From Pseudoalteromonas distincta (GTDB taxonomy: Bacteria > Pseudomonadota > Gammaproteobacteria > Enterobacterales > Alteromonadaceae): a stretch of DNA of 64,000 nt. The notes below the pieces were generated by a model. It was not told the origin of the DNA and searched no databases. It saw only the letters and a list, made by a program, of their open reading frames with translations. Of this stretch, positions 1 through 64,000 are shown piece after piece. Numbering within the stretch: the first letter of the stretch is position 1; the number at the start of each line of letters is the position of its first letter. A program made the translations under genes and the position numbers. Where the stretch lies: NCBI RefSeq assembly GCF_000814675.1, contig NZ_JWIG01000001.1, positions 384,471 through 448,470 on the forward strand. Reading direction: 5' to 3'.

Positions 1-283
1 CCCAAGTAGAAATATTAAGTGCGAAATCTTTAATTGATTCACGTGCACCCATAGCGCCATTTTGCTGATCTAAATAAACTGCATGGCCACCAAGGCGGTT
101 AATACCTATATCAAACGATAAGCGAGTACGTAAACTTTGTTTTTCAAACAATGTTACGATTGATTTTCCCGCTAATACATTGCTGTATTTTTCTGGTTTT
201 GCTTTTATATCTTGCGCTAACTTTAATAAATTAAGTGCGCCTTCTTGGTCTAACTCTAAACCCGTTAAAAAATTCTCAAACAT
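1..283 (-). CDS. argF: Ornithine carbamoyltransferase ArgF, 5' part only
   Basis: The frame reads leftward from the ATG at 281-283 and runs off the window edge, so only about 94 N-terminal residues are visible. It contains FEKQSLRTRLSF followed by LGGHAVYLDQQ and a RESIKD segment. The SxRTR loop is the carbamoyl-phosphate binding motif of the transcarbamoylases, and FEK before it is typical of ornithine carbamoyltransferases, which make citrulline from ornithine and carbamoyl phosphate. The start lies 7 bp after the argB stop, in line with an argC-argB-argF operon that in related marine bacteria continues into argG and argH. SLRTR instead of STRTR is, as far as I recall, normal in Shewanella-type enzymes. 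Acetylornithine carbamoyltransferase is a less likely alternative because argE is present next door. Confidence 0.9.
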   Translation of the reverse strand, partial: MFENFLTGLELDQEGALNLLKLAQDIKAKPEKYSNVLAGKSIVTLFEKQSLRTRLSFDIGINRLGGHAVYLDQQNGAMGARESIKDFALNISTW

Positions 284-290
284 AATAAAC

Positions 291-1058
291 CTATGGTGTA
301 ATCTTAGTTCCGACATGCTCGCCTTGTAGCAGAGCAGTTAAATTTTCTGGCTTTTGCCAGCTGGAAATATACACACCGCGTCGTAAATGTTGGGCAGCGT
401 GAAGGCTGGTCTTAACTTTGACCTCCATCCCGCCCACAATTACTCCATTTGTAATTAAAGTATCAATGTGTTTTGTGTCAAGTTGATGTAACGGCTGTTT
501 ATTTTCGTCAAGCACTGCTTCAACATCCGTCATAAAAATAAGCTCAGCATTTAAGTTACTAGCAATAGCCGCTGCTGCTTCATCTGCATTTACGTTGTAC
601 CAAAGCCCTTGCTCATCAAAGCCTATAGAGCTAACAATGGGTAGGCGACCGATTTTAAGTAAATCATTAACAATAGAATCGTCGTTGCTTTTACATTTAC
701 CCACTAAGCAAAGCGCTTTTAGCTTTTGAGTTGCAGTAACACCTGCCTCAAAAAGGCTTAAGCCGACAGGCTTGTGCCCTGCACTAATAGCTTGAGTCAT
801 TAATTGTTTATTAGCGCAACCTGCAAGGGCACCCACTATATAAGGCATTTGCTCTGCTGGACTAATACGTAAACCTTGGTGTTTAGCACTAGCAAAACCC
901 GCTTGCTTTAGCCATGTATCAACTAAAGCGCCACCGCCATGAACAATGACAAACTCATCATTTTTTTGCTCGCTTAGCACGTCAAATAACGCTTTGGCTG
1001 CATTTTCTGTATTAAGTACTGCACCACCGAGTTTAATAACCCACGTTTTTTTACTCAT
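291..1058 (-). CDS. argB: Acetylglutamate kinase ArgB
   Basis: Phosphorylates N-acetylglutamate, the second step of arginine synthesis, in the cytoplasm. The 255-residue protein is of normal length for the family. It opens with WVIKLGGAVL (the KxGG phosphate-binding start of the amino-acid kinase fold), has the HGGGALVD glycine-rich loop near residue 40, and VNADEAAAAIA and FMTDVEAV in the C-terminal nucleotide-binding half. The start codon abuts the argC stop codon (1056-1058 against 1059-1061) and the stop is 7 bp before argF, so the three genes are almost certainly one transcript and translationally coupled. It lacks the long N-terminal helix of arginine-inhibited kinases, so it may be feedback-insensitive like the enterobacterial enzyme; that part is inference. 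Confidence 0.96.
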   Translation of the reverse strand: MSKKTWVIKLGGAVLNTENAAKALFDVLSEQKNDEFVIVHGGGALVDTWLKQAGFASAKHQGLRISPAEQMPYIVGALAGCANKQLMTQAISAGHKPVGLSLFEAGVTATQKLKALCLVGKCKSNDDSIVNDLLKIGRLPIVSSIGFDEQGLWYNVNADEAAAAIASNLNAELIFMTDVEAVLDENKQPLHQLDTKHIDTLITNGVIVGGMEVKVKTSLHAAQHLRRGVYISSWQKPENLTALLQGEHVGTKITP

Positions 1059-2069
1059 TTAAAACGCTCCTTTTAAGCCCGTAGTGTGATCTAAATTCAT
1101 AGAAATATTAATACACTGCAAAGCTTGTCCAGCAGCGCCTTTTAATAAGTTATCAATGGCAGACATTACAATTAACTGCGTGCCTTGTTGCTGCCAACCA
1201 ATATCAACAAATGGCTGCTTAGCTACACCTTTAATTGAAGGTACTTTATCGCCTAATAAACGAATTAATGGCTCGCTCGAAAGTACTTGATAAGCCGATG
1301 CAACGTTTTCCTTGGTAACGCCTGGCTTAAGCTGTACATAAATAGTTTCTAAAATACCGCGCGGAAAATTACCTAAGTGCGGTGTAAATAACACTTTGTG
1401 GCCAAGGTGTTGTTCAATTTCAGGGCCGTGGCGATGGTTAAACAAACCATAAGGTGCAAGCGACACTTCACAAAAATGTGTTCCTACACTGGCTTTACGC
1501 CCTGCGCCTGTAACGCCCGAAACCGCATTAATAATAATACTTTCGCTGCTCAATAAGCCTGCTTGCTTAAGCGGTTTTAACGCATTAAGCGCTGCTGTTG
1601 GGTAACAACCTGCAACAGCAATTAGCTTTGCATTAGCGATAGCATCATGGTTCCACTCAGCTAGACCGTAAGCCGCTTCATTTAAAAGCTCTGGATGTTG
1701 ATGCTCAAAACCATAGTAAGTAACGTAGTCGTCATTGTTTGCTAAACGATAGCCACCAGATAAATCAAATACCTTTTTACCCATAGCTAAAAATTGCGGC
1801 GCTAAATCAACACTTACCTTGTGATCGGTACATAAGCATACGTAATCAGCATCACTTTGAATGTCATCAAAAGCTGATACGCTAAGAGGAAGTAAAGGGC
1901 AGTCTAGTAAGCCAAGGTGCTCTGGGTATAAATCACTTAGCAATTTATTTTTATCTAAGCTACCCTCTGATACATAACAGCCTGTTAAAGTTAAGTTTGG
2001 ATGCTTAGCAACTAAACTTGCTAACTCTGCGCCGCTGTATCCGCTTGCGCCAATAATCACTACATTCAT
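1059..2069 (-). CDS. argC: N-acetyl-gamma-glutamyl-phosphate reductase ArgC
   Basis: NADPH-dependent reduction of N-acetylglutamyl phosphate to the semialdehyde, the third arginine step. The 336 residues start with VVIIGASGYSGAELA, the Rossmann dinucleotide-binding loop, and contain VAGCYPTAAL around residue 155, where the cysteine is the catalytic thiol, followed by NAVSGVTGAGR. It is the first gene of the leftward argCBF operon and faces argE across a 200-bp control region that holds an ARG box. Length and motifs are complete and nothing is unusual. Confidence 0.96.
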   Translation of the reverse strand: MNVVIIGASGYSGAELASLVAKHPNLTLTGCYVSEGSLDKNKLLSDLYPEHLGLLDCPLLPLSVSAFDDIQSDADYVCLCTDHKVSVDLAPQFLAMGKKVFDLSGGYRLANNDDYVTYYGFEHQHPELLNEAAYGLAEWNHDAIANAKLIAVAGCYPTAALNALKPLKQAGLLSSESIIINAVSGVTGAGRKASVGTHFCEVSLAPYGLFNHRHGPEIEQHLGHKVLFTPHLGNFPRGILETIYVQLKPGVTKENVASAYQVLSSEPLIRLLGDKVPSIKGVAKQPFVDIGWQQQGTQLIVMSAIDNLLKGAAGQALQCINISMNLDHTTGLKGAF

Positions 2070-2221
2070 TTGTTACTCGTTATCTTAAAATTAATTACTA
2101 CTTATCTATAATGTTCGCTTAAACTAGCTTAGACGCTAATTAAGTCTTTTTTATTAATGAATTTTGATTATCGTCGCATTATTTTCATGGCGTTACTTTT
2201 AATATATTTATGCTTAAAAAG

Positions 2222-2235
2222 TGAATTGATATTCA
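2222..2235. promoter_or_regulatory. ARG box (ArgR operator) between argC and argE
   Basis: TGAATTGATATTCA is a perfect TGAAT-N4-ATTCA palindrome, the core of the ArgR operator consensus. It lies 59 bp before the argE ATG and 153 bp upstream of argC, so one repressor site could serve both divergent promoters. ARG boxes usually come in pairs 3 bp apart; the only other candidates here are degenerate (2158-2171 and 2270-2283). The site assignment rests on sequence match only. Confidence 0.75.
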
Positions 2236-2293
2236 TCATAAATACTTTTATATTGTTATGCAATTAAATTGAATAATAATTTTGGATTTTTTT

Positions 2294-3442
2294 ATGCCTT
2301 TGCCTTCGTTTATTTCCATGTACCAACAATTGATTGCAGCCCCTTCTATTAGTGCTATTGAAGACAACCTGTGTATGAGCAATAAAAACGTAATTGAACT
2401 CCTAGCCAGTTGGTGCGAAACAATCGGTTTTACGTGTGAAATTATAGAATTAGAAGGAGGTAAAGGGCGCTATAATTTATTAGCAAAACGCGGAGAAGGT
2501 GATGGCGGATTAATGCTAGCTGGTCATACCGACACAGTGCCTTTTGATGACAGTCGTTGGAATCATAATCCATTTAAACTTACCGAACTCGATAACAAAT
2601 TGTATGGGCTAGGAAGTATTGATATGAAAGGCTTTTTTGCTTTTGTATTACAAGCGATTAGTGAACTTGATGAAAAGCAGCAAACTCAGCCTATTTTAAT
2701 CCTTGCCACCGCCGACGAAGAAACAACGATGGCTGGTGCACAACAAATATGTAAGCACCCGAATTTAAAACCTGCGCGTTGTATAATAGGCGAACCTACT
2801 GATATGACCCCAGTATTTATGCACAAAGGCCATATGAGTACAGCAATAAGAGTAGTTGGTCGCTCTGGGCATAGCTCCGATCCCGAACGTGGTCTTAACG
2901 CCATTGAAGTAATGCATAAAGTGATTACAAAATTGATGATCTTAAAAGAACAATTAAAGCATAAGTATTCAATAAACCACTTCGAAATCCCTTATCCAAC
3001 ATTAAACTTAGGTAATATTCATGGCGGCGATAACGCGAATAGAATTTGTGGTTGCTGTGAAATGCATATAGATATGCGCCCATTACCAGGTTTAAGTGTA
3101 CAAGAACTACAAGCATTAGTACTCGATGCAACGAAAGAGATAAATCAGCAATACCCAAATGCGGTGAGCGTTATTGATTTACATGAACCAATACCGGCAT
3201 TTAGTGGTAGCACCGACAGTGCTTTAGTAAAAATGGCTGAAAAAATAGCGGGGCAAAAAGCGGTCGCGGTAAATTACTGCACTGAAGCGCCGTTTATCCA
3301 GCAACTCGGTTGTGAAACGATTGTAATGGGCCCAGGCTCAATTAACCAAGCACACCAGCCTGATGAATTTTTAGCGATGGAAAAAATAAAACCATCACAA
3401 CAAATAATCACTGATCTTATAAAAGCAAATTGCTTTAACTAA
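2294..3442 (+). CDS. argE: Acetylornithine deacetylase ArgE
   Basis: Zinc metallopeptidase-family (M20) enzyme that removes acetate from N-acetylornithine to give ornithine. Visible M20 elements are AGHTDTVPFDD (metal His and catalytic Asp), the GSIDMKG bridging aspartate, TADEE (catalytic Glu pair), the SGHSSDP dimerisation-domain signature and the C-terminal GPGSINQAHQPDE metal ligand. A TTG at 2282 would extend the frame by four residues, but the ATG at 2294 gives MPLPSFISMYQQ, which lines up with the E. coli N-terminus, so I use it; neither start has a strong ribosome binding site. It is transcribed divergently from argCBF, the bipolar layout known from Moritella and other marine gammaproteobacteria. 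Confidence 0.95.
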   Translation: MPLPSFISMYQQLIAAPSISAIEDNLCMSNKNVIELLASWCETIGFTCEIIELEGGKGRYNLLAKRGEGDGGLMLAGHTDTVPFDDSRWNHNPFKLTELDNKLYGLGSIDMKGFFAFVLQAISELDEKQQTQPILILATADEETTMAGAQQICKHPNLKPARCIIGEPTDMTPVFMHKGHMSTAIRVVGRSGHSSDPERGLNAIEVMHKVITKLMILKEQLKHKYSINHFEIPYPTLNLGNIHGGDNANRICGCCEMHIDMRPLPGLSVQELQALVLDATKEINQQYPNAVSVIDLHEPIPAFSGSTDSALVKMAEKIAGQKAVAVNYCTEAPFIQQLGCETIVMGPGSINQAHQPDEFLAMEKIKPSQQIITDLIKANCFN

Positions 3443-3451
3443 TAAGATTAC

Positions 3452-3479
3452 AATAAAGGCGCCAATTGGCGCCTTTATT
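3452..3479. terminator. Bidirectional terminator after argE
   Basis: A perfect 28-bp palindrome (AATAAAGGCGCC and its complement, GC-rich core) 9 bp after the argE stop, with a short T run on each strand. It sits between the convergent argE and the gene at 3496-4428 and probably ends both transcripts. Confidence 0.85.
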
Positions 3480-3495
3480 AATACAGAACTAAGGC

Positions 3496-4428
3496 CTAAT
3501 CACCTTTAACTTCTAAGTTAATAAACTTAACTAGTTCTTCAGGTTGCCCTACTAGCATCATAACTTGTTGGTTAATTTCCATCATAGTTTTACCTTCAGG
3601 TAGCTTTGCAGACACACTGAATGAATTTAAACCTTTCGCAAAGCTAGTTAAAGCCTCTGCAATATCTTCAGTTACAGGAGCTTGTTGTAACTGTTGCTCT
3701 AGCGTCATTTCCATTTGCTCAAGCGTCATACCTTGCTTTTCAAGCTCGCTTGAGAGTAAATCTTTTAATTTACCCTGGTTATTTAAGGCAAAGCTAACAT
3801 TACGTGGCTCTAATTTACTCATTGCTTGCATAACAAGTGTTTGCTGCTGTAATTCTTGCTCATACGTCAGCGGTTGATCACCCGCTTCTTGTTGCGCCTT
3901 GCTAATAGCCAATGAAGCATCCATTAACGCTTTTGAATTAGCTAAACCCATATCCATATTAAAACTAACAATGTCTTTTGCATCAAGCTTAACTACTACA
4001 TCACTATTGCCAGACTCTTCATCGTAATCAAGTGATGAATGTAAGTCGTAACTTGCCGACGCTAACATTTCGTTTGTATCAGCTGGTAATTTTGATACGA
4101 AGCTTTTATCAAACTGAAAGCTTTTTACATCAAATGATGTATGTGGTGATATTTTATCCGACTCGTAGCCAGTTATTTCAATGCTTTGAATATTAGCAAC
4201 ATTGTCACCTTCAGGGCTTATTACTTCCATATTTGTTATTTCTACACTCTTTGAAATAACACTTGCCGATAAACCAGCGTATTTAAATGTAGCGCCAGTT
4301 TGCTCGCTTACTAAAGCAAGTTGCTTATCTACTTCTGCACGCACTTCTTGAGTTGCTACGTAGTTTGCGTAACTAACACCACCCACGCCTGCGGCCACAA
4401 GAGCTGCAACTATAACTAATTTTTTCAT
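3496..4428 (-). CDS. Membrane-anchored protein of unknown function
   Basis: I do not recognise a named family with certainty. The 310 residues begin MKKLVIVAALVAAGVGGVSYANYV, one hydrophobic helix that could be an uncleaved anchor or a signal peptide. The rest is soluble, beta-rich in feel (ATFKYAGLSASVISKSVEITNMEV), then a stretch rich in glutamine and glutamate around residues 190-260 (QQQTLVMQAM, LEQMEMTLEQQLQQ). The layout recalls DUF945/YdgA-like and AsmA-like periplasmic proteins, which also have an N-terminal helix, but that is a resemblance only. It stands alone, convergent with argE and 75 bp downstream of radA on the same strand. Confidence 0.8.
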   Translation of the reverse strand: MKKLVIVAALVAAGVGGVSYANYVATQEVRAEVDKQLALVSEQTGATFKYAGLSASVISKSVEITNMEVISPEGDNVANIQSIEITGYESDKISPHTSFDVKSFQFDKSFVSKLPADTNEMLASASYDLHSSLDYDEESGNSDVVVKLDAKDIVSFNMDMGLANSKALMDASLAISKAQQEAGDQPLTYEQELQQQTLVMQAMSKLEPRNVSFALNNQGKLKDLLSSELEKQGMTLEQMEMTLEQQLQQAPVTEDIAEALTSFAKGLNSFSVSAKLPEGKTMMEINQQVMMLVGQPEELVKFINLEVKGD

Positions 4429-4503
4429 GTCATTTCCTTATTTAATTCTTTCTATAAAGTGTCTCAACTTAAGAGTAACACTGAAGAACATCACCGATAA
4501 GTG

Positions 4504-5889
4504 TTAATTAATCAAACTAAGTAACTCATGTACGGTTTTTACAGGGGTAATTTTAGCGCCTAGCCCTTCCATCGATTTATGGTAATTACGAAATGGAATA
4601 TATATTTCTGTAAAACCATGTTGTGCAGCCTCTTTAACACGCGGTACACCACTGTCTATTGGGCGTACATCGCCGTTTAAGCTAAGTTCTCCCATAATAC
4701 ACGTGGTACGAGGTACAACAAATTCGTTTAAACTGCTAAGTAACGCGGTTACTAATGCTAAATCGATGCAGGTTTCTGTCTCATCAATTCTTAAACCACC
4801 CACAATATTAAAAAACGTATCGTGAAATATTTTAGTTTTAGTATGCTTACGTAATATACCGGTCAGCATTTTTATACGATTCATATTTAAACCAACACAA
4901 ACACGCTGCGGAAATTCAGCTTCTGTTTCGGTAGTTAAACATTGAATCTCAAGCAATAAATTACGATTCCCTTTACGAATACAGGTAATAGTAGAGCCAG
5001 GTGAGTCAGTGGTTGAACCCGATAAAAATATTTCACTTGGATTATCAACGCTTAACATCCCACGTTCACACATTTTAAAAATGCCAACAGTATCAATATC
5101 ACCAAAGCGGTTTTTATTTGCCCTAAGGGTTCGTATTTGCCCATCGTTGGTATCTATGTGTAAAAGCGCATCAACAATATGTACAAGTGTTTGAGGGCCT
5201 GCTATTTCGTTATTTTTATTTACGTGAGCAATAATGAACATGGTTACATCATTTTGCTTACAGTACTGAGTTAATGCTTGGGCGGCGCTTTTTACTTGCG
5301 AAGGCGAACCTGGGCTACCATTTGCCGTATCGGTTACAACAGCTTGAATAGAGTCAATAACAGCAAACTTAATTTTATTTTTCTCGAGCTCTTCGATGAT
5401 GGTTTCAACGCTCGTTTCTGAAAGTAAATAAAGCTCGTCCGGGTTATAGTTTAACTTTAAACGTTTTACCCTGTTTTTAAACTGCGATAAAGATTCTTCT
5501 GCCGTACAGTAAAGTGACGGCATCCGTTGTGACATTCTCGCCACTAAGTCAGATAGCAAAGTTGTCTTACCCGCCCCCGGATCGCCCGAAATTATATTAA
5601 CAGAGCCAGTAGTCACCCCGCCGCTTAGTACGCGATCAAGCTCGCCGATTTCAGTTAGCTGCTTTTCAGCCTCTGATGTAGCAATATCATTGATTTTTTT
5701 AGAGCCACCACCAACACCACCAGCATAACCACCAACGTTTGCTCGTATTGATGCTTTTTTACTGTGCCCTGCTGAAGGCTTAAATTCCGCTAATGTGTTC
5801 CACGCACCGCAGCGACATTGACCCTGCCAACGTTGATAGTTCATGCCACATTCGGTACAAACAAATTCTACTTTTGCCGCTTTAGCCAT
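4504..5889 (-). CDS. radA: DNA repair ATPase/helicase RadA (Sms)
   Basis: RadA is a RecA-like motor that drives branch migration in recombination intermediates. Domains in order: an N-terminal zinc finger (Cys11, Cys14, Cys25, Cys27), a RecA-type ATPase with Walker A GDPGAGKTT, the RadA-specific NKNRFG motif, and a C-terminal Lon-protease-like domain (GGLRIDETETCIDLAL and the later GELSLNGDVRPI). The 461-residue length is normal. Odd: the second half of the zinc finger reads CRCG, a CxC pair, whereas E. coli RadA has CSAC (CxxC); the codons are unambiguous in the sequence. The gene is followed by 364 bp without a gene. Confidence 0.96.
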   Translation of the reverse strand: MAKAAKVEFVCTECGMNYQRWQGQCRCGAWNTLAEFKPSAGHSKKASIRANVGGYAGGVGGGSKKINDIATSEAEKQLTEIGELDRVLSGGVTTGSVNIISGDPGAGKTTLLSDLVARMSQRMPSLYCTAEESLSQFKNRVKRLKLNYNPDELYLLSETSVETIIEELEKNKIKFAVIDSIQAVVTDTANGSPGSPSQVKSAAQALTQYCKQNDVTMFIIAHVNKNNEIAGPQTLVHIVDALLHIDTNDGQIRTLRANKNRFGDIDTVGIFKMCERGMLSVDNPSEIFLSGSTTDSPGSTITCIRKGNRNLLLEIQCLTTETEAEFPQRVCVGLNMNRIKMLTGILRKHTKTKIFHDTFFNIVGGLRIDETETCIDLALVTALLSSLNEFVVPRTTCIMGELSLNGDVRPIDSGVPRVKEAAQHGFTEIYIPFRNYHKSMEGLGAKITPVKTVHELLSLIN

Positions 5890-6253
5890 TGATAACTTTA
5901 CCTACTATTCTTTAAATTAAAAAAATTCTTACTATTAAGCGCTTATTTTGCCATTTCAGGCATTTACTTAGCAACAAACTCTTGCCTGCTTAAAAATCTA
6001 GCGTCACAATCAATAAATACACATGGTGTTTCTTTTTAGCTATAATTTAGGGCATACTTTTTGCTTTGTAATAGTTTAAAGTAACTTGCCAATAAAATGG
6101 CAAATAACACATACATAACAAGAGCTAAACAGTAGTAACTCAAATAATTGTACCTATATTAATAACATAGAGCGATTTAACGTTTATTGAACTTCTAATA
6201 AATGGACTTAACAGTATACCTACTTTTTCAATTAGACGGTGATGGTTTTATAA
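5890..6253. other. Intergenic region between radA and the PilZ gene
   Basis: 364 bp, strongly AT-rich, between two divergent genes. It must hold both promoters but I see no clear operator, hairpin or small ORF. Nothing else can be supported. Confidence 0.6.
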
Positions 6254-8731
6254 ATGGCTGATGACATAATGCTCAAACACGAAGACCTCGTGAATGAGTT
6301 AAAAACATATTTAGGCAACGCTAAATTTGATCTAATTTTCAAATCAAAAACCGCAGGGTTAACCAAACCTGAGCAATTTTTAATGAAAATGGAAATGTCG
6401 CGTTTATCTCAGCCAGTGGCACGTTTTGTTGATCTTCGTGGATTAGTGACAGGCCAAGTAAAACCATATGAGCATAACGGCAAGCAACACTTTATGGATG
6501 ACACAGCCATTGAAGTGTTTGAAAAAGCGCTTAAACAACATGGTGAATACACCTTAGCTGTTTACGAAGCCGTAATGAATACAGAAAATAACCACCGCGT
6601 ATTACAAAAACAAGCAGCCGAAAAATCAGAGTTACAAGAGCTAGAAAATAACTTAAACACTGAAGTAATTAAGTTTGCCTCTTACGAGAGCCGCCGTGAA
6701 GAACGGATGAATTACTCAATAAAAGTAACGATTGATTACAAAGATAAAAAGAACATTGCTGCTAGCACCTCAGATATATCTTTAAGCGGTTGTAAAGTTA
6801 AGCTTGCAACGCGCTACTCTATAAAAAAAGGCGAACTCATCGCAATGCGCTTAGTAGGCCTTGAGCAAGACTTTGAACTTGGCCTAAAAAACGGTATTCA
6901 ATACGAAGTTGTTGCAGTAGAAAATATCTCTCGTGAATTTAATCACATCCGCTTAAAGCGCACTTATATAGAAAACAACGATGCCTTTAATGACTTTTTA
7001 GAAAGTTTTATTCATGGTAATAAGCGTCGTTATAAAGTAAATCTAGATAATACGCTCGATGCTGTAGTATCAAAGGGGTATGAGCAGTACTACATTCCTC
7101 GCGTAACGTCATTATATGTGTTTTTAAGTAAAAAAAAGGAGCAATATTACCCAAGCCTCAGCCTTACCACTGAAAATAATATTTTTATTCAGCGCTACTT
7201 TACCGATGAAAAAAAAGTACCGTGCTTGTACAATATTCTTAATCATCAGCGTATTACACAATTACTAACTCAAATTACCGCAGTAAAAGAAGATTACCTC
7301 TATACATTTACACATATATCATCAGGTAAAATTTATTACTACTCAGCGACGCGTACAGAGTTAAATAACAACCCTAAATTACGTGATCTATTTTTAGGTT
7401 TTGGTAGCCAAAAAGAGAGCTGGCAGTGCTTTAAAATACAAATAATGCCAAGTCATCCAGATGATTCTTTTATACCGCTTTCACTACCCAATAGTGCCGG
7501 TGAAAATATAGAAAAATTAAATAAGCCACCTTCACCTCGTGTAAAAGGCCTTATAAAAGATGTTAAGTATATTGTTGTACTTACAAATATTGGCAATAAA
7601 GCTGAACAAGCAAATTATAAACAACTTACTTTTGATAAAGCATTAGTAAATCAGCTTAAGCACTTTGGCCACGCAAAACACAAAACACCACCCTACTTAG
7701 ATATTGTGCCACTTGAATACGTAAATTTACGCTCGCATAAGCGCTATCTTTATAAAACACCAGTTAGTGTTACTATTAATGATGAGGTATTTAATGGCTA
7801 TACACGTGACTTTTCGGTAATGGGTTTGCAGTTAGAGTGCGAACAACCTGCCACATTTAAAAAAGGCGATATAGTACTTTTAGCATTCCCTGAACTTCAA
7901 AAAATAACTAAAAAGCATAAGCTTAGTGAACTAAAGTACGAAGTAATGGCCATCAGTAAGTCATTTACTACTATTAACCTAAAAGCAAATCGTATTGCTG
8001 ATTTACCCCATGCTGGCGTGACCTTTTTCACTCAGCTAATAGAAGGTAATAAAGACAAACTTAAAGTATCTGAAGAAGCACCTAAAGTAGAAGGCTTATC
8101 TACCGCACTTAGAAATATGGTTACAAAAAGCGTTTGCCAATTTCCGCTATATTTACACAAAGAAGCTGCACACTTTAAAACCGGCGCAATTGGATATGGG
8201 TTATACGCCAGCCCTATTCACGTAATTTTGCAAAACTTTGGTTTATTAAGTAACAAAACTGACTTTTCGAGCATTCTGACTGAAGAGCAAATTATTAATG
8301 TAATAACACCAAATATCAAAGATCGCAGCCGCCAAGATGCACCACTTGCTTTTACACTTGCTATTAACTTCGACCCTCGAAAAGGCAGTATTGAAGAGGC
8401 TATTGTTAGCCAATGCGCTTTAGGTGAAGACTACTCAAGCTTTTATAAACAAATTAGTAAAGGCATTACATCGCAACTTATATTCGTAATGCGTTTGTAT
8501 ATATCGCGCACAGGTCGCCCCGATACTGATTATCTTTCTAATGAGCTAAAATACGTAAGTCAGTACGCAATGCACAAAGCTAAAGATTTAGAAGAAGCCT
8601 TATGGGCCGTAGCTGGTGTGGGTGATGTAGTAGATATAACTGAAGAAGCGCTAAGCCATTTAGAACTTAAAAAAGAGCAAGTTGCACAAATGAGCCGCCG
8701 TAAGCTAATTTGGTTAAACCGCTTACGTTAA
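6254..8731 (+). CDS. Large tandem PilZ-domain protein (putative c-di-GMP receptor)
   Basis: An 825-residue soluble protein with no signal peptide or membrane helix. Two PilZ signatures are complete: RREER at 147-151 with DISLSG at 174-179, and RSHKR at 493-497 with DFSVMG at 519-524. RxxxR and D/NxSxxG are the residues that bind cyclic di-GMP in PilZ domains. A further KRRY near residue 258 could mark a degenerate third copy. The stretches between and the last 200 residues have no motif I can name. Large PilZ proteins of this sort occur beside radA in other Alteromonadales, as I remember it, and are annotated only by domain. Two diguanylate cyclases elsewhere in the window show that the messenger is made. 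Role in motility or surface growth is inference. Confidence 0.88.
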   Translation: MADDIMLKHEDLVNELKTYLGNAKFDLIFKSKTAGLTKPEQFLMKMEMSRLSQPVARFVDLRGLVTGQVKPYEHNGKQHFMDDTAIEVFEKALKQHGEYTLAVYEAVMNTENNHRVLQKQAAEKSELQELENNLNTEVIKFASYESRREERMNYSIKVTIDYKDKKNIAASTSDISLSGCKVKLATRYSIKKGELIAMRLVGLEQDFELGLKNGIQYEVVAVENISREFNHIRLKRTYIENNDAFNDFLESFIHGNKRRYKVNLDNTLDAVVSKGYEQYYIPRVTSLYVFLSKKKEQYYPSLSLTTENNIFIQRYFTDEKKVPCLYNILNHQRITQLLTQITAVKEDYLYTFTHISSGKIYYYSATRTELNNNPKLRDLFLGFGSQKESWQCFKIQIMPSHPDDSFIPLSLPNSAGENIEKLNKPPSPRVKGLIKDVKYIVVLTNIGNKAEQANYKQLTFDKALVNQLKHFGHAKHKTPPYLDIVPLEYVNLRSHKRYLYKTPVSVTINDEVFNGYTRDFSVMGLQLECEQPATFKKGDIVLLAFPELQKITKKHKLSELKYEVMAISKSFTTINLKANRIADLPHAGVTFFTQLIEGNKDKLKVSEEAPKVEGLSTALRNMVTKSVCQFPLYLHKEAAHFKTGAIGYGLYASPIHVILQNFGLLSNKTDFSSILTEEQIINVITPNIKDRSRQDAPLAFTLAINFDPRKGSIEEAIVSQCALGEDYSSFYKQISKGITSQLIFVMRLYISRTGRPDTDYLSNELKYVSQYAMHKAKDLEEALWAVAGVGDVVDITEEALSHLELKKEQVAQMSRRKLIWLNRLR

Positions 8732-8740
8732 GCGGTTTAA
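8714..8740. terminator. Terminator overlapping the PilZ-gene stop codon
   Basis: Twelve-base-pair stem TTAAACCGCTTA / TAAGCGGTTTAA with a 3-base loop; the TAA stop lies at the foot of the right arm. It sits between the convergent PilZ gene and serB and is followed by a T-rich stretch on the plus strand. Confidence 0.7.
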
Positions 8741-8751
8741 CTTAATTTATT

Positions 8752-9780
8752 TTAAAGTGTTGGTTGTTTTTCTAACGGAATAGCCAACATATACAACAAT
8801 TGCAATAATGACCCTTCACAAATAGCCGCTTGTGCTTGCTCAACCACTTTAGGCTTACCATGCACGGCCACACCTAGGCCTGCTTTTGCCATCATCACTA
8901 AATCATTTGCGCCATCTCCAATAGCTACAGTTTGTGCTTTTTTAAGCCCTAGCTTTTGCTGAAGCACCTCTAATACGACCGCTTTTTGCTGCGCATCGAC
9001 AATCGTACCCAGTACTTTACCTGTTAGCTTGTCGTCTTTAAATTCGAGCACATTAGCGTGCACTTCATCTAAATTAATCAGCTCTTGTACACGCTCTGCA
9101 AAAGGCACAAAACCACCTGAGGCAATCGCCAAATACCAGTTATGTTGCTTTAAAATTTGGCACAGTATTTTAATACCAGGCATTAATGGTAATGTACTTT
9201 TCAGTTCTTCAATTAAGCTTTTTTCAATACCTTCAAGCTTGGCTACACGCTGATATAAACTCTCACTAAAATCAAGTTTACCCGCCATTGCAAGTGCAGT
9301 TACAGAGGCAACTTCATCGTATACGTTCGCAAGGCGTGCTATTTCGTCTATGCACTCAATAGTTATTGCAGTTGAATCCATATCCATAACCAATAAACCA
9401 GGCTCATATAAATTAGGCGGCGTAGTAACTTGCACTAATTGACAATCAAGCGTGTTTGAAAATTCTTGTAGTACTAACGGGTTTATAGTTTTATCTGCAT
9501 TTTGCGCGTAAAAACACAGTGCTGGTGCAAGCCCTAAATCAGGTTGGTATTGGCATATAGCGGTGACGTTTTGGTTATGTGTCGCTAAAAAGTCAACAAT
9601 ACTGGCAATGTGTTTTTCTTCAAAATCACCTGCAAATGCGATGCTAAATAACCCTAATGCTTTGTTTGGAATATAATCGAGAGGTGTAGATACACCACCA
9701 CTATAGCTAAACCATTTATTTAGAGTTAAGTGTTGTAATGGTTGCTCAGCAGCTTGCTGTGCCATGTTGATTTGCGACAT
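8752..9780 (-). CDS. serB: Phosphoserine phosphatase SerB
   Basis: Final step of serine synthesis: dephosphorylates O-phosphoserine. HAD-superfamily signatures are present: LLVMDMDSTAITIECIDEIA (DxDxT nucleophile), IASGGFVPFA (motif II) and AIGDGANDLVMM (motif IV). About 130 residues precede the HAD domain, matching the ACT-like regulatory N-terminus of the long gammaproteobacterial SerB. At 342 residues it is slightly longer than the E. coli enzyme (322). It diverges from smp, the same serB/smp pairing as in E. coli. Confidence 0.95.
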   Translation of the reverse strand: MSQINMAQQAAEQPLQHLTLNKWFSYSGGVSTPLDYIPNKALGLFSIAFAGDFEEKHIASIVDFLATHNQNVTAICQYQPDLGLAPALCFYAQNADKTINPLVLQEFSNTLDCQLVQVTTPPNLYEPGLLVMDMDSTAITIECIDEIARLANVYDEVASVTALAMAGKLDFSESLYQRVAKLEGIEKSLIEELKSTLPLMPGIKILCQILKQHNWYLAIASGGFVPFAERVQELINLDEVHANVLEFKDDKLTGKVLGTIVDAQQKAVVLEVLQQKLGLKKAQTVAIGDGANDLVMMAKAGLGVAVHGKPKVVEQAQAAICEGSLLQLLYMLAIPLEKQPTL

Positions 9781-9932
9781 GGGATCTCCGTGTTTATTTT
9801 TATTTTCCTGATAGTTGGCATCTCAAAACTGCTATTCTCAACACTAAATTCGCCATCAGGTGGGGTTTAAGGTTATAGTTAGTGTAGTTGTAACATCAAA
9901 TCAAAATGCTGTCAGTAGCATAAACGGTGACT

Positions 9933-10553
9933 ATGAAAAATAACCATATTAAAAACCCTATAAGCGCATCCCAAAGAAAGCGACTCGTTCGCTTAATTCT
10001 TGCGGCTGGCTGTTTTGTATTACTAAGCTGGGTGGGTGTTAATAGTAGTTTTCAGAGTCACCAGTTACTTTACGATAGCGCCGACAGCACCGCAAAAAGC
10101 CTCACTCAGTTTATGGCTTTAAATGTTAAAACACCTTTAATCGAAAAAAACAAACCCCAGCTCAATGCAATTTGTAACGATATAAGTAAAGATGAGTTCG
10201 TGCTTTCGGCCACTATTTACGATCAACAGGGTATTTTATTAGCCAGTAGCGACAATTGGCAGTCGCATCATGTTTATGGTCAACTTTCTGATTCTACCCC
10301 CGGAATAAGTAAGTTAAAAACACCTTTTATGGAACCTGTTATAAGCGATGATGACCGCCCTATAGGTTTTGTATCTATTACTTATTTAACTCGCGCTGCA
10401 ATATCCGACAGCCATAATCATTTTCATGACTTAGGCAGGCAGGTTTTACTAATGCTAGTGATTGCTTGTATATTTACGTGGCAGTTAGGCCGAGGGTTAA
10501 AACGTTGGCAGGTAAACCGCTATATGCAAAAAACATCTGAACAAGAATCATAA
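9933..10553 (+). CDS. smp: Smp/YtjB (AhpA) family membrane protein
   Basis: Two-helix inner-membrane protein of the SMP family, of poorly defined function, found beside serB in many gammaproteobacteria. A hydrophobic helix (LILAAGCFVLLSWVGV) near residue 22 is followed by a periplasmic PAS/Cache-like domain (ATIYDQQGILLASSDNW) and a second helix (VLLMLVIACIFTW) near residue 170, then a short basic tail. A GTG at 9927 is an alternative start two codons upstream; the ATG at 9933 is preferred. Its last 34 bp overlap the end of yjjV on the other strand. Confidence 0.85.
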   Translation: MKNNHIKNPISASQRKRLVRLILAAGCFVLLSWVGVNSSFQSHQLLYDSADSTAKSLTQFMALNVKTPLIEKNKPQLNAICNDISKDEFVLSATIYDQQGILLASSDNWQSHHVYGQLSDSTPGISKLKTPFMEPVISDDDRPIGFVSITYLTRAAISDSHNHFHDLGRQVLLMLVIACIFTWQLGRGLKRWQVNRYMQKTSEQES

Positions 10554-11287
10554 AGCTGCTTTGCAAGCGTCTCTTTTTCGCTGTGTGGCTTTAAATCACA
10601 TAGTGCGTCAAACACATTAGGTATATGTAATGGCGTGTTAACCTCCCCTTGGTAGCCACTTAACGGCATTGAAGGTGAATCTGTTTCAAGCACTAAGTAC
10701 TCGGGCTCAATAGCGGCAATAACAGCACGGGTTTTAGTTGCACGTTCATAGGTAATAACACCGCCTACGCCAAGCTTAAAGCCCTGTTTGATATAGTACT
10801 TCGCTTGTTGGATTGAACCTGAAAATGCATGAATCACTCCCCCATTTTTTGGCTTACAACGTTTAAACGCTTGCGCAATTAAATCATGGCTTTGCCTGTG
10901 ATGTACAATGAGCGGTAAGCTTAGCTCATTAGAAAGCTTTATTTGCTGTTCAAATAAATAAGTTTGTTTAGAGAGGTTTTCAATGCTTCTATCAAGCCCA
11001 CACTCACCAATAGCCACCAGCTGATGCTTATTTGTAGTTGCAAAGTCAAATAACGCTTCTATGTGCGATTCTTTATGTTGCTCTAAGAAGTAAGGATGTA
11101 GCCCTGCCGCTATTTTTATACTTGGATAGGTTGCTTTGAGCTCTATAAGAGTATGCGATTGAGCAAGCGTAATACCCGGTACAACAAACTGATTAACTCC
11201 CTTTGCGACGCACTCGCCTATGAGCGATTCACGACTTGAATCAAACTCACTAAAATCGAGGTGGCAATGAGAGTCAATAAATTGCAC
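10520..11287 (-). CDS. yjjV: TatD-family metal-dependent hydrolase, YjjV type
   Basis: TatD-like metallo-dependent hydrolase, a TIM-barrel family with nuclease activity in characterised members. The sequence starts FIDSHCHLDF (HxH metal ligands) and has GLHPYF, GECGLD, VHAFSGSIQQAKYYIKQGFKLGVGGVITY and LVLETDSPSMPLSGYQG. The last two segments match E. coli YjjV closely and separate it from TatD and YcfH. At 255 residues it is complete. It lies 21 bp after pdxH on the same strand, and its 3' end overlaps smp tail to tail by 34 bp. Confidence 0.9.
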   Translation of the reverse strand: MQFIDSHCHLDFSEFDSSRESLIGECVAKGVNQFVVPGITLAQSHTLIELKATYPSIKIAAGLHPYFLEQHKESHIEALFDFATTNKHQLVAIGECGLDRSIENLSKQTYLFEQQIKLSNELSLPLIVHHRQSHDLIAQAFKRCKPKNGGVIHAFSGSIQQAKYYIKQGFKLGVGGVITYERATKTRAVIAAIEPEYLVLETDSPSMPLSGYQGEVNTPLHIPNVFDALCDLKPHSEKETLAKQLYDSCSDVFCI

Positions 11288-11308
11288 GGTTACTTACTCA
11301 TCTATTTA

Positions 11309-11947
11309 TTAAGGATTTAAGCGTGTAATTTGCCAGCTATTATCTGCTTGGCGTTGATACATAAAACGATCATGTAAACGATGCGCCCCACCTTGCCAAA
11401 ACTCAATTTTAGTGGGCACTACACAATAACCGCCCCAAAAATCAGGTAATGGAATTTCACCTTTAGCAAACTTATTTTTCATATTAGCAAAGGTTTCCAT
11501 TAGTACTTTACGTGATGACACCGGACGACTTTGCGCTGATGCCCACGCTGCTAATTGGCTTTCTTTAGGACGAGATAAAAAGTACTTTGCCACAGCAGAA
11601 GTTGGTAATGGTTTAGCCTCGCCATAAACAATAACTTGGCGTTCCATGTGATGCCACGGAAAGTGCAAGGAAATTTTGTTATTGCCTTTAAGCTCCTGCG
11701 CTTTACGCGAACCTGTATTGGTAAAAAATACAAAGCCGTTATCATCCAGATGCTTTAAAAGCACTATACGCTGTGAAGGCTGACCGGTTTCATCAACAGT
11801 TGCTACAACCATCGCTGTTGGGTCGGGTAATTGGCTTGCTACAGCATGCTCAAGCCATGTTTCAAACTGCTTGAATGGGTCATCTTGCAAGTTATCTTCG
11901 CTTAACGCGTCTTGCAGGTATTCACGGCGGATATCTTCGAGTTTCAT
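11309..11947 (-). CDS. pdxH: Pyridoxamine 5'-phosphate oxidase PdxH
   Basis: FMN-dependent oxidation of pyridoxine or pyridoxamine 5'-phosphate to the cofactor pyridoxal phosphate. The 212-residue protein has the family features in order: RREYLQ near the start, [23 protein letters not shown] (FMN-binding barrel), [13 protein letters not shown], the [13 protein letters not shown] substrate segment and the C-terminal [14 protein letters not shown] followed by ITRLNP. Length is normal. Probably co-transcribed with yjjV. Confidence 0.96.
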
Positions 11948-12031
11948 AACAAATCCTTTAAATAAAGACTTAGAAAAGAGCTTAGAGTAGCGCGCTTAAA
12001 ACAATAGATATTGAGTAATAACAAATATTAA

Positions 12032-12110
12032 GATTCAGGTATATGCGATAGTAATAACACCGAGTCTCGAGTGTATTCGATAGCAGTAAACATAGAGTCT
12101 CAGGTGTATC
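12032..12110. repeat. Degenerate 33-bp tandem repeat
   Basis: Two full copies and a partial third, starting near 12032, 12065 and 12098. Shared elements are a TCAGGTGTAT-like start, a CGATAG core and a run such as AGTAAACATAGAG. Similarity between copies is loose, so exact borders are uncertain. Confidence 0.5.
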
Positions 12111-12137
12111 GTTGGGTTTCGTTTCACTCAACCCAAC
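12111..12137. repeat. GTTGGGTT / AACCCAAC dispersed-type hairpin
   Basis: Eight-base-pair inverted repeat GTTGGGTT / AACCCAAC around an 11-base loop, followed by CTACAACGC. Very similar short palindromes recur between genes in many marine gammaproteobacterial genomes, in my recollection, and look like remnants of a REP- or MITE-like element. Only one copy occurs in this window. Confidence 0.55.
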
Positions 12138-12186
12138 CTACAACGCAAACTACACATCTCTGCAAGTGTAGGAGTGCTAGCAAGGC

Positions 12187-12249
12187 GGTAAAACTATTTA
12201 TGCCAAGTAGCATACGGTTTGTATGTGACTTAGGCTAAATAGTTTTACC
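12187..12249. repeat. Long hairpin 1 with shared core
   Basis: Arms GGTAAAACTATTTA / TAAATAGTTTTACC (14 bp) enclose further pairing GCC/GGC, AAGT/ACTT and CATAC/GTATG around the loop GGTTT. The core AGCATACGGTTTGTATGTGA (12209-12228) is identical in hairpin 2. Flanks are CAAGGC on the left (12181-12186) and AACGCAG on the right (12250-12256). It is transcribed, if at all, as the 3' trailer of argS. Confidence 0.75.
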
Positions 12250-12314
12250 AACGCAGCTAAAGCGAACTACACGCAGCAGACGGTTCACCTAAGTAGTTTA
12301 GCCTAAGACAAGGC

Positions 12315-12378
12315 ATCCAACCCGACTTATCCCTATGAGCATACGGTTTGTATGTGATTAGGGTAAGTCGGGGTGGAT
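12315..12378. repeat. Long hairpin 2 with shared core
   Basis: Pairing ATCC/GGAT, CCCGACTTA/TAAGTCGGG, CCCTA/TAGGG and CATAC/GTATG around the loop GGTTT. The 20-base core at 12338-12357 is identical to the core of hairpin 1, while the outer arms are unrelated in sequence yet still self-complementary. The flanks CAAGGC (12309-12314) and AACGCAG (12379-12385) are the same as for hairpin 1, so both are copies of one modular unit. Confidence 0.75.
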
Positions 12379-12409
12379 AACGCAGTATTAGGTTAAAATA
12401 CGACGGTGA

Positions 12410-14152
12410 TTACATTTGCTCCATAACTTCAATGCCTAGCAAATCCAATCCCGTTTCTAGTGTTTTAGAAACCAAATTACACAACACTAAACGGCTATCG
12501 CGCACGCTTGGCTCTACGCCTTCTTTAAGTACTGGGCAAGCTTCGTAAAATGTCATGTATAAGCTTGCAAGCTCGTATAAGTAACCACATAGTACGTGCG
12601 GTGTTGCTTCGCTGATCATTAAATCAAGTACTTCTTCGAGCTGTAGTAGCTTAAGTGCAAGTGCTTTTTCTTGAGGCTCAACAATTGCAACGTCTGAATT
12701 TAATGTAGCAGCATCAACGCCTGATTTGCGGAAAATACTGCGTACACGTGTATAAGCATATTGTAAGTAAGGAGCTGTTGCGCCTTCAAAACTTAGCATG
12801 CTGTCCCAGTTAAAAATGTAATCACTGGTACGGTGCTTAGAAAGGTCGGCATATTTAACTGCGCCAATACCTACTTTACGTGCAATTTCGCTGCGATCGC
12901 TATCACTTAAATCAGACTCACGTTCAGCTAATTTTGCTGCTGCGCGGTTAATTGATTCTTCTAATAAATCAGCAAGTTTTACTGTGCCGCCAGTACGTGT
13001 TTTAAATGGTTTATTATCGGCGCCCATCATGGTGCCAAACGGGCAAAACTCGTAACTTGTTTCGTCTCTTAATAAACCAGCTTTACGCGCTGTTAGCTCT
13101 ACTTGGTTAAAGTGTAGATTTTGACGTGCATCTACAAAAATTAAGATGCGATCAGCACCTAATTTGTTTGAACGATAGTCACATGCCGCTAAGTCTGTTG
13201 TTGCATATAAAAAACCACCGCCAGATTTTTGTACGATAAACGCTGATGGCTCGCCATCTTTATTAGCTAGCTCATCTAAAAACACCACTTGCGCGCCTTG
13301 CGACTCCACGGCAATGTTTTTATCTTTAAGTAGGCTAATAATATCGTTAAGCTCTGCATTGTATGCGCTTTCAGCCATAATATCGGCTTGAGTAAGCGTT
13401 ACATTCAAACGCTTGTATACTTCTTCAGAGTGTTTAACTGAGGTGGCTATAAATAGTTTCCAAAGTTTTTCACAATGCGCATCGCCGCCTTGTAATTTAA
13501 CAACGTAGTCACGTGCTTTATCTGCAAAGCCTTCTTCGTCGTCAAAGCGTTTTTTAGCGTCGCGGTAAAAAGTTTCTAAATCAGCAAGCGCAACAGTATC
13601 TAAGTCAACGCCTTGACTAATTTGATCTTCTAAATGCGCGATTAACATACCAAATTGCGTCCCCCAATCACCCATGTGATTTTGACGCACAACCATATCG
13701 CCTCTAAATTCAAGCGCACGTACAATTGAGTCACCAATAATAGTTGAACGTAAATGACCTACGTGCATTTCTTTAGCTAGGTTTGGTGATGAATAATCAA
13801 CAACAACTTTTTGTGGCTTAGCGTGCTCGTTTACAGCTAGTTTTGCATCATTGTTAGCCGCTTTAACGCTTTGCGCTAAAAACTCAGGCTTTAAATGGAT
13901 ATTAATAAAACCAGGACCCGCAATTTCAGTCTTTTGTGCAATATCGCTTACATCAAGGTTATCAATAATTTTTTGTGCAAGCTCACGCGGGTTGCTTTTC
14001 ATTTTTTTAGCTGCGCCCATGGCTGCATTAATTTGGTAATCACCAAATTGTGGACGCGTGCTTTGCGTTACTGCCGGGTTTGTGTCTTCAGGTAAGCCTG
14101 CACCGACCATAGCTGCAATGGCTTTTTCAATTAAAATAGTACGAATATTCAT
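12410..14152 (-). CDS. argS: Arginyl-tRNA synthetase ArgS
   Basis: Class I aminoacyl-tRNA synthetase charging tRNA-Arg. The 580 residues include the N-terminal Add1 domain ([17 protein letters not shown]), the HIGH-type motif in [14 protein letters not shown] near residue 130, the [14 protein letters not shown] segment, the [16 protein letters not shown] region that takes the place of KMSKS, and the DALR anticodon-binding domain ending in LGIEVMEQM. Length is normal. It follows prfC at 60 bp on the same strand; the repeat-rich spacer lies downstream. Confidence 0.97.
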
Positions 14153-14212
14153 ATTTTTTTACCTTTATAAACCCGCCAAAGCAGGTTTTCTTTTAATTCT
14201 TGTAAATGAGCT

Positions 14213-15802
14213 CTAGTTTTCGCGTGTATGGCTAAACGTTACTTCTGGGTAACGCTCTACCGATAAATTAAGATTTACACGGCTCGGTGCAATGTAAGTT
14301 AAGTTATCACCGCCATCGAGTGCTAAATTGCTTTCGCATTTACGTTTAAATTCTTCAAACTTTTTAACGTCATCACTGCTTACCCAGCGTGCCGTATTCA
14401 CGTTTACGCCTTCATAAATAGCATCAACGTTATATTCTGCTTTTAAACGCGCTACAACCACATCAAACTGAAGTACACCTACCGCGCCTACTATTAAGTC
14501 GTTATTAATAAGTGGTCTAAATACCTGTACAGCCCCTTCTTCAGAAAGCTGTACTAAACCTTTTAGCAATTGCTTTTGCTTAAGCGGATCGCGAAGGCGA
14601 ATACGACGAAATAGTTCAGGGGCGAAGTTAGGAATACCACTAAATTTAAGTTTTTCGCCTTGCGTGAACGTATCACCAATTTGAATTGTACCGTGGTTAT
14701 GCAAGCCAATAATGTCGCCAGCGAAAGCATCTGCGGCACGTTCACGATCGCCCGCCATAAAGGTTACCGCATCAGAAATGCTCACTTGCTTGCCAATTCG
14801 CACGTGATTCATTTTCATGCCTTGGCTGTACTTACCCGATACAATACGCATAAATGCAATACGGTCACGGTGTTTAGGGTCCATGTTGGCCTGAATTTTA
14901 AATACAAACCCGGTAAAGTTTTCTTCAGTTGCAACAATTAGTCTGTCTTCGGTTTCACGTGGTAATGGCGTTGGCGCCCACTTAGTTAAACCATCTAACA
15001 CGTGATCAACACCAAAGTTACCAAGTGCGGTACCGTAATAAACTGGCGAAAGCTCACCGGCTAAAAACAGATCTAAATCAAATTCGTTTGATGCACCAAT
15101 AACAAGCTCAAGCTCATCACGTAACTGCGCAGCTAAGTCTTCACCAATGGCTATATCTAACTCTGGATTATCAAGGCCTTTAATTGTGCGAACATCTTGA
15201 ATTTTATGACCTTGGCCCGTTTTATATAAAACAGCTTCATCATTATGAATGTGATAAACACCTTTGAACTCTTTACCACAACCAATTGGCCAAGTAATGG
15301 GTGCACAGGCAATATTTAGCTCTGTTTCAACTTCGTCCAGCACTTCCATTGGGTCGCGAATATCACGGTCACATTTGTTCATAAATGTAACAATAGGTGT
15401 GGTACGCAGGCGTGTAACTTCCATTAGCTTACGGGTACGGTCTTCTACACCTTTAGCCGCATCAATAACCATTAAGCACGAATCTACTGCTGTTAATGTA
15501 CGGTACGTATCTTCAGAGAAATCTTCGTGTCCTGGCGTATCAAGTAAATTAACAAGTGCGTCGTTATATGGAAATTGCATTACAGACGTAGTAACTGATA
15601 TACCACGCTCTTTTTCCATTTCCATCCAGTCAGATTTAGCATGCTGGTTAGAGCCGCGACCTTTTACAGTACCAGCTCTTTGAATAGCTTGTCCGAATAA
15701 CAATACTTTTTCGGTAATCGTTGTTTTACCAGCATCCGGGTGAGAGATGATAGCAAAGGTCCTTCGCTTGCTGATTTCATTGATAATAGTCTGGTCTGCC
15801 AT
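14213..15802 (-). CDS. prfC: Peptide chain release factor 3
   Basis: Translational GTPase that recycles release factors 1 and 2 from the ribosome after termination. The G1 loop is [14 protein letters not shown]3 is DTPGHEDF and G4 is NKCD; the C-terminal domains include [25 protein letters not shown], typical of RF3. 529 residues is the usual length. Probably the first gene of a prfC-argS unit. Confidence 0.97.
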
Positions 15803-16043
15803 TGATAAATTCTTTTAGTTTATATGCGGGGTTGAATGCATTTTAATAAGCGTCTGCGAGTAAACCCGTTATGTTGATCGTAATTAACTACTATTCTCGC
15901 TGATTTTCACGTTGCAAACAGCTGATAATAAAGCGTCAATAGTTGATTTTTTAATAATGGCAATTGTAACAGGAGTCGGTATAAAAGTGTGCTATCTACT
16001 TAAAAATATCTTAGCTTTAAAATAAATGTGTACAGCAAGCGAT

Positions 16044-16082
16044 ATTTAAACGACCTACAATTTAGTCGTAGATCGTTTAAAT
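16044..16082 (-). terminator. Terminator after the efflux operon
   Basis: Fifteen-base-pair stem (left arm 16044-16058, right arm 16068-16082) with one mismatch and a 9-base loop, 12 bp past the stop of the HlyD gene on the minus strand. The AT-rich arm gives a U-rich end to the transcript. Confidence 0.6.
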
Positions 16083-16094
16083 AAAAATGAGTAG

Positions 16095-17129
16095 TTACTT
16101 AACAACATCAATTGTAGGTACAACCGACATTCCAACACGTAGTTGACTAAGTAAAGGCTGCTTAGCATCTAAACTAATCTTTACCGGTAGGCGCTGCGCT
16201 ATTTTAGTAAAGTTGCCTGTTGCATTATGCGCACCAATAGTGGAGTAACTTACACCACTTGCTGGACTTAGACTGTCAACGTGTCCTTTTAATGTCACGC
16301 CTGGCAATGCATCAACTTTAATTTCAACCTGTTGACCAACTTTTACATTAGCTAGTTGTGTTTCTCTATAATTTGCACTTATAAACACTTTATCCAATGG
16401 CACAATAACGAGAAGTGGCTTACCTGGGCTTACAAAGCCACCTACACGCACAGCCTTTTGACCAACAATACCGCTAACAGGTGCTTTAATTTTTGTGTAA
16501 GAGAGCTTTAATAATGCTTCTTCTAATGAGGCATTTGACTGAGCTAATAATGCTTTTGCTTTATCTTGATCAGCATTTAAAATAGCTGTTTGCTGCTTTG
16601 CTGCAACTAGTGCTGCTTCTTTTTTATGTAAGTTAGCTTTTTGAATTGCTAGCTTTGCTTGTGCTTCTTGAAGCGCTTGAACAGTGCCCGAGCCATCAGA
16701 CGCTAAATTACTGTATCGAGTTAGATTTACATTTGCTAATTCAAGCCCTGCTTTTTCAGCTTCAATACCGGCCTCTGCTTGTAATATTACAGACTCCTGA
16801 TAAATAATTTTTGCTTTTAGGCTTTTAATATTTGCCTGTGCACTATTAACCCGTGCTTTAGCTGCGTCAATAGCAACTACATAATCGCGGTCATCAATCG
16901 TTGCTAACACATCGCCTTTTTCTACACGCTGATTATCTTTAATTAATACCTCATTTATGACACCTGATATTTTAGGCGATACAAATGTAAAGTCGGCTTG
17001 TATATATGCGTCATCTGTTGTTTGCTTTGAAGCCGATGACTCTGGTGTATTTAAATAAACAATACTACCTGCAACAACAGCAAATAAGGTTGCTACCACG
17101 GTAAATTTAACTGCTTTTGATAATGCCAT
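16095..17129 (-). CDS. HlyD-family periplasmic adaptor of a tripartite efflux pump
   Basis: Membrane-fusion protein that joins an inner-membrane pump to an outer-membrane channel. An N-terminal helix (VKFTVVATLFAVVAGSIVYL) anchors it; QADFTFVSPKISGVINEVLIKDNQRVEKGDVLATID is the biotinyl-lipoyl half, followed by a long alpha-helical hairpin of about 130 residues rich in Ala, Gln and Lys, then the second half APVSGIVGQKAVRVGGFVSPGKPLL and a beta-barrel. The layout is like EmrA. It is the last gene of a NodT-MFS-HlyD operon, 29 bp after the pump gene. Confidence 0.92.
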   Translation of the reverse strand: MALSKAVKFTVVATLFAVVAGSIVYLNTPESSASKQTTDDAYIQADFTFVSPKISGVINEVLIKDNQRVEKGDVLATIDDRDYVVAIDAAKARVNSAQANIKSLKAKIIYQESVILQAEAGIEAEKAGLELANVNLTRYSNLASDGSGTVQALQEAQAKLAIQKANLHKKEAALVAAKQQTAILNADQDKAKALLAQSNASLEEALLKLSYTKIKAPVSGIVGQKAVRVGGFVSPGKPLLVIVPLDKVFISANYRETQLANVKVGQQVEIKVDALPGVTLKGHVDSLSPASGVSYSTIGAHNATGNFTKIAQRLPVKISLDAKQPLLSQLRVGMSVVPTIDVVK

Positions 17130-17158
17130 AATTTATTACTCAATTTTAAAAATAAGGT

Positions 17159-18703
17159 TTAAGATTTATTTAGATTCGGTGCAGGTACAAAGTCCATGCA
17201 CAGTGCCAACGGAATTAAGACAAGGGCTATAATTCCCAACACTAAATACGCATCAGCAATAGATAAAACTAAAGACTGCTGAGCAATAACACTACCAAGC
17301 TCCGCAGGTGTTGCGCTTTGTGGTAGAGAGTTACCAACTAGTGAAGCATGATCTAATAACATTTCGTTATGAAAACGACTTCGAACAACGATCAACTGTC
17401 CAACAACTGCACCACCAATTAGCGACCCAAAAACACGCAAGGTATTTATAGTTCCCGAAAAGTAAGGGCCCTCACTTGGGTCTAACACGCTAGTCATTAA
17501 GAATAATATAGGGACAACGGCCATTGGCTGGCCAAATGCCTGCAATAACTGGGCTGTTAAAAATTGATCGCCATGCCATTGCGGCGTTATTTGAGTACCA
17601 CTAAAACAAGCAAGAGAAATTAAGAACAGGCCTATTGCCATAACAAATCGTGCATCAACCCATTTTTTATATAAAAAAAGTGCAACAACAGATCCCAGCA
17701 CTAACTGCGGTAAAGCAATAAGCAACCCAATAGGCGCTAACTGTAATGCTCGATAGTTATGTAAATTTGTTAAATGAACTGAAGGAAGCATTGAACCCGA
17801 CATAAAAACCACCAACAATAACGTTAGTATCACCGCGCCAATACCTAAATTACGTTTACCGATTAGCTGAGGCTTCATAAATGGGGTTTTATGATGCCAC
17901 TCCGTAAACAAATAACATCCAAACAAAACAATTCCAGCACTAAAGCATACGGTAATAAGTGATGAATTAAACCAGTCAAGCCGAACTCCTTGATCGAGAG
18001 CTGTAGCAATTAACGCAAGTGATGAAACCCCGCATATTAGACCTAACCAGTTACCTTCTTTAAAGCGAGCATACTTAACACCTTCTTTTGGTAAGCCCCA
18101 TGCTGTTAGAGAGCCGGCTACAAGACACAATGGAATAACTTGCCAGTAAATTAAGCGCCAATCAGATAACCCATCAACCCATTGGCCACTTAACCAAATA
18201 GCAAAATTAGGTGCAAATGTAGCAGTCATTGCATATAAAGCTAAACCATGTAAACGAATATGAGGAGGTAGAAACTTAAGTGCGGCCATCATTAAAATAG
18301 GGATTAACGCGCCACTGCTTACACCTTGGATAAAGCGTAAAGCGATCAGTAAATCTAAGTTGTGAATAAACGGCAATATTGCGGCTATAAAACCACATAC
18401 TGTCACCATACTAATATGAAAACGCCTAACCGATAACGTAATAGCAAACCATGAAGCAAACGGCATTGCTATTAATTCTCCTACGGTGTAAGCGCTCGAT
18501 AGCCACGATGCATCATCAAGGCTTGCGCCCAACACGCCACGAATATCAACAAGACCTAAAGAACCGACACGATTATTTAAACCGGCCATCATTGCCGCAA
18601 TAAAAATACCTAAGAGCCCGGCAATTGCTTGTTTAGAAGGTCCTGCGGGTCTTACAATGGGATCCGCGTTTTGTATGGGCACATTAATTGTGGCTGCATT
18701 CAT
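17159..18703 (-). CDS. DHA2-type MFS multidrug transporter
   Basis: A 514-residue protein with about 14 hydrophobic segments, the number expected for the drug:proton antiporter-2 (EmrB/QacA) group of the major facilitator superfamily. The N-terminal part contains DASWLSSAYTVGELIAMPFASW, and ALRFIQGVSSGALIPILM corresponds to the helix 4-5 motif region of the family. Its ATG overlaps the stop of the NodT gene by one base (TAATG), so translation is coupled. Together with the outer-membrane lipoprotein and HlyD adaptor it forms an EmrAB-TolC-like pump; the substrate cannot be read from sequence. Confidence 0.92.
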   Translation of the reverse strand: MNAATINVPIQNADPIVRPAGPSKQAIAGLLGIFIAAMMAGLNNRVGSLGLVDIRGVLGASLDDASWLSSAYTVGELIAMPFASWFAITLSVRRFHISMVTVCGFIAAILPFIHNLDLLIALRFIQGVSSGALIPILMMAALKFLPPHIRLHGLALYAMTATFAPNFAIWLSGQWVDGLSDWRLIYWQVIPLCLVAGSLTAWGLPKEGVKYARFKEGNWLGLICGVSSLALIATALDQGVRLDWFNSSLITVCFSAGIVLFGCYLFTEWHHKTPFMKPQLIGKRNLGIGAVILTLLLVVFMSGSMLPSVHLTNLHNYRALQLAPIGLLIALPQLVLGSVVALFLYKKWVDARFVMAIGLFLISLACFSGTQITPQWHGDQFLTAQLLQAFGQPMAVVPILFLMTSVLDPSEGPYFSGTINTLRVFGSLIGGAVVGQLIVVRSRFHNEMLLDHASLVGNSLPQSATPAELGSVIAQQSLVLSIADAYLVLGIIALVLIPLALCMDFVPAPNLNKS

Positions 18704-20214
18704 TACTCCCCCTCCGCAACTATTTCATTTCTCGCTGATGTTTTTTTAGGCAAAATATCAGGATTCCAGCCTCCACCTAATGATTTATATAAGCTAACCA
18801 CCGCAAGTGATGCATTAGTGGCGCTATTGTTTAAATTAGTTTGGCTTGCCAGTAAGTGGCGCTGTGCAGTGAGTACACTAAGATAATCTGCAGCACCTTG
18901 CTGGTAAGCTCGCTCAACACTATGTAGTGCTTGTTTATTAAAGTTATATGCTATTTCTACTTTATCGTGGTGATTTTGCTGTGCCGCCCAGCCATCTACT
19001 GCGTTATCTACTTCATGCCATGCTTTGAGTACTGTTTGGCGATAATTTAATGCCGCATTTTTCTCGCGTTCTTTTGTTAATTTAAGTTGTGACTTTAAGC
19101 GTCCACCTTGAAAAATAGGCAAATATACATTGGGCCCAACAGAAAATACGCGTGAGTCCCACGTTGATAAATCGTGCTGCGCATAACCTTCAACACCTAA
19201 TGTACCCGTTAACGTAATACGCGGGTAAAAATCTGCTTGTGCTGCACCAATAGCGGCTACGGCACTGTGTAAATTTGCCTGAGCTTGTAAAATATCTGGG
19301 CGACGTTTTACAAATTCAGATGGGATCACCTTAGGTATACCAGTAGGAATATGTGGCTGTGGTATACGTGCTGCTAATAAAGCATTTAATGCACGCGGTT
19401 GCTCTCCAATTAATAATGCAAGTGCATTCATTAAAGTATTACGACGCTGTGTTACCTCTGGTAATCCCGCATTAATTGTTGCTAGTTCTGCCTGGGCACT
19501 AATAGTTTCAAACCGCGTGCTTACGCCATTTTTTTCACGACTTTGCACAAGGGTTAATATACGCTCTGCAATGCTTTTATTTTCATGTGTGATTTCTAAT
19601 TGTGTTTGCGCACTTCGCAGCAACAAGTAGGCTTTAGCAACTTCGCCCGCGAGGCTGACCCGCACAGCTTCACGTTCAAATAATGACGCTTGCAACATAG
19701 CGATTGCGCCCTCTTCTATTCGTTTATTACGACCCCATAAATCCAGCTCCCAACTGGCATCAAACCCTAGTTGCCAAAAGTTATCAGCATCTGGTGGCGC
19801 ACCAAGTGCGACAAATTTACCGTTTTCGCTAAGACCTTCACGTTTGTAATCAAATCCAGCAGATACGTTTGGCAAACGCTCTGATGATGCTATACCCAAC
19901 GCAGCTCGACTTTGTGCAATTCGACTTGAAGCCATTTGTAAGTCAAGATTACCCAGCTGCGCTTTTTGCTCTAATTCAGTTAAAATAGGGTCGTTTAATA
20001 TAGTCCACCAGTTCCATACTAATTCAGCTTTGTTGCTTTGCTCGCCTTGGCCAAAGTCGGCTGTAGGCGTTACAACCGTGTTATTTATGTTTGCATTAGG
20101 CTCTTCAAATGTAGGACCTACAACACACCCCGATAAAATAGCAATTGACGTAAGTGCTATGGCTGTGTGCCGTGAATAGTTAAAAAGCCTTTTATTAAAA
20201 CGCAGAATTGCCAT
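18703..20214 (-). CDS. NodT-family outer-membrane efflux lipoprotein
   Basis: TolC-like channel subunit. The signal peptide ends in the lipobox LSGC (IAILSGCVVGPTFEEP), and VVGPxxxxP after the cysteine is typical of NodT/OprM-type lipoproteins. Two outer-membrane-efflux repeats follow, with SRIAQSRAALGIASSERLPNV in the first and AAIGAAQADFYPRITLTGTLG and LPIFQGGRL in the second. 503 residues is a normal length. First gene of the efflux operon; the 18-bp operator lies 37 bp upstream of its start. Confidence 0.93.
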   Translation of the reverse strand: MAILRFNKRLFNYSRHTAIALTSIAILSGCVVGPTFEEPNANINNTVVTPTADFGQGEQSNKAELVWNWWTILNDPILTELEQKAQLGNLDLQMASSRIAQSRAALGIASSERLPNVSAGFDYKREGLSENGKFVALGAPPDADNFWQLGFDASWELDLWGRNKRIEEGAIAMLQASLFEREAVRVSLAGEVAKAYLLLRSAQTQLEITHENKSIAERILTLVQSREKNGVSTRFETISAQAELATINAGLPEVTQRRNTLMNALALLIGEQPRALNALLAARIPQPHIPTGIPKVIPSEFVKRRPDILQAQANLHSAVAAIGAAQADFYPRITLTGTLGVEGYAQHDLSTWDSRVFSVGPNVYLPIFQGGRLKSQLKLTKEREKNAALNYRQTVLKAWHEVDNAVDGWAAQQNHHDKVEIAYNFNKQALHSVERAYQQGAADYLSVLTAQRHLLASQTNLNNSATNASLAVVSLYKSLGGGWNPDILPKKTSARNEIVAEGE

Positions 20215-20250
20215 TTCGATATCCCAAATTTAACAATGCAACAAACATGT

Positions 20251-20268
20251 ACTGTACCGCTCGGTTTG
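20251..20268. promoter_or_regulatory. Operator copy 1, upstream of the efflux operon
   Basis: ACTGTACCGCTCGGTTTG, with the dyad ACCG-CT-CGGT at its heart, lies 37-54 bp before the NodT start. The same 18 bases occur in front of the TetR-type gene. An identical dyad-bearing sequence at both divergent promoters is what a local TetR-family repressor site looks like. Confidence 0.75.
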
Positions 20269-20398
20269 ACTTATTAACAGAAAAATTCAACAAATCAATA
20301 TTAGCAAGCTCACAATCATGAATGTATTTTAGAAACAATCAGCTAAGTTATATTAGCGTTACTGAAGTGGACTAGTTACAGAAAACTCAAAGCTTAAA

Positions 20399-20427
20399 TT
20401 GAACTGTACCGCTCGGTTTGGTATGCT
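20399..20427 (+). promoter_or_regulatory. Promoter with operator copy 2, upstream of the tetR-type gene
   Basis: TTGAAC at 20399-20404 and TATGCT at 20422-20427 are separated by 17 bp, a good sigma-70 promoter. The second identical copy of the 18-bp operator spans 20403-20420, filling the spacer, so bound repressor would occlude RNA polymerase. Predicts negative autoregulation. Confidence 0.72.
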
Positions 20428-20462
20428 ATTCGTAATTTAATATCATGTCAAGGTGAAATGTA

Positions 20463-21113
20463 ATGACAAAAGAGCTTACTAATTCCCAAAGCACTACGCC
20501 TCCTAGTGAGCTAGAGCTTGGCGCAAAAGCAAGGACAGTATTACAAGCAGCTCGTAAAATATTTTTAACTCATGGGTTTAACGGTGCAACTACTGATATG
20601 ATCCAACGTGAAGCAGGGGTATCAAAATCGACGGTTTACGCTCACTTTGCAAATAAAGAAACATTATTTTTAGCAGTCATAAAAAGTGAATGCGAAGTAT
20701 TTACGGCTTCAATTCATAATATTACTTTTAAACCGGGCAACTTAACTGAAAACTTACGCCGCTTAGGGTATGCCTACTTACAAGTCGCCTTGGCGGAATC
20801 TGCAATGGCGCTATACCGCGTCGTAATAGCTGAAGCTCCCCGCTTTCCTGCTCTTGGTCATATGTTTTACAACTCAGGTCCGCTTGTAGTTAAAGGTAAA
20901 GTTTCTAAGTACTTAACAGATGCAGTCGCTTCAAACGAGCTTAACTTTGAAACTATTAGCATTGAAGAAGCTACCGATGTATTTGTTGCGTTAATGCGCA
21001 GCGAACTGCATTTGTTATATCTAACTCATCCGGATAAACCAATAACTAAAGATGCGATTGATCGATGGGTTGAAATAACCATCGACTTTTTAGTACGCTC
21101 ATACGGCTGTTAA
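20463..21113 (+). CDS. TetR/AcrR-family regulator of the efflux operon
   Basis: A 216-residue repressor-type protein. The N-terminal helix-turn-helix reads FLTHGFNGATTDMIQREAGVSKSTVYAHFANKETLF, the standard TetR signature, at about residues 34-70; the remaining 140 residues form the ligand-binding domain, which is not conserved enough to name a ligand. Resemblance to AefR-type regulators is weak. It is divergent from the NodT-MFS-HlyD operon, and matching operators in both promoter regions make it the likely controller. Confidence 0.9.
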   Translation: MTKELTNSQSTTPPSELELGAKARTVLQAARKIFLTHGFNGATTDMIQREAGVSKSTVYAHFANKETLFLAVIKSECEVFTASIHNITFKPGNLTENLRRLGYAYLQVALAESAMALYRVVIAEAPRFPALGHMFYNSGPLVVKGKVSKYLTDAVASNELNFETISIEEATDVFVALMRSELHLLYLTHPDKPITKDAIDRWVEITIDFLVRSYGC

Positions 21114-21592
21114 ATATGTAATTATTTAATAGGTAATAACATTATTACGAATGCGTATTTCTTACACGTGTTCGTTTTAAACAAACACTCAAAATCATCG
21201 TATTAAACCTTGCTATGCCTTCTCAGCCTCACAGCCTTATTTCACCTATGCATCAATATATAAACTCGTGGCAGTAAATCGACTATGGAGAGCAGCTTGG
21301 CAAAAATATAAAAGCATGTGGAGTGTTTTGTGTGCAAATTTCGCTCTACAAAAGATGCTTCCCAATTTGGCAATAAATTCGTAACTTTAAAAAATGTAAA
21401 ACTATGTAAGTTTTTTAAACACTGAATTGATATTATTCAGTGTAATTTGTTAAATTTAAATAACTTAAACATAAAAAAAAGAGCTAAAGATCATGCAACT
21501 AATGATTGTAATTTAGCCACCAAGACCGCTATAAGCTTGTGTAATCAGGTCGTAACGCATATTATTGGCAGATTGCATGGAGGATAAGTCGT
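21114..21592. other. Intergenic region before the hybrid kinase
   Basis: 479 bp between two rightward genes. Only ORFs of 20 codons or fewer are present and no strong hairpin, tRNA or operator was found. A GGAGG at 21579-21583 is the ribosome binding site of the next gene. Confidence 0.55.
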
Positions 21593-24265
21593 TTGGTCAT
21601 GAAAACCAGTAAGTTAAGTATAAGATTATTATGGTATATAACACCTCTTGTTATTCTACCACTGCTATTTTTAGGTGGCTTTACGCTCACCAATGTCACT
21701 AATTCAACACAAAAACAAGCTGATTTAATAATGAGCCGTTTTGTTGAGCAACAACAGCAAAAAATATTCAACTATATCGACTCTTTTCACTCTACTGCAA
21801 AACTACTTTCAAATTCGCCAGTACTTAGTGACTTTTTAGCAAACGATATTAGCGCCAACGGTAATTACACCCGAAAACTTGGCGCGCTTATGGATGTATT
21901 TGCCAGTTACAGCGAAGCTTATCCAGATATAATTAGCATTAATTTAGTTTCAGCAAGTGGGAAAAGTGATGCCTACTACTCTAATAACCTAACAACAGCG
22001 CCTAAAAGCTATCCATTTTTTAATCGAGTATTGCAAAGTAATTTAAGTACACAGCAATTTATGATTCAAAAGGACGATGGCACCACGAGCTTATATTTCA
22101 TTCAACGAATTGACAGCGTTGATTACTACTTGAAACGTCCACAGCAGCTTGGTTTTATTGTAATACATATAGAGCCTTCAATACTCAACTCCAGTATTTT
22201 AGAAGCGCCATATAACAACACACTTAATTTAATGTTGACCAAAGACGGGAAAATTTTATTTAGCTCCGACTACAACATGCGCGGCCAATACATAAGCGAA
22301 TATGAACTTAACCAAGTACACGATCTTGCCGATATAGGCATGCTTTCTACCATTGAACTCTCAAGCATAGATAAAATAGAGCGAATGATTTTTGCCGTAC
22401 AAATGCCCGGTGGATATTATTACGTTTCAACCATTCCCAAAGGTGTGCTTTATCAATCAGGTAAAGCCATAAGCTTAATAACAGGCTTAATTGTTATTAT
22501 TTCGATAATCACCCTGCCAATATTAATTTTTATAGTGGTACGTAATTTATTACTTAACCCAATTGAATTATTAGGTGCTGCAAGCCACCGTGTTGGTGAT
22601 GGCGATTTGTCGGTGCACTTACCAGCTCATACAAATGACGAAGTGGGTGTTTTGTTTAACGACTTTAACCACATGGTTAATCAAATTAGACACTACCAGC
22701 AGCAGCTTGAAGAATATAAACACCACCTTGAAGATAAAGTAGAAAGTCGTACTAAAGCACTTGAAGCCATGAACAGCCAACTAGAGCTTGCAATTGGCCA
22801 AGCCGAGCAAGCTAATCAGCTTAAAAGTCGTTTTTTAGCTAATATGAGTCACGAAATACGAACGCCACTTACGGCTATTATGGGCTTTACAGAGCAATTA
22901 CTCCACAACGACAAAGTAGCCAACGACAAACAACATCTAAGCACTATTTTACGTAATTCAAAACACTTACTAGAGTTAATAAATAACATACTCGACTTAT
23001 CTAAAATTGAAGCTGAAAAGCTAGCTGTCGATTTGTCTGCGTTAAACGTAGTGCAGCTTGTGCATGACATTGAATCGATTATTCAACCACTGGCACAAGA
23101 AAAACAATTAACCCTTAATATTGATTACCAACTGCCGCTACCTCGCACCATTTATAGTGATGTGACCCGCTTAAAACAAATACTTATAAATATTGCAAAT
23201 AACGCTGTTAAATTTACCGAAAATGGCAGTGTGTCTATTTGCGTGCATTATTTACAAGCAAGTCAAAAGCTAGAATTTGTAATTAAAGATACCGGCATTG
23301 GGATGTCTGAGCATCAAATAGAGCGTGTGTTTAAACCGTTTGAGCAAGCCGATGCCACAACCACACGCCGTTTTGGTGGTACAGGCCTTGGGTTGTGTAT
23401 TTCTAAAAATTTAGCACTGTTACTTGGTGGCGATGTAACGCTTGAAAGTGAAGTTGGTGTTGGAAGCCGCTTTACAATTAGGGTGTCGTGTCAGTTATCT
23501 GATGATCAACCAATGCTTGAGTTTTTAACGCAGGAAAGCCAGTTAATACCAGAGAAAGACCCTCTCTTATCGTTTGCGACCAATAACTTTGAGGCTAATA
23601 TTTTAGTCGCTGAGGATAACCCTGATAACCAACTATTAATTAAATTATTACTGCAAACTTGGGGCCTTGAACCCGATATTGCTAGTAATGGCGCACAAGC
23701 TGTAGAAATGGCACTCGTTAATGACTATCAGCTTATTATAATGGATATGCAAATGCCTGTAATGGGCGGATTAGAAGCGACTAAAATGCTTCGTCATGCA
23801 GCATACGATGGCCCCATTATTGCCCTTACTGCTAACGTAATGAATCACGATATAGGCACTTACCTAGAAGCTGGCTGCAATAAAGCACTCGCTAAACCCA
23901 TTGATAAAGATGCTCTGGAAAATGTACTCGTAAGCTACCTACATCTTGAAAAGGATAATCAAAATAAGTGGGACAGCTTATTAAAAAGCGAAAAGTTTCA
24001 GCAAATTACTGATAACTATTTAGCCAACTTACCTACTTATTTAGAAGAAGTTAAAACTCTGAAACATTGTAATGACTGGGAAGCATTAAGAGGTATAGCG
24101 CACAGTATTAAAGGTAGTTCTGGGTGCTTTAATTTTGATGAAATTTATCACAGCGCTGCGGCACTTGAAGAAAATTTAAAAAGTAACAATAAAGTGCCAA
24201 GAGACGAGCTGGTAAATAAATTAATAGCAGCCATTGAGCAAGCAATTAGTGGCAAAGTAACCTAA
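21593..24265 (+). CDS. Hybrid sensor histidine kinase with receiver and Hpt domains
   Basis: Inner-membrane phosphorelay kinase of 890 residues. Order: helix near 13-33, a periplasmic Cache-like sensor of about 250 residues, helix near 290-320, HAMP (LLNPIELLGAASHRVGDGDLSV), a coiled coil, HisKA with His420 in NMSHEIRTPL, HATPase with GTGLGLCISK, receiver with Asp718 (MDMQMPVMGG), and Hpt with His837 (AHSIKGSSG). All phosphotransfer residues are present, so it can run a full His-Asp-His relay, but its output regulator is not adjacent. The TTG at 21593 is used because GGAGG lies 9 bp before it; an in-frame ATG at 21599 is the alternative. Stimulus unknown. Confidence 0.93.
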   Translation: MVMKTSKLSIRLLWYITPLVILPLLFLGGFTLTNVTNSTQKQADLIMSRFVEQQQQKIFNYIDSFHSTAKLLSNSPVLSDFLANDISANGNYTRKLGALMDVFASYSEAYPDIISINLVSASGKSDAYYSNNLTTAPKSYPFFNRVLQSNLSTQQFMIQKDDGTTSLYFIQRIDSVDYYLKRPQQLGFIVIHIEPSILNSSILEAPYNNTLNLMLTKDGKILFSSDYNMRGQYISEYELNQVHDLADIGMLSTIELSSIDKIERMIFAVQMPGGYYYVSTIPKGVLYQSGKAISLITGLIVIISIITLPILIFIVVRNLLLNPIELLGAASHRVGDGDLSVHLPAHTNDEVGVLFNDFNHMVNQIRHYQQQLEEYKHHLEDKVESRTKALEAMNSQLELAIGQAEQANQLKSRFLANMSHEIRTPLTAIMGFTEQLLHNDKVANDKQHLSTILRNSKHLLELINNILDLSKIEAEKLAVDLSALNVVQLVHDIESIIQPLAQEKQLTLNIDYQLPLPRTIYSDVTRLKQILINIANNAVKFTENGSVSICVHYLQASQKLEFVIKDTGIGMSEHQIERVFKPFEQADATTTRRFGGTGLGLCISKNLALLLGGDVTLESEVGVGSRFTIRVSCQLSDDQPMLEFLTQESQLIPEKDPLLSFATNNFEANILVAEDNPDNQLLIKLLLQTWGLEPDIASNGAQAVEMALVNDYQLIIMDMQMPVMGGLEATKMLRHAAYDGPIIALTANVMNHDIGTYLEAGCNKALAKPIDKDALENVLVSYLHLEKDNQNKWDSLLKSEKFQQITDNYLANLPTYLEEVKTLKHCNDWEALRGIAHSIKGSSGCFNFDEIYHSAAALEENLKSNNKVPRDELVNKLIAAIEQAISGKVT

Positions 24266-24287
24266 AAGAAAATTTACAAAATAGTAC

Positions 24288-24335
24288 AAGTTCGGTGCGT
24301 TAGCGCTCTATGCTTAAAACGCTAATCACCGACTT
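24288..24335. terminator. Hairpin between the hybrid kinase and rimI
   Basis: Imperfect inverted repeat: AAG, TCGGTG and TTAGCG on the left pair with CGCTAA, CACCGA and CTT on the right, with small bulges. It lies between two convergent genes and is a probable bidirectional terminator. Confidence 0.5.
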
Positions 24336-24338
24336 TAA

Positions 24339-24815
24339 TTATGAAAAGTTTAAACCTAATGCCATGCCCATTAAAATAGCGTCTTCAAAGCCATTTTTGG
24401 CCGGATTATCACTTGGATAGTAGTTTTTACGCACTGACATCTCTGTAAAGCCAGCGTTCTCGTATAGCGCAATAGCCCGCGTATTAGATTCGCGTACTTC
24501 TAAAAAGAGGTTTTCAGCATTTTGCTGTTCACCATATTCAATAAACTGGGCTAACAACTGCCTTGCAATACCCTTACCCTGGTGGCTTGGTGTTACACAA
24601 ATATCCATAAGCGTAAAATCAGGCCCTGCTTTTTCACCAATATAAAAACCAATCATGCTCACCTCATCAAATGCGGCAACATTAAAATAGCGCCCGCCTA
24701 TACATGAACTCATTGTATTTAAAGTCCACGGATGGCTATGACATGCTGTTTCGATGGCCATTAATTGAGGTATTGCAGTTTCATCTACTGATTTAAAGTT
24801 TATCAAGGTGTTCAC
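24339..24815 (-). CDS. rimI: Ribosomal protein S18 alanine N-acetyltransferase RimI
   Basis: GNAT-fold enzyme that acetylates the N-terminal alanine of ribosomal protein S18. The acetyl-CoA loop is VTPSHQGKGIARQLL, followed by LEVRESNTRAIALYENAGF and the RimI-typical NYYPS and EDAILM near the end. 158 residues is close to the E. coli length. It overlaps the upstream small gene by 23 bp, matching the holD-rimI order of other gammaproteobacteria. Confidence 0.92.
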   Translation of the reverse strand: MNTLINFKSVDETAIPQLMAIETACHSHPWTLNTMSSCIGGRYFNVAAFDEVSMIGFYIGEKAGPDFTLMDICVTPSHQGKGIARQLLAQFIEYGEQQNAENLFLEVRESNTRAIALYENAGFTEMSVRKNYYPSDNPAKNGFEDAILMGMALGLNFS

Positions 24816-25098
24816 TCATTAAAGCCCATAAAGCGCGCTTCTCAGAGGCGTTGAGCTGTGGGGTTGGCAATGTAAGCTGATTGTCGTTTAATTGCATCTC
24901 ACTGCCCTGTACAACGCTATTTATAATAATAGGTTCTGCACTGAGTTTAATGTCTGCAAGTAGTTGCTCATTTAGCGTTAAAGAACTAGCTATCGTGCTT
25001 TGCGATAAAGTATTAGCTTGGTCATTTGCTTGAGGACAATAATGCTGATTGAGTTCAAGATTTTCTATATCAAAAATAGCTGCGTAACGTGGATGCAT
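24793..25098 (-). CDS. holD: Probable DNA polymerase III psi subunit HolD
   Basis: A 101-residue protein with no strong motif. The call rests on its place directly upstream of and overlapping rimI, as holD is in E. coli, on its size, and on a C-terminal ALWALMSEHLDKL that resembles the ALWxxIC end of HolD. HolD binds the chi subunit and links the clamp loader to single-stranded DNA binding protein; it diverges fast, so low similarity is expected. If the call is wrong, the gene is an unknown small protein coupled to rimI. Confidence 0.6.
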   Translation of the reverse strand: MHPRYAAIFDIENLELNQHYCPQANDQANTLSQSTIASSLTLNEQLLADIKLSAEPIIINSVVQGSEMQLNDNQLTLPTPQLNASEKRALWALMSEHLDKL

Positions 25099-25162
25099 AA
25101 CAACTCAGTAGATTAGACATTTGAACAATATAAGAAGTAATAAAAACGATGTAAAGAAGAAA

Positions 25163-25239
25163 TGGCAGGGGCGGAGAGATTCGAACTCCCAACCATCGGT
25201 TTTGGAGACCGCTGTTCTACCAATTGGAACTACGCCCCT
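25163..25239 (-). tRNA. tRNA-Trp (anticodon CCA)
   Basis: Read on the minus strand the acceptor stem AGGGGCG pairs with CGCCCCT, the anticodon stem CGGT/ACCG encloses the loop CTCCAAA with anticodon CCA, and the T-arm carries GTTCGAATC. The 3' CCA end is encoded. 77 bases including CCA. Confidence 0.95.
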
Positions 25240-25322
25240 GCAATGACGACGAATTATAGAGAAGTTTCGCCAAAGGTAAAGAGAAAAATCACTCTTTTAG
25301 TTTAACTGCTTTTTAAATAAAC

Positions 25323-25356
25323 AAAACGGCGAATTAGCATGCTAATTCGCCGTTTT
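25323..25356. terminator. Terminator of guaBA
   Basis: Perfect 34-bp palindrome (AAAACGGCGAATTAGCA and its complement) between the guaA stop and tRNA-Trp, flanked by A and T runs. On the minus strand it ends the guaBA transcript and keeps it from reading into the tRNA. Confidence 0.88.
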
Positions 25357-25394
25357 TTAATCACTTAAAATTAGTTAATTAAAACTAAAATTAA

Positions 25395-26972
25395 TTATTC
25401 CCATTCGATAGTTGCAGGTGGTTTACCTGAAATATCGTAAACTACACGAGAAATACCATCAATTTCGTTAATGATACGGTTTGAAACCACACCTAAAAAT
25501 TCATATGGTAAATGTGACCAGCGTGCTGTCATAAAGTCGATTGTTTCTACACAACGAAGTGATACAACCCAATCGTACTTACGTGCATCGCCCATAACCC
25601 CTACCGATTTAACTGGTAAGAATACAGTAAACGCTTGGCTTACTTTATGGTAAAGCTCAGCTTTGTGTAGCTCTTCGATGAAAATCGCATCTGCGCGGCG
25701 TAGTAAATCACAGTACTCTTTTTTGATTTCGCCAAGTACACGTACACCTAAGCCTGGTCCAGGGAAAGGATGACGGTAAAGCATGTCGTACGGTAAACCA
25801 AGTTCTAGACCAATTTTACGCACTTCATCTTTGAATAATTCACGCAATGGCTCAACAAGGCCCATTTTCATGTCATCTGGTAATCCGCCCACATTGTGGT
25901 GAGATTTAATAACATGCGCTTTACCTGTGGCAGATGCCGCAGATTCAATAACGTCAGGGTAAATTGTACCTTGCGCTAACCATTTCGCATTTTTAAGCTT
26001 TTTGGCTTGCTCATCAAATACATTAATAAACGTGTGACCAATGGCTTTACGTTTATCTTCTGGGTCTGACTTACCAGCTAAATCATTTAAAAACTGCTCT
26101 TCAGCTTCAACTTTTACAATGTTTAAGCCAAATTTATTACCAAACATGTCCATCACTTGCTGACCTTCGTTTAAACGAAGTAAACCATTATCAACAAATA
26201 CACATGTTAGCTTTGCGCCAATTGCACGGTGAATAAGCATAGCCACAACTGATGAATCAACACCACCAGAGAGACCTAAAATAACTTCGTCATCACCTAC
26301 AGTTTCTTTAATACGCTCAATAGCATCATCAATGATTTTTGCAGGAGTCCATAATTTTTCACAGCCACAAATATCAATAGCGAAACGCTCAAGCAAACGT
26401 AACCCTTGATGAGTATGCGTTACTTCTGGGTGAAATTGTACGCCGTAAAAACGCTTTTCTTCGTTAGACATTGCAGCATGTGGACAAGTAGATGTTTTAG
26501 CTGTTGTTGTAAAATCAGCTGGAATGTCCATTACTTTATCGCCATGACTCATCCATACGTCAAGTATGCCGTTGCCGCCATCAGTAATATGGTCTTCAAT
26601 TGCATCAAATAATGCACAGCTGCCTACTTTTTCAACTTGTGCGTAGCCAAACTCTTTTTTATCAGAGCTGTGTACACTTCCACCAAGTTGAGCTGCCATT
26701 GTTTGCATACCGTAGCAAATACCTAGCACAGGCACGCCTGCATTAAATACATACTCAGGAGCGCGCGGGCTGTTTTCAAGTGTTGTTGATTCTGGACCAC
26801 CAGAAAGAATAATACCTTGTGGGTTGAACTCGCGGATTTGCTCTTCAGTCACATCCCATGCCCAAAGTTCACAGTAAACACCAATTTCACGCACACGACG
26901 GGCGATTAATTGAGTGTATTGTGAACCAAAGTCTAAAATGAGAATTCGTGAATCGTGAATATCTTTGCTCAT
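25395..26972 (-). CDS. guaA: GMP synthase (glutamine-hydrolysing) GuaA
   Basis: Aminates XMP to GMP with ammonia from glutamine. The class I glutamine amidotransferase domain has [17 protein letters not shown], the GICYGMQ catalytic cysteine and FHPEV; the ATP-pyrophosphatase domain has [13 protein letters not shown], and the C-terminal dimerisation domain ends PPATIEWE. The frame is open 23 codons further upstream to 27041, but [18 protein letters not shown] at 26972 matches the E. coli N-terminus and gives exactly 525 residues, so that ATG is chosen. It follows guaB by about 100 bp. Confidence 0.96.
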
Positions 26973-27074
26973 GGAGTATCTCGTAAAGTCTGATGCTAAA
27001 TGCCGTTTGTTAATGTAAACGACTAAAAAGAGGGCTTGCAAAGCAAGCCCAGTATATTAAATTAATTACGCTGC

Positions 27075-28544
27075 TTAACCTAAGCGGTAATTTGGTGCTT
27101 CTTTAGTGATTTGCACATCATGAACGTGCGACTCACCCATACCCGCTGAAGTAACACGTACAAATTGTGGTTTTGTATTAAGCTCTTCAATTGTTGCACA
27201 ACCCGTTAAGCCCATAGCACTACGTAAGCCACCTACTTGCTGATGAATAATCGTTGCAATAGGACCTTTGTAAGCTACGCGACCTTCAATACCTTCAGGT
27301 ACTAACTTGTCAGCTTCATTTGATTTTTGGAAGTAACGATCTGATGAACCTTCTTTTTGATCCATCGCGCCCAATGAGCCCATACCACGGTAAGATTTGT
27401 AATAACGGCCTTGGTACAATTCAACTTCACCTGGTGCTTCTTCTGTACCAGCAAGAAGAGAACCCACCATTACACACGATGCACCAGCAACAAGTGCTTT
27501 AACAATATCACCAGAAAAACGAATGCCACCATCAGCAATAACAGGAATGTCGCGACCTTTTAAGCCTTCAACAGCATCTGAAATAGCGGTAATTTGTGGA
27601 ACGCCACAACCGGTAACAATACGTGTAGTACAGATAGAACCAGGGCCGATACCTACTTTAACTGCATCCGCTCCGGCATCAGCTAGTGCAATCGCACCTT
27701 CAGCTGTTGCAATGTTACCTGCAATAATTTGTAAGTCTGGGTACTCTTTGCGAGTTTTAGTAACACGGTCAATAACGCCTTGAGAGTGACCATGCGATGT
27801 ATCGATAAGTAAAACATCAATACCCGCTTCTACTAATGCAGCAATGCGCTCATCAGTACCTGCGCCAACACTTACAGCAGCACCTACACGTAAACGACCT
27901 TGGTCATCTTTACATGCGTCAGGTTTGTCTTGGGCTTTTTGGTAATCTTTTACTGTGATCATGCCTTTAAGTTTAAATTCATCATCAACAACTAAGATTT
28001 TTTCAATGCGGTGTTCGTGCATTAAGCCTAAAATCTCTTCGCGTGCTGCGCCCTCTTTAACGGTAACAAGCTTTTCTTTTTTAGTCATAACGGTAGAAAC
28101 AGGCTGTTCAAGCTTAGTTTCAAAACGCATATCACGACTAGTAACAATGCCTACAAGCACATTGTTGCTGTCGGTAACCGGAAAGCCTGAAAAACCTTTT
28201 TCGTGCGAAAGCTCAATTGCATCTGCAATTGTTAAATCGGCAGTGACCGTTACAGGGTATGAAACAATACCTGCTTCGTAGGTTTTAACTTTACGTACGT
28301 TTTTCGCTTGTTCTTCAATAGTCATGTTTTTATGAATAAAACCAAGACCACCTTCTTGCGCAAGGGCAATAGCTAAACGAGCTTCTGTAACAGTATCCAT
28401 AGATGCTGAAATAAGCGGCAAGTTAAGTTTGATACCACGCGTTAAGCGAGTTGAAATATTTGCCGTGTGTGGCAAAACAGTAGAATGACCAGGTACTAAA
28501 AGTACGTCATCAAAGGTAAGAGCTTCTTTAGCGATTCTAAGCAT
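27075..28544 (-). CDS. guaB: IMP dehydrogenase GuaB
   Basis: Oxidises IMP to XMP, the rate-limiting step to GMP. 489 residues: a TIM barrel split by two CBS domains ([16 protein letters not shown] and the second from about residue 155), the catalytic-cysteine loop [18 protein letters not shown], and the mobile flap with [10 protein letters not shown]. The C-terminus is intact. Upstream member of guaBA; divergent from xseA with 135 bp between the chosen starts. Confidence 0.97.
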
Positions 28545-28679
28545 TTTGGCAACTTCTCACATGTGGATCTAAGATAAGGAATTGCGGCCAAATTTTAACA
28601 GCGTTGTTGGCATGAGTAAATAATATTTCGCAAATATTTATGATAAAGTAGTGCAATAAATAGTTTTAGGTTGTTTTTT

Positions 28680-30011
28680 ATGTTTTCGAAGCCTTCGCAG
28701 ACGGTTTACACCGTGTCGCGCCTTAATAGAGAAATTCGCACAATCCTTGAGCAAGGTTTTGCATCTTTAGTGCTCACGGGCGAAATTTCTAACTTTATTA
28801 CCCCTGCATCCGGCCATTGGTACTTTTCGTTAAAAGACGATAAAGCACAAATTAAAGCCGCTATGTGGCGTGGGAATAATCGCAACCAAAGCTATCGCCC
28901 TGCAAATGGCGCGCAAGTTACAGTAAAAGCGCGTGTATCACTTTATGAACCTCGCGGTGACTACCAGCTTATTGTTGAGCATATGGAACCGGCCGGCGAA
29001 GGTCAGCTAAAACAAGAATTCGATGCGCTTAAAATGCGTTTGGCCGCCGAAGGATTATTTAGCTCTGCGTATAAAAAACCACTTCCGCAAAATATTAATC
29101 GTATTGGTGTTATTACCTCAGCAACCGGCGCTGCTATAAAAGATATTTTAACGGTACTTAAACGCCGTGCGCCGCAGTTAGAAGTAATCATTTACCCTGC
29201 TATGGTACAAGGCAAAGAAGCACACCTACATTTAATTAATCAAATTGAATTAGCTAATGCTCGTGATGAAGTAGACGTACTTATTTTAGGACGAGGCGGC
29301 GGATCACTTGAAGATTTATGGTGCTTTAATCACGAACAGCTCGCACGGGCTATTTTTGAAAGTGAATTACCTATAGTAAGTGCAGTAGGCCATGAAATAG
29401 ATACAACCATTAGCGATTACGTTGCTGATGTTCGTGCAGCAACTCCATCAGCCGCAGCTGAGCTTGTAAGCCCAAATACGCAAGAGTTACACAACAAAGT
29501 AACACAATTAGTTAATCGTTTATCTAACGCGTTTAAGCACGGTATTGCCGATAAACGCGCATTAGCAACGCAGTTACAACACCGCCTTAATTTGTGTCAT
29601 CCGCGTAATCAGCTGAGTCAAAAATCACAACGTTTGGATGAGCTAAGCATTGCGCTGCAACAAGCTATGCGTAATCGTTTATACCAACAAGAACGCACAC
29701 TCAATAACTTAACGCCGCGTTTGATGCGCCAATCACCTGATAAAAAACTCACTTCAGCAAGCCATCAACTCTCGCAATTACAAGCTAGGCTACACCAAGC
29801 TATACAGCATCAGTTACAACAAGCGAATAATAGCTTAGCACTGCAAGCAAGCAGGTTAGACTCGGTAAGTCCGCTTAATGTTTTAGCGCGCGGTTATAGC
29901 ATCACTAAAACACAGCAAGGGAAAGTAGTTAAATCTGTGGGGCAAATTAAAACAGGCGATGTTTTAGTTACAGAGCTCGTTGATGGCTCTATAGAATCAC
30001 AAATTATTTAA
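28680..30011 (+). CDS. xseA: Exodeoxyribonuclease VII large subunit
   Basis: Large subunit of the single-strand exonuclease that acts with XseB in mismatch repair and recombination. N-terminal OB fold with TVSRLNREIRTILEQGFASLVLTGEISNF and ASGHWYFSLKD; catalytic domain with ATGAAIKDILTVLKRR, GRGGGSLEDLWCFN and AVGHEIDTTISDYVADVRAATPSAAAE; then a long coiled coil. A TTG at 28671 would add three residues; the ATG at 28680 is taken. The stop overlaps the stop of the opposite gene by 4 bp. Confidence 0.95.
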   Translation: MFSKPSQTVYTVSRLNREIRTILEQGFASLVLTGEISNFITPASGHWYFSLKDDKAQIKAAMWRGNNRNQSYRPANGAQVTVKARVSLYEPRGDYQLIVEHMEPAGEGQLKQEFDALKMRLAAEGLFSSAYKKPLPQNINRIGVITSATGAAIKDILTVLKRRAPQLEVIIYPAMVQGKEAHLHLINQIELANARDEVDVLILGRGGGSLEDLWCFNHEQLARAIFESELPIVSAVGHEIDTTISDYVADVRAATPSAAAELVSPNTQELHNKVTQLVNRLSNAFKHGIADKRALATQLQHRLNLCHPRNQLSQKSQRLDELSIALQQAMRNRLYQQERTLNNLTPRLMRQSPDKKLTSASHQLSQLQARLHQAIQHQLQQANNSLALQASRLDSVSPLNVLARGYSITKTQQGKVVKSVGQIKTGDVLVTELVDGSIESQII

Positions 30012-30688
30012 AGCTCTGTACTTAGCAACATTTTAAGTTCGCTATCGCTCGATGTGGAGGTAGTGCTTTTAAATTGTTGCCAAAACTCTTGTTCCATCAA
30101 CTTATCGTTTAGCTCTCGCCATTGAGCATTACCAAATGTGTCGTTATCAGTAGGAGCGGCAAGTTCAAATTCACATACTGTTTTTTTACATTTTGCACTA
30201 ACAACGTCAGGAATAATTGATAAATCAGCTGTTAATAAAAAATCTTGTAATGCCATTTCAGTACGATAAGCCCATTCTTCGTCGCGCGTTTGCTTTTCAA
30301 ATTTATCACGTAAAATCTGCTCAAAATCTGAAGGGCTCCTCATTTTCTTTAAAACACTTTTGAGCGCCGCTTTCTGTTCGGCGAGTTGCTGCTTAAGCTG
30401 AGTTACTTGCTCTTCTAAAGGTAGTTCATCAAGCATTTGGGTTTCTGAATTGGTTGTAGGCGTGTCTTCAGCGGGCTCTATACTAGCGACTTGCTCAGGT
30501 ACTACAGAGTCTGCATTACTTAATACCTCATTACTTTGTTGTTCAGTATGAAGCTTTTGCTGTTTTTCATAACTTGGCTGCGACTTAACAGATTCTGGAT
30601 GACTTGAAGCTGCGTTAAAGTAGCTCCAAGTTAAACCTACACCCGCAATAAACCCAATCCCTAGAGCCAATAAACTATTCTTGTTCAT
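30008..30688 (-). CDS. Membrane-anchored coiled-coil protein of unknown function
   Basis: I do not recognise this 226-residue protein. It begins with one hydrophobic helix (LLALGIGFIAGVGLTWSYF), then a low-complexity Gln/Glu/Ser/Pro linker to about residue 85, a heptad-like helix (LEEQVTQLKQQLAEQKAALKSVLKKM), and a C-terminal domain with a CKKTVCEFEL cysteine pair that could form a disulfide outside the cytoplasm. It sits 35 bp after cysE on the same strand and meets xseA tail to tail. Confidence 0.78.
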   Translation of the reverse strand: MNKNSLLALGIGFIAGVGLTWSYFNAASSHPESVKSQPSYEKQQKLHTEQQSNEVLSNADSVVPEQVASIEPAEDTPTTNSETQMLDELPLEEQVTQLKQQLAEQKAALKSVLKKMRSPSDFEQILRDKFEKQTRDEEWAYRTEMALQDFLLTADLSIIPDVVSAKCKKTVCEFELAAPTDNDTFGNAQWRELNDKLMEQEFWQQFKSTTSTSSDSELKMLLSTEL

Positions 30689-30723
30689 GTTAATTCCTTT
30701 TAAGTTTTATTATTTTTAATTAC

Positions 30724-31542
30724 TTATAACATTGCACTCGTGTGCGATTCGTTTTCAGGCTCAGGATTTGCTAAAAAATTTTGGTTCATACTTTGCGCCG
30801 GACACTCACAATCCGGTCGACCAATAATTTTAGCGGGTACGCCAACAGCGGTTGTGTGTGGTGGAACATTGCTAAGTACAACTGAGCCCGCACCAATTCG
30901 TGCGCCCTCACCTACTTCAATATTACCCAGTACTTTAGCGCCGGCGCCAATTAATACGCCCGCTCTAATTTTGGGATGACGATCGCCCTGCTCATTGCCT
31001 GTACCACCAAGCGTTACAGATTGTAAAATTGATACGTTATCTTCAATTACCGCTGTTTCACCAATAACAATACCGGTTGCGTGGTCAAACATAATGCCTT
31101 TACCCACTTTACATGCAGGGTGAATATCGACCCCAAACACTTCAGAATTACGGCTTTGAATAAAGCGCGCTAACTCTTTGCGGTTTTGTTGCCACAAGCA
31201 ATTAGCCAAACGGTGCGCCTGAATAGCATGAAAACCTTTTAGATTTAATATAACCGTAAGATAGGTTTCTGATGCAGGGTCGCGGTCTTTTACAGCTTTA
31301 ATGTCCTCAGCAACAAAAGATAGCATACGGTCACATTTTACAAATGCTTGGTCAAACAGCTCTCGGATAGTGAATGCAGATACCACCGCATCAGCCAACT
31401 TATTGGCAACAATAAAGCTCAATGCCGAACCTAAACAATCATGATTTAAAACACATGAATAAACATGACTTGCTAATAATGGTTCACGTTTTACTACATC
31501 GTTAGCTTCGTCGCGAAGCTGTTGCCAAATTGCATGACGCAT
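30724..31542 (-). CDS. cysE: Serine O-acetyltransferase CysE
   Basis: Acetylates serine to O-acetylserine, the committed step to cysteine. The N-terminal helical domain (LGSALSFIVANKLADAV) leads to a left-handed beta-helix with hexapeptide repeats, VDIHPACKVGKGIMFDHATGIVIGETAVI, SVTLGGTG and GAKVLGNIEVGEGARIGAGSVVL. The frame is open to 31608, but MRHAIWQQLRDEAND at 31542 matches the family start, gives 272 residues (E. coli 273), and has AAGG 12 to 15 bases upstream. The tail after the beta-helix carries CECPAQSMNQNF, near where the family binds cysteine synthase through its C-terminus; the last residue here is Leu rather than Ile. Confidence 0.94.
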   Translation of the reverse strand: MRHAIWQQLRDEANDVVKREPLLASHVYSCVLNHDCLGSALSFIVANKLADAVVSAFTIRELFDQAFVKCDRMLSFVAEDIKAVKDRDPASETYLTVILNLKGFHAIQAHRLANCLWQQNRKELARFIQSRNSEVFGVDIHPACKVGKGIMFDHATGIVIGETAVIEDNVSILQSVTLGGTGNEQGDRHPKIRAGVLIGAGAKVLGNIEVGEGARIGAGSVVLSNVPPHTTAVGVPAKIIGRPDCECPAQSMNQNFLANPEPENESHTSAML

Positions 31543-31682
31543 AATACTGCACTGCCTTAAGTTGATATAAAATAGCCTTTTCCCAAGTCTAACGGATTTA
31601 GCCATCAAGGTGTTAATCCCTTAGTTATTTGTTCTGGTTATTAGGTATAACTGTTTATTAAGTTTCATTATTAAATAATAAA

Positions 31683-31713
31683 AATGCCTCGACGCTTATA
31701 GCACCGAGGCATT
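31683..31713. terminator. Terminator after the M16 peptidase gene
   Basis: AATGCCTCG / CGAGGCATT stem of 9 bp with a 13-base loop and A/T runs on both sides, 27 bp past the stop of the minus-strand M16 gene. Confidence 0.75.
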
Positions 31714-31739
31714 ATTTTAACGCTTAAAAAACACTTAAA

Positions 31740-34622
31740 TTATTGAAATACTTTATCGACTTTCATCACTTCAATATTTTTTGCAGGAATTGCTAATTTA
31801 TAATCAGCAATTACTTTATCCTCAGCAACCAACTCAGCAGGTTTATTAGTGTTGTAAATCATTGGCGATGTTTGCTGCGATGCTAAACGTTTTTGCATAT
31901 CAGCGCCGTCACCAGTAATAAATACATAGTGAACATTGTCTGTTTGTAAGTTTTCTTTAATAACGCGATTAACATCAGCAAGCGTTAGCGTTTTAAGTTT
32001 ATTAGTTACGTAACTTACAAAGCTATCAATGTTGTAAAATTCGCTATCAAGCGCGTAACCTAATTGGCGATTTTGACTTGCAACCATTTGCGGCACAAAG
32101 TTAATTAAAAAGTTACGCGTAGCTTCAAAGTCGTCTTCGCTCATACCATTTTTAATTAGCTTATCTAGCTCAAACAAAGCGGTACGTGTTGCAAAGTGCG
32201 CATCGTTATTAGAGCGAAGTGGGCGTAACCACACTTGAAATATTTGCTCTGAGCGCCCTAGGTTTGCATCTGGCTTGGTTTGAAACATACCACGTGGAAA
32301 GTATTCAATGTATGCGTAATCGCCATAGTTCATGCCGCGAGTTTCACGAATGCGCTCATATAAAAAGCTGTTAGAACTACGGTGCTCACCAAAGTACGAA
32401 CGCACAAGCCAAAGGGCTGTCCAGTCTTCGCTACTTCTAATTGTATCAATAGGGAAACCAAACGATACCGCCGTCGATTGCGCTGACTTTTCTACAATAG
32501 TTGCATGATGACCTTTAAGCGCTGGCGCATCAGGAATACTTAAACGGCTTTGCTCACCCTTTGGTAGCGTTGCAAAATCGCTCATCATTTTAGCTCTAAG
32601 GTTTGCAGGCACAGCCCCAATTAAGCCAACCGTGAGTTTAGATTGCGTAAGCTCGCTGTTATAAAACGCTTTAACATCATCTAGTGTCAACGCTTCTAAA
32701 TCCGAAATATCACCGTAGTTGTAACTTTCGTAAGGGTGATTTTTGTAAAGTGCACTGTATAGCACTTCTTTACCTAGCTCTTCATCGTTAGATGCTTTTA
32801 AGCCTGATTTAATACCATCGATCATTTCTTTTTTAAGGCGTTTAAAGTCATCGTCTCTAAAGCCTGGGTTTAATAATTGATCGCTCACAAGTGAATACCA
32901 CTGCGCTGCATTGTCTTTATGAATGCGCCCTTGGAACGACAGCATTTCTTTATCTATTTGATAGCCAAAGCTACCCGCAAGCGGATAAAGTGCTTTTTGA
33001 ATATCTTTATAGCTTGTCGCCTCTGAGCCACCTTGTGCAAGCATAGCCGCAGTTAACGCAGCAACACCTTTTTTACCTTGTGGGTCGGCAGCCGCGCCGG
33101 TATTGAATAAAAAGTTAACATCGATTAATGGCGAGCTATTGGTTTTATCAAGTACTTTAAATGTAGGCTTCGCAGGTGCTTGTTCAAGCTTTGCAGTAAG
33201 CGCATTTAAATTAACTTCTTGCTCAAAACCTGGGGCTTTATCAAGTGCCGACATTGTTAATGTGGTACGTGCGTTATCAGTAAAGTATTTATTAGCAACG
33301 GCTTTAATATCTGCGCTGGTAATGTTATCTGCCGATTTATACAGCTGGTTTATAACCTCAGGATCGCGCTCAAAATGCATGTAACTAGCAAGTGTTGATG
33401 CAATCGCTTGCGACGAATCTAAGCCATTTATAAAGCTGTATTTAAGGTTCGATTTTAAATCACTGAGCTTTTGCTCATCAACAAGCTCAGTGCGTGCTTT
33501 TGCATAAGTTCGGTTAATGGCATCGCGCGCAGTGGCTAAATCGTCTGCGTTTTCTACTTTAACAAATACGTGTAATAAACCCGGATCTTTAGTCTCTGGG
33601 TTATAGGTAAACATTTGGCTGGCAATTTGTTTGTCGACCACTAGCTCTTGATATAAATCTGAATTACTAGAAAAATAAAGCTGTGAGATTAAATCTAGTG
33701 CCGCTCTGTCTTTTTTAGCAGGCTCCCACGCAGCGCCTTTGTACGATACAAGTAACCAGTGTCCTGGTAGCGCTTCATCTTGCTGGTGCAAATATTTTGG
33801 TGCTTGTTGAACAGGTTCTGCTTTAATGTCAGCAACATAGTTACCCTTTTTCCAGCTGCCCCAATGCTTTTTAACCATTGCCATTGTTGCTTGTGGGTCT
33901 ACATCGCCCACGATGACAAGTGACACATACTCAGGCTTATAAAACTTAGCAAAAAATTCTTTACCATAGGCCATTTGATCTGGCATGGCTTCTATGTCTT
34001 TAAAAAAGCCCATAGTGGTGTGTTTATACGTGTGCTTATCAAACGCTTCTTCGCGTACAGCGCTTAATAATTTACGAATTGGGCTCGCGTTGTTTTTTAA
34101 GTACTCACCTTTTACCGTTTGTGCTTCGGTTCTAAATTGCTCTTCGGTGTAGGTTAAGTTTTGAAAAATATCAGCTTCAAGCTCAAGTACTTTATCAAGG
34201 TGCTGCTTCGAAAAGTTTAAATGGTAATTTGTGTAATCGTTTGTTGTATAAGCGCGGTTATCAACACCTGAATTTTTTAATATGTCTGAGTACACATCTT
34301 CAGGGTATTTTTGTGAGCCTTTAAACATCATGTGTTCAAAAAAGTGAGCAAAGCCTGTTTTACCCTCTTCAACTTCGTTACGCGATCCAACCGATACCGG
34401 AATTTGCAGCGACACTACATCAGGGTAATCGGTTTTAACAACCATGACACGTAAGCCGTTTTCTAGCTCTTCAATTAAGTAATCTTGCGAAAAAACACGG
34501 TCATCAGCTTTATTTACTTGTTCTTTTTGTGCTGTTGTTTGCGTGCTTTGGTTTTGTTGCATGGCGCAACCTGTTAACGCCAGCGATACCGCTAAGCTGG
34601 TTGCTAATAATTTAAATTTCAT
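31740..34622 (-). CDS. M16-family zinc metallopeptidase lipoprotein
   Basis: A 960-residue pitrilysin-like protease exported as a lipoprotein: signal MKFKLLATSLAVSLALTGC with lipobox LTGC. The N-terminal M16 half has the inverted zinc motif HFFEHMMFKG (HxxEH) with the downstream glutamate in EAQTVKGEY; the C-terminal half repeats the fold without the motif, starting near residue 490 and including RSSNSFLYERIRETRGMNYG. Marine bacteria often carry such two-domain M16 lipoproteins for periplasmic peptide degradation. Substrate is not known. It stands alone and diverges from the MTHFR-like gene. Confidence 0.93.
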   Translation of the reverse strand: MKFKLLATSLAVSLALTGCAMQQNQSTQTTAQKEQVNKADDRVFSQDYLIEELENGLRVMVVKTDYPDVVSLQIPVSVGSRNEVEEGKTGFAHFFEHMMFKGSQKYPEDVYSDILKNSGVDNRAYTTNDYTNYHLNFSKQHLDKVLELEADIFQNLTYTEEQFRTEAQTVKGEYLKNNASPIRKLLSAVREEAFDKHTYKHTTMGFFKDIEAMPDQMAYGKEFFAKFYKPEYVSLVIVGDVDPQATMAMVKKHWGSWKKGNYVADIKAEPVQQAPKYLHQQDEALPGHWLLVSYKGAAWEPAKKDRAALDLISQLYFSSNSDLYQELVVDKQIASQMFTYNPETKDPGLLHVFVKVENADDLATARDAINRTYAKARTELVDEQKLSDLKSNLKYSFINGLDSSQAIASTLASYMHFERDPEVINQLYKSADNITSADIKAVANKYFTDNARTTLTMSALDKAPGFEQEVNLNALTAKLEQAPAKPTFKVLDKTNSSPLIDVNFLFNTGAAADPQGKKGVAALTAAMLAQGGSEATSYKDIQKALYPLAGSFGYQIDKEMLSFQGRIHKDNAAQWYSLVSDQLLNPGFRDDDFKRLKKEMIDGIKSGLKASNDEELGKEVLYSALYKNHPYESYNYGDISDLEALTLDDVKAFYNSELTQSKLTVGLIGAVPANLRAKMMSDFATLPKGEQSRLSIPDAPALKGHHATIVEKSAQSTAVSFGFPIDTIRSSEDWTALWLVRSYFGEHRSSNSFLYERIRETRGMNYGDYAYIEYFPRGMFQTKPDANLGRSEQIFQVWLRPLRSNNDAHFATRTALFELDKLIKNGMSEDDFEATRNFLINFVPQMVASQNRQLGYALDSEFYNIDSFVSYVTNKLKTLTLADVNRVIKENLQTDNVHYVFITGDGADMQKRLASQQTSPMIYNTNKPAELVAEDKVIADYKLAIPAKNIEVMKVDKVFQ

Positions 34623-34812
34623 TGTTGTCCCTTTTTAAATTGAGCAAATTTGTTGTCAGATTTAACTCTTTAATTATGCCCCAAAGCCAATAAATATAAG
34701 AGCCCCAAGGGAATTTATTATGTAAACAACTGTGTCAATTATAAATAATGGGAACAAGCACTATGAATAAACATCATGTTAATTGAAAAACTTTCATTAA
34801 ATAAATCTATCT

Positions 34813-34820
34813 AGACGTCT
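34813..34820. promoter_or_regulatory. MetJ operator (met box)
   Basis: AGACGTCT is a perfect match to the 8-bp met box, 44 bp before the MTHFR-like start. MetJ binds tandem boxes; the adjoining octamers match at 4 of 8 (34805-34812) and 5 of 8 (34821-34828). A TATATT at 34831-34836 may be the -10, which would place the box in the promoter. Confidence 0.65.
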
Positions 34821-34863
34821 AAATGGCTGCTATATTAAATCCATCAAAACAAACTTAGCTGGA

Positions 34864-35829
34864 ATGAGGATTATGGCTTTATCACTAAAAGAGAAGATAG
34901 TGGACACCAACCAAGGTGTTTATCTTATTGGTACTACCCCGCCTAAAATTGGCACCGATAAAGCGCAATTAAAAACCATTGCAGAAAAGCTATTAGGTCG
35001 CTTACACGAAATTGAATACGACGGCGTGATAATTTACGACATTCAAGACGAAAGCAGCCGAACTAATCAAGACCGTCCATTTGCGTTTAAACAAACCGTT
35101 GATCCGCGTGAATACAGCCATTTACTTCGTAATTTATCTGCACAAGATGTGATTACTTATAAAAGTGTGGCGCAGCGTGGCGTAGGCGAATTTAAAGATT
35201 GGCTAAGTGAAACTAAAAACGACTACGATTTACAAAATGTTGTTTTAGTAGGTAGCCCATCATCGATAGGCGATATAAAGCTAAGCCTGCCAGATGCGTA
35301 TAAAGCATTGGCTGAGCAATCAGATGATTTCTTTTTAGGTGGCGTTACGATTGCCGAGCGCCATTCAAGTAAACGAAATGAGCACGAACGATTAATAGAA
35401 AAAACAGCACAAGGTTGTCAGTTTTTTATATCGCAAGCTGTTTACGACGCACAAGCTACTATAGAGTTAATTACTAGCTACGCACGTACATGTAAAGCAA
35501 AAGGGATTACACCTCAACGTATTATATTAACGTTTACCCCGTGCGGCGGCGAAAAAACCTTAGAATTTATGCAATGGTTGGGTATCTCAGTGCCAGAGGC
35601 AACTAAATGGCGTATGCTTGATGCAGACAATACATTAAGCGAATCAGTCCGTATTTGCCGCGAAAACCTCGACTTAATACTTAAAAGCTGTGCCCACCTA
35701 GACGTGCCGCTGGGTTTAAATATTGAAAGCTTAACAAACCGTAAAGAAGAAATTGACGCGTCAATTAACTTATACCGTTTATTAAAAGCCATTATGGAAT
35801 TAAACCTTGCTGAAAAGCTAATAGCTTAA
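34864..35829 (+). CDS. Methylenetetrahydrofolate reductase-like protein
   Basis: A 321-residue TIM-barrel protein related to MetF, the flavoenzyme that reduces methylene-THF to methyl-THF. Supporting segments are YDGVIIYDIQDESSRT, the VVLVGSPSS strand, FFLGGVTIAERHS and CQFFISQAVYDAQ, the last matching the FxITQxxYD stretch of MTHFRs. It is more divergent than a housekeeping MetF, so it may be a paralogue or a one-carbon enzyme of other specificity. A perfect met box upstream puts it in methionine or one-carbon metabolism. An ATG at 34873 is a possible later start; AGGA lies just ahead of it. Confidence 0.8.
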   Translation: MRIMALSLKEKIVDTNQGVYLIGTTPPKIGTDKAQLKTIAEKLLGRLHEIEYDGVIIYDIQDESSRTNQDRPFAFKQTVDPREYSHLLRNLSAQDVITYKSVAQRGVGEFKDWLSETKNDYDLQNVVLVGSPSSIGDIKLSLPDAYKALAEQSDDFFLGGVTIAERHSSKRNEHERLIEKTAQGCQFFISQAVYDAQATIELITSYARTCKAKGITPQRIILTFTPCGGEKTLEFMQWLGISVPEATKWRMLDADNTLSESVRICRENLDLILKSCAHLDVPLGLNIESLTNRKEEIDASINLYRLLKAIMELNLAEKLIA

Positions 35830-35862
35830 AGGCTAGGTGAGAGCGAATTAACACCCTTCTTG

Positions 35863-35886
35863 GCAAGCCTAATGGCTTGCTTTTTT
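35863..35886 (+). terminator. Rho-independent terminator of the MTHFR-like gene
   Basis: GCAAGCC-TAAT-GGCTTGC followed by six T, 33 bp after the stop: a textbook plus-strand terminator. Confidence 0.88.
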
Positions 35887-35955
35887 ATGTCCGTACTTTG
35901 AAAAATAAATTAATAAGTACAAGTAAAAATTTGCAGCTTAAGCTATCCATGAAAG

Positions 35956-36144
35956 CTATTTTTGGTTATTACTCTCAAGCCTTTTTAAGGCAAACCCCAT
36001 AGAGGAGCACATAACACCAAAAATAATTCCCTCATCAGATATAAATCTAATGCTAGGAAGCGCTTCAAATAAGCTTATTATTGCTAATGAAAAAATAAAA
36101 CCTATCGCAGAAAAAACCAGCCAAGTTTTTGTGGCATGAGTCAT
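35956..36144 (-). CDS. Small two-helix membrane protein
   Basis: The frame is open up to 36225 but the ATG at 36144 has AAGGAAG 7 to 8 bases upstream and starts MTHATKTWLVFSAIGF; the longer form would run into the diguanylate cyclase gene. The 62-residue product has two hydrophobic stretches (LVFSAIGFIFSLAIISLF and GIIFGVMCSSMGFAL) joined by a short polar loop, and a charged tail. No family recognised. It lies 16 bp after the cyclase gene on the same strand and may be co-transcribed. Confidence 0.65.
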   Translation of the reverse strand: MTHATKTWLVFSAIGFIFSLAIISLFEALPSIRFISDEGIIFGVMCSSMGFALKRLESNNQK

Positions 36145-36160
36145 GACGAACTTCCTTTTA

Positions 36161-37141
36161 TTATTGTGCTTTTTTAGCGAGCCTATACGCTTGTTTATTT
36201 TTATACATTGCGTGGTCGGCATCATTTAATAGCGCTTCAAAGGGCTGCTTTTGTTTATTAGTAAAACTATAACCAATGCTGAGCGATAAATCGCAAACAC
36301 CTTCTTTTAGTAAAGCATTTGTATACTCAGTCGAAATTTTATCCATGATGTAGCTAATTTTGCTTTTATCGCTTAATTGCATTACTGCAACAAACTCATC
36401 ACCACCTAAACGCCCTACTATGTCGGCATCTCTTAAATGGTTTTTTAGCGTATCCGCCAAAATAATTAAGGCTTTGTCACCTACTTCATGTCCAAAGGTG
36501 TCGTTTAATTTTTTAAAGTCGTTTATATCTATAAACAAGCAACATACGTCGAATCCCAAACGCAGTGCTAAATTTAGCTTTTGCTGAGCTAGTAAGTTAA
36601 GTGCTCGACGGTTATAAATATCTGTTAATGAGTCTAACATGGCTATTTCGCGCATTTGCTCATAGCTATACACAAGCGCTAGGTCGTCTTCAATTAAATC
36701 GCGTAATTGCTCTATGAGCTCAAAGTATTCATCAGTATAGCTAGTTATTTTAGTGTCTTTTAAGCATAGCGTGCCAAATACTTCACCTTCTGGCCAATGG
36801 ATAGGTAAGCCTAGGTAGGATTCAACACCATCCTCAACTACTTCTGGCAGGGTGTTCCATGCATCGTTATTGCTTGCATCATTAATATATAAAATATTAT
36901 TAGTTTCAGCGACGTGCCGACAAAAAAGAGGTGTTTGAGGGGGAAGTATCGGGTTGGTTTCAAAGCTTGAGCCACCTTCGTTATTTCTAATAACAACGCG
37001 ATAGCCTTTGCTTGTTGCCTGAACTATATAACCAGACGGGGCTGAAAAAAGCCCCGTGATAAGGTCCATTGTTTTTTGCCATTTATGCAAAGATATTTGG
37101 CCATCAACACCAGAGAATGCCCATTTATCAGTTTCAAACAT
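36161..37141 (-). CDS. GAF-GGDEF diguanylate cyclase
   Basis: Synthesises cyclic di-GMP. The N-terminal half (to about residue 160) is GAF-like: FCRHVAETNNILYINDA and ESYLGLPIHWPEGEVFGTLCL. The C-terminal GGDEF domain begins DSLTDIYNRRAL and has the active-site GGDEF. RDAD five residues before GGDEF is an RxxD inhibitory site, so product feedback is expected. No membrane helix, so a cytoplasmic sensor; ligand unknown. Confidence 0.93.
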   Translation of the reverse strand: MFETDKWAFSGVDGQISLHKWQKTMDLITGLFSAPSGYIVQATSKGYRVVIRNNEGGSSFETNPILPPQTPLFCRHVAETNNILYINDASNNDAWNTLPEVVEDGVESYLGLPIHWPEGEVFGTLCLKDTKITSYTDEYFELIEQLRDLIEDDLALVYSYEQMREIAMLDSLTDIYNRRALNLLAQQKLNLALRLGFDVCCLFIDINDFKKLNDTFGHEVGDKALIILADTLKNHLRDADIVGRLGGDEFVAVMQLSDKSKISYIMDKISTEYTNALLKEGVCDLSLSIGYSFTNKQKQPFEALLNDADHAMYKNKQAYRLAKKAQ

Positions 37142-37200
37142 TAACTTTACCTCGGCTATTTAATAGCTCCAGTATAGGCAAAAAAGTAAAGTAAAAGCTA

Positions 37201-38448
37201 TTATTTACGACGTCTACTTGGCTCTCTTTTACCTGTAATGCGTTTTTTATCGCGATCTTTTCGAGATTTATTCGTATTTTTACGATTATCTTTGGGCTTT
37301 TTATTTAAGTCAGGCTCGTAACCTTCTAACCACTGCGGCGTTAAACGCGTATCGAGTAATACTTCAATTTCTTCTAGCAGCCATTGCTCATCAAGACTTA
37401 CCAATGACATAGCAAGCCCTTGTTCACCAGCGCGACCTGTACGGCCAATACGGTGTACGTAATCCTCAGCAATGTAAGGCAGTTCAAAATTAATTACGTA
37501 TCTAAGTGTAGAAATATCTAAACCACGCGCAGCGACGTCGGTTGCAACAAGTACGCGTGTAATACCCTCTTTAAAGTTTTGCAATGCACGGTCACGTGCG
37601 CCTTGCGATTTATCGCCATGGATTGATTCGGTTTTTAACCCATCTTTACACATTTCTTTAGCAAGCTGATCGGCCATTTGTTTTGTGCGAGTAAAAATAA
37701 GCACTTGGCGCCAGTTTTTCATGCCAATCATGTGCGATACAAGTTCGCGCTTACGATCTTCATCTACAGCGTAAATAACTTGCTCTACTTCAACCGCAGC
37801 TGAGTTACGTTTATCAACTTCAATTAGCTCAGGGTTTTTAAGTAGTTTTTTACTGAGTTCAAACACGCTGTCATCAAACGTAGCTGAAAATAGTAAAGTT
37901 TGGCGATCGCCCGGGATATGTCGCAATATACGTCTAATTTCATCAATAAAGCCCATATCAAGCATGCGGTCAGCTTCGTCAAACACTAAAGAGTCTACGC
38001 TTGAAAGTACCACACTGCCTTTAACTATATGATCAAGCAAACGCCCTGGTGTGGCCACTATAACTTGTGCTGTTTTAAGTGCTTTTATTTGAGGGCCAAT
38101 ACTTGCACCACCATAGGCTAAAGCACCATTGATGTTAGTGCCTTGTGCGTACTTTTCAAAGCTGGCAAATACTTGCTGAGCAAGCTCTCGTGTTGGCGTT
38201 AAAATTACAACGCGGGCAAGGCCTTGCTCATCTTTTTTAGGGGTATTTAAAAGCTTATGTAATAGAGGTAAAACAAAGGCGGCGGTTTTACCCGTACCTG
38301 TTTGCGCGCTGCCCATTACATCACTTCCGGCTAAAATAGGCGGAATAGTTTTAATCTGAATTGCGGTAGGCTGAGTGTAATTATTTTGCTCAATCGCTGT
38401 TAATAATAACGGGTCGAGATTAAGTGATGAGAACGTAGTGGCAGACAT
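37201..38448 (-). CDS. DEAD-box RNA helicase, RhlE-like
   Basis: ATP-dependent RNA helicase of 415 residues with all core motifs: the Q motif YTQPTAIQ, Walker A AQTGTGKTAA, PTRELAQQV, VFDEADRMLDMGF, SAT, ATDVAARGLD and HRIGRTGRAG. The C-terminus is a short, highly basic tail rich in Lys, Arg and Asn, as in RhlE and related ribosome-assembly helicases. I assign the RhlE subgroup by overall look; a gene symbol is not safe. Confidence 0.93.
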   Translation of the reverse strand: MSATTFSSLNLDPLLLTAIEQNNYTQPTAIQIKTIPPILAGSDVMGSAQTGTGKTAAFVLPLLHKLLNTPKKDEQGLARVVILTPTRELAQQVFASFEKYAQGTNINGALAYGGASIGPQIKALKTAQVIVATPGRLLDHIVKGSVVLSSVDSLVFDEADRMLDMGFIDEIRRILRHIPGDRQTLLFSATFDDSVFELSKKLLKNPELIEVDKRNSAAVEVEQVIYAVDEDRKRELVSHMIGMKNWRQVLIFTRTKQMADQLAKEMCKDGLKTESIHGDKSQGARDRALQNFKEGITRVLVATDVAARGLDISTLRYVINFELPYIAEDYVHRIGRTGRAGEQGLAMSLVSLDEQWLLEEIEVLLDTRLTPQWLEGYEPDLNKKPKDNRKNTNKSRKDRDKKRITGKREPSRRRK

Positions 38449-38570
38449 AGGCTTAGCTTTAAAATAACAAAGAGAGCTATTGTACGCATATTACTGTACT
38501 GCGTAAATTAACCAGTCCAGAAAAGTATTTAATCGTGATTGCTCTCTTTCGCTTTAGCGCTAAAACAATA

Positions 38571-38609
38571 AAAAAGGCGCTAAATAACTGTTGTATTTAG
38601 CGCCTTTTT
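38571..38609. terminator. Terminator after the DUF3581 gene
   Basis: Sixteen-base-pair perfect stem (38571-38586 with 38594-38609; core GGCGCTAAAT) and a 7-base loop, flanked by A and T runs, 16 bp past the minus-strand stop at 38625. Confidence 0.88.
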
Positions 38610-38624
38610 TAATTTGCTGTAGCT

Positions 38625-39326
38625 TTAAGCTGGCTTTAGTGTCGCTTTACGTTCGTTGTAAAACGCTATTAAATCGTCAACTGTTGCTTGGCAGTATTCG
38701 CGAATACCCGAAACCACCATGTGCTTTTCACCACAACCCACTTTAACGCCGTTTTCTAACAGGTTGAAACGTAGTGTAATTTTTCCGCGCTTACCGGCGT
38801 ACTCAAAGCTTGGCTCTGCAAATTCAAGTACTGGCGCTGTTATATCAAGGTTATCAAGATTAATAAGCATTGATTCGTAAATTACCATCGGACGAGCAGG
38901 GTTTATCATTACCTCTTGCTTGCCCATTAATGGGATAATTACATGCGGAAAGGTAGTACCAGAAAACTCAACATAATTTTTTATTAGACTATTAGTTAGT
39001 GCTGGGCATTGGCTGGTTTTACCGCTGCGCTTTACCTTTAAAATTACTTTTTCGCCATTGGTAACATCAAACTCATCTGCTCCCTCAGGGAAATGTAGTT
39101 TGGTGTTTTCATCAACCATACCGGCAAAAGTAAATTCCATTTGTTCACTAATACCGTAGCGGTCTAGTACCAATGAAAAAAGTAAGTCTCCTGGCGCGCA
39201 AAACTTTTTGGCATCTTTGTCATGAAGTGGATTGTAATCGTCAGCAACGCATTTAGCGAAGCGACAACCCTGCTCACGAGAGATAGAAACATAATCAGCA
39301 TGCTGCTGAAAAAAAGGACTTAACAT
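38625..39326 (-). CDS. DUF3581-like protein with a MaoC-type hotdog motif
   Basis: A 233-residue soluble protein that I place in the uncharacterised DUF3581 family from memory. Residues near 30 read DDYNPLHDKDAKKF, which matches DxNPxHxD, the active-site signature of MaoC-like hydratases with a hotdog fold; GDLLFSLVL follows where the hotdog helix would be. A second half (AKPSFEY-like, KITLRFNLLENGVKVGCGEKHMVVSG) could be a second hotdog. It may act on a thioester, but no substrate can be named. Single gene, with its own terminator. Confidence 0.72.
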   Translation of the reverse strand: MLSPFFQQHADYVSISREQGCRFAKCVADDYNPLHDKDAKKFCAPGDLLFSLVLDRYGISEQMEFTFAGMVDENTKLHFPEGADEFDVTNGEKVILKVKRSGKTSQCPALTNSLIKNYVEFSGTTFPHVIIPLMGKQEVMINPARPMVIYESMLINLDNLDITAPVLEFAEPSFEYAGKRGKITLRFNLLENGVKVGCGEKHMVVSGIREYCQATVDDLIAFYNERKATLKPA

Positions 39327-39438
39327 AGTTTGTTCACTGCTTAAACTGCTTATAACCTATCTATATTACCAGAAAAAAAATATTGAGAGGTCGAATCTGT
39401 TAGATTAATGGCTAAATAAAACAGAGTAATAAAAAACA

Positions 39439-40308
39439 ATGACCTTTTATTTATTAGCACTATCAATTATATGTGTTTTTCCGTACTGCAAAATATCAAT
39501 AATGCGGCAACCCCTTTGGCACTACTTAATGGCTTTAAGTGTAGTAAGTGGGTATTTTCAAGGTTATGTAAATTTGTATGCTCTGCTCAGCACTGGGCTT
39601 TACGTTGTTTTATACTACTGTGTGCTAAATGCAAAGTGGGCAATAATACGCGCTATTTTAAGTACTGTTTTTATAATTTCCTCACTGGCATTAGCACTTC
39701 ATTGGGTGCCTGGTTTTAATAACCTCCCTATTGTTATAGATGAGCGTATTACAAGCGATGCGATTGCTTTTACCCTTTATGCTAATTTTGATAAAGCTAT
39801 GGCTGGGTTATTTCTTTGTGCTTACTTTTATTCGAATAAAAAAGCTTTAAAAGCAGACTCTAATAAAGCAGGCCCATTAAACGTTAAACAACCTATTTTT
39901 ATAATTATTGCTACTGTTTTAGCTTCGCTCACTGCGGCTTTAACACTTGGACTTGTAAGCTTTAACCCAAAAGTGCCCAACTTTTGGTTAGCCTTTATTG
40001 CTATTAATCTTTTATTTACCTGTGTAGCTGAGGAAGCTTTGTTTAGAGGTTTATTACAAACCAAACTTAGCCAAATAATCACATCTACTCGCCCAGCGCT
40101 ACTTGCTCCAATAATGACAGCAGCAGTGTTTGCTTTGGCACATTTTGCAGGAGGATTTAACTATGTATTGGTTTCATTTATTGCAGGCTTAGGATATGGC
40201 TATATTTTTTATAAAACGCAGCGCTTAGAGTGGGCCATTATGTGCCATTGGTTAGTTAATGTTTGCCACTTCTTTTGGTTTACTTACCCTATGCTCAGTA
40301 AAATCTAA
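39439..40308 (+). CDS. CPBP-family intramembrane metalloprotease
   Basis: A 289-residue protein with about eight hydrophobic segments. The C-terminal third has the CAAX protease/bacteriocin-processing (CPBP, ABI) signature: AEEALFRGLL (EExxxR), FALAHFAGG and MCHWLVN, which supply the two glutamates, arginine and histidines of the active site. Members cleave membrane substrates or protect against bacteriocins; the substrate here is unknown. No bacteriocin or export genes are adjacent. Confidence 0.88.
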   Translation: MTFYLLALSIICVFPYCKISIMRQPLWHYLMALSVVSGYFQGYVNLYALLSTGLYVVLYYCVLNAKWAIIRAILSTVFIISSLALALHWVPGFNNLPIVIDERITSDAIAFTLYANFDKAMAGLFLCAYFYSNKKALKADSNKAGPLNVKQPIFIIIATVLASLTAALTLGLVSFNPKVPNFWLAFIAINLLFTCVAEEALFRGLLQTKLSQIITSTRPALLAPIMTAAVFALAHFAGGFNYVLVSFIAGLGYGYIFYKTQRLEWAIMCHWLVNVCHFFWFTYPMLSKI

Positions 40309-40317
40309 ATACATTTA

Positions 40318-40361
40318 CAAATGCTAACAATTTACCCGTTGGCAAACATTGCCAGCATTTG
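40318..40361. terminator. Possible terminator after the CPBP gene
   Basis: CAAATGCT / AGCATTTG stem of 8 bp around a 28-base loop that itself contains weak pairing, followed by GATTTTGTT. Marginal. Confidence 0.35.
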
Positions 40362-40412
40362 ATTTTGTTAGTAATTTACTACTTTAAATAATAAATTAAG
40401 GGACTAATAAAT

Positions 40413-40805
40413 ATGCTACGTTTTATAATGGCAATAACAGTGCTGGCCACAATAACTGGTTGTTCAGGCATGACTTATCATACAGATATAGACAACGGTG
40501 TTTTATCTCAAGAAATTGGCACCTACGTTAATAAAAGAGATTTACAGCAATTTTATAGCGACCAAGAAGCACACGAAAGTGGCGCAACACTTTTAGGCCG
40601 AATAGAAGGTGAAAGCTGTGATGGCGACGGTATGGGCAGCAATAATGTAAGTTACAATCGCTCTAAATCAAACGCGATTGATTTACTTAAAGCTGATGCT
40701 ATGCGCAGAGGCGGGAATGCTTTTACTATTAATTCCTGTAGTGAAACCTCTGTATCGTATTGCGACCTATCTGTTTTATGCACCGGACAGGCCTACGACT
40801 ATTAA
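40413..40805 (+). CDS. RcsF-like outer-membrane lipoprotein
   Basis: 130 residues with signal peptide and lipobox TGC (LATITGCSG). The mature part matches RcsF: LGRIEGESC, then AIDLLKADAMRRGGNAFTINSC, SVSYC and LSVLCTGQAY. Cysteine spacings of 40, 8 and 6 compare with 35, 9 and 6 in E. coli RcsF, where they form two disulfides. In enterobacteria RcsF senses envelope stress and signals to IgaA and the Rcs phosphorelay; none of those partners is in this window. The proline-rich linker of the enterobacterial protein is missing, which would change how it threads the outer membrane. Confidence 0.78.
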   Translation: MLRFIMAITVLATITGCSGMTYHTDIDNGVLSQEIGTYVNKRDLQQFYSDQEAHESGATLLGRIEGESCDGDGMGSNNVSYNRSKSNAIDLLKADAMRRGGNAFTINSCSETSVSYCDLSVLCTGQAYDY

Positions 40806-40821
40806 TAAGTAAAAGTGCAAA

Positions 40822-41121
40822 TTATATATTAAGCGCAAAGCTCAGTAGCACACGCTTTCCAGACTCGATTTTAGATACGCTGTGTTCGTACTTATCGGGT
40901 CTGAAGAAATACACGCGATTAAATAAATTTATAATGCATTTTGAGCATTTAAATACCCCACCCGCTTTAGGTTTCTCTAATACAAAATTGAGCTTGTAAT
41001 AGCGCCCTTGCTGCACAGGGTCAATATGGTTCATTACGCTGTGATTGGGTGGGTAAGTAACAAGGTTTATCGAAAATGTGTTACTGCTAAAAATGGCTTT
41101 GTTTTTTACAGGTGCAATCAT
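40822..41121 (-). CDS. Small 2OG-Fe(II) oxygenase-fold protein
   Basis: A 99-residue protein with the facial-triad pattern of 2-oxoglutarate/Fe(II) oxygenases: HID at about 32-34 (HxD), a distal histidine in KYEHSV near 80 and an arginine in GKRVLLSF near 88 that would hold 2-oxoglutarate. GRYYKLNFVLEKPKAGGVFKC is the core strand region. It is much shorter than usual family members (about 200), like the minimal PKHD-type or prolyl hydroxylase cores. Substrate unknown. It is convergent with the RcsF-like gene. Confidence 0.65.
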   Translation of the reverse strand: MIAPVKNKAIFSSNTFSINLVTYPPNHSVMNHIDPVQQGRYYKLNFVLEKPKAGGVFKCSKCIINLFNRVYFFRPDKYEHSVSKIESGKRVLLSFALNI

Positions 41122-41230
41122 ACTGCCTCCTATGAGTTTATATTCCCTATTGTATCATTGGGCTAAGTACTAATACTTTAGTTAAACAATATCAAAATAC
41201 GATGTCATATAGCTAAACAGCCTGAAACAA

Positions 41231-41264
41231 AAAAGCCGAACTTATTTTACTAAGCTCGGCTTTT
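41231..41264. terminator. Terminator of gltX
   Basis: AAAAGCCGA-A-CTTA / TAAG-C-TCGGCTTTT, 13 pairs with one mismatch and a 6-base loop, flanked by A and T runs; 20 bp past the gltX stop. Confidence 0.82.
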
Positions 41265-41284
41265 AAAAGTACATTGTTTAGCAA

Positions 41285-42769
41285 TTATGCACTTGGGTAT
41301 TCGCGGTACGCACGCTCTATATTTTTAGCCTGCTTTTTAGAAATACCTAAATGAGCAAGCGCTACACGTAAACGAGCACGTGATAAGTCAGAGCCTAATA
41401 TTTCCATTGCATCAAGCACTGACGTACTTGATGTTTTGCCTGTAATTGCGACAAAAATTGGCTCTAAAAAGTCTTTAATTTTAAGCTCGTGGAATGTAGC
41501 CACTTCTTTTGCAATTGCAAAAATAGCGGGCTTATCAAAGCTACGTAAGCCTTCAAGCTGCCATACAAAAAATTGTAGGGCTTGGCGTATTACGTTTTCG
41601 TCTGCTTTACCAGCTGTTAATAGCGCAGGATCGTAAGTTGGAATACCACCTACAAAGTGCCCTGCCAGCTCAACCATATCCGAAAGGGTATTAATACGCG
41701 TTTTAGCCTCTGGTAATACTTTAGCTAACATTTCACCGTTAAACTTCCAATCAACAAAGCGCTGAATTAACTGCTCGTCGGTTAGATTTTCACGGATCCA
41801 CATGCCGTTTAACCAGCTTAATTTATCCACGTCGAATACTGGGCCACCAAGCGATACGCGCTTCATGTCAAAGTTTTCAATCATTTCATTAAGTGTGAAC
41901 TTTTCACGCTCATCTGGCATTGACCAACCCATACGACCTAAGTAGTTAAGCACGGCTTCTGGCAGGTAACCCATTTCTTTATAGTAATTAATAGATGTTG
42001 GGTTTTTACGCTTAGATAGCTTTGATTTATCTGGGTTACGTAGCAATGGTAAATGACCAAGTACTGGCGCTTCCCAACCAAAATCTTCGTAAAGTTTTAA
42101 TAACTTAGGTGCTGAGTTAATCCACTCTTCGCCACGGAAAATATGACTAATTTGCATATGGTGGTCATCAACTACGTTCGCTAAAAAGTACGTTGGGAAA
42201 CCATCCGCTTTTAAAAGCACTTGCATGTCTACGTTTTCCCACGGGATCTCAATTTCATCTCGTAGGTAGTCGTTAAACTTAAATGTGCCTTCGCTTGGAA
42301 TTTTCATACGTATAACGTAAGGTTTGCCTGCCGCTAAGTTTGCTTTAATTTCTTCATCAGTATGGTTTAAACCACGACCGTCGTATTTAGGGCGCAAGCC
42401 TTCTGCCATTTGCTCTTCACGCATTTGATCAAGCTCTTCGCTTGTTGCAAAGCAGTAAAACGCTTTACCATCGTCAACTAACTGATGCGCGTATTTTTTA
42501 TATAAATCGCTACGCTCAGATTGACGGTAAGGACCAAATTCGCCACCCACATCAGGACCATGATCCCACTCAAGCCCTAACCAGCGTAAGCTATCCATAA
42601 TTGCAAGTTCAGACTCTGGCGTGCTACGTACTTGGTCTGTATCTTCTATACGAAGTACAAATTCACCGCCTTGTTGTTTAGCAAAACAGTAGTTAAATAA
42701 GGCGATATAAGCGGTGCCAAGATGCGGGTCACCAGTTGGCGACGGGGCAACACGGGTGCGAATTGTCAT
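41285..42769 (-). CDS. gltX: Glutamyl-tRNA synthetase GltX
   Basis: Class I synthetase charging tRNA-Glu. 494 residues with [16 protein letters not shown] (HIGH motif region), [25 protein letters not shown] and the KMSKS-type loop SKLSKRKNP; the C-terminal half is the anticodon-binding domain. Length and motifs are those of the discriminating bacterial enzyme. Glutaredoxin lies 39 bp upstream on the same strand. Confidence 0.96.
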
Positions 42770-42808
42770 GGTAAATTCTCTTTAAATAAGTGAGATAATA
42801 AAAGTGGT

Positions 42809-43168
42809 TTATGCAGCTACTTTGTTTAAGTAAGCAATAATATCGTTTGATTCATACAGCCATTGTACTTGGCCATTTTTCTCTATACGCAGACAAGGCA
42901 CTTTAACTTTGCCGCCTTGCTCAAGAAGCTCTTGACGATATTGCTCATTATTTTTTGCATCACGCGTTTCTATGTTTAAGCCTTCGCGCTTAATAGCGCG
43001 GCGTACTTTTACACAAAACGGGCATGCTTTAAATTGGTACAGTTTAAATTGTGAGGTTTGCTGATCAAGCTGTGCTTGCTCGTCGCTTGCACGCTTTTTA
43101 CTGCGAGGAGTAAATACAAAATTAAAGAATAAGATTATACAACCTAAAAACCAACGAACTAATTTCAT
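42809..43168 (-). CDS. Membrane-anchored glutaredoxin
   Basis: 119 residues: an N-terminal hydrophobic helix (RWFLGCIILFFNFVF) and a basic linker, then a glutaredoxin domain with KACPFCVKVRRAIKREGL (CxxC active site), VKVPCLRI (cis-proline loop) and YESNDIIAYL. Positive residues directly after the helix suggest the thioredoxin-fold domain faces the cytoplasm. It probably reduces disulfides or glutathionylated proteins at the membrane; partners are unknown. Same strand as gltX. Confidence 0.87.
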   Translation of the reverse strand: MKLVRWFLGCIILFFNFVFTPRSKKRASDEQAQLDQQTSQFKLYQFKACPFCVKVRRAIKREGLNIETRDAKNNEQYRQELLEQGGKVKVPCLRIEKNGQVQWLYESNDIIAYLNKVAA

Positions 43169-43224
43169 GTTCTGTGCTCTGCTTACAACAATTTAAGGAG
43201 CCAGATTTTAGCACAAATTTACAA

Positions 43225-44199
43225 TCAAAAAAGCTCAATACTGTTATCTATCTTTGGTTCGTTATTAACTTCTAATTCACTGTAGGAGGTAACTCTATTA
43301 CGGCCAGTATTTTTAGAGTAGTAAAGCGCTAAATCAGCCTGATTTACAATACTCGATACAGTATCAATACTCACTAATTCTAAAAAACCAATGCTAATGG
43401 TTAATTGGCCAATTTGTGGAAAGGGGTATTGGGCAACATTAAGGCGTAACCGGTTAAGTGCAACATGTGCATCAGCCTCTGTTTTTGCTTGAAATAACAT
43501 TGCAAATTCTTCACCGCCATACCTAAATACATAGTCCTCTATTCTAAAATTATTTTTTAGTAGCCGTGCAACAAGTAAAATAACCTCATCGCCAATTACA
43601 TGCCCGTAGTTATCATTAATATTTTTAAAGTTGTCGATATCGGCAATAGCTAAATACCAACGTCGCTTTTTATTGTTATCATTTCTTGGTAACAAAAAAC
43701 CGTTACCCGATACAATCTCAATTACTTTTTTATCAAATGTTTGCCTATTTAAAAGCTCTGTAAGTGGATCTAACCGCGACTTATATAATAGCCCAAGCTG
43801 ATTAGCATAAATATTTAAAATATGTACAGCTAACATAGTTGTTCGTTCTGGTAATTCTTGCTCGGTTTCTATTAATAAAGTGCCGACTACTTTTCCAAAA
43901 TGATAAATAGGCACGTAACTTGTTGTGCTACTAAAGGCATAGCTCACCCTAATTTTATTTTGAGTGACCTTTTGTAATAACAATGATGCTTCATCTGGGC
44001 TTAATTGCTCTAAATTACTATTTGGATTAATAAGAGTAGGGGGTATGGGGGCTGAAAAATTTTTATTGACGTAAATGGCAAAATTATCAACTTCGAGCAA
44101 GTCGCTAATTATTTGTATTAATGCGCTATCTAAATCACTTTCTTCCTCTTGCTGGGTAAGCTTAATAATCCATTCGTGCCCACACTTATTTGCCTTCAT
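43225..44199 (-). CDS. GGDEF diguanylate cyclase
   Basis: 324 residues, no membrane helix. The N-terminal 150 residues look GAF-like (LDSALIQIISDLLEVDNFAIYVN and YVPIYHFGKVVGTLLIE). The GGDEF domain starts DPLTELLNRQTF, has the active-site GGEEF, and RIED five residues before it forms the RxxD inhibitory site. It ends IELF after a non-conserved tail. It therefore makes cyclic di-GMP in response to an unknown cytoplasmic cue. Confidence 0.92.
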   Translation of the reverse strand: MKANKCGHEWIIKLTQQEEESDLDSALIQIISDLLEVDNFAIYVNKNFSAPIPPTLINPNSNLEQLSPDEASLLLQKVTQNKIRVSYAFSSTTSYVPIYHFGKVVGTLLIETEQELPERTTMLAVHILNIYANQLGLLYKSRLDPLTELLNRQTFDKKVIEIVSGNGFLLPRNDNNKKRRWYLAIADIDNFKNINDNYGHVIGDEVILLVARLLKNNFRIEDYVFRYGGEEFAMLFQAKTEADAHVALNRLRLNVAQYPFPQIGQLTISIGFLELVSIDTVSSIVNQADLALYYSKNTGRNRVTSYSELEVNNEPKIDNSIELF

Positions 44200-44300
44200 T
44201 ACACTGCCTAAACTAATTAAACTTTTATTAGTCTAGACAATACTCATGAATTTACTAAGTTATGAGGTAATACTTATTAACTAATCCTTTAGAATAGGTA

Positions 44301-45404
44301 TTAAAGTAATACTAAGTCGTCGCGATGCAATACTTCTGCACCACTATCGTATTCAAGTAACTCACCTATTTGATTTGAGTGTGCGCCTTTGATTTTATTT
44401 ACCTCGGTACTGCTAAAACGCGTTAAGCCACGTGCAATTACTTGATTTTTAGTATCTATTAAATCAATTAAATCGCCTCTTTCAAAACGTCCAAATGCAT
44501 TAGTAACGCCTTTAGCAAGTAAGCTTGCACCTTTATTTTGAAGGGCACTAATAGCACCTGCATCTATAACAATTTGGCCGGTACTTTTAGGCCCAGCTAG
44601 TAGCCATTTTTTACGGCCATCTTTTGGGGCGGTGAGTTTTAAAAAGCGTGTACCAGGTAACTCGTCACTCATGCATTTTAAAATAACGTTTTTACCTGCG
44701 CCTTTTGCAATAATAACTTCAACACCTGCACGCCTTGCAATGTCGGCGGCTTGCAGTTTAGTCGCCATACCGCCGGTGCCTAAATTTGTACCACTGCCAC
44801 CAGCAAGTTGGCGCAGCTCATCGTTTATATGTGTTACTTCACCAATGAGGGTGGCATCGGCATTGGTGCGAGGATCGCTGGTAAATAACCCTTCTTGATC
44901 GGTAAGTAGCAATAATTTATTAGCATTAGCCAAAATAGCAACAAGTGCCGATAAATTATCGTTGTCGCCTACTTTTATTTCACTGGTAGCGACTGCGTCA
45001 TTTTCGTTAATGATGGGCACAACGTCGTAATTTAATAACGCATTGAGTGTATCGCGGGCATTAAGGTAGCGCTCTCTGTCGTCTACATCAGCGCGAGTAA
45101 GCAGCATTTGCCCTACATTTACCCCATATAAAGCAAACAAGCTCTGCCAAATATGAATAAGTTGACCTTGTCCAATTGCAGCAAGCATTTGTTTATCAAT
45201 TAAGCTTCTGCCACAGGGTTTTAATAGTTGTTCGCGCCCAGCAGCAACTGCACCGCTCGATACTAAAATAACGTGATGACCCTGCTTTTTAAGCTCGCAG
45301 CATTGGCGTACTAATTCAACCATATGTGCTTTGTCTAGCTTATCGGTGCCGCCAGTGAGTACGCTTGTACCAAGCTTTACAACTATTACCTGTTCCCTTT
45401 GCAT
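44301..45404 (-). CDS. proB: Glutamate 5-kinase ProB
   Basis: First enzyme of proline synthesis. The amino-acid kinase domain has [31 protein letters not shown] and [11 protein letters not shown], and [12 protein letters not shown]; the C-terminal PUA domain is present ([23 protein letters not shown] to the end), as in E. coli. 367 residues is normal. proA is not adjacent here, so the pathway genes are not all in one operon. Confidence 0.96.
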
Positions 45405-45481
45405 GTGCTTTTTACTACTGATTAATTAAAGATGAATTAATTTATACCAGCTCGGTATTTTTGAACAAGTTAAAAATATTC

Positions 45482-46483
45482 ATGCTAGGATCTGATTTTA
45501 TTAAATTAAGTAAATTACTCTCTATGCCTGCCAGTTTATGTTTAATTATTGCCACCTTTTTATGGGGCAGCTCTTTTATTGCGCTTAAATACGCCATTGC
45601 TATTTACGACCCTGCATTGGTGATATTTTTACGCATGCTCACCACGTTAGTTTTGTCGCTTTGTTTATGGCGCTACGTTATTCGGTTTGAGTATTTAAAA
45701 GGTGACTGGAAGTATTTAGTGGGTATGTCGCTTGCTGAGCCTTGCTTATACTTTTTATTTGAAGGCCATGCAATGGAATACACATCAGCCTCGCAGGCCG
45801 GTGTTATTGTCTCTTGCTTACCTATTATTATTGCGTTGCTTGCCTTTGTATTACTTAAAGAGCATATAAGCAAAGCCATTGTTGTCGGTTTTACGCTGTG
45901 TATAGGTGGCAGTATTTTACTTACGCTTCTTTCACCAAGTACCGACCAAGCACCTAATCCGTTACTAGGTAACTTTTTAGAGCTTATGGCTATGGTGTGC
46001 GCTGCATTTTATACCGTAAGTATTAAACATTTAGCTAATCGCTACTCGCCCCTGACTTTAATTGCGTTGCAAGGTATTAGCGGCAGCTTGTTTTTTGCGC
46101 CGTTTTTATTTTTTATCGACCTACCAAGCGAAAATCAACACGACTTAACTGCGCTCATGAGCATTTTGTATTTAGGTTCGTGTGTAACCCTTGGCGGCTA
46201 CGGCATGTACAACTATGCAATTAGCAAGGTATCGGTATTAACCGCTGCTGCGTACTCTAATTTAATTCCTATTTTTACACTTATTTTGTCAGCTATTATT
46301 TTGGGCGAAGTGCTCAACGTTTGGCAATGGCTGAGCATATTTGTGGTATTTATTGGCGTAATGGTAAGCCAGCGCCATCAAGAACTCGTGGTTGATATAC
46401 CGCTTAGTGAATCAGGCGAAGACATTTGCGCAGATACAAGCAATCTTAAATCAGTACCCGAGGCAAGCGAATCAAAAGGGTAA
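45482..46483 (+). CDS. EamA/DMT-superfamily transporter
   Basis: About ten hydrophobic helices in two EamA repeats; the first begins IIATFLWGSSFIALKYAI and the second with MVCAAFYTVSIKHLA. Members export amino acids, sugars or other metabolites; no substrate is apparent. The start is uncertain: TTG 45461, ATG 45482 and ATG 45524 (MPASLCLIIATF) are all in frame and none has a good ribosome binding site. The last 106 bp, encoding a hydrophilic tail of about 35 residues, overlap the sortase gene on the other strand. Confidence 0.85.
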   Translation: MLGSDFIKLSKLLSMPASLCLIIATFLWGSSFIALKYAIAIYDPALVIFLRMLTTLVLSLCLWRYVIRFEYLKGDWKYLVGMSLAEPCLYFLFEGHAMEYTSASQAGVIVSCLPIIIALLAFVLLKEHISKAIVVGFTLCIGGSILLTLLSPSTDQAPNPLLGNFLELMAMVCAAFYTVSIKHLANRYSPLTLIALQGISGSLFFAPFLFFIDLPSENQHDLTALMSILYLGSCVTLGGYGMYNYAISKVSVLTAAAYSNLIPIFTLILSAIILGEVLNVWQWLSIFVVFIGVMVSQRHQELVVDIPLSESGEDICADTSNLKSVPEASESKG

Positions 46484-46983
46484 CAGGTAAGCAAATACAG
46501 TCCAGGTGTTTGTAAAAATGAGTTTTGGGATTGATGAATAACCTCAATCCCCGTTACCTTATAATTTTGAATCACCCCACTTTGCAGTTGCAAAGTAAAC
46601 GCCTCTCCCACTTTGGCCTTTTGTAAAAATGCAAAGTGGGTGTCGTTATGCCCTGCTATTAACGCGCCCTTTTCGTTTCCAAACTCTTTTCCGCCCAGCT
46701 CCCCTGCAGGTAAAAATTGGCTAGGCGCAAACGCTAAATTACGACCACTCGCTCCAGCCAATACACTTAATGTTTTATTATGACTTGGCCAATCAAGCTT
46801 TGCAGTCACGTAGCTATCGGAGTAATACCACGGTTTTACTTTGGTGCTGGGTGATTTAAGTGCCTCTTGCCATGCTTGCTCAATTAATACTTGAGCAAGC
46901 CATGCTTTTGCCTGCATATAAGCGCCGTGACCAAATAATCCAAGCCCAGCTATTAGTAAACCCACGCTTAGCCACTTTTTCAT
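46378..46983 (-). CDS. Marine proteobacterial (class D-like) sortase
   Basis: Transpeptidase of the proteobacterial dedicated sortase system. 201 residues with an N-terminal helix (VGLLIAGLGLFGHGAYM) as signal anchor, then His112 in AGHNDTHF, Cys167 in LLTCYPF and Arg180 in TDLRLLVSA, the catalytic triad. The start overlaps the stop of its target gene by 4 bp (ATGA), so the two are translationally coupled. From the Cys167 codon to the end, the reading frame lies antisense to the tail of the EamA gene; both catalytic Cys and Arg fall in or at the edge of that overlap. Confidence 0.92.
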   Translation of the reverse strand: MKKWLSVGLLIAGLGLFGHGAYMQAKAWLAQVLIEQAWQEALKSPSTKVKPWYYSDSYVTAKLDWPSHNKTLSVLAGASGRNLAFAPSQFLPAGELGGKEFGNEKGALIAGHNDTHFAFLQKAKVGEAFTLQLQSGVIQNYKVTGIEVIHQSQNSFLQTPGLYLLTCYPFDSLASGTDLRLLVSAQMSSPDSLSGISTTSS

Positions 46984-48998
46984 TTACGTGCCCTGCTTAA
47001 TTTAAATGATCGGTTTATTTTAAGGGCGCCAAATCCCAATAATAAAATACAACCTAGCAATATATGTAACCTGCTTTGCCCATCGGTTTGCGGTAAGCGC
47101 ATTGCCATACCTTGCGGTACTGCATTAGTAGCTTGCGCCGTTTGCTCTGCCACTTCTTTTATTTGAGTTTGTTCAATCGCTATAAAAGCAGTAAACGGGC
47201 TAAGTAATTGATGAGTAAGCGCAAGCTCCTGTACTTCACCTTTAACTACACTTTGCTCGTTGTATAAAAGTAATGACTTGATTTTTTGGCGCGCCCACAG
47301 TTTTGCTATACCTTGAGCGCTTGAGCTATTTTGTGTACTTAATTTAATACTTAAAGGCCCTTGTGCTGTTTGCCCAGCAAGTACCACACTTTTAGCATTA
47401 TTAAGTTTTATAGCGACCATAATAGGCTCGCCAAAATATAAATCAGGTAGTGGTGATGGCCAAAAATCTAAGTTGTTACCGCTTTCATCGCTTAGCGCCA
47501 AATTAGTAATAGCCGGATGTGCAAGCTTATCAAACAACTGCTGCATTTTAGGTTGCACCTCGCTTGTGCTGCCTATAAACGTAAATGAGCCCTTACCGAC
47601 ATCTGCCGCTCGGCGCATAAAAAAGCTGTTAGGTGCGCTGCCAATACCCACTGTAAATAAGCGGCTATCACCTAATTTATTTTGAATATTTTTAAATAAT
47701 GCATCTTCATTACTTACGCTACCATCAGTTAAAAATACAACTTGGCGTACAAAACCATCAAACTCGCTGCCATCAAGTACGGCATTAAGCGCACCTTGTA
47801 TTTCTGTGCCGCCGTCGGCTTCTAGGCTATAAATAAATCGCTCTGCACGGCGTAAATTAAAGTCACTGGCTATAAGTGGTTTATCGCTCATTGGAGTCAC
47901 TATGTTGTCAAAACCAATAATGTTAAAGCTGTCGTCGCTATCAAGTAATGACAGTGCATAAAACAACGCTTTTTTAGCTTGCTCCATAGATTGCCCGTGC
48001 ATAGAGCCTGACGTATCAACTACAAATACCATTTCGCGAGGTAAGCGTTGAGTTTGTGTAAAATGATCCCCTGGTGGCATTAGCATAGCAAGCCCGTATC
48101 GGTCACCATTTTCAAACTGCTGAGTAAAAAATGCAGCTTGAGCTTGCTCTTTTTGCAGCGGTTTAAACTCAAGTACAAAGTCGCGATTAACTGTATTTGT
48201 CTCATTTAACGCTATTTTATATTGTCCAAACGCGGTGTTTTGCACATCAACATTATGAAATTTAGAATTGATATCCACCAGCTCTAAGCCTACGTCTATA
48301 TCAATGTTTAAGCTAAATTGGCTGCTTGGTACGTTATCATTTTGATTACTGCTTTGAATGCTGTAAACAGGGCTTAACCATCCCGTTGGGAGTGAGTTAA
48401 CATGCGTTTGGTTCTGAGTACTCACCTCAACCTCACCACTAATCGCGTGATAACGCGGTGTAATGGTAGTAGGAAACCTAATAGCGAATGTACCGCTGCT
48501 GTAATCAATTATTTCTTGATACTCAAGCTCAATAATCACTTGCTCACCAGGGCCAATATTTGCCACATTAGTAATAAACATATTGGCGCGTTGCTGGCGT
48601 ACAAGGGCCGCTTGGTTACCTGCTTTTTTAGCCTCCTCGTATTTTTTTTCGGCTTCCACTTTTTTATCAATTTGGCCTTTAATGACTCGCTCACCTATAC
48701 GCATTGTCATGGCGTGCACAGCGCTTTCATCTGGCAATGGAAAAACGTAGCGCGCGTTAACTGCAAACGGGTTTTCGTTTTGATAGGTTTGCGTTACTAC
48801 AACATGATTAATTAGGCCGGTTAAGGTCATATTGGCGTCGCTTTTTAATATTATTGCGGGGCCTGCTGGCGCACCATTGCTATCAAAAAGTTCTAACTTG
48901 GGTGATTGCGCTTGGCTTTTAAAGCTCGCTAACAGCACAATCGCTATGAATATAAAAATGCTTACTTTAGTAAGCATTTTGGTTGGTTTACTCAACAT
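46980..48998 (-). CDS. Sortase target protein with VIT and von Willebrand A domains
   Basis: The dedicated substrate of the adjacent sortase. 672 residues: signal peptide (FIFIAIVLLASFKSQAQ), a VIT domain (about 45-170, NENPFAVNARYVFPLPDESAVHAM), and a vWA domain with the complete metal-ion-dependent adhesion site start VVDTSGSMHG near residue 325. The C-terminus is a tripartite sorting signal: LPQTDG (635-640), the helix LHILLGCILLLGFGAL, and the basic tail RSFKLSRARK. The motif reads LPQTD rather than LPxTG, so the residue after the scissile threonine is Asp. It is probably displayed on the outer surface or held in the periplasm; its ligand is not known. Confidence 0.92.
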   Translation of the reverse strand: MLSKPTKMLTKVSIFIFIAIVLLASFKSQAQSPKLELFDSNGAPAGPAIILKSDANMTLTGLINHVVVTQTYQNENPFAVNARYVFPLPDESAVHAMTMRIGERVIKGQIDKKVEAEKKYEEAKKAGNQAALVRQQRANMFITNVANIGPGEQVIIELEYQEIIDYSSGTFAIRFPTTITPRYHAISGEVEVSTQNQTHVNSLPTGWLSPVYSIQSSNQNDNVPSSQFSLNIDIDVGLELVDINSKFHNVDVQNTAFGQYKIALNETNTVNRDFVLEFKPLQKEQAQAAFFTQQFENGDRYGLAMLMPPGDHFTQTQRLPREMVFVVDTSGSMHGQSMEQAKKALFYALSLLDSDDSFNIIGFDNIVTPMSDKPLIASDFNLRRAERFIYSLEADGGTEIQGALNAVLDGSEFDGFVRQVVFLTDGSVSNEDALFKNIQNKLGDSRLFTVGIGSAPNSFFMRRAADVGKGSFTFIGSTSEVQPKMQQLFDKLAHPAITNLALSDESGNNLDFWPSPLPDLYFGEPIMVAIKLNNAKSVVLAGQTAQGPLSIKLSTQNSSSAQGIAKLWARQKIKSLLLYNEQSVVKGEVQELALTHQLLSPFTAFIAIEQTQIKEVAEQTAQATNAVPQGMAMRLPQTDGQSRLHILLGCILLLGFGALKINRSFKLSRARK

Positions 48999-49034
48999 AA
49001 AATCACTCCATCGAACGCTTTGTTTTAAATAGTT

Positions 49035-49766
49035 TTAGTTACTCGCCGTTTGGCCATTTACAGGGTTCATTGAGCGAGTGGTAAGCGTTACGCGTCTATC
49101 AAAAAAGTTATCTTCCACCGTGTTGCTGTTAGCCAATGTTTGCTGCTCGCCAAATGCCTGCGTACTTAAGCGTTTGTGGCTCACGCCGTGTTTTATTAAA
49201 TAGCTTTGCACGGCATTTACACGCGCTTTAGAAAGTAAAAGGTTGGCTTGCTTATCGCCGCGTTGATCGGCAAAGCCACTTAAATCAAGTGCGAGTTGTG
49301 GTTGGTTGTTTAACAAGGTAACGAGTTGGTCTAACTGCAGCGCAAAATGCGGGGCAATAACACTTGAACCTGTTTTAAATTGCACCGTCATCGCCAATAA
49401 GTTATTAATTTGAACTTGAGTTAACTGCTCATTTTGATTGGCAAGCACTTCTAGCTGTTGCTCTAACATATTATTGTGGTTAAGCACGTGTTGGTAATCG
49501 CTGGTTTTTTCTTTCATGACCGTAATTGCACGCTCTTGCTCTGCAATTTTGTTATCAGCTACTTTTGAATCACCTATTAAGCCACCGGCAAATGCCCCAA
49601 TAAACGCACCAATTGGTCCGCCCACTACGCCGCCAATAATAGCGCCTGCACCTAGCCCAATAGCCGTTTCTTTATGGGCTTCTTTTGATGGCGTGTTAGA
49701 TGTTGAGGCAATTGCTGGAGTACAAAAACTAGCAACGAGTGTTAACGCAATTAATGTCTTCTTCAT
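49035..49766 (-). CDS. pdsO: OmpA-family protein PdsO of the sortase system
   Basis: 243 residues: signal peptide ending near Ala20, a glycine-zipper segment (GAGAIIGGVVGGPIGAFIGAFAGG, residues about 38-65, no longer run quoted), a coiled coil rich in Gln and Asn, then an OmpA C-terminal peptidoglycan-binding domain with LDLSGFADQRGDKQANLLLSKARVNAV. The same combination upstream of sortase and target genes is known as PdsO. It lies 36 bp before the target gene on the same strand and diverges from pdsR. Confidence 0.87.
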   Translation of the reverse strand: MKKTLIALTLVASFCTPAIASTSNTPSKEAHKETAIGLGAGAIIGGVVGGPIGAFIGAFAGGLIGDSKVADNKIAEQERAITVMKEKTSDYQHVLNHNNMLEQQLEVLANQNEQLTQVQINNLLAMTVQFKTGSSVIAPHFALQLDQLVTLLNNQPQLALDLSGFADQRGDKQANLLLSKARVNAVQSYLIKHGVSHKRLSTQAFGEQQTLANSNTVEDNFFDRRVTLTTRSMNPVNGQTASN

Positions 49767-49970
49767 GATTTGATCCTTAAACTTACTTTTTAATTTGTGA
49801 TGTTTTGTTTTGATGGGTGTATTAAAACAAGCTCAAGTGGCAGCAAAGGGGATCAAAAATGGCAAACTGCTGAGCAATTGTGGCAAAAAAGTGGCAATTG
49901 CCTTTTTAACCTTACTTAGCTTAAAAACTTCGATATAGTGCACAACAGAGCCGATAGGATAATGATTAAA

Positions 49971-50660
49971 ATGAAAAAAATAGCCATCGTTGAAGATGAA
50001 CCCGCAATCCGCGAAAACTACATAGAAATGCTGAGCGCACAGGGCTACCAAGTAAGTGGCTTTGAAAATCGCGCCAGCGCTGAAGCTGCATTTAAAAACG
50101 CCCTGCCCGATTTAGCCATTGTTGATATTGGCCTAGGCCATGAAATAGATGGTGGTTTTTTACTGTGCCAAACATTGCGTTCGCTTTCTAAAACACTGCC
50201 TATTATTTTTTTAACCGCCCGCGATAGCGAAATAGATACTGTATGCGGCCTGCGCATGGGCGCCGACGACTACCTAACAAAAGACATAAGCTTGGCTCAC
50301 TTGGCTGCACGTATTGGTGCGCTGTTTCGCCGAATGGAAGCACTTGAACAACCCGCTGATGCAAACGCCCTCATAACACGCGGGCAGTTAACGCTCGACA
50401 CGCAACGTATGCAGGTATTTTGGCAGCAACAATTAGTTGATTTAACCGTAACCGAATTTTGGATGCTGCATTCACTCGCCCAGCGACCAGGCCATGTTAA
50501 AAGCCGTAACGATTTAATGAGCGATGCAAAAATTTATGTAGACGACAGCACTATTACTTCACACGTAAAACGTATTCGTAAAAAGTTTATAGCACTCGAT
50601 AGCACCTTTGATTGTATAGATACTGTGTACGGTATGGGCTATCGGTGGGAACAACACTAA
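49971..50660 (+). CDS. pdsR: Sortase-system response regulator PdsR
   Basis: OmpR/PhoB-type regulator of 229 residues. The receiver starts IAIVEDEPAIRENY and has its phosphoacceptor at Asp52 (AIVDIGLG) with Lys in DDYLTKD; the C-terminal winged helix ends RIRKKFIALDSTFDCIDTVYGMGYRW. In-frame GTG (49938) and ATG (49962) codons lie upstream, but the ATG at 49971 begins MKKIAIVEDE and has AGGA 11 bases before it. It probably controls the divergent pdsO-target-sortase genes. Confidence 0.92.
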   Translation: MKKIAIVEDEPAIRENYIEMLSAQGYQVSGFENRASAEAAFKNALPDLAIVDIGLGHEIDGGFLLCQTLRSLSKTLPIIFLTARDSEIDTVCGLRMGADDYLTKDISLAHLAARIGALFRRMEALEQPADANALITRGQLTLDTQRMQVFWQQQLVDLTVTEFWMLHSLAQRPGHVKSRNDLMSDAKIYVDDSTITSHVKRIRKKFIALDSTFDCIDTVYGMGYRWEQH

Positions 50661-52798
50661 TGCTACGATTTGGTCTGCGCAGTAAATTTATATTACTTTC
50701 ATGTTTTTTGTTTTTGCTGCCGTGGCTTGGCTACGAGTACGTATGGGAAATGGAAAAGTTTTTACGCCAAGGCCAAGAAAAAACCCTCGTAGGCACTACT
50801 CGCGCACTTGCTACCGCATTACATGAGCGCCCTGCATTATTTGACGAGCAAACCAACTTTTTAGACCAAGTTGTAAAAGGTCGCGATTTATACGCTTATA
50901 ATCTTAAAAACCCTATTCAGCTCGACGGTAAACTTAACGATTGGGACAGCTATCAACCGCTATTTTGGCATTACGACAAGCGCTACTTACAAAAAACAGA
51001 TAACAAACATCAAGCCAGTGACTTATCGTTCGATCACATGGTAGGAAAGTTTGATAACTACTTATACGCCGTATTTAAAGTAACCGACAATACCCTTATT
51101 TATCGCGCTAAAAATAGCTTAAGCATTACCAATAACGATTATTTACAAATTGGCTTAAAAACGCCTAACGGCCAGTTTAATACTTACATTATTGCGCCGC
51201 GCCAAGATGGCTGGGTTAATGCGTTTGATGCAAATACCAAAGCCCCTTTTACAAAAATTCAGGGCTATTTTGAAAGTACTGAATCAGGTTATAACGTAGA
51301 GCTGCGCTTTCCTATTAGCATGCTAGGCAACAAACTTGGCTTTGCTATTGTTGACGTTGATAATAAAGAGGCATTATTAGAGCCTAAAATAATGTCGACC
51401 TCAAACTTAAATAACCCAAACGATTTGGGCTCGGTATTAGTCCCTTCCCCAGAAATTAGCCGTATTTTAAAAGGTATGGGCCACAGTGGTAGCCGCATTT
51501 GGGTGGTTGATAACCATCATCGTGTACTTGCGCAATCGGGTACTATTCAAAATGCAGATGGCGTATGGGCTGATGGGCTTGCTAATAAAGCACCTGAAAC
51601 TTGGTGGCAACGCTTTGAGCAAAATTACTTACACCCAATTTACTATAAAATATTAACGCGCCCCGAAAATGAGTTTTTAGATACCCTGCACGATGTAGCC
51701 TCTATGCAGGGCACACATTTAGCGAAAGCATTAAAAGGACAACCAGCATCGTCTTGGCGATTAACACCCGACAGTAAAGCCGTTATTTTATCGGCCGCTT
51801 ACCCTATTTGGATTCAAGACCAAGTAATTGGCGCGGTAATAGCAGAGGAAACCACAAACGGCGTACGTACGCTGCGTAACAAGTCACTTGAAAAACTCTT
51901 TAACGTTATTTTAGCTGTGATGCTAATTGGTACTGTCACCTTGTTCTTTTTTGCCTCACGTATATCGAACCGAATTAGGCGGCTGCGCGATACAGCTGAG
52001 CAAGCAATTGATGCACAAGGGCGTGTTACTGGCAGTATTAATTACAGCGACGCTAACGATGAAATTGGCGACCTGTCTCGTAGTTTTTCAAACATTGTGA
52101 GCCGACTTGGTGGCTATACCGATTACTTAGAGAATATGTCGTCGCGGTTGTCGCATGAGCTGCGAACGCCGGTTGCCGTAGTGCGCTCGTCACTCGAGAA
52201 CTTACAAAGCTTGCCACAAAACGAGCTGAGTCAAAAATACCTTGATCGCGCCAGCGAAGGCGTTGAACGCTTAGGTAAAATAATAACCACCATGAGCGAA
52301 GCCACTCGCCTTGAGCAGAGTATTCAAAGCAACGAGCCTGAGCCTTTTTATTTACAAAAAGTAATAAATGGCTGTATGCAAGGCTATCAGCTTACTTACC
52401 CAAACCAGTTATTTACGCTTGATGTATGCCAAAACAAATTACCAATGCAAGGTGCACCGGAGTTTATAGCTCAGCTGCTTGATAAACTTATTAATAACGC
52501 GCTGGAGTTCAGTGAAGCCAATACGGCTATTAATGTAAGCCTAAAGCAGAGCGAAAACAAAGCAACATTAACAGTGAGGAACACAGGCCCTGCTTTACCC
52601 GAAGGGTTAACTGAGCATATTTTTGATTCAATGGTGTCGGTACGTAGCCAGCAAATGCAGCAACAGCCACATTTGGGATTAGGGCTTTATATTGTAAGGC
52701 TGGTGTGCGACTACCACAAAGGCAGTGTAACCGCGCAAAACAACGAACAAGGTGATGGTGTCGTGTTTACCGTAACACTGCCGTTAGCTAATGGTTAG
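50660..52798 (+). CDS. pdsS: Sortase-system sensor histidine kinase PdsS
   Basis: 712 residues. Helix near 8-28, a periplasmic sensor of about 400 residues that includes an immunoglobulin-like, carbohydrate-binding-type segment (IQLDGKLNDWDSYQPLFW and YNVELRFPISML, as in CBM9-like sensor domains), helix near 415-435, HAMP, HisKA with His499 in RLSHELRTPVAV, and a HATPase with LGLGLYIV. The ATG at 50660 overlaps the pdsR stop (TAATG) and has GGGA 10 bases upstream, so it is preferred to an upstream TTG. Signal unknown; the CBM9-like part hints at a sugar or cell-wall ligand. Confidence 0.92.
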   Translation: MLRFGLRSKFILLSCFLFLLPWLGYEYVWEMEKFLRQGQEKTLVGTTRALATALHERPALFDEQTNFLDQVVKGRDLYAYNLKNPIQLDGKLNDWDSYQPLFWHYDKRYLQKTDNKHQASDLSFDHMVGKFDNYLYAVFKVTDNTLIYRAKNSLSITNNDYLQIGLKTPNGQFNTYIIAPRQDGWVNAFDANTKAPFTKIQGYFESTESGYNVELRFPISMLGNKLGFAIVDVDNKEALLEPKIMSTSNLNNPNDLGSVLVPSPEISRILKGMGHSGSRIWVVDNHHRVLAQSGTIQNADGVWADGLANKAPETWWQRFEQNYLHPIYYKILTRPENEFLDTLHDVASMQGTHLAKALKGQPASSWRLTPDSKAVILSAAYPIWIQDQVIGAVIAEETTNGVRTLRNKSLEKLFNVILAVMLIGTVTLFFFASRISNRIRRLRDTAEQAIDAQGRVTGSINYSDANDEIGDLSRSFSNIVSRLGGYTDYLENMSSRLSHELRTPVAVVRSSLENLQSLPQNELSQKYLDRASEGVERLGKIITTMSEATRLEQSIQSNEPEPFYLQKVINGCMQGYQLTYPNQLFTLDVCQNKLPMQGAPEFIAQLLDKLINNALEFSEANTAINVSLKQSENKATLTVRNTGPALPEGLTEHIFDSMVSVRSQQMQQQPHLGLGLYIVRLVCDYHKGSVTAQNNEQGDGVVFTVTLPLANG

Positions 52799-53065
52799 GG
52801 CTGTATTTATACCGTTATATTTATAGCCACTGCATTATATGCAAATAGTAAGTACGTAATAAATTAAATTCAGCTGTATATTTTTAGTTAAAAAGAGTTA
52901 CTTTAATTTACCTTAACTCCATATAAATTAACAAATAAACTCCTCTCATCCCTTAAAACCTGCCGGTTACAATTTAGTACAACTTCAAATGTAACTATTC
53001 ACTTTTTATTCAGTCGAATGACCATACCCTACATCATATTAAAGTATTAAATTGAAGGAATACTC

Positions 53066-53230
53066 ATGAAACCATCACTAGAGCGTGAAGAACTAGACTT
53101 TATTTTTGACTTATACTGGCCCTCTAAAAAGCCCAAGTCTGAAGAGGTAAAACCAAAAAACACCAATTACAAAGAGCTAAGAAAGCACGACGCGACTAAA
53201 AACCAAGGCGTATCGCACTACTTAGTCTAA
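53066..53230 (+). CDS. Small 54-residue protein of unknown function
   Basis: ATG at 53066 preceded by GAAGGAA, a strong ribosome binding site 5 to 7 bases away; stop TAA at 53228-53230. The product begins MKPSLEREELDFIFDLYWPS and is then rich in Lys, Glu and Pro, ending GVSHYLV. It is soluble, with no signal or helix. It fits neatly into the gap between pdsS and the convergent cca stop (5 bp away). No family recognised, but the ribosome binding site and the codon use similar to neighbours argue that it is real. Confidence 0.6.
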   Translation: MKPSLEREELDFIFDLYWPSKKPKSEEVKPKNTNYKELRKHDATKNQGVSHYLV

Positions 53231-53235
53231 TTTTA

Positions 53236-54486
53236 TTACGCTTGGGACTTCTCATGTTCTAAAAATGCTTTAATACAGTTTATTTCTGCAAGTTTTACTT
53301 CTTCGCCTATTTCAGGGCCTTTTTTGCCATTTTTAAGTGCATCTTGCACTACTTGTTTCTTATCCATTTTTTGCAGTTCAGTATGAATTGCTCGCAGCTT
53401 AGCTGCTTGCGGGTATGGCTTATCGACCAGTGTTTCACCACGCCCTTGTGCATCACATTGGCATGCTTGGGTAAACGCTATAAAACGTTCTGGGTGTACC
53501 AACGCATTTAAGTTAGTCACTATTAGCTTGTGAATGGTTTGCGGCCTTAACTGATCAATTGTATGGCAAAGGGTGTGATTATCACTGGTGAGTACGCCAA
53601 CATCACGAAAACGGTTAGGCACTTTTAAGCGCTCACAAAACGCCTCAATAACTGCAACACCTTCGCGTTCGTGCCCACGTAGGTTTCCATGCTTTTTAAA
53701 ACTAAGCGCTTTTCCAAAATCATGGGTAAGTGCAGCAAAACGTGCTTCTAAGTTAAAATTTAAATCGGCTGCACGCCTAAGTACCAACATAGTATGCACA
53801 AACACATCCCCTTCAGGATGATGGTTTGCCGGTTGCGGTACATTAACCATGCGCTCAAGTTCTGGAAAAATACCTAAACCTTGCAGTGCTTCAAAATAAA
53901 GCTCAGGGTGCTTTTCACCCAGTGCTTTTTCAGTTTCAAGCCACACGCGCTCAGGTACTAAATGATTTAGCTCACCTTTATTTTTAAGCTCGCGCATTAA
54001 TGCATAGGTACTTGGGTGAATACGCCAATCACTGCCATAGCGCGCTAAAAAACGGGCAATACGCAGTACTCGAACAGGGTCTTCTACAAATGCCTCAGTG
54101 GTGTGGCGCAGTGTTTTATTTTGTAAGTCAGTTTGGCCATTAAACGGGTCAATAATATTACCGTGTTCATCAAGCGCCATTGAATTTATGGTCAAATCGC
54201 GCCTTGCTAAATCTTCTTCGAGCGTTACCGTTGGGCTGGCATCAACTACAAAGCCAGTATAGCCTTTGCCACTTTTACGCTCTGTGCGCCCTAGTGCATA
54301 TTCTTCTTTTGTTTTTGGGTGTAAGTAAACCGGAAAGTCACTACCTATTGGCACAAAACCAAGCGATTCCATCGTTTTTGGTGTTTCCCCAATCACTACA
54401 TAGTCGTTATCTTTTGATTTTATATTTAGCAGTTTGTCGCGCACTGCACCGCCAACGAGGTAAACTTGTTTTAAGTTACTTTTCAC
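53236..54486 (-). CDS. cca: CCA-adding enzyme (multifunctional CCA protein)
   Basis: Adds or repairs the 3' CCA of tRNAs. Nucleotidyltransferase head with YLVGGAVRDKLL, RRDLTINSMALDEHG and the RIARFLARYG region; the C-terminal HD domain (VFVHTMLVLRRAADLNFNLEARFAALTHDFGKAL) gives the phosphohydrolase activity of the long gammaproteobacterial enzyme. 416 residues compares with 412 in E. coli. Confidence 0.95.
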   Translation of the reverse strand: MKSNLKQVYLVGGAVRDKLLNIKSKDNDYVVIGETPKTMESLGFVPIGSDFPVYLHPKTKEEYALGRTERKSGKGYTGFVVDASPTVTLEEDLARRDLTINSMALDEHGNIIDPFNGQTDLQNKTLRHTTEAFVEDPVRVLRIARFLARYGSDWRIHPSTYALMRELKNKGELNHLVPERVWLETEKALGEKHPELYFEALQGLGIFPELERMVNVPQPANHHPEGDVFVHTMLVLRRAADLNFNLEARFAALTHDFGKALSFKKHGNLRGHEREGVAVIEAFCERLKVPNRFRDVGVLTSDNHTLCHTIDQLRPQTIHKLIVTNLNALVHPERFIAFTQACQCDAQGRGETLVDKPYPQAAKLRAIHTELQKMDKKQVVQDALKNGKKGPEIGEEVKLAEINCIKAFLEHEKSQA

Positions 54487-54618
54487 TTTATTCCCAATAA
54501 CACTTGCCCAATTGTTTGACGCTAATCATATCATTAATTAAAAAATTCTGCGGTATTTGCCAAGCTTAAGTAAGCTCATTACAATGGCGCATTATTTTTA
54601 GCTATAGCCTCACAATTA

Positions 54619-54846
54619 ATGAAAAACCATTCATCAAAAAAAGAACTCATGTTACTACCCATTTTATTAGTGGTTATTTTGATGTGTGTGGCGGGTCACT
54701 TTTTACTACAAGCAAATTTTCAAGACAGTAATGTGGTTGAATACATGTTGGCAGCACTGCCGTTTGCTATGTTTGGGTTGGTTATTGTGGCGTTTAAAAT
54801 GGCGGCTAAAAGCGAAAAAGATGAGCAAAACGAGCAGGATTCTTAA
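54619..54846 (+). CDS. Small two-helix inner-membrane protein
   Basis: 75 residues: a basic start, helix LMLLPILLVVILMCVAGHFLL, a polar loop, helix MLAALPFAMFGLVIVAFKM, and an acidic Glu/Asp/Gln tail. No family recognised. It stands between cca and the DUF1543 gene on the opposite strand from both. A strong terminator overlaps its stop, which supports it as an expressed gene. Confidence 0.7.
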   Translation: MKNHSSKKELMLLPILLVVILMCVAGHFLLQANFQDSNVVEYMLAALPFAMFGLVIVAFKMAAKSEKDEQNEQDS

Positions 54847-54853
54847 TCCTGCT
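54833..54853 (+). terminator. Terminator overlapping the stop of the small membrane protein gene
   Basis: AGCAGGATT-CTT-AATCCTGCT, a 9-bp stem with 3-base loop followed by TTATCTTTTT. The TAA stop lies in the loop and right arm. Confidence 0.82.
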
Positions 54854-54879
54854 TTATCTTTTTAGAGCGCTCTATTTAT

Positions 54880-55380
54880 TTAAAGTACGTGGTACCCAAA
54901 CCAATCTGGTTTAATTGCTTGAGCTTGCCCACTAGGCGTGAGCTTAATGTTTAGCTGGCTGTCGAGTAAATCAATGGCAAAGCAATCGTCTACATCATGT
55001 AAATCATCTTTATGAATATGACTAAGCCCTGCGAGCAAATCGTTTTTAGCGCGCTCTTTAGCTTCATGGCTACTGCTTGCAACATACAGTGCAAAGTCAT
55101 GTTGCTCAGCCATGGAATCACTTCTGTAAGCGCCTAAATTTACAAAATAGAGTTGTTTATTTTGCTCCACATAGCTATCAACAACTTCTACTTTAAAGCC
55201 ATCAATATGATTAATTGCCATGTAGCTATCCATGTGAACACTACTTCTGTCGCCTACCCATTGGCTTTTTAACTTTGAGTAGGTTTGCTCTATATTCTCC
55301 CCTACTACAAAGCGAATATCGTGCATTTCAATGTGGCAACCTTGAATCCGGCCACCTAAATACACCATAAATAACTGCAT
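54880..55380 (-). CDS. DUF1543-domain protein
   Basis: 166 residues starting MQLFMVYLGGRIQGCHIEMHD, the hallmark of the DUF1543 family, and containing VGENIEQTYSKLKSQWVG and LYFVNLGAYRSDSMAEQHDFALYVASSSHEAKERAK, where the second half repeats the pattern of the first. The function of the family is unknown. It is 8 bp after glrR on the same strand, so it may ride on the glrK-qseG-glrR transcript. Confidence 0.85.
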   Translation of the reverse strand: MQLFMVYLGGRIQGCHIEMHDIRFVVGENIEQTYSKLKSQWVGDRSSVHMDSYMAINHIDGFKVEVVDSYVEQNKQLYFVNLGAYRSDSMAEQHDFALYVASSSHEAKERAKNDLLAGLSHIHKDDLHDVDDCFAIDLLDSQLNIKLTPSGQAQAIKPDWFGYHVL

Positions 55381-55388
55381 GCTTTTCC

Positions 55389-56738
55389 TTAACCTAAATT
55401 ATCAACATCAATATTATGCTTTTTAATCAACTTATAAAAATCTGAGCGATTGCGCTTGGCAAGCTTAGCGCCTTCAGCTACGTTACCACCTGCCATTTTT
55501 AAAGTGTTAATTACATAGTCGCGCTCAAACTCTTTTTTAGCGTCGTTTAGTGATAATGGTTCTACGTTTGTTTCGTTACTATTTAGCGCAGCTAACACTA
55601 AGTGCTCTGAAATAACATCGCTTGGCGTTAATGCTACAACTTGCTCTACTACGTTTTGTAATTGGCGGATATTACCTGGCCAATCGTAACGTACAAGCGC
55701 ATGCATAGCATCGCTTGCAAAGTGTTTTTCAGTCTGGTTCATGCGCTTAGCAATGCTTGCACTAAAGTGCTGTGCTAATAAGCTTATATCTTCGCGGCGT
55801 TCACACAGTGGCGGTAATTTTAAATTAACTACGTTTAAGCGATAGTATAAATCTTCTCTAAATTGCTGGTTTAAAATAGCTTCAGGAAGATTTTTATGTG
55901 TTGCCGACACTATGCGTACATCAATTGCTATCTCTTCTTGAAAACCTACTGGGCGAATTGTTTTTTCTTGTAATACGCGCAGTAACTTAACCTGTAAGTT
56001 AAGCGGCATATCGCCAATTTCGTCTAAAAATAACGTGCCACCCTGTGCTTGTTGAAACAAACCTTGGTGATCTTTAATTGCACCCGTAAACGAGCCTTTT
56101 TTATGACCAAATAATTCGGACTCTAAAAGCTCCCCAGGTACAGCGCCGCAGTTAATTGCAACAAAAGGGCCACCGCTTACATGACTATGCTGATGAATCG
56201 CCTGTGCGAGTAGCTCTTTACCAGTACCACTAGCCCCCGAAATAAGTACATTAACTTGCGTTGGCCCAAGTAGTTTTACTTGCTCTAACAAGTGCAGCAT
56301 TGCACCACTGCGCGTAACTATATTACTTTTAGGTGCAGCTTCATCGGCGTTAACACCATGAATTTCTATCGCTTTAGCAAGGCTGTCAAATAGCTCATCT
56401 TTATCCACTGGTTTAGTTATAAATGCAAAAATGCCCTGCTTAGTTGCCTCTACGGCATCAGGAATTGAGCCGTGCGCTGTCATCATAATGACAGGTAATG
56501 CTGGGTAGCGGCTTTGCAGCTGACGATGCAGTGCCATACCATCCATTTCATCCATGCGTAAGTCGGTTATTACGGCGTCAAACACTTGGCTTTTAAGTAT
56601 TTGTAGTGCGGTTAAGCCGCTTTCGCAGGTTGTTACTTCGTATCCTTTTGATTCAATACGAATAGCGAGCAGTTTTAATAAGCTAGCGTCGTCATCTACG
56701 AGTAATACTTTTGCACCTTGTACTTTAGTTGCGGCCAT
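55389..56738 (-). CDS. glrR: Sigma-54-dependent response regulator GlrR (QseF)
   Basis: 449 residues: receiver with Asp59 (VITDLRMDEMDG), a AAA+ sigma-54 activation domain with Walker A ISGASGTGKELL, the sigma-54 contact loop KGSFTGAIKD, and LFLDEIGDMPLNLQ; then a Fis-type helix-turn-helix (GGNVAEGAKLAKRNRSDFYKLIKKHNID), a close match to the C-terminus of E. coli GlrR. Phosphorylated by GlrK, it should activate promoters of the -24/-12 class. A TGTC-N10-GACA site and a sigma-54 promoter lie just beyond glrK (58857-59039). It follows the qseG-like gene at 2 bp. Confidence 0.95.
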   Translation of the reverse strand: MAATKVQGAKVLLVDDDASLLKLLAIRIESKGYEVTTCESGLTALQILKSQVFDAVITDLRMDEMDGMALHRQLQSRYPALPVIMMTAHGSIPDAVEATKQGIFAFITKPVDKDELFDSLAKAIEIHGVNADEAAPKSNIVTRSGAMLHLLEQVKLLGPTQVNVLISGASGTGKELLAQAIHQHSHVSGGPFVAINCGAVPGELLESELFGHKKGSFTGAIKDHQGLFQQAQGGTLFLDEIGDMPLNLQVKLLRVLQEKTIRPVGFQEEIAIDVRIVSATHKNLPEAILNQQFREDLYYRLNVVNLKLPPLCERREDISLLAQHFSASIAKRMNQTEKHFASDAMHALVRYDWPGNIRQLQNVVEQVVALTPSDVISEHLVLAALNSNETNVEPLSLNDAKKEFERDYVINTLKMAGGNVAEGAKLAKRNRSDFYKLIKKHNIDVDNLG

Positions 56739-56740
56739 CG

Positions 56741-57286
56741 TTACTGCTCCTTCGTTTCTTCTCGTAGTAAAAGTTGCTGCTCAATCGTTGCTAACGATGA
56801 GAGGGTTTCTTGCATTTTATTATTAAGTGCTTGCTGCTCTTTTTTAGCATTTATTTGCATAGTTACTTGCTGCTTTTGAAGCCATAAATATTGCTTTATG
56901 TCATCAGGCCAAAAGTAAGCAAGATCGATTTTTAGCAACTGAGTCATTACCGTATTTGGATCATCATTTATGTTTAAGCACATGAACTTAAAAAAGCGTT
57001 TAAGCTCGTTTTCGCCTGTAAAAACATCTTTGCTAGGTACCAATTTGAATCCACCACACTGATTAGCATGCCATGCAATAACCTGCTCTGCAGGAGGATA
57101 GCTTGGTTCAATTTTTGGTCTAGGTTTTGGACTAGGGTTACTGTTTTTGTCGGTCGTTTTTTTTGTATCGACCACAGGTGCAGGTGTAATTGACACACGC
57201 TCTTCTTGCCCATTATTAATTTCACAACCTGATATAACCATGCTGCTACTGAGCACACATAAAATAGCGATTAAACGCAAGCGCAT
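56741..57286 (-). CDS. qseG: QseG-like outer-membrane lipoprotein
   Basis: 181 residues: signal peptide with lipobox SGC (VISGCEINNG), a Pro/Lys-rich linker, a middle with AWHANQCGGFKLVP, and a C-terminal coiled coil. Its position between glrK and glrR, 1 and 2 bp from each, is that of QseG in enterobacteria, where the lipoprotein binds the sensor kinase and tunes its activity. It is shorter than the E. coli protein (about 237), so the name rests mainly on context. Confidence 0.8.
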   Translation of the reverse strand: MRLRLIAILCVLSSSMVISGCEINNGQEERVSITPAPVVDTKKTTDKNSNPSPKPRPKIEPSYPPAEQVIAWHANQCGGFKLVPSKDVFTGENELKRFFKFMCLNINDDPNTVMTQLLKIDLAYFWPDDIKQYLWLQKQQVTMQINAKKEQQALNNKMQETLSSLATIEQQLLLREETKEQ

Positions 57287-57287
57287 G

Positions 57288-58745
57288 TTAATTAACTCCT
57301 AGATTTTTTGTTATGGGAATTTTAATTGAAAACCGGCAACCATGTGGCTCGTTATGCTCAACACTAAGTGTACCTCTTAGCTGTTCAACAGACTCTTTTA
57401 CAATAGTTAAACCCAGTCCACTGCCTTGCAGCGTAACATTTTTACTGTGTTTACCTTGATAAAATGCGCTGAAAATTTGAGTTTTTTCTTGCTCTTTAAT
57501 ACCGCACCCTTTATCAATCACAACGATACAAAGCTGGCTTTGCTCAAGCGCTAAATTAATAGTAACGCTTTGCTTATCTTCTGAAAATTTTAAGCCATTT
57601 GAAATAAGCTGAATTAAAATCATCTCAATAAGCTCACTAGGTAAAGCAAGCGGTTTGTTCGGTAAAGTATTTTGCCACTGCAGAGCTTGCTGACGCGCAG
57701 TTAAGCGATGCTCAAAATGGCTATTAATTTTATTAATAAGAAGACTAAATTCAACTTCGCTTAAGCTGTCTTTACTGGTGCGAATCGCATTATAACTCAG
57801 CAAACTGTCAATCATTGTGCGAAGGCGCACCATAGATTGGCTAATGAGCTCAAGCACCGCTTTTTGCTCAGCGGTAATTGGGCCTACTATTTCATCAGTT
57901 AATAAATCAGTGCCTTCAACCATTGAAGCAAGCGGCGTTTTTAGCTCATGAGTTACATGGCGTAAAAAAGTATCTTTTTGCTGCTCAAGCATATGAAGCT
58001 GTTCTTGTACCCATTGGAGCTTTTCTCCTAGCTCAACAAGCTCAGCTGAACCTTTCACAGATATTTTTTGCTGCCAATGCCCCTGCCCAAGCTTATCAAT
58101 AACCGTAGTTAACCCTTTTAGCCGCCCACTTATGCGCCATAAAAAACCTCCCCCAACAATTAAAGTCAGTGGAATAAGTGCCACCAGCCAGTTTATAAAT
58201 GACGCTTGCAGGCTTGTAAGCTCATTTTGGTTATTGGTAATTTGCGCTTCGTTTTTATCACGTAACCATAAAGTAAGCTCAGCAATTAAATCGCTCACTG
58301 GCACAAATAGCTCAGCTTGTTGTTGTTTTTGCTCAACGAGTTTTACATGCGCGGTTTGTAAGGTGGTATATAAGCGTTGCCATTGGTGAATATACTCCTT
58401 ATTCGTGTTTACAAATTTGAGTTCATCAATGCTTTGTAGGGATGATTGCCATTTATCGACAATGAGCTTATCTAGCGATTCACTTTTTAATACCCAGTTT
58501 TGCCTAGTGGCGCGCTCAAGGCTGTTGAGCTCTTGCTTTAAAGTGTTAAACGATTTGGTAACTTGGTAGTTGCTACTCACAATACTTTGAGTAACCGCTA
58601 ATTGCTTATTAAGCGCATTTAAAAATACGATCACCACTATAGAAAGCGGAAGTAGCGAAAGCAGCATACTCATTGCAAATTGCCCAATTAAATTAGGCCG
58701 CCAGTTAAGCATTGCTTGGTATTTTTTAGCTATGGTTGCTGGCAT
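57288..58745 (-). CDS. glrK: Sensor histidine kinase GlrK (QseE)
   Basis: 485 residues: helix near 22-46, a periplasmic helical sensor of about 135 residues, helix near 183-205, HAMP (LTTVIDKLGQGHWQQKIS), HisKA with His266 in HVTHELKTPLASM, and HATPase with GKHSKNVTLQGSGLGLTIVKE. Partner of GlrR; in enterobacteria the pair responds to envelope conditions and controls the sRNA GlmY and rpoE. First gene of the glrK-qseG-glrR operon; divergent from the EF-hand genes. Confidence 0.95.
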   Translation of the reverse strand: MPATIAKKYQAMLNWRPNLIGQFAMSMLLSLLPLSIVVIVFLNALNKQLAVTQSIVSSNYQVTKSFNTLKQELNSLERATRQNWVLKSESLDKLIVDKWQSSLQSIDELKFVNTNKEYIHQWQRLYTTLQTAHVKLVEQKQQQAELFVPVSDLIAELTLWLRDKNEAQITNNQNELTSLQASFINWLVALIPLTLIVGGGFLWRISGRLKGLTTVIDKLGQGHWQQKISVKGSAELVELGEKLQWVQEQLHMLEQQKDTFLRHVTHELKTPLASMVEGTDLLTDEIVGPITAEQKAVLELISQSMVRLRTMIDSLLSYNAIRTSKDSLSEVEFSLLINKINSHFEHRLTARQQALQWQNTLPNKPLALPSELIEMILIQLISNGLKFSEDKQSVTINLALEQSQLCIVVIDKGCGIKEQEKTQIFSAFYQGKHSKNVTLQGSGLGLTIVKESVEQLRGTLSVEHNEPHGCRFSIKIPITKNLGVN

Positions 58746-58856
58746 TTCGTTTAGTCCTTTTAAGTTAAGCGTTCTATTATTAAGTGCTTACCTTATACAC
58801 TAGCTGAACCAGCAATTATATTTAATACGATTAACAGCCAGCACTACAAAACAATG

Positions 58857-58874
58857 TGTCGCCAAATAGAGACA
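58857..58874. promoter_or_regulatory. GlrR-type upstream activating site
   Basis: TGTC-GCCAAATAGA-GACA is a perfect match to TGTC-N10-GACA, the GlrR recognition pattern described for E. coli. It lies about 165 bp upstream of the sigma-54 promoter at 59023 and 112 bp from the glrK start. Confidence 0.75.
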
Positions 58875-58877
58875 ACG

Positions 58878-58890
58878 TAACTCGTTGATT
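58878..58890. promoter_or_regulatory. IHF-type binding site
   Basis: TAACTCGTTGATT fits YAANNNNTTGATW, the reverse complement of the IHF consensus, at every defined position. It falls between the GlrR-type site and the sigma-54 promoter, where DNA bending is needed. AT-rich DNA yields such matches by chance, so the placement carries most of the weight. Confidence 0.5.
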
Positions 58891-58922
58891 TTAATAAACT
58901 CCCTTTTAACCCCATTAAATAG

Positions 58923-58940
58923 TGTTGCAAAAGGCGCACA
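58923..58940. promoter_or_regulatory. Degenerate second GlrR-type site
   Basis: TGTT-GCAAAAGGCG-CACA matches TGTC-N10-GACA at 6 of 8 defined bases and resembles the first site beyond the half-sites too (TGTxGCxAAA). 66 bp downstream of site 1. Confidence 0.4.
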
Positions 58941-59022
58941 AAAATTACAATAAACCCAGTAAAAACTTCTCACTGGCTTAAAGCTAAAACAATAACCAGT
59001 TGAAAAATAACAACAATTATTA

Positions 59023-59039
59023 TTGGCACCATTTTTGTA
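59023..59039 (+). promoter_or_regulatory. Sigma-54 (-24/-12) promoter of the EF-hand genes
   Basis: TTGGCACCATTTTTGTA carries TTGGCAC at -24 and TTG at -12 with the required 10 bases between GG and the next G; only the -12 C is replaced by T. It points rightward; transcription would begin near 59050, about 25 bp before the first EF-hand start. Confidence 0.75.
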
Positions 59040-59075
59040 ATAGGAGTAATAACTTTAATCAATAAGGAAATAATT

Positions 59076-59309
59076 ATGAACAAACGCATTTTAGTAATTT
59101 CATCATTACTGGCTTTAGGCTTTTTAGGCGCTAATGCACACGCAATGGACGTTCACGCGACTTTTAACGAACTTGATAAAGACAGTAACGGCACATTAAG
59201 TGAAGCCGAAGCAGGTGAAGATGCTGTGTTACACGAGAATTTTTCTCAAATTGATACTAATCAAGATGGGCAATTGTCGCTAGATGAATTCAAAAAATTT
59301 ATTCAATAA
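59076..59309 (+). CDS. Secreted EF-hand calcium-binding protein 1
   Basis: 77 residues: signal peptide ending NAHA, then two EF-hand loops, DKDSNGTLSEAE and DTNQDGQLSLDE, both with Asp/Asn at positions 1, 3, 5, Gly at 6 and Glu at 12, so both should bind calcium. A calmodulin-like pair in the periplasm or outside the cell. AAGGAAAT precedes the ATG. First gene after the sigma-54 promoter and probably the head of the transcript. Confidence 0.9.
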   Translation: MNKRILVISSLLALGFLGANAHAMDVHATFNELDKDSNGTLSEAEAGEDAVLHENFSQIDTNQDGQLSLDEFKKFIQ

Positions 59310-59333
59310 ACTCATTTAATAAGGAACGTGATT

Positions 59334-59561
59334 ATGAAACAACTTATAGCCGCTTTTTCATTAATGTTTTTAGCAATTAGTGCCACCGTAATTGCATCGC
59401 CAACAAATGTGCGTTTTGCCCACTTAGATAAAGACATGGACGGACAAATATCAATTGCAGAAGCAAAGGAAGACAAGGAAGTAATGAGACAATTTGCCGA
59501 CTTAGATGAAGACGGTGATGAAAAGGTCTCAAAAAAAGAATTTGAAAGCTTTAAACCTTAA
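59334..59561 (+). CDS. Secreted EF-hand protein 2
   Basis: 75 residues from the ATG at 59334, which has AAGGA 8 bases upstream; a GTG at 59328 is less likely. Signal peptide to about Ala22, then loop 1 DKDMDGQISIAE (canonical) and loop 2 DEDGDEKVSKKE, where position 6 is Glu instead of Gly but the acidic ligands remain. 24 bp after EF-hand gene 1, same operon. Confidence 0.87.
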   Translation: MKQLIAAFSLMFLAISATVIASPTNVRFAHLDKDMDGQISIAEAKEDKEVMRQFADLDEDGDEKVSKKEFESFKP

Positions 59562-59747
59562 TGAGTAATTACTGATTAAGCTTTACTTAAGCTTGTTATA
59601 GGTAAACTGGAATTAAAAGCATTTGCCATAATCCCTGAGGGAGTGTGTAAAAGGATTTAATGTTGGGAGTTAAATTACGGCAAGTGCTTTTTCCTTTTCA
59701 CTTTATTTTAGCCACAAACTTTAAATACATCTTTTGGAAGGAACACC

Positions 59748-59984
59748 ATGAAGATACTTCCCCTTACTATAAGCATCTTAATGCTATTAAGCTTTGATGC
59801 CGCTGCACTTGATGTAAAGCAACGCTTTGATCACCTCGATAGCGACAAAAGTGGCTATTTAACGCATGACGAACTTGCTCCCCAACCACAACTATTAAAC
59901 ACATTTGTAAAATGGGACAAAAACCAAGATAACCAAATTTCGCTAGTCGAATTTAAAAGTTATCTAACTAACAACCTTTACTAA
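59748..59984 (+). CDS. Secreted EF-hand protein 3
   Basis: 78 residues: signal peptide ending DAAA, loop 1 DSDKSGYLTHDE (canonical) and loop 2 DKNQDNQISLVE, with Asn at the usual Gly position. TTGGAAGGAACACC gives a strong ribosome binding site. A 186-bp gap separates it from EF-hand gene 2, so it may have its own promoter; I see no second -24/-12 element there. Confidence 0.87.
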   Translation: MKILPLTISILMLLSFDAAALDVKQRFDHLDSDKSGYLTHDELAPQPQLLNTFVKWDKNQDNQISLVEFKSYLTNNLY

Positions 59985-59993
59985 GTGATTTGT

Positions 59994-60230
59994 ATGAAAA
60001 GTATTAGCTATATAACGCTGCTGGCGTTTAGTATTTTTAGCACATTTAGTTTTGCCGCAAGTAATGACATTGCAAAGCAATTTAAAAAGCTAGATAGGAA
60101 TAAAGACGGTTTTTTATCACGTTCAGAAACCGCTATAGACCCGGCTTTATGGTCACGGTTTTCAAGCTACGATAGTGACAAAGACGGTAAATTAGCATTA
60201 AATGAATATGGCTTATATGCAAGTAAGTAG
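59994..60230 (+). CDS. Secreted EF-hand protein 4
   Basis: 78 residues from the ATG at 59994; the GTG at 59985 directly after the previous stop is an alternative. Signal peptide ending SFAA, then loop 1 DRNKDGFLSRSE and loop 2 DSDKDGKLALNE, both canonical. Coupled to EF-hand gene 3 with essentially no gap. Confidence 0.87.
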   Translation: MKSISYITLLAFSIFSTFSFAASNDIAKQFKKLDRNKDGFLSRSETAIDPALWSRFSSYDSDKDGKLALNEYGLYASK

Positions 60231-60235
60231 TTTTA

Positions 60236-60260
60236 TAGCTAGGTAAAAAACACCTAGCTT
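60236..60260 (+). terminator. Possible terminator of the EF-hand genes
   Basis: AGCTAGGT / ACCTAGCT stem of 8 bp with a 7-base loop, followed by TATTATATTTA; just after the last EF-hand stop. Confidence 0.5.
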
Positions 60261-60286
60261 ATTATATTTATATCTATTAATTACGT

Positions 60287-60739
60287 TCAGGCTTTATCTT
60301 TAGAACAATGCGCCAAATACTCTGCATCAGTAGGTTTTGGGCTCACCATAAAATCCATTTTGAGATAAGTTAGAACAGGTTGATTACTCGTATTTTCAGT
60401 TGTCGCTTTCCAGCGCCATAAACCCACAGCAGCTGCCGCATTATTATCAAACACGCCCTCTGGGTAAGACGAGATAACCTTATACCCTTGTGCTTTACCT
60501 TGTGAATTAATTAACATAGCAAACTCAACACAGCCTGAAATGCTTTTCTTTGCAGCTTCTATCGGATATCGCGGCTCAACTCTTTTAGCAACATCCCAGT
60601 ATTCACCTACCTTACTTCGCAGTTCAGGACTTGATAAATCAATAAAACTCGGCATTTCATCGTTTACTTGTTTATCAGACATAGAGCTACAGGCTGTCAG
60701 CATCATGCTCAAAGGGAGTAATAAATAGAGGGCTTTCAT
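60287..60739 (-). CDS. TonB C-terminal-domain-like lipoprotein A
   Basis: 150 residues: signal peptide with lipobox TAC (MLTACSSM), then a TonB-type C-terminal domain: VEPRYPIEAAKKSISGCVEFAMLINSQGKAQG, VISSYPEGVFDNNAAAAVGLWRW. The energising N-terminal part of TonB is absent, so this is a stand-alone periplasmic or outer-membrane-anchored domain, as in many TonB-family proteins of unknown role. A paralogue lies upstream on the same strand. Confidence 0.82.
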   Translation of the reverse strand: MKALYLLLPLSMMLTACSSMSDKQVNDEMPSFIDLSSPELRSKVGEYWDVAKRVEPRYPIEAAKKSISGCVEFAMLINSQGKAQGYKVISSYPEGVFDNNAAAAVGLWRWKATTENTSNQPVLTYLKMDFMVSPKPTDAEYLAHCSKDKA

Positions 60740-60752
60740 AGCATTTCCTTAT
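60714..60752. repeat. 39-bp start-region repeat, copy A
   Basis: Covers the ribosome binding site and first codons of lipoprotein A. It differs by one base from 61380-61418 at the start of lipoprotein B. Confidence 0.8.
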
Positions 60753-60916
60753 TCTTGATGCTTATTTAGTTATTTGTAATATTCGTATTAAACTCATACC
60801 CATCAGATTTTATAAAAGTTCGATCCAAAATATTACACACACTGAAGGTAACTTTAAAGTGAGGTAAAGAAATACTTTTTTCAAACCTATAATTTTCACT
60901 TTACTTGAAATGTTCA

Positions 60917-61405
60917 TCAGTAGGAGATTTTTTTAATTTTACCTGTTACTTGAAATGTTTCGCCAGCCGGACAATTTTTTAGATATTTTTTACCTACAGG
61001 TATTGAATCAATCATAAAATCAATTCTAATATGAGTAAGTATAGGTTGTTTGGTTGTATTTACGGCAGTAGGCAGCCAGGCCCATGTATTTAAAGATCGC
61101 GCTGCGGCTTCATCAAATAACCCTTTAGGATATGAGGAAATTACTTTATACCCTTGCGCCTTACCCTCAGAATTAATGATAGTCATGAGTTCTACACAAC
61201 CTGCAAGACCCTTTTTTGCAGCTTTTATTGGATATCGTGGTTCTGTTCTTGTTAAAATACTCCAATAGTCTTTCACCCTATCGCGCAGCTCAACACTTGA
61301 TAAATCTATATAATCTATTTTTTCAACAGTTTTCTCTGTCGTAGGTGTTGCTCCACATGCCGCAAGTAATGAAGTTAATGGGAGTAATAAATAGAGGGCT
61401 TTCAT
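60917..61405 (-). CDS. TonB C-terminal-domain-like lipoprotein B
   Basis: 162 residues, paralogous to lipoprotein A: same MKALYLLLPL start, lipobox AAC (LLAACGAT), then TEPRYPIKAAKKGLAGCVELMTIINSEGKAQG and VISSYPKGLFDEAAARSLNTWAW. The C-terminus is longer and basic (VTGKIKKISY). The near-identical start against more diverged bodies suggests duplication followed by selection or conversion at the 5' end. Function unknown. Confidence 0.82.
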   Translation of the reverse strand: MKALYLLLPLTSLLAACGATPTTEKTVEKIDYIDLSSVELRDRVKDYWSILTRTEPRYPIKAAKKGLAGCVELMTIINSEGKAQGYKVISSYPKGLFDEAAARSLNTWAWLPTAVNTTKQPILTHIRIDFMIDSIPVGKKYLKNCPAGETFQVTGKIKKISY

Positions 61406-61418
61406 AGCGTTTCCTTAT
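61380..61418. repeat. 39-bp start-region repeat, copy B
   Basis: Partner of 60714-60752, one mismatch in 39 bases, spanning the ribosome binding site and first codons of lipoprotein B. Confidence 0.8.
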
Positions 61419-61577
61419 GCTTTATTGATTGTTTTACATACTAAATAATTACATCAATTACCTATTTTGTAAACAGTTAGTATAGAGAAAAACCTTAAAA
61501 TGAGGCCTATCAATTCATTGGTATTATAAAATCAAGTTTGTTAATGTAAGTAAATTAACAATAAAAATTCAGTAACT

Positions 61578-63260
61578 ATGCCGCTCAAAAAAATAATCAA
61601 ACCACTCATACTAGCCAGCCTTTGCGCTAGTTCTAGTTACACTCTTGCACAAACAAAAGTAATTTATAACGCCAATGGTTATACCCCTTTATATCAAGGT
61701 GAAGTACAGCAGTTTACTACCCTCGTTATTAAAAATGGCAAGGTAGTAAAACTAGGTAGCGATACACTTAAAGATAGCTACCCAGATGCCAAGCTAATTG
61801 ACGCGCACGGTAATACCTTATTACCAGGCTTAATTGATGCTCATGGGCACGTTATTGGCCTTGGCGATAATTTATCGCAACTTGATGTACGCGGTGCAAC
61901 ATCGGTTGATGAAATAACAAATAAACTAAAAGTATTTGCCGATAACAAACAAGGTTGGATTATTGGGCGAGGTTGGAACCAAGAGCTTTGGGCTGATACA
62001 CGCTTTCCTACAGCTAAAGATTTAGACAAAGTAGTGAGCGATCGACCTGTGGTTCTTTCGCGGGTTGATAGTCACGCCATTTGGGTTAATTCAAAAGCGC
62101 TCGAACTTGCTGGGATTAACGCCCAAACAAAAGCGCCTGAAGGCGGTGAGATAATTAAAGACGAATTTGGCAATCCTACGGGTATTTTTGTAGACAAAGC
62201 AGAATCGCTAATTACCCAGCATATGCCAGCCCCTTCTAAACAAGATATAAGTGACTCACTAGATGCAGCAGGTAAACATTTATTAAGTTTAGGCATTACC
62301 TCTACTCACGATGCAGGTATTGATAAAACCACATGGGAGGTTTACAAAGAGCGCGGCGACCTTGGTAATTTACCGCTACGTATTGTGGCAATGTTAAGTG
62401 GTGCAAGCCCTGATTTAGACACAATGTTAAAGGCAGGCCGATACCACGACAAAAATGACTTTATGGAAATTCGCAGTGTTAAAGTTTACGCCGATGGCGC
62501 ATTGGGCTCTCGTGGTGCAGCACTTATTGAAGAATATGCAGACAGACCGGGTCACCATGGTTTAATGCTTGAAACACAAGAGAAACTCGAAGCACTCTTT
62601 ACACAAAGCTTTAAAAGCGGCTTTAGCGCAAATACTCACGCCATTGGCGACAAAGCAAATAAAGTAGTACTTGATGCCTATCAAAATGTGTTTAAAAAAA
62701 CGGGCGGTATATTACTACGAAACCGAATAGAGCACGCCCAAATTGTAACCCCTGATGATATCCCTCGCTTTAAAGCGTTAAAAATAATCCCTTCAATGCA
62801 GCCGGTGCATGCCACTTCAGATATGCATATGGCAGAGCAGCGTTTAACTGAAAAACAACTAAGCGGCGCCTACGCGTGGCAAACATTTTTACAGCAAGGT
62901 TCGGTGGTTGCGGCAGGCTCTGATTACCCTGTAGAGCTTGCAAATCCATTTGATGGTTTGTATTCAGCCATTACACGCATGGATCATAACAAACTACCGG
63001 AAAACGGCTGGCGCGCAAGTGAAGTACTAAGCCGCGAAGATGCATTACGTGCATTTACTCTTGGTGGCGCCTATGCAGCTCATCAAGAATTTAAGGTGGG
63101 TAGTTTAGAAAAAGGTAAATGGGCCGACTTTATTTTAATTGATAAAGACTACTTTAAAGTGCCTGTTGACGAGATATACAAAACAAATGTACTGCAAACA
63201 TGGGTAGCAGGAATAAAGCGATACGAAAAAACTAAGACAGAAAATACCACCGAAAAATAA
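61578..63260 (+). CDS. Secreted YtcJ-like amidohydrolase
   Basis: 560 residues of the amidohydrolase-3 group. Signal peptide of about 24 residues (LILASLCASSSYTLAQ), then the beta-sandwich and the metal-dependent barrel: PGLIDAHGHV with metal ligands His89 and His91, VYADGALGSRGAAL, STHDAG, NTHAIGDKANK, RIEHAQIV and AAGSDYPVELANPF with the conserved aspartate. Relatives hydrolyse amide or cyclic C-N bonds in varied substrates. Export indicates an extracellular or periplasmic substrate, which cannot be named. Ribosome binding site weak. Confidence 0.88.
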   Translation: MPLKKIIKPLILASLCASSSYTLAQTKVIYNANGYTPLYQGEVQQFTTLVIKNGKVVKLGSDTLKDSYPDAKLIDAHGNTLLPGLIDAHGHVIGLGDNLSQLDVRGATSVDEITNKLKVFADNKQGWIIGRGWNQELWADTRFPTAKDLDKVVSDRPVVLSRVDSHAIWVNSKALELAGINAQTKAPEGGEIIKDEFGNPTGIFVDKAESLITQHMPAPSKQDISDSLDAAGKHLLSLGITSTHDAGIDKTTWEVYKERGDLGNLPLRIVAMLSGASPDLDTMLKAGRYHDKNDFMEIRSVKVYADGALGSRGAALIEEYADRPGHHGLMLETQEKLEALFTQSFKSGFSANTHAIGDKANKVVLDAYQNVFKKTGGILLRNRIEHAQIVTPDDIPRFKALKIIPSMQPVHATSDMHMAEQRLTEKQLSGAYAWQTFLQQGSVVAAGSDYPVELANPFDGLYSAITRMDHNKLPENGWRASEVLSREDALRAFTLGGAYAAHQEFKVGSLEKGKWADFILIDKDYFKVPVDEIYKTNVLQTWVAGIKRYEKTKTENTTEK

Positions 63261-63265
63261 AACTA

Positions 63266-63295
63266 AAAAAGGGTTAACGCAAGTTAACCCTTTTT
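63266..63295. terminator. Bidirectional terminator
   Basis: AAAAAGGGTTAAC-GCAA-GTTAACCCTTTTT, a 13-bp stem with a 4-base loop, between the convergent amidohydrolase and HDOD genes. Confidence 0.88.
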
Positions 63296-63315
63296 GGTTG
63301 TGTAGGAAGGCACTT

Positions 63316-64000
63316 TTAGCTAAACATGTTTTTCACATCTTTTAGCATGTCGTTGTACTCATCACTTGTGAATAGCTGCATAGACGGTATAACGCCTTTG
63401 TCTATATACGTTTGCAGCGCTGCAGACTTATCAGAAACCTGTAACGTGCCCTCTAAAATAGCCCCTACTCGAATAAAATCCACGTAACTTACTTTTTCAG
63501 GTTTGTAACTTGGGTCAGCCCAGCTCTGAGCTACATCAACAAACTCTTTAGGGAATTCCCACGCTTGCATAATAGATGAGCCAACCTTTCCGCTAAGCTT
63601 TTGAATTGCATGAGCCAAAAAGCTTGGATTAGCAAATACCTCTGGGTGGCGCTCAGCTTCAGTTAAAATTGGTAATACACCAATATTATAAACAAGTGCG
63701 GCGAGTGTAATAGAATCGCGGTTTAGTGACGTGTGCTTACTATTTTTTAAATAAAACTCCATGAGTGATATTGAATGGCTAGCAACGGTTAATGTTTTTT
63801 GCCATGCCTTACCCATGTAGCCTTTAATTAGCTCATTATTTGATACAAATAATTGTTCCATAGCCATAGCTGTAGCAATGTTTTTAATTTGACGTAATCC
63901 AATACGAGTCACTGCTTGTTGTAAATTAGATACTTTTACAGAACGTCCCATAATCGCACTATTAGCTACTTTTATCATACGAGCTGAAAGCGCTGGATCT
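63316..64000 (-). CDS. HDOD-domain protein, 5' end outside the window
   Basis: HDOD is an HD-related output domain without the catalytic residues, common in signalling proteins. The frame stays open through the window edge: codons before the Met at 63976-63978 read DPALSAR, then MIKVANSAIMG, which together form the DPALSARxxxxANSA signature of the domain, so the Met is internal. Later segments include LRQIKNIATAMAMEQLF and ITLAALVYNIGVLPIL. The start and any N-terminal domain lie beyond 64000. Confidence 0.85.
   Translation of the reverse strand, partial: DPALSARMIKVANSAIMGRSVKVSNLQQAVTRIGLRQIKNIATAMAMEQLFVSNNELIKGYMGKAWQKTLTVASHSISLMEFYLKNSKHTSLNRDSITLAALVYNIGVLPILTEAERHPEVFANPSFLAHAIQKLSGKVGSSIMQAWEFPKEFVDVAQSWADPSYKPEKVSYVDFIRVGAILEGTLQVSDKSAALQTYIDKGVIPSMQLFTSDEYNDMLKDVKNMFS

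Follow-up and report, generated by a model that had tools for sequence, protein, structure and literature searches.

A predicted GlrR and sigma-54 promoter design linked to small exported EF-hand genes beside glrK in Pseudoalteromonas

The control region described here lies on contig C1 of a 4.53-Mb Pseudoalteromonas genome, within a window of 64,000 nucleotides (the whole stretch of DNA analysed). A three-gene operon on the minus strand, encoding a sensor kinase, a lipoprotein and a sigma-54 activator, is divergent from four EF-hand genes that start at 59076. Among named proteins, the nearest relatives of the kinase come from Pseudoalteromonas. The 330-bp gap between glrK and the EF-hand genes holds, in this order, a predicted GlrR/QseF-type operator (O1), an IHF-like site, a second predicted operator (O2), a second IHF-like site and a -24/-12 element of the sigma-54 type (Table 1). 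Every element named in an earlier, sequence-only reading of this DNA (O1, IHF site 1, O2, the promoter and the four EF-hand genes) was found again at the same position, and IHF site 2, absent from that reading, is added here. Sites for IHF were matched against the consensus WATCAANNNNTTR, to which the sequence at 58878-58890 conforms exactly on the minus strand. All four small ORFs between 59076 and 60230 have Pfam EF-hand matches, genes 2 and 4 having been scanned from GTG codons at 59328 and 59985, respectively, and each of the four carries, as judged by eye, an export signal, together with one or two canonical EF loops. The genome also encodes rpoN.

Table 1. Genes and predicted control elements of the glrK/EF-hand locus, with positions in the window.
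Feature	Position	Strand	Description
Sigma-54 activator GlrR	55389..56738	-	55% identity to E. coli GlrR
Lipoprotein in QseG position	56741..57286	-	Lipobox by eye; same gene position as QseG
GlrK-like sensor kinase	57288..58745	-	HisKA and HATPase_c
Operator O1, GlrR/QseF-type (predicted)	58857..58874	no strand	TGTCGCCAAATAGAGACA; exact TGTC-N10-GACA
IHF-like site 1	58878..58890	-	TAACTCGTTGATT on + strand; exact consensus match
Operator O2 (predicted)	58923..58940	no strand	TGTTGCAAAAGGCGCACA; one good half-site; fits TGT-N12-ACA
IHF-like site 2	58993..59005	-	TAACCAGTTGAAA on + strand
Sigma-54 -24/-12 element	59023..59039	+	TTGGCACCATTTTTGTA; -12 part TTGT
EF-hand gene 1	59076..59309	+	77 aa; two canonical loops; Pfam EF-hand matches
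EF-hand gene 2	59334..59561	+	75 aa from ATG; one canonical loop, one with the position-6 glycine replaced
EF-hand gene 3	59748..59984	+	78 aa; one canonical loop, one with the position-6 glycine replaced
EF-hand gene 4	59994..60230	+	78 aa from ATG; two canonical loops

Three further features of the locus were noted. On the glrK side of the gap, the block ACCTTATACACTAGCTGAAC (58784-58803) is nearly invariant across an alignment of 42 relatives and is perhaps part of the glrK promoter. Two similar small lipoproteins are encoded in tandem at 60287-60739 and 60917-61405, the first of which matches TonB_C. A small RNA or attenuator was considered for 59562-59747, between EF-hand genes 2 and 3, where the sequence could form a long hairpin with T residues after it. 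This was rejected: the stretch does not fold better than its shuffles (z -0.59), is present as a single copy in the genome and has no Rfam match at the gathering score.

When the 330-bp gap was shuffled 5,000 times with dinucleotide composition preserved, TGTC-N10-GACA arose in six shuffles and TTGGCAY-N5-TTG in three, and the two together in the right order in none; the named elements of the gap are real and not the product of chance. Across the genome, TGTC-N10-GACA on its own is not enriched (19 sites against 40 for a reversed control) and was rejected as a genome-wide marker, so that position, layout and conservation must carry the claim. The motif first read as TGTC-N10-GACA is indeed present, but its conserved form proved to be longer, TGTYGC-N6-GCRACA. 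With up to two mismatches allowed, this longer form was likewise rejected as a genome-wide marker, its count lying near background (529 against 491); discrimination within the genus was reached by combining the exact operator with a -24 element at a fixed distance. In the window's own cis promoter, O1 departs from the longer form at one position and O2 at three.

A GlrK-like kinase (best E ≤1.4e-51) is encoded in 87 of the 108 genomes of the genus, the remaining 21 yielding kinase matches of 1e-20 to 1e-24 only. By identity, these 87 kinases comprise 47 at ~65% or more, four at ~46% and 36 at ~29-35%, and we examined 60 of their loci (the 47 close relatives, the four intermediate ones and nine of the 36 divergent ones). 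A GlrR-like gene comes next after the kinase in 60/60, and 57/60 have EF-hand ORFs on the side that the promoter faces, the exceptions being L078, L097 and L109. The sequence-only reading had named conservation in relatives with an unchanged gene order as a check on itself, and this check bore it out: 45 of the 47 close relatives have the promoter (≤1 mismatch to TTGGCAY-N5-TTG), and in nearly all of them the operators and IHF sites are arranged alike. Among these 45, O1 was found with ≤2 mismatches to TGTYGC-N6-GCRACA in 43 and O2 with ≤3 mismatches in 42 as the best match in a 45-position stretch, both operator counts being best matches within a stretch of ~50 positions taken without a shuffle control. 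IHF site 1 occurs with ≤1 mismatch in 37/45, where shuffles expect 1.4, and IHF site 2 in 42/45, where they expect 3.8. The O2 half-site, TGTTGC/GTTGC, is conserved across the alignment of 42 relatives, which omits L057, L074, L078, L084 and L097, all of them included in the count of 47. Both L078 and L097 have kept glrK and lost the promoter together with the cis EF-hand genes. Spacing between the operators and the -24 element mostly takes one of two forms, with O1 and O2 standing either ~155 and 90 bp or ~165 and 100 bp away. The two forms differ by one helical turn, which would fit an activator bound to one face of the DNA.

The sequence-only reading had also proposed a search pattern with TTGC at -12, and here it erred. 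The window has TTGT, and in the 45 relatives with the promoter TTG is followed by T (37) or A (8) and in none by C, so that a search with TTGC would have missed all 45. The GG and the spacing of the GG-N10-GC signature are kept, with GT or GA replacing GC. Such a fixed TTGT/TTGA in 45 loci of one genus is an unusual departure from the sigma-54 consensus; the psp promoter of E. coli is a validated sigma-54 promoter with GT at -12.

The exact operator TGTYGC-N6-GCRACA occurs at four sites in the window's genome. Two of them lie before further EF-hand clusters, one at C18:105890 (two genes) and one at C27:16800 (three genes), and both are accompanied by a sigma-54 element at matching spacing and by IHF-like sites; the other two lie at the end of a gene (L112) and inside a coding sequence (L114). 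Five EF-hand loci were found in this genome and an operator-promoter pair at three of them, with neither operator nor sigma-54 element detected at the EF-hand locus on contig C31. A lipoprotein with about four EF-hands (L237, C22:171435) has the sigma-54-like sequence TTGGCATTGGATTTGTA 59 bp before its start and a poor GlrR site with three mismatches.

Across the genus, the operator followed after 65-95 bp by TGGCA gave 138 matches in 93 of 108 genomes, against nine for the reversed pattern, and 99 of the 138 were exactly 97 bp long. We inspected 50 of these matches, comprising 30 with loci returned and 20 picked by hand and spread over genomes. An EF-hand ORF starts within 300 bp of 43 of the 50 (25/30 and 18/20; one at 254 bp), and none of the seven with no such ORF has TTG spaced exactly as a -12 element would be. 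As a control, 1,300 random placements were made in 13 other loci of the window's genome, and 0 fell within 300 bp of an EF-hand ORF. Matches of 96-97 bp were present in 83/87 genomes with GlrK against 3/21 of the others (Fisher p = 6e-14, which overstates the case because the species are related). Similarly, EF-hand_5 matches were present in all 22 GlrK genomes tested (3 to 12 in each) against 3/21 genomes lacking GlrK, the latter possibly forming one related group, so that both sets of co-occurrence counts overstate independence.

Some of these loci also carry a direct repeat of the type CTTAAT-N5-CTKAAY, which we take to resemble the PmrA/QseB box. It is found in six of the nine divergent kinase loci (L102 and L106-L110) and in nine of the 30 pattern loci (L197, L202, L204-L206, L212, L215, L221 and L225), in all nine of which the GlrR site begins 24 bases ahead of the repeat. 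The repeat may point to another regulator acting on these EF-hand genes.

Comparison with E. coli places the locus beside a known system. The identity between the two GlrR proteins extends over 440 residues, and the best NCBIfam match of the window's protein is GlrR at 600.9 bits, below the cut-off of 763; its recognition region reads RNRSDFYKL against RNRTEFYKL in E. coli, a nearly identical helix. GlrK is 29% identical to that of E. coli. The lipoprotein in the QseG position is without useful BLASTP similarity to E. coli QseG and has no Pfam or NCBIfam match; its likeness to QseG-like proteins is confined to a C-terminal tail, over which 37 columns align by profile (hhalign probability 87, E = 3.8e-6). 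The operon had been read as GlrK, QseG and GlrR: this stands for GlrR and for a GlrK-like kinase, but the 'QseG' shares the tail only.

Upstream of E. coli glmY, two operators match at 12/12 and 11/12 positions and lie 63 bp apart, with a weaker one at 9/12; the IHF-like sequence TAACTCATTGATT follows directly after the first operator, and TTGGCACAGTTACTGCA is present in the same region. The glmY control region aligns with that of the window at a score of 227, against a maximum of 202 and a mean of 122 (sd 16) in 2,000 shuffles, and the operators stand 169 and 106 bp from the -24 element in glmY compared with 166 and 100 bp in the window. The window locus resembles glmY/glrK-qseG-glrR of E. 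coli in its orthologous GlrR, its matching operators, the IHF site after the first operator, the sigma-54 promoter and a target beside glrK. The target itself differs: in E. coli it is the sRNA gene glmY, immediately upstream of glrK and on the glrK strand, whereas here it would be the divergent EF-hand genes and further clusters in trans. The glmY promoter, moreover, has TGCA at -12 where the window has TTGT. Searches for GlmY (Rfam RF00128) gave no match in the 64-kb window and none in the 108 genus genomes, with a positive E. coli control and strict filters that lose weak matches. GlrR and GlrK are treated in PMC8895600 and PMC6075780, the latter describing QseF, with IHF, as binding three TGT-N12-ACA sites and activating glmY and rpoE from sigma-54 promoters, and reporting a third operator and an overlapping sigma-70 promoter at glmY. 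Two putative IHF sites and three putative QseF sites are given for the corresponding region of Proteus mirabilis (PMC8745638).

We consider it highly probable that these bacteria have an EF-hand regulon under the control of GlrK/GlrR, sigma-54 and IHF, run from the slot in which enterobacteria keep glmY. In such a regulon, GlrK would phosphorylate GlrR, which would then bind both O1 and O2; IHF would bend the DNA after each operator, and GlrR would activate sigma-54 RNA polymerase at 59023-59039, the predicted promoter for transcription of the four small exported EF-hand proteins. GlrR would also act in trans on at least two further EF-hand clusters of the same genome. We favour this explanation because of the promoter's conservation (45/47), the trans pairs, the excess of operator-promoter matches (138 against nine), their position before EF-hand ORFs (43/50), the distribution of EF-hand_5 (22/22 against 3/21), the constant presence of GlrR (60/60), the likeness to glmY and the presence of rpoN. 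Control of the EF-hand genes by GlrK/GlrR, as the sequence-only reading had suggested, thus gains support from genomic comparison in the form of conservation, trans pairs and an EF-hand content that follows GlrK, and the link reaches further than the cis genes considered in that reading. A search of the open-licence literature found no paper linking GlrR/QseF with EF-hand proteins, or Pseudoalteromonas with EF-hand proteins and RpoN. EF-hand genes are among many lowered ones in a Bradyrhizobium rpoN study (PMC13207237), and the available text of a comparative sigma-54 study names glmY and contains neither EF-hand nor calcium (PMC3162934).

What the proteins do is a weaker part of the explanation: they may be periplasmic Ca2+ binders that buffer the divalent cations of the envelope or report on them, and we hypothesise that a divalent-cation envelope response is their physiological role. 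Among solved structures, a profile built from nine EF-hand proteins finds calmodulin-type domains, and the best 60 of 458 solved relatives are mostly calmodulin and other calcium-binding proteins. In all 236 loops, drawn from 174 ORFs, position 1 is D and position 12 is E, as found with a loop pattern that itself limits what shows. Both observations speak against the same regulon serving a role other than calcium, whether with another metal or structural, which we regard as somewhat unlikely; in its favour are NCBIfam matches to lanmodulin, though weak ones (at most 34.7 bits, where the cut-off is 135), and several second loops that, by eye, lack the position-6 glycine. By description, the window's proteins are like EfhP of Pseudomonas aeruginosa, an exported protein with two EF-hands, which binds Ca2+ with a Kd of 13.7 uM and is predicted to be periplasmic (PMC9132961); control by GlrR or sigma-54 goes unmentioned in the available text of that source. 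They are also like CaBP of Caulobacter vibrioides, an EF-hand protein of the periplasm with a link to a stress regulator, which differs in its 133 aa, its three EF-hands and a circuit with sigV and not sigma-54 (PMC13171946).

The operators could instead serve another sigma-54 activator of the NtrC family, several of which usually coexist, with glrR a mere neighbour. We judge this very improbable, given that QseF/GlrR reportedly uses the glmY operators of E. coli (PMC6075780), with which the operator here agrees at 12/12 and 11/12 positions, that promoter matches and EF-hand genes alike track the presence of GlrK, and that the GlrR-like gene accompanies the kinase at every genus locus examined. 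That the operators control glrK itself, with the EF-hand genes as coincidental neighbours, is hardly credible: the gap is common to both transcription units and the conserved block lies on the glrK side, but the sigma-54 element points at the EF-hand genes, the trans operator-promoter pairs stand before EF-hand genes with no glrK beside them, and L078 and L097 keep glrK yet have lost both EF-hand genes and promoter.

Beyond the genus, the GlrK/GlrR-controlled EF-hand regulon that we propose becomes harder to trace. In an order-level sample of 40 kinase loci, a GlrR-like match adjoins the kinase in 38 (one locus is cut by a contig end), and 18 have an EF-hand ORF no more than 2 kb away on the upstream side, where it is either divergent or placed as glmY is. 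The same family supplies 19 of the 40 loci and 15 of these 18. An operator matching at least 11 of 12 positions was found within 450 bp upstream of the EF-hand ORF in 10 of these 18, and no upstream-side EF-hand ORF was found in the three f18 loci, where GlrR is 83-93% identical to that of E. coli. The operator-promoter pattern is weakly enriched at the level of the order (57 rows against 16 reversed), and of 28 pattern loci inspected beyond the genus only L248 precedes EF-hand genes; with 1/28, a wide trans regulon outside the genus is not seen. Four loci of another genus in the same family (L243-L246, genus g19) combine an operator with a canonically spaced sigma-54-like element and show no EF-hand ORF within 1.4 kb, so that GlrR-type promoters may have other targets. 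The points against the regulon are thus the imperfect cis operators, the -12 element without its usual C, the weak enrichment in the order, the single EF-hand locus among 28 and the g19 loci.

We also offer, as a rather doubtful extension, the view that GlrK/GlrR is in origin a system for divalent cations at the envelope, with periplasmic EF-hand proteins as its earlier output in this part of the Gammaproteobacteria, and that in enterobacteria this promoter module, still in its slot beside glrK, was turned to driving glmY. The EF-hand proteins might then act as calcium-loaded reporters, feeding back on GlrK via the QseG-like lipoprotein.

To our knowledge, small bacterial EF-hand proteins with a known regulator are rare. 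Here, one promoter design is common to EF-hand genes across most species of a large marine genus and recurs in trans, which suggests one regulatory module carrying different cargo by lineage: protein genes in these bacteria and a small RNA in enterobacteria. Induction of the EF-hand genes would offer a direct route to what GlrK senses in Pseudoalteromonas.
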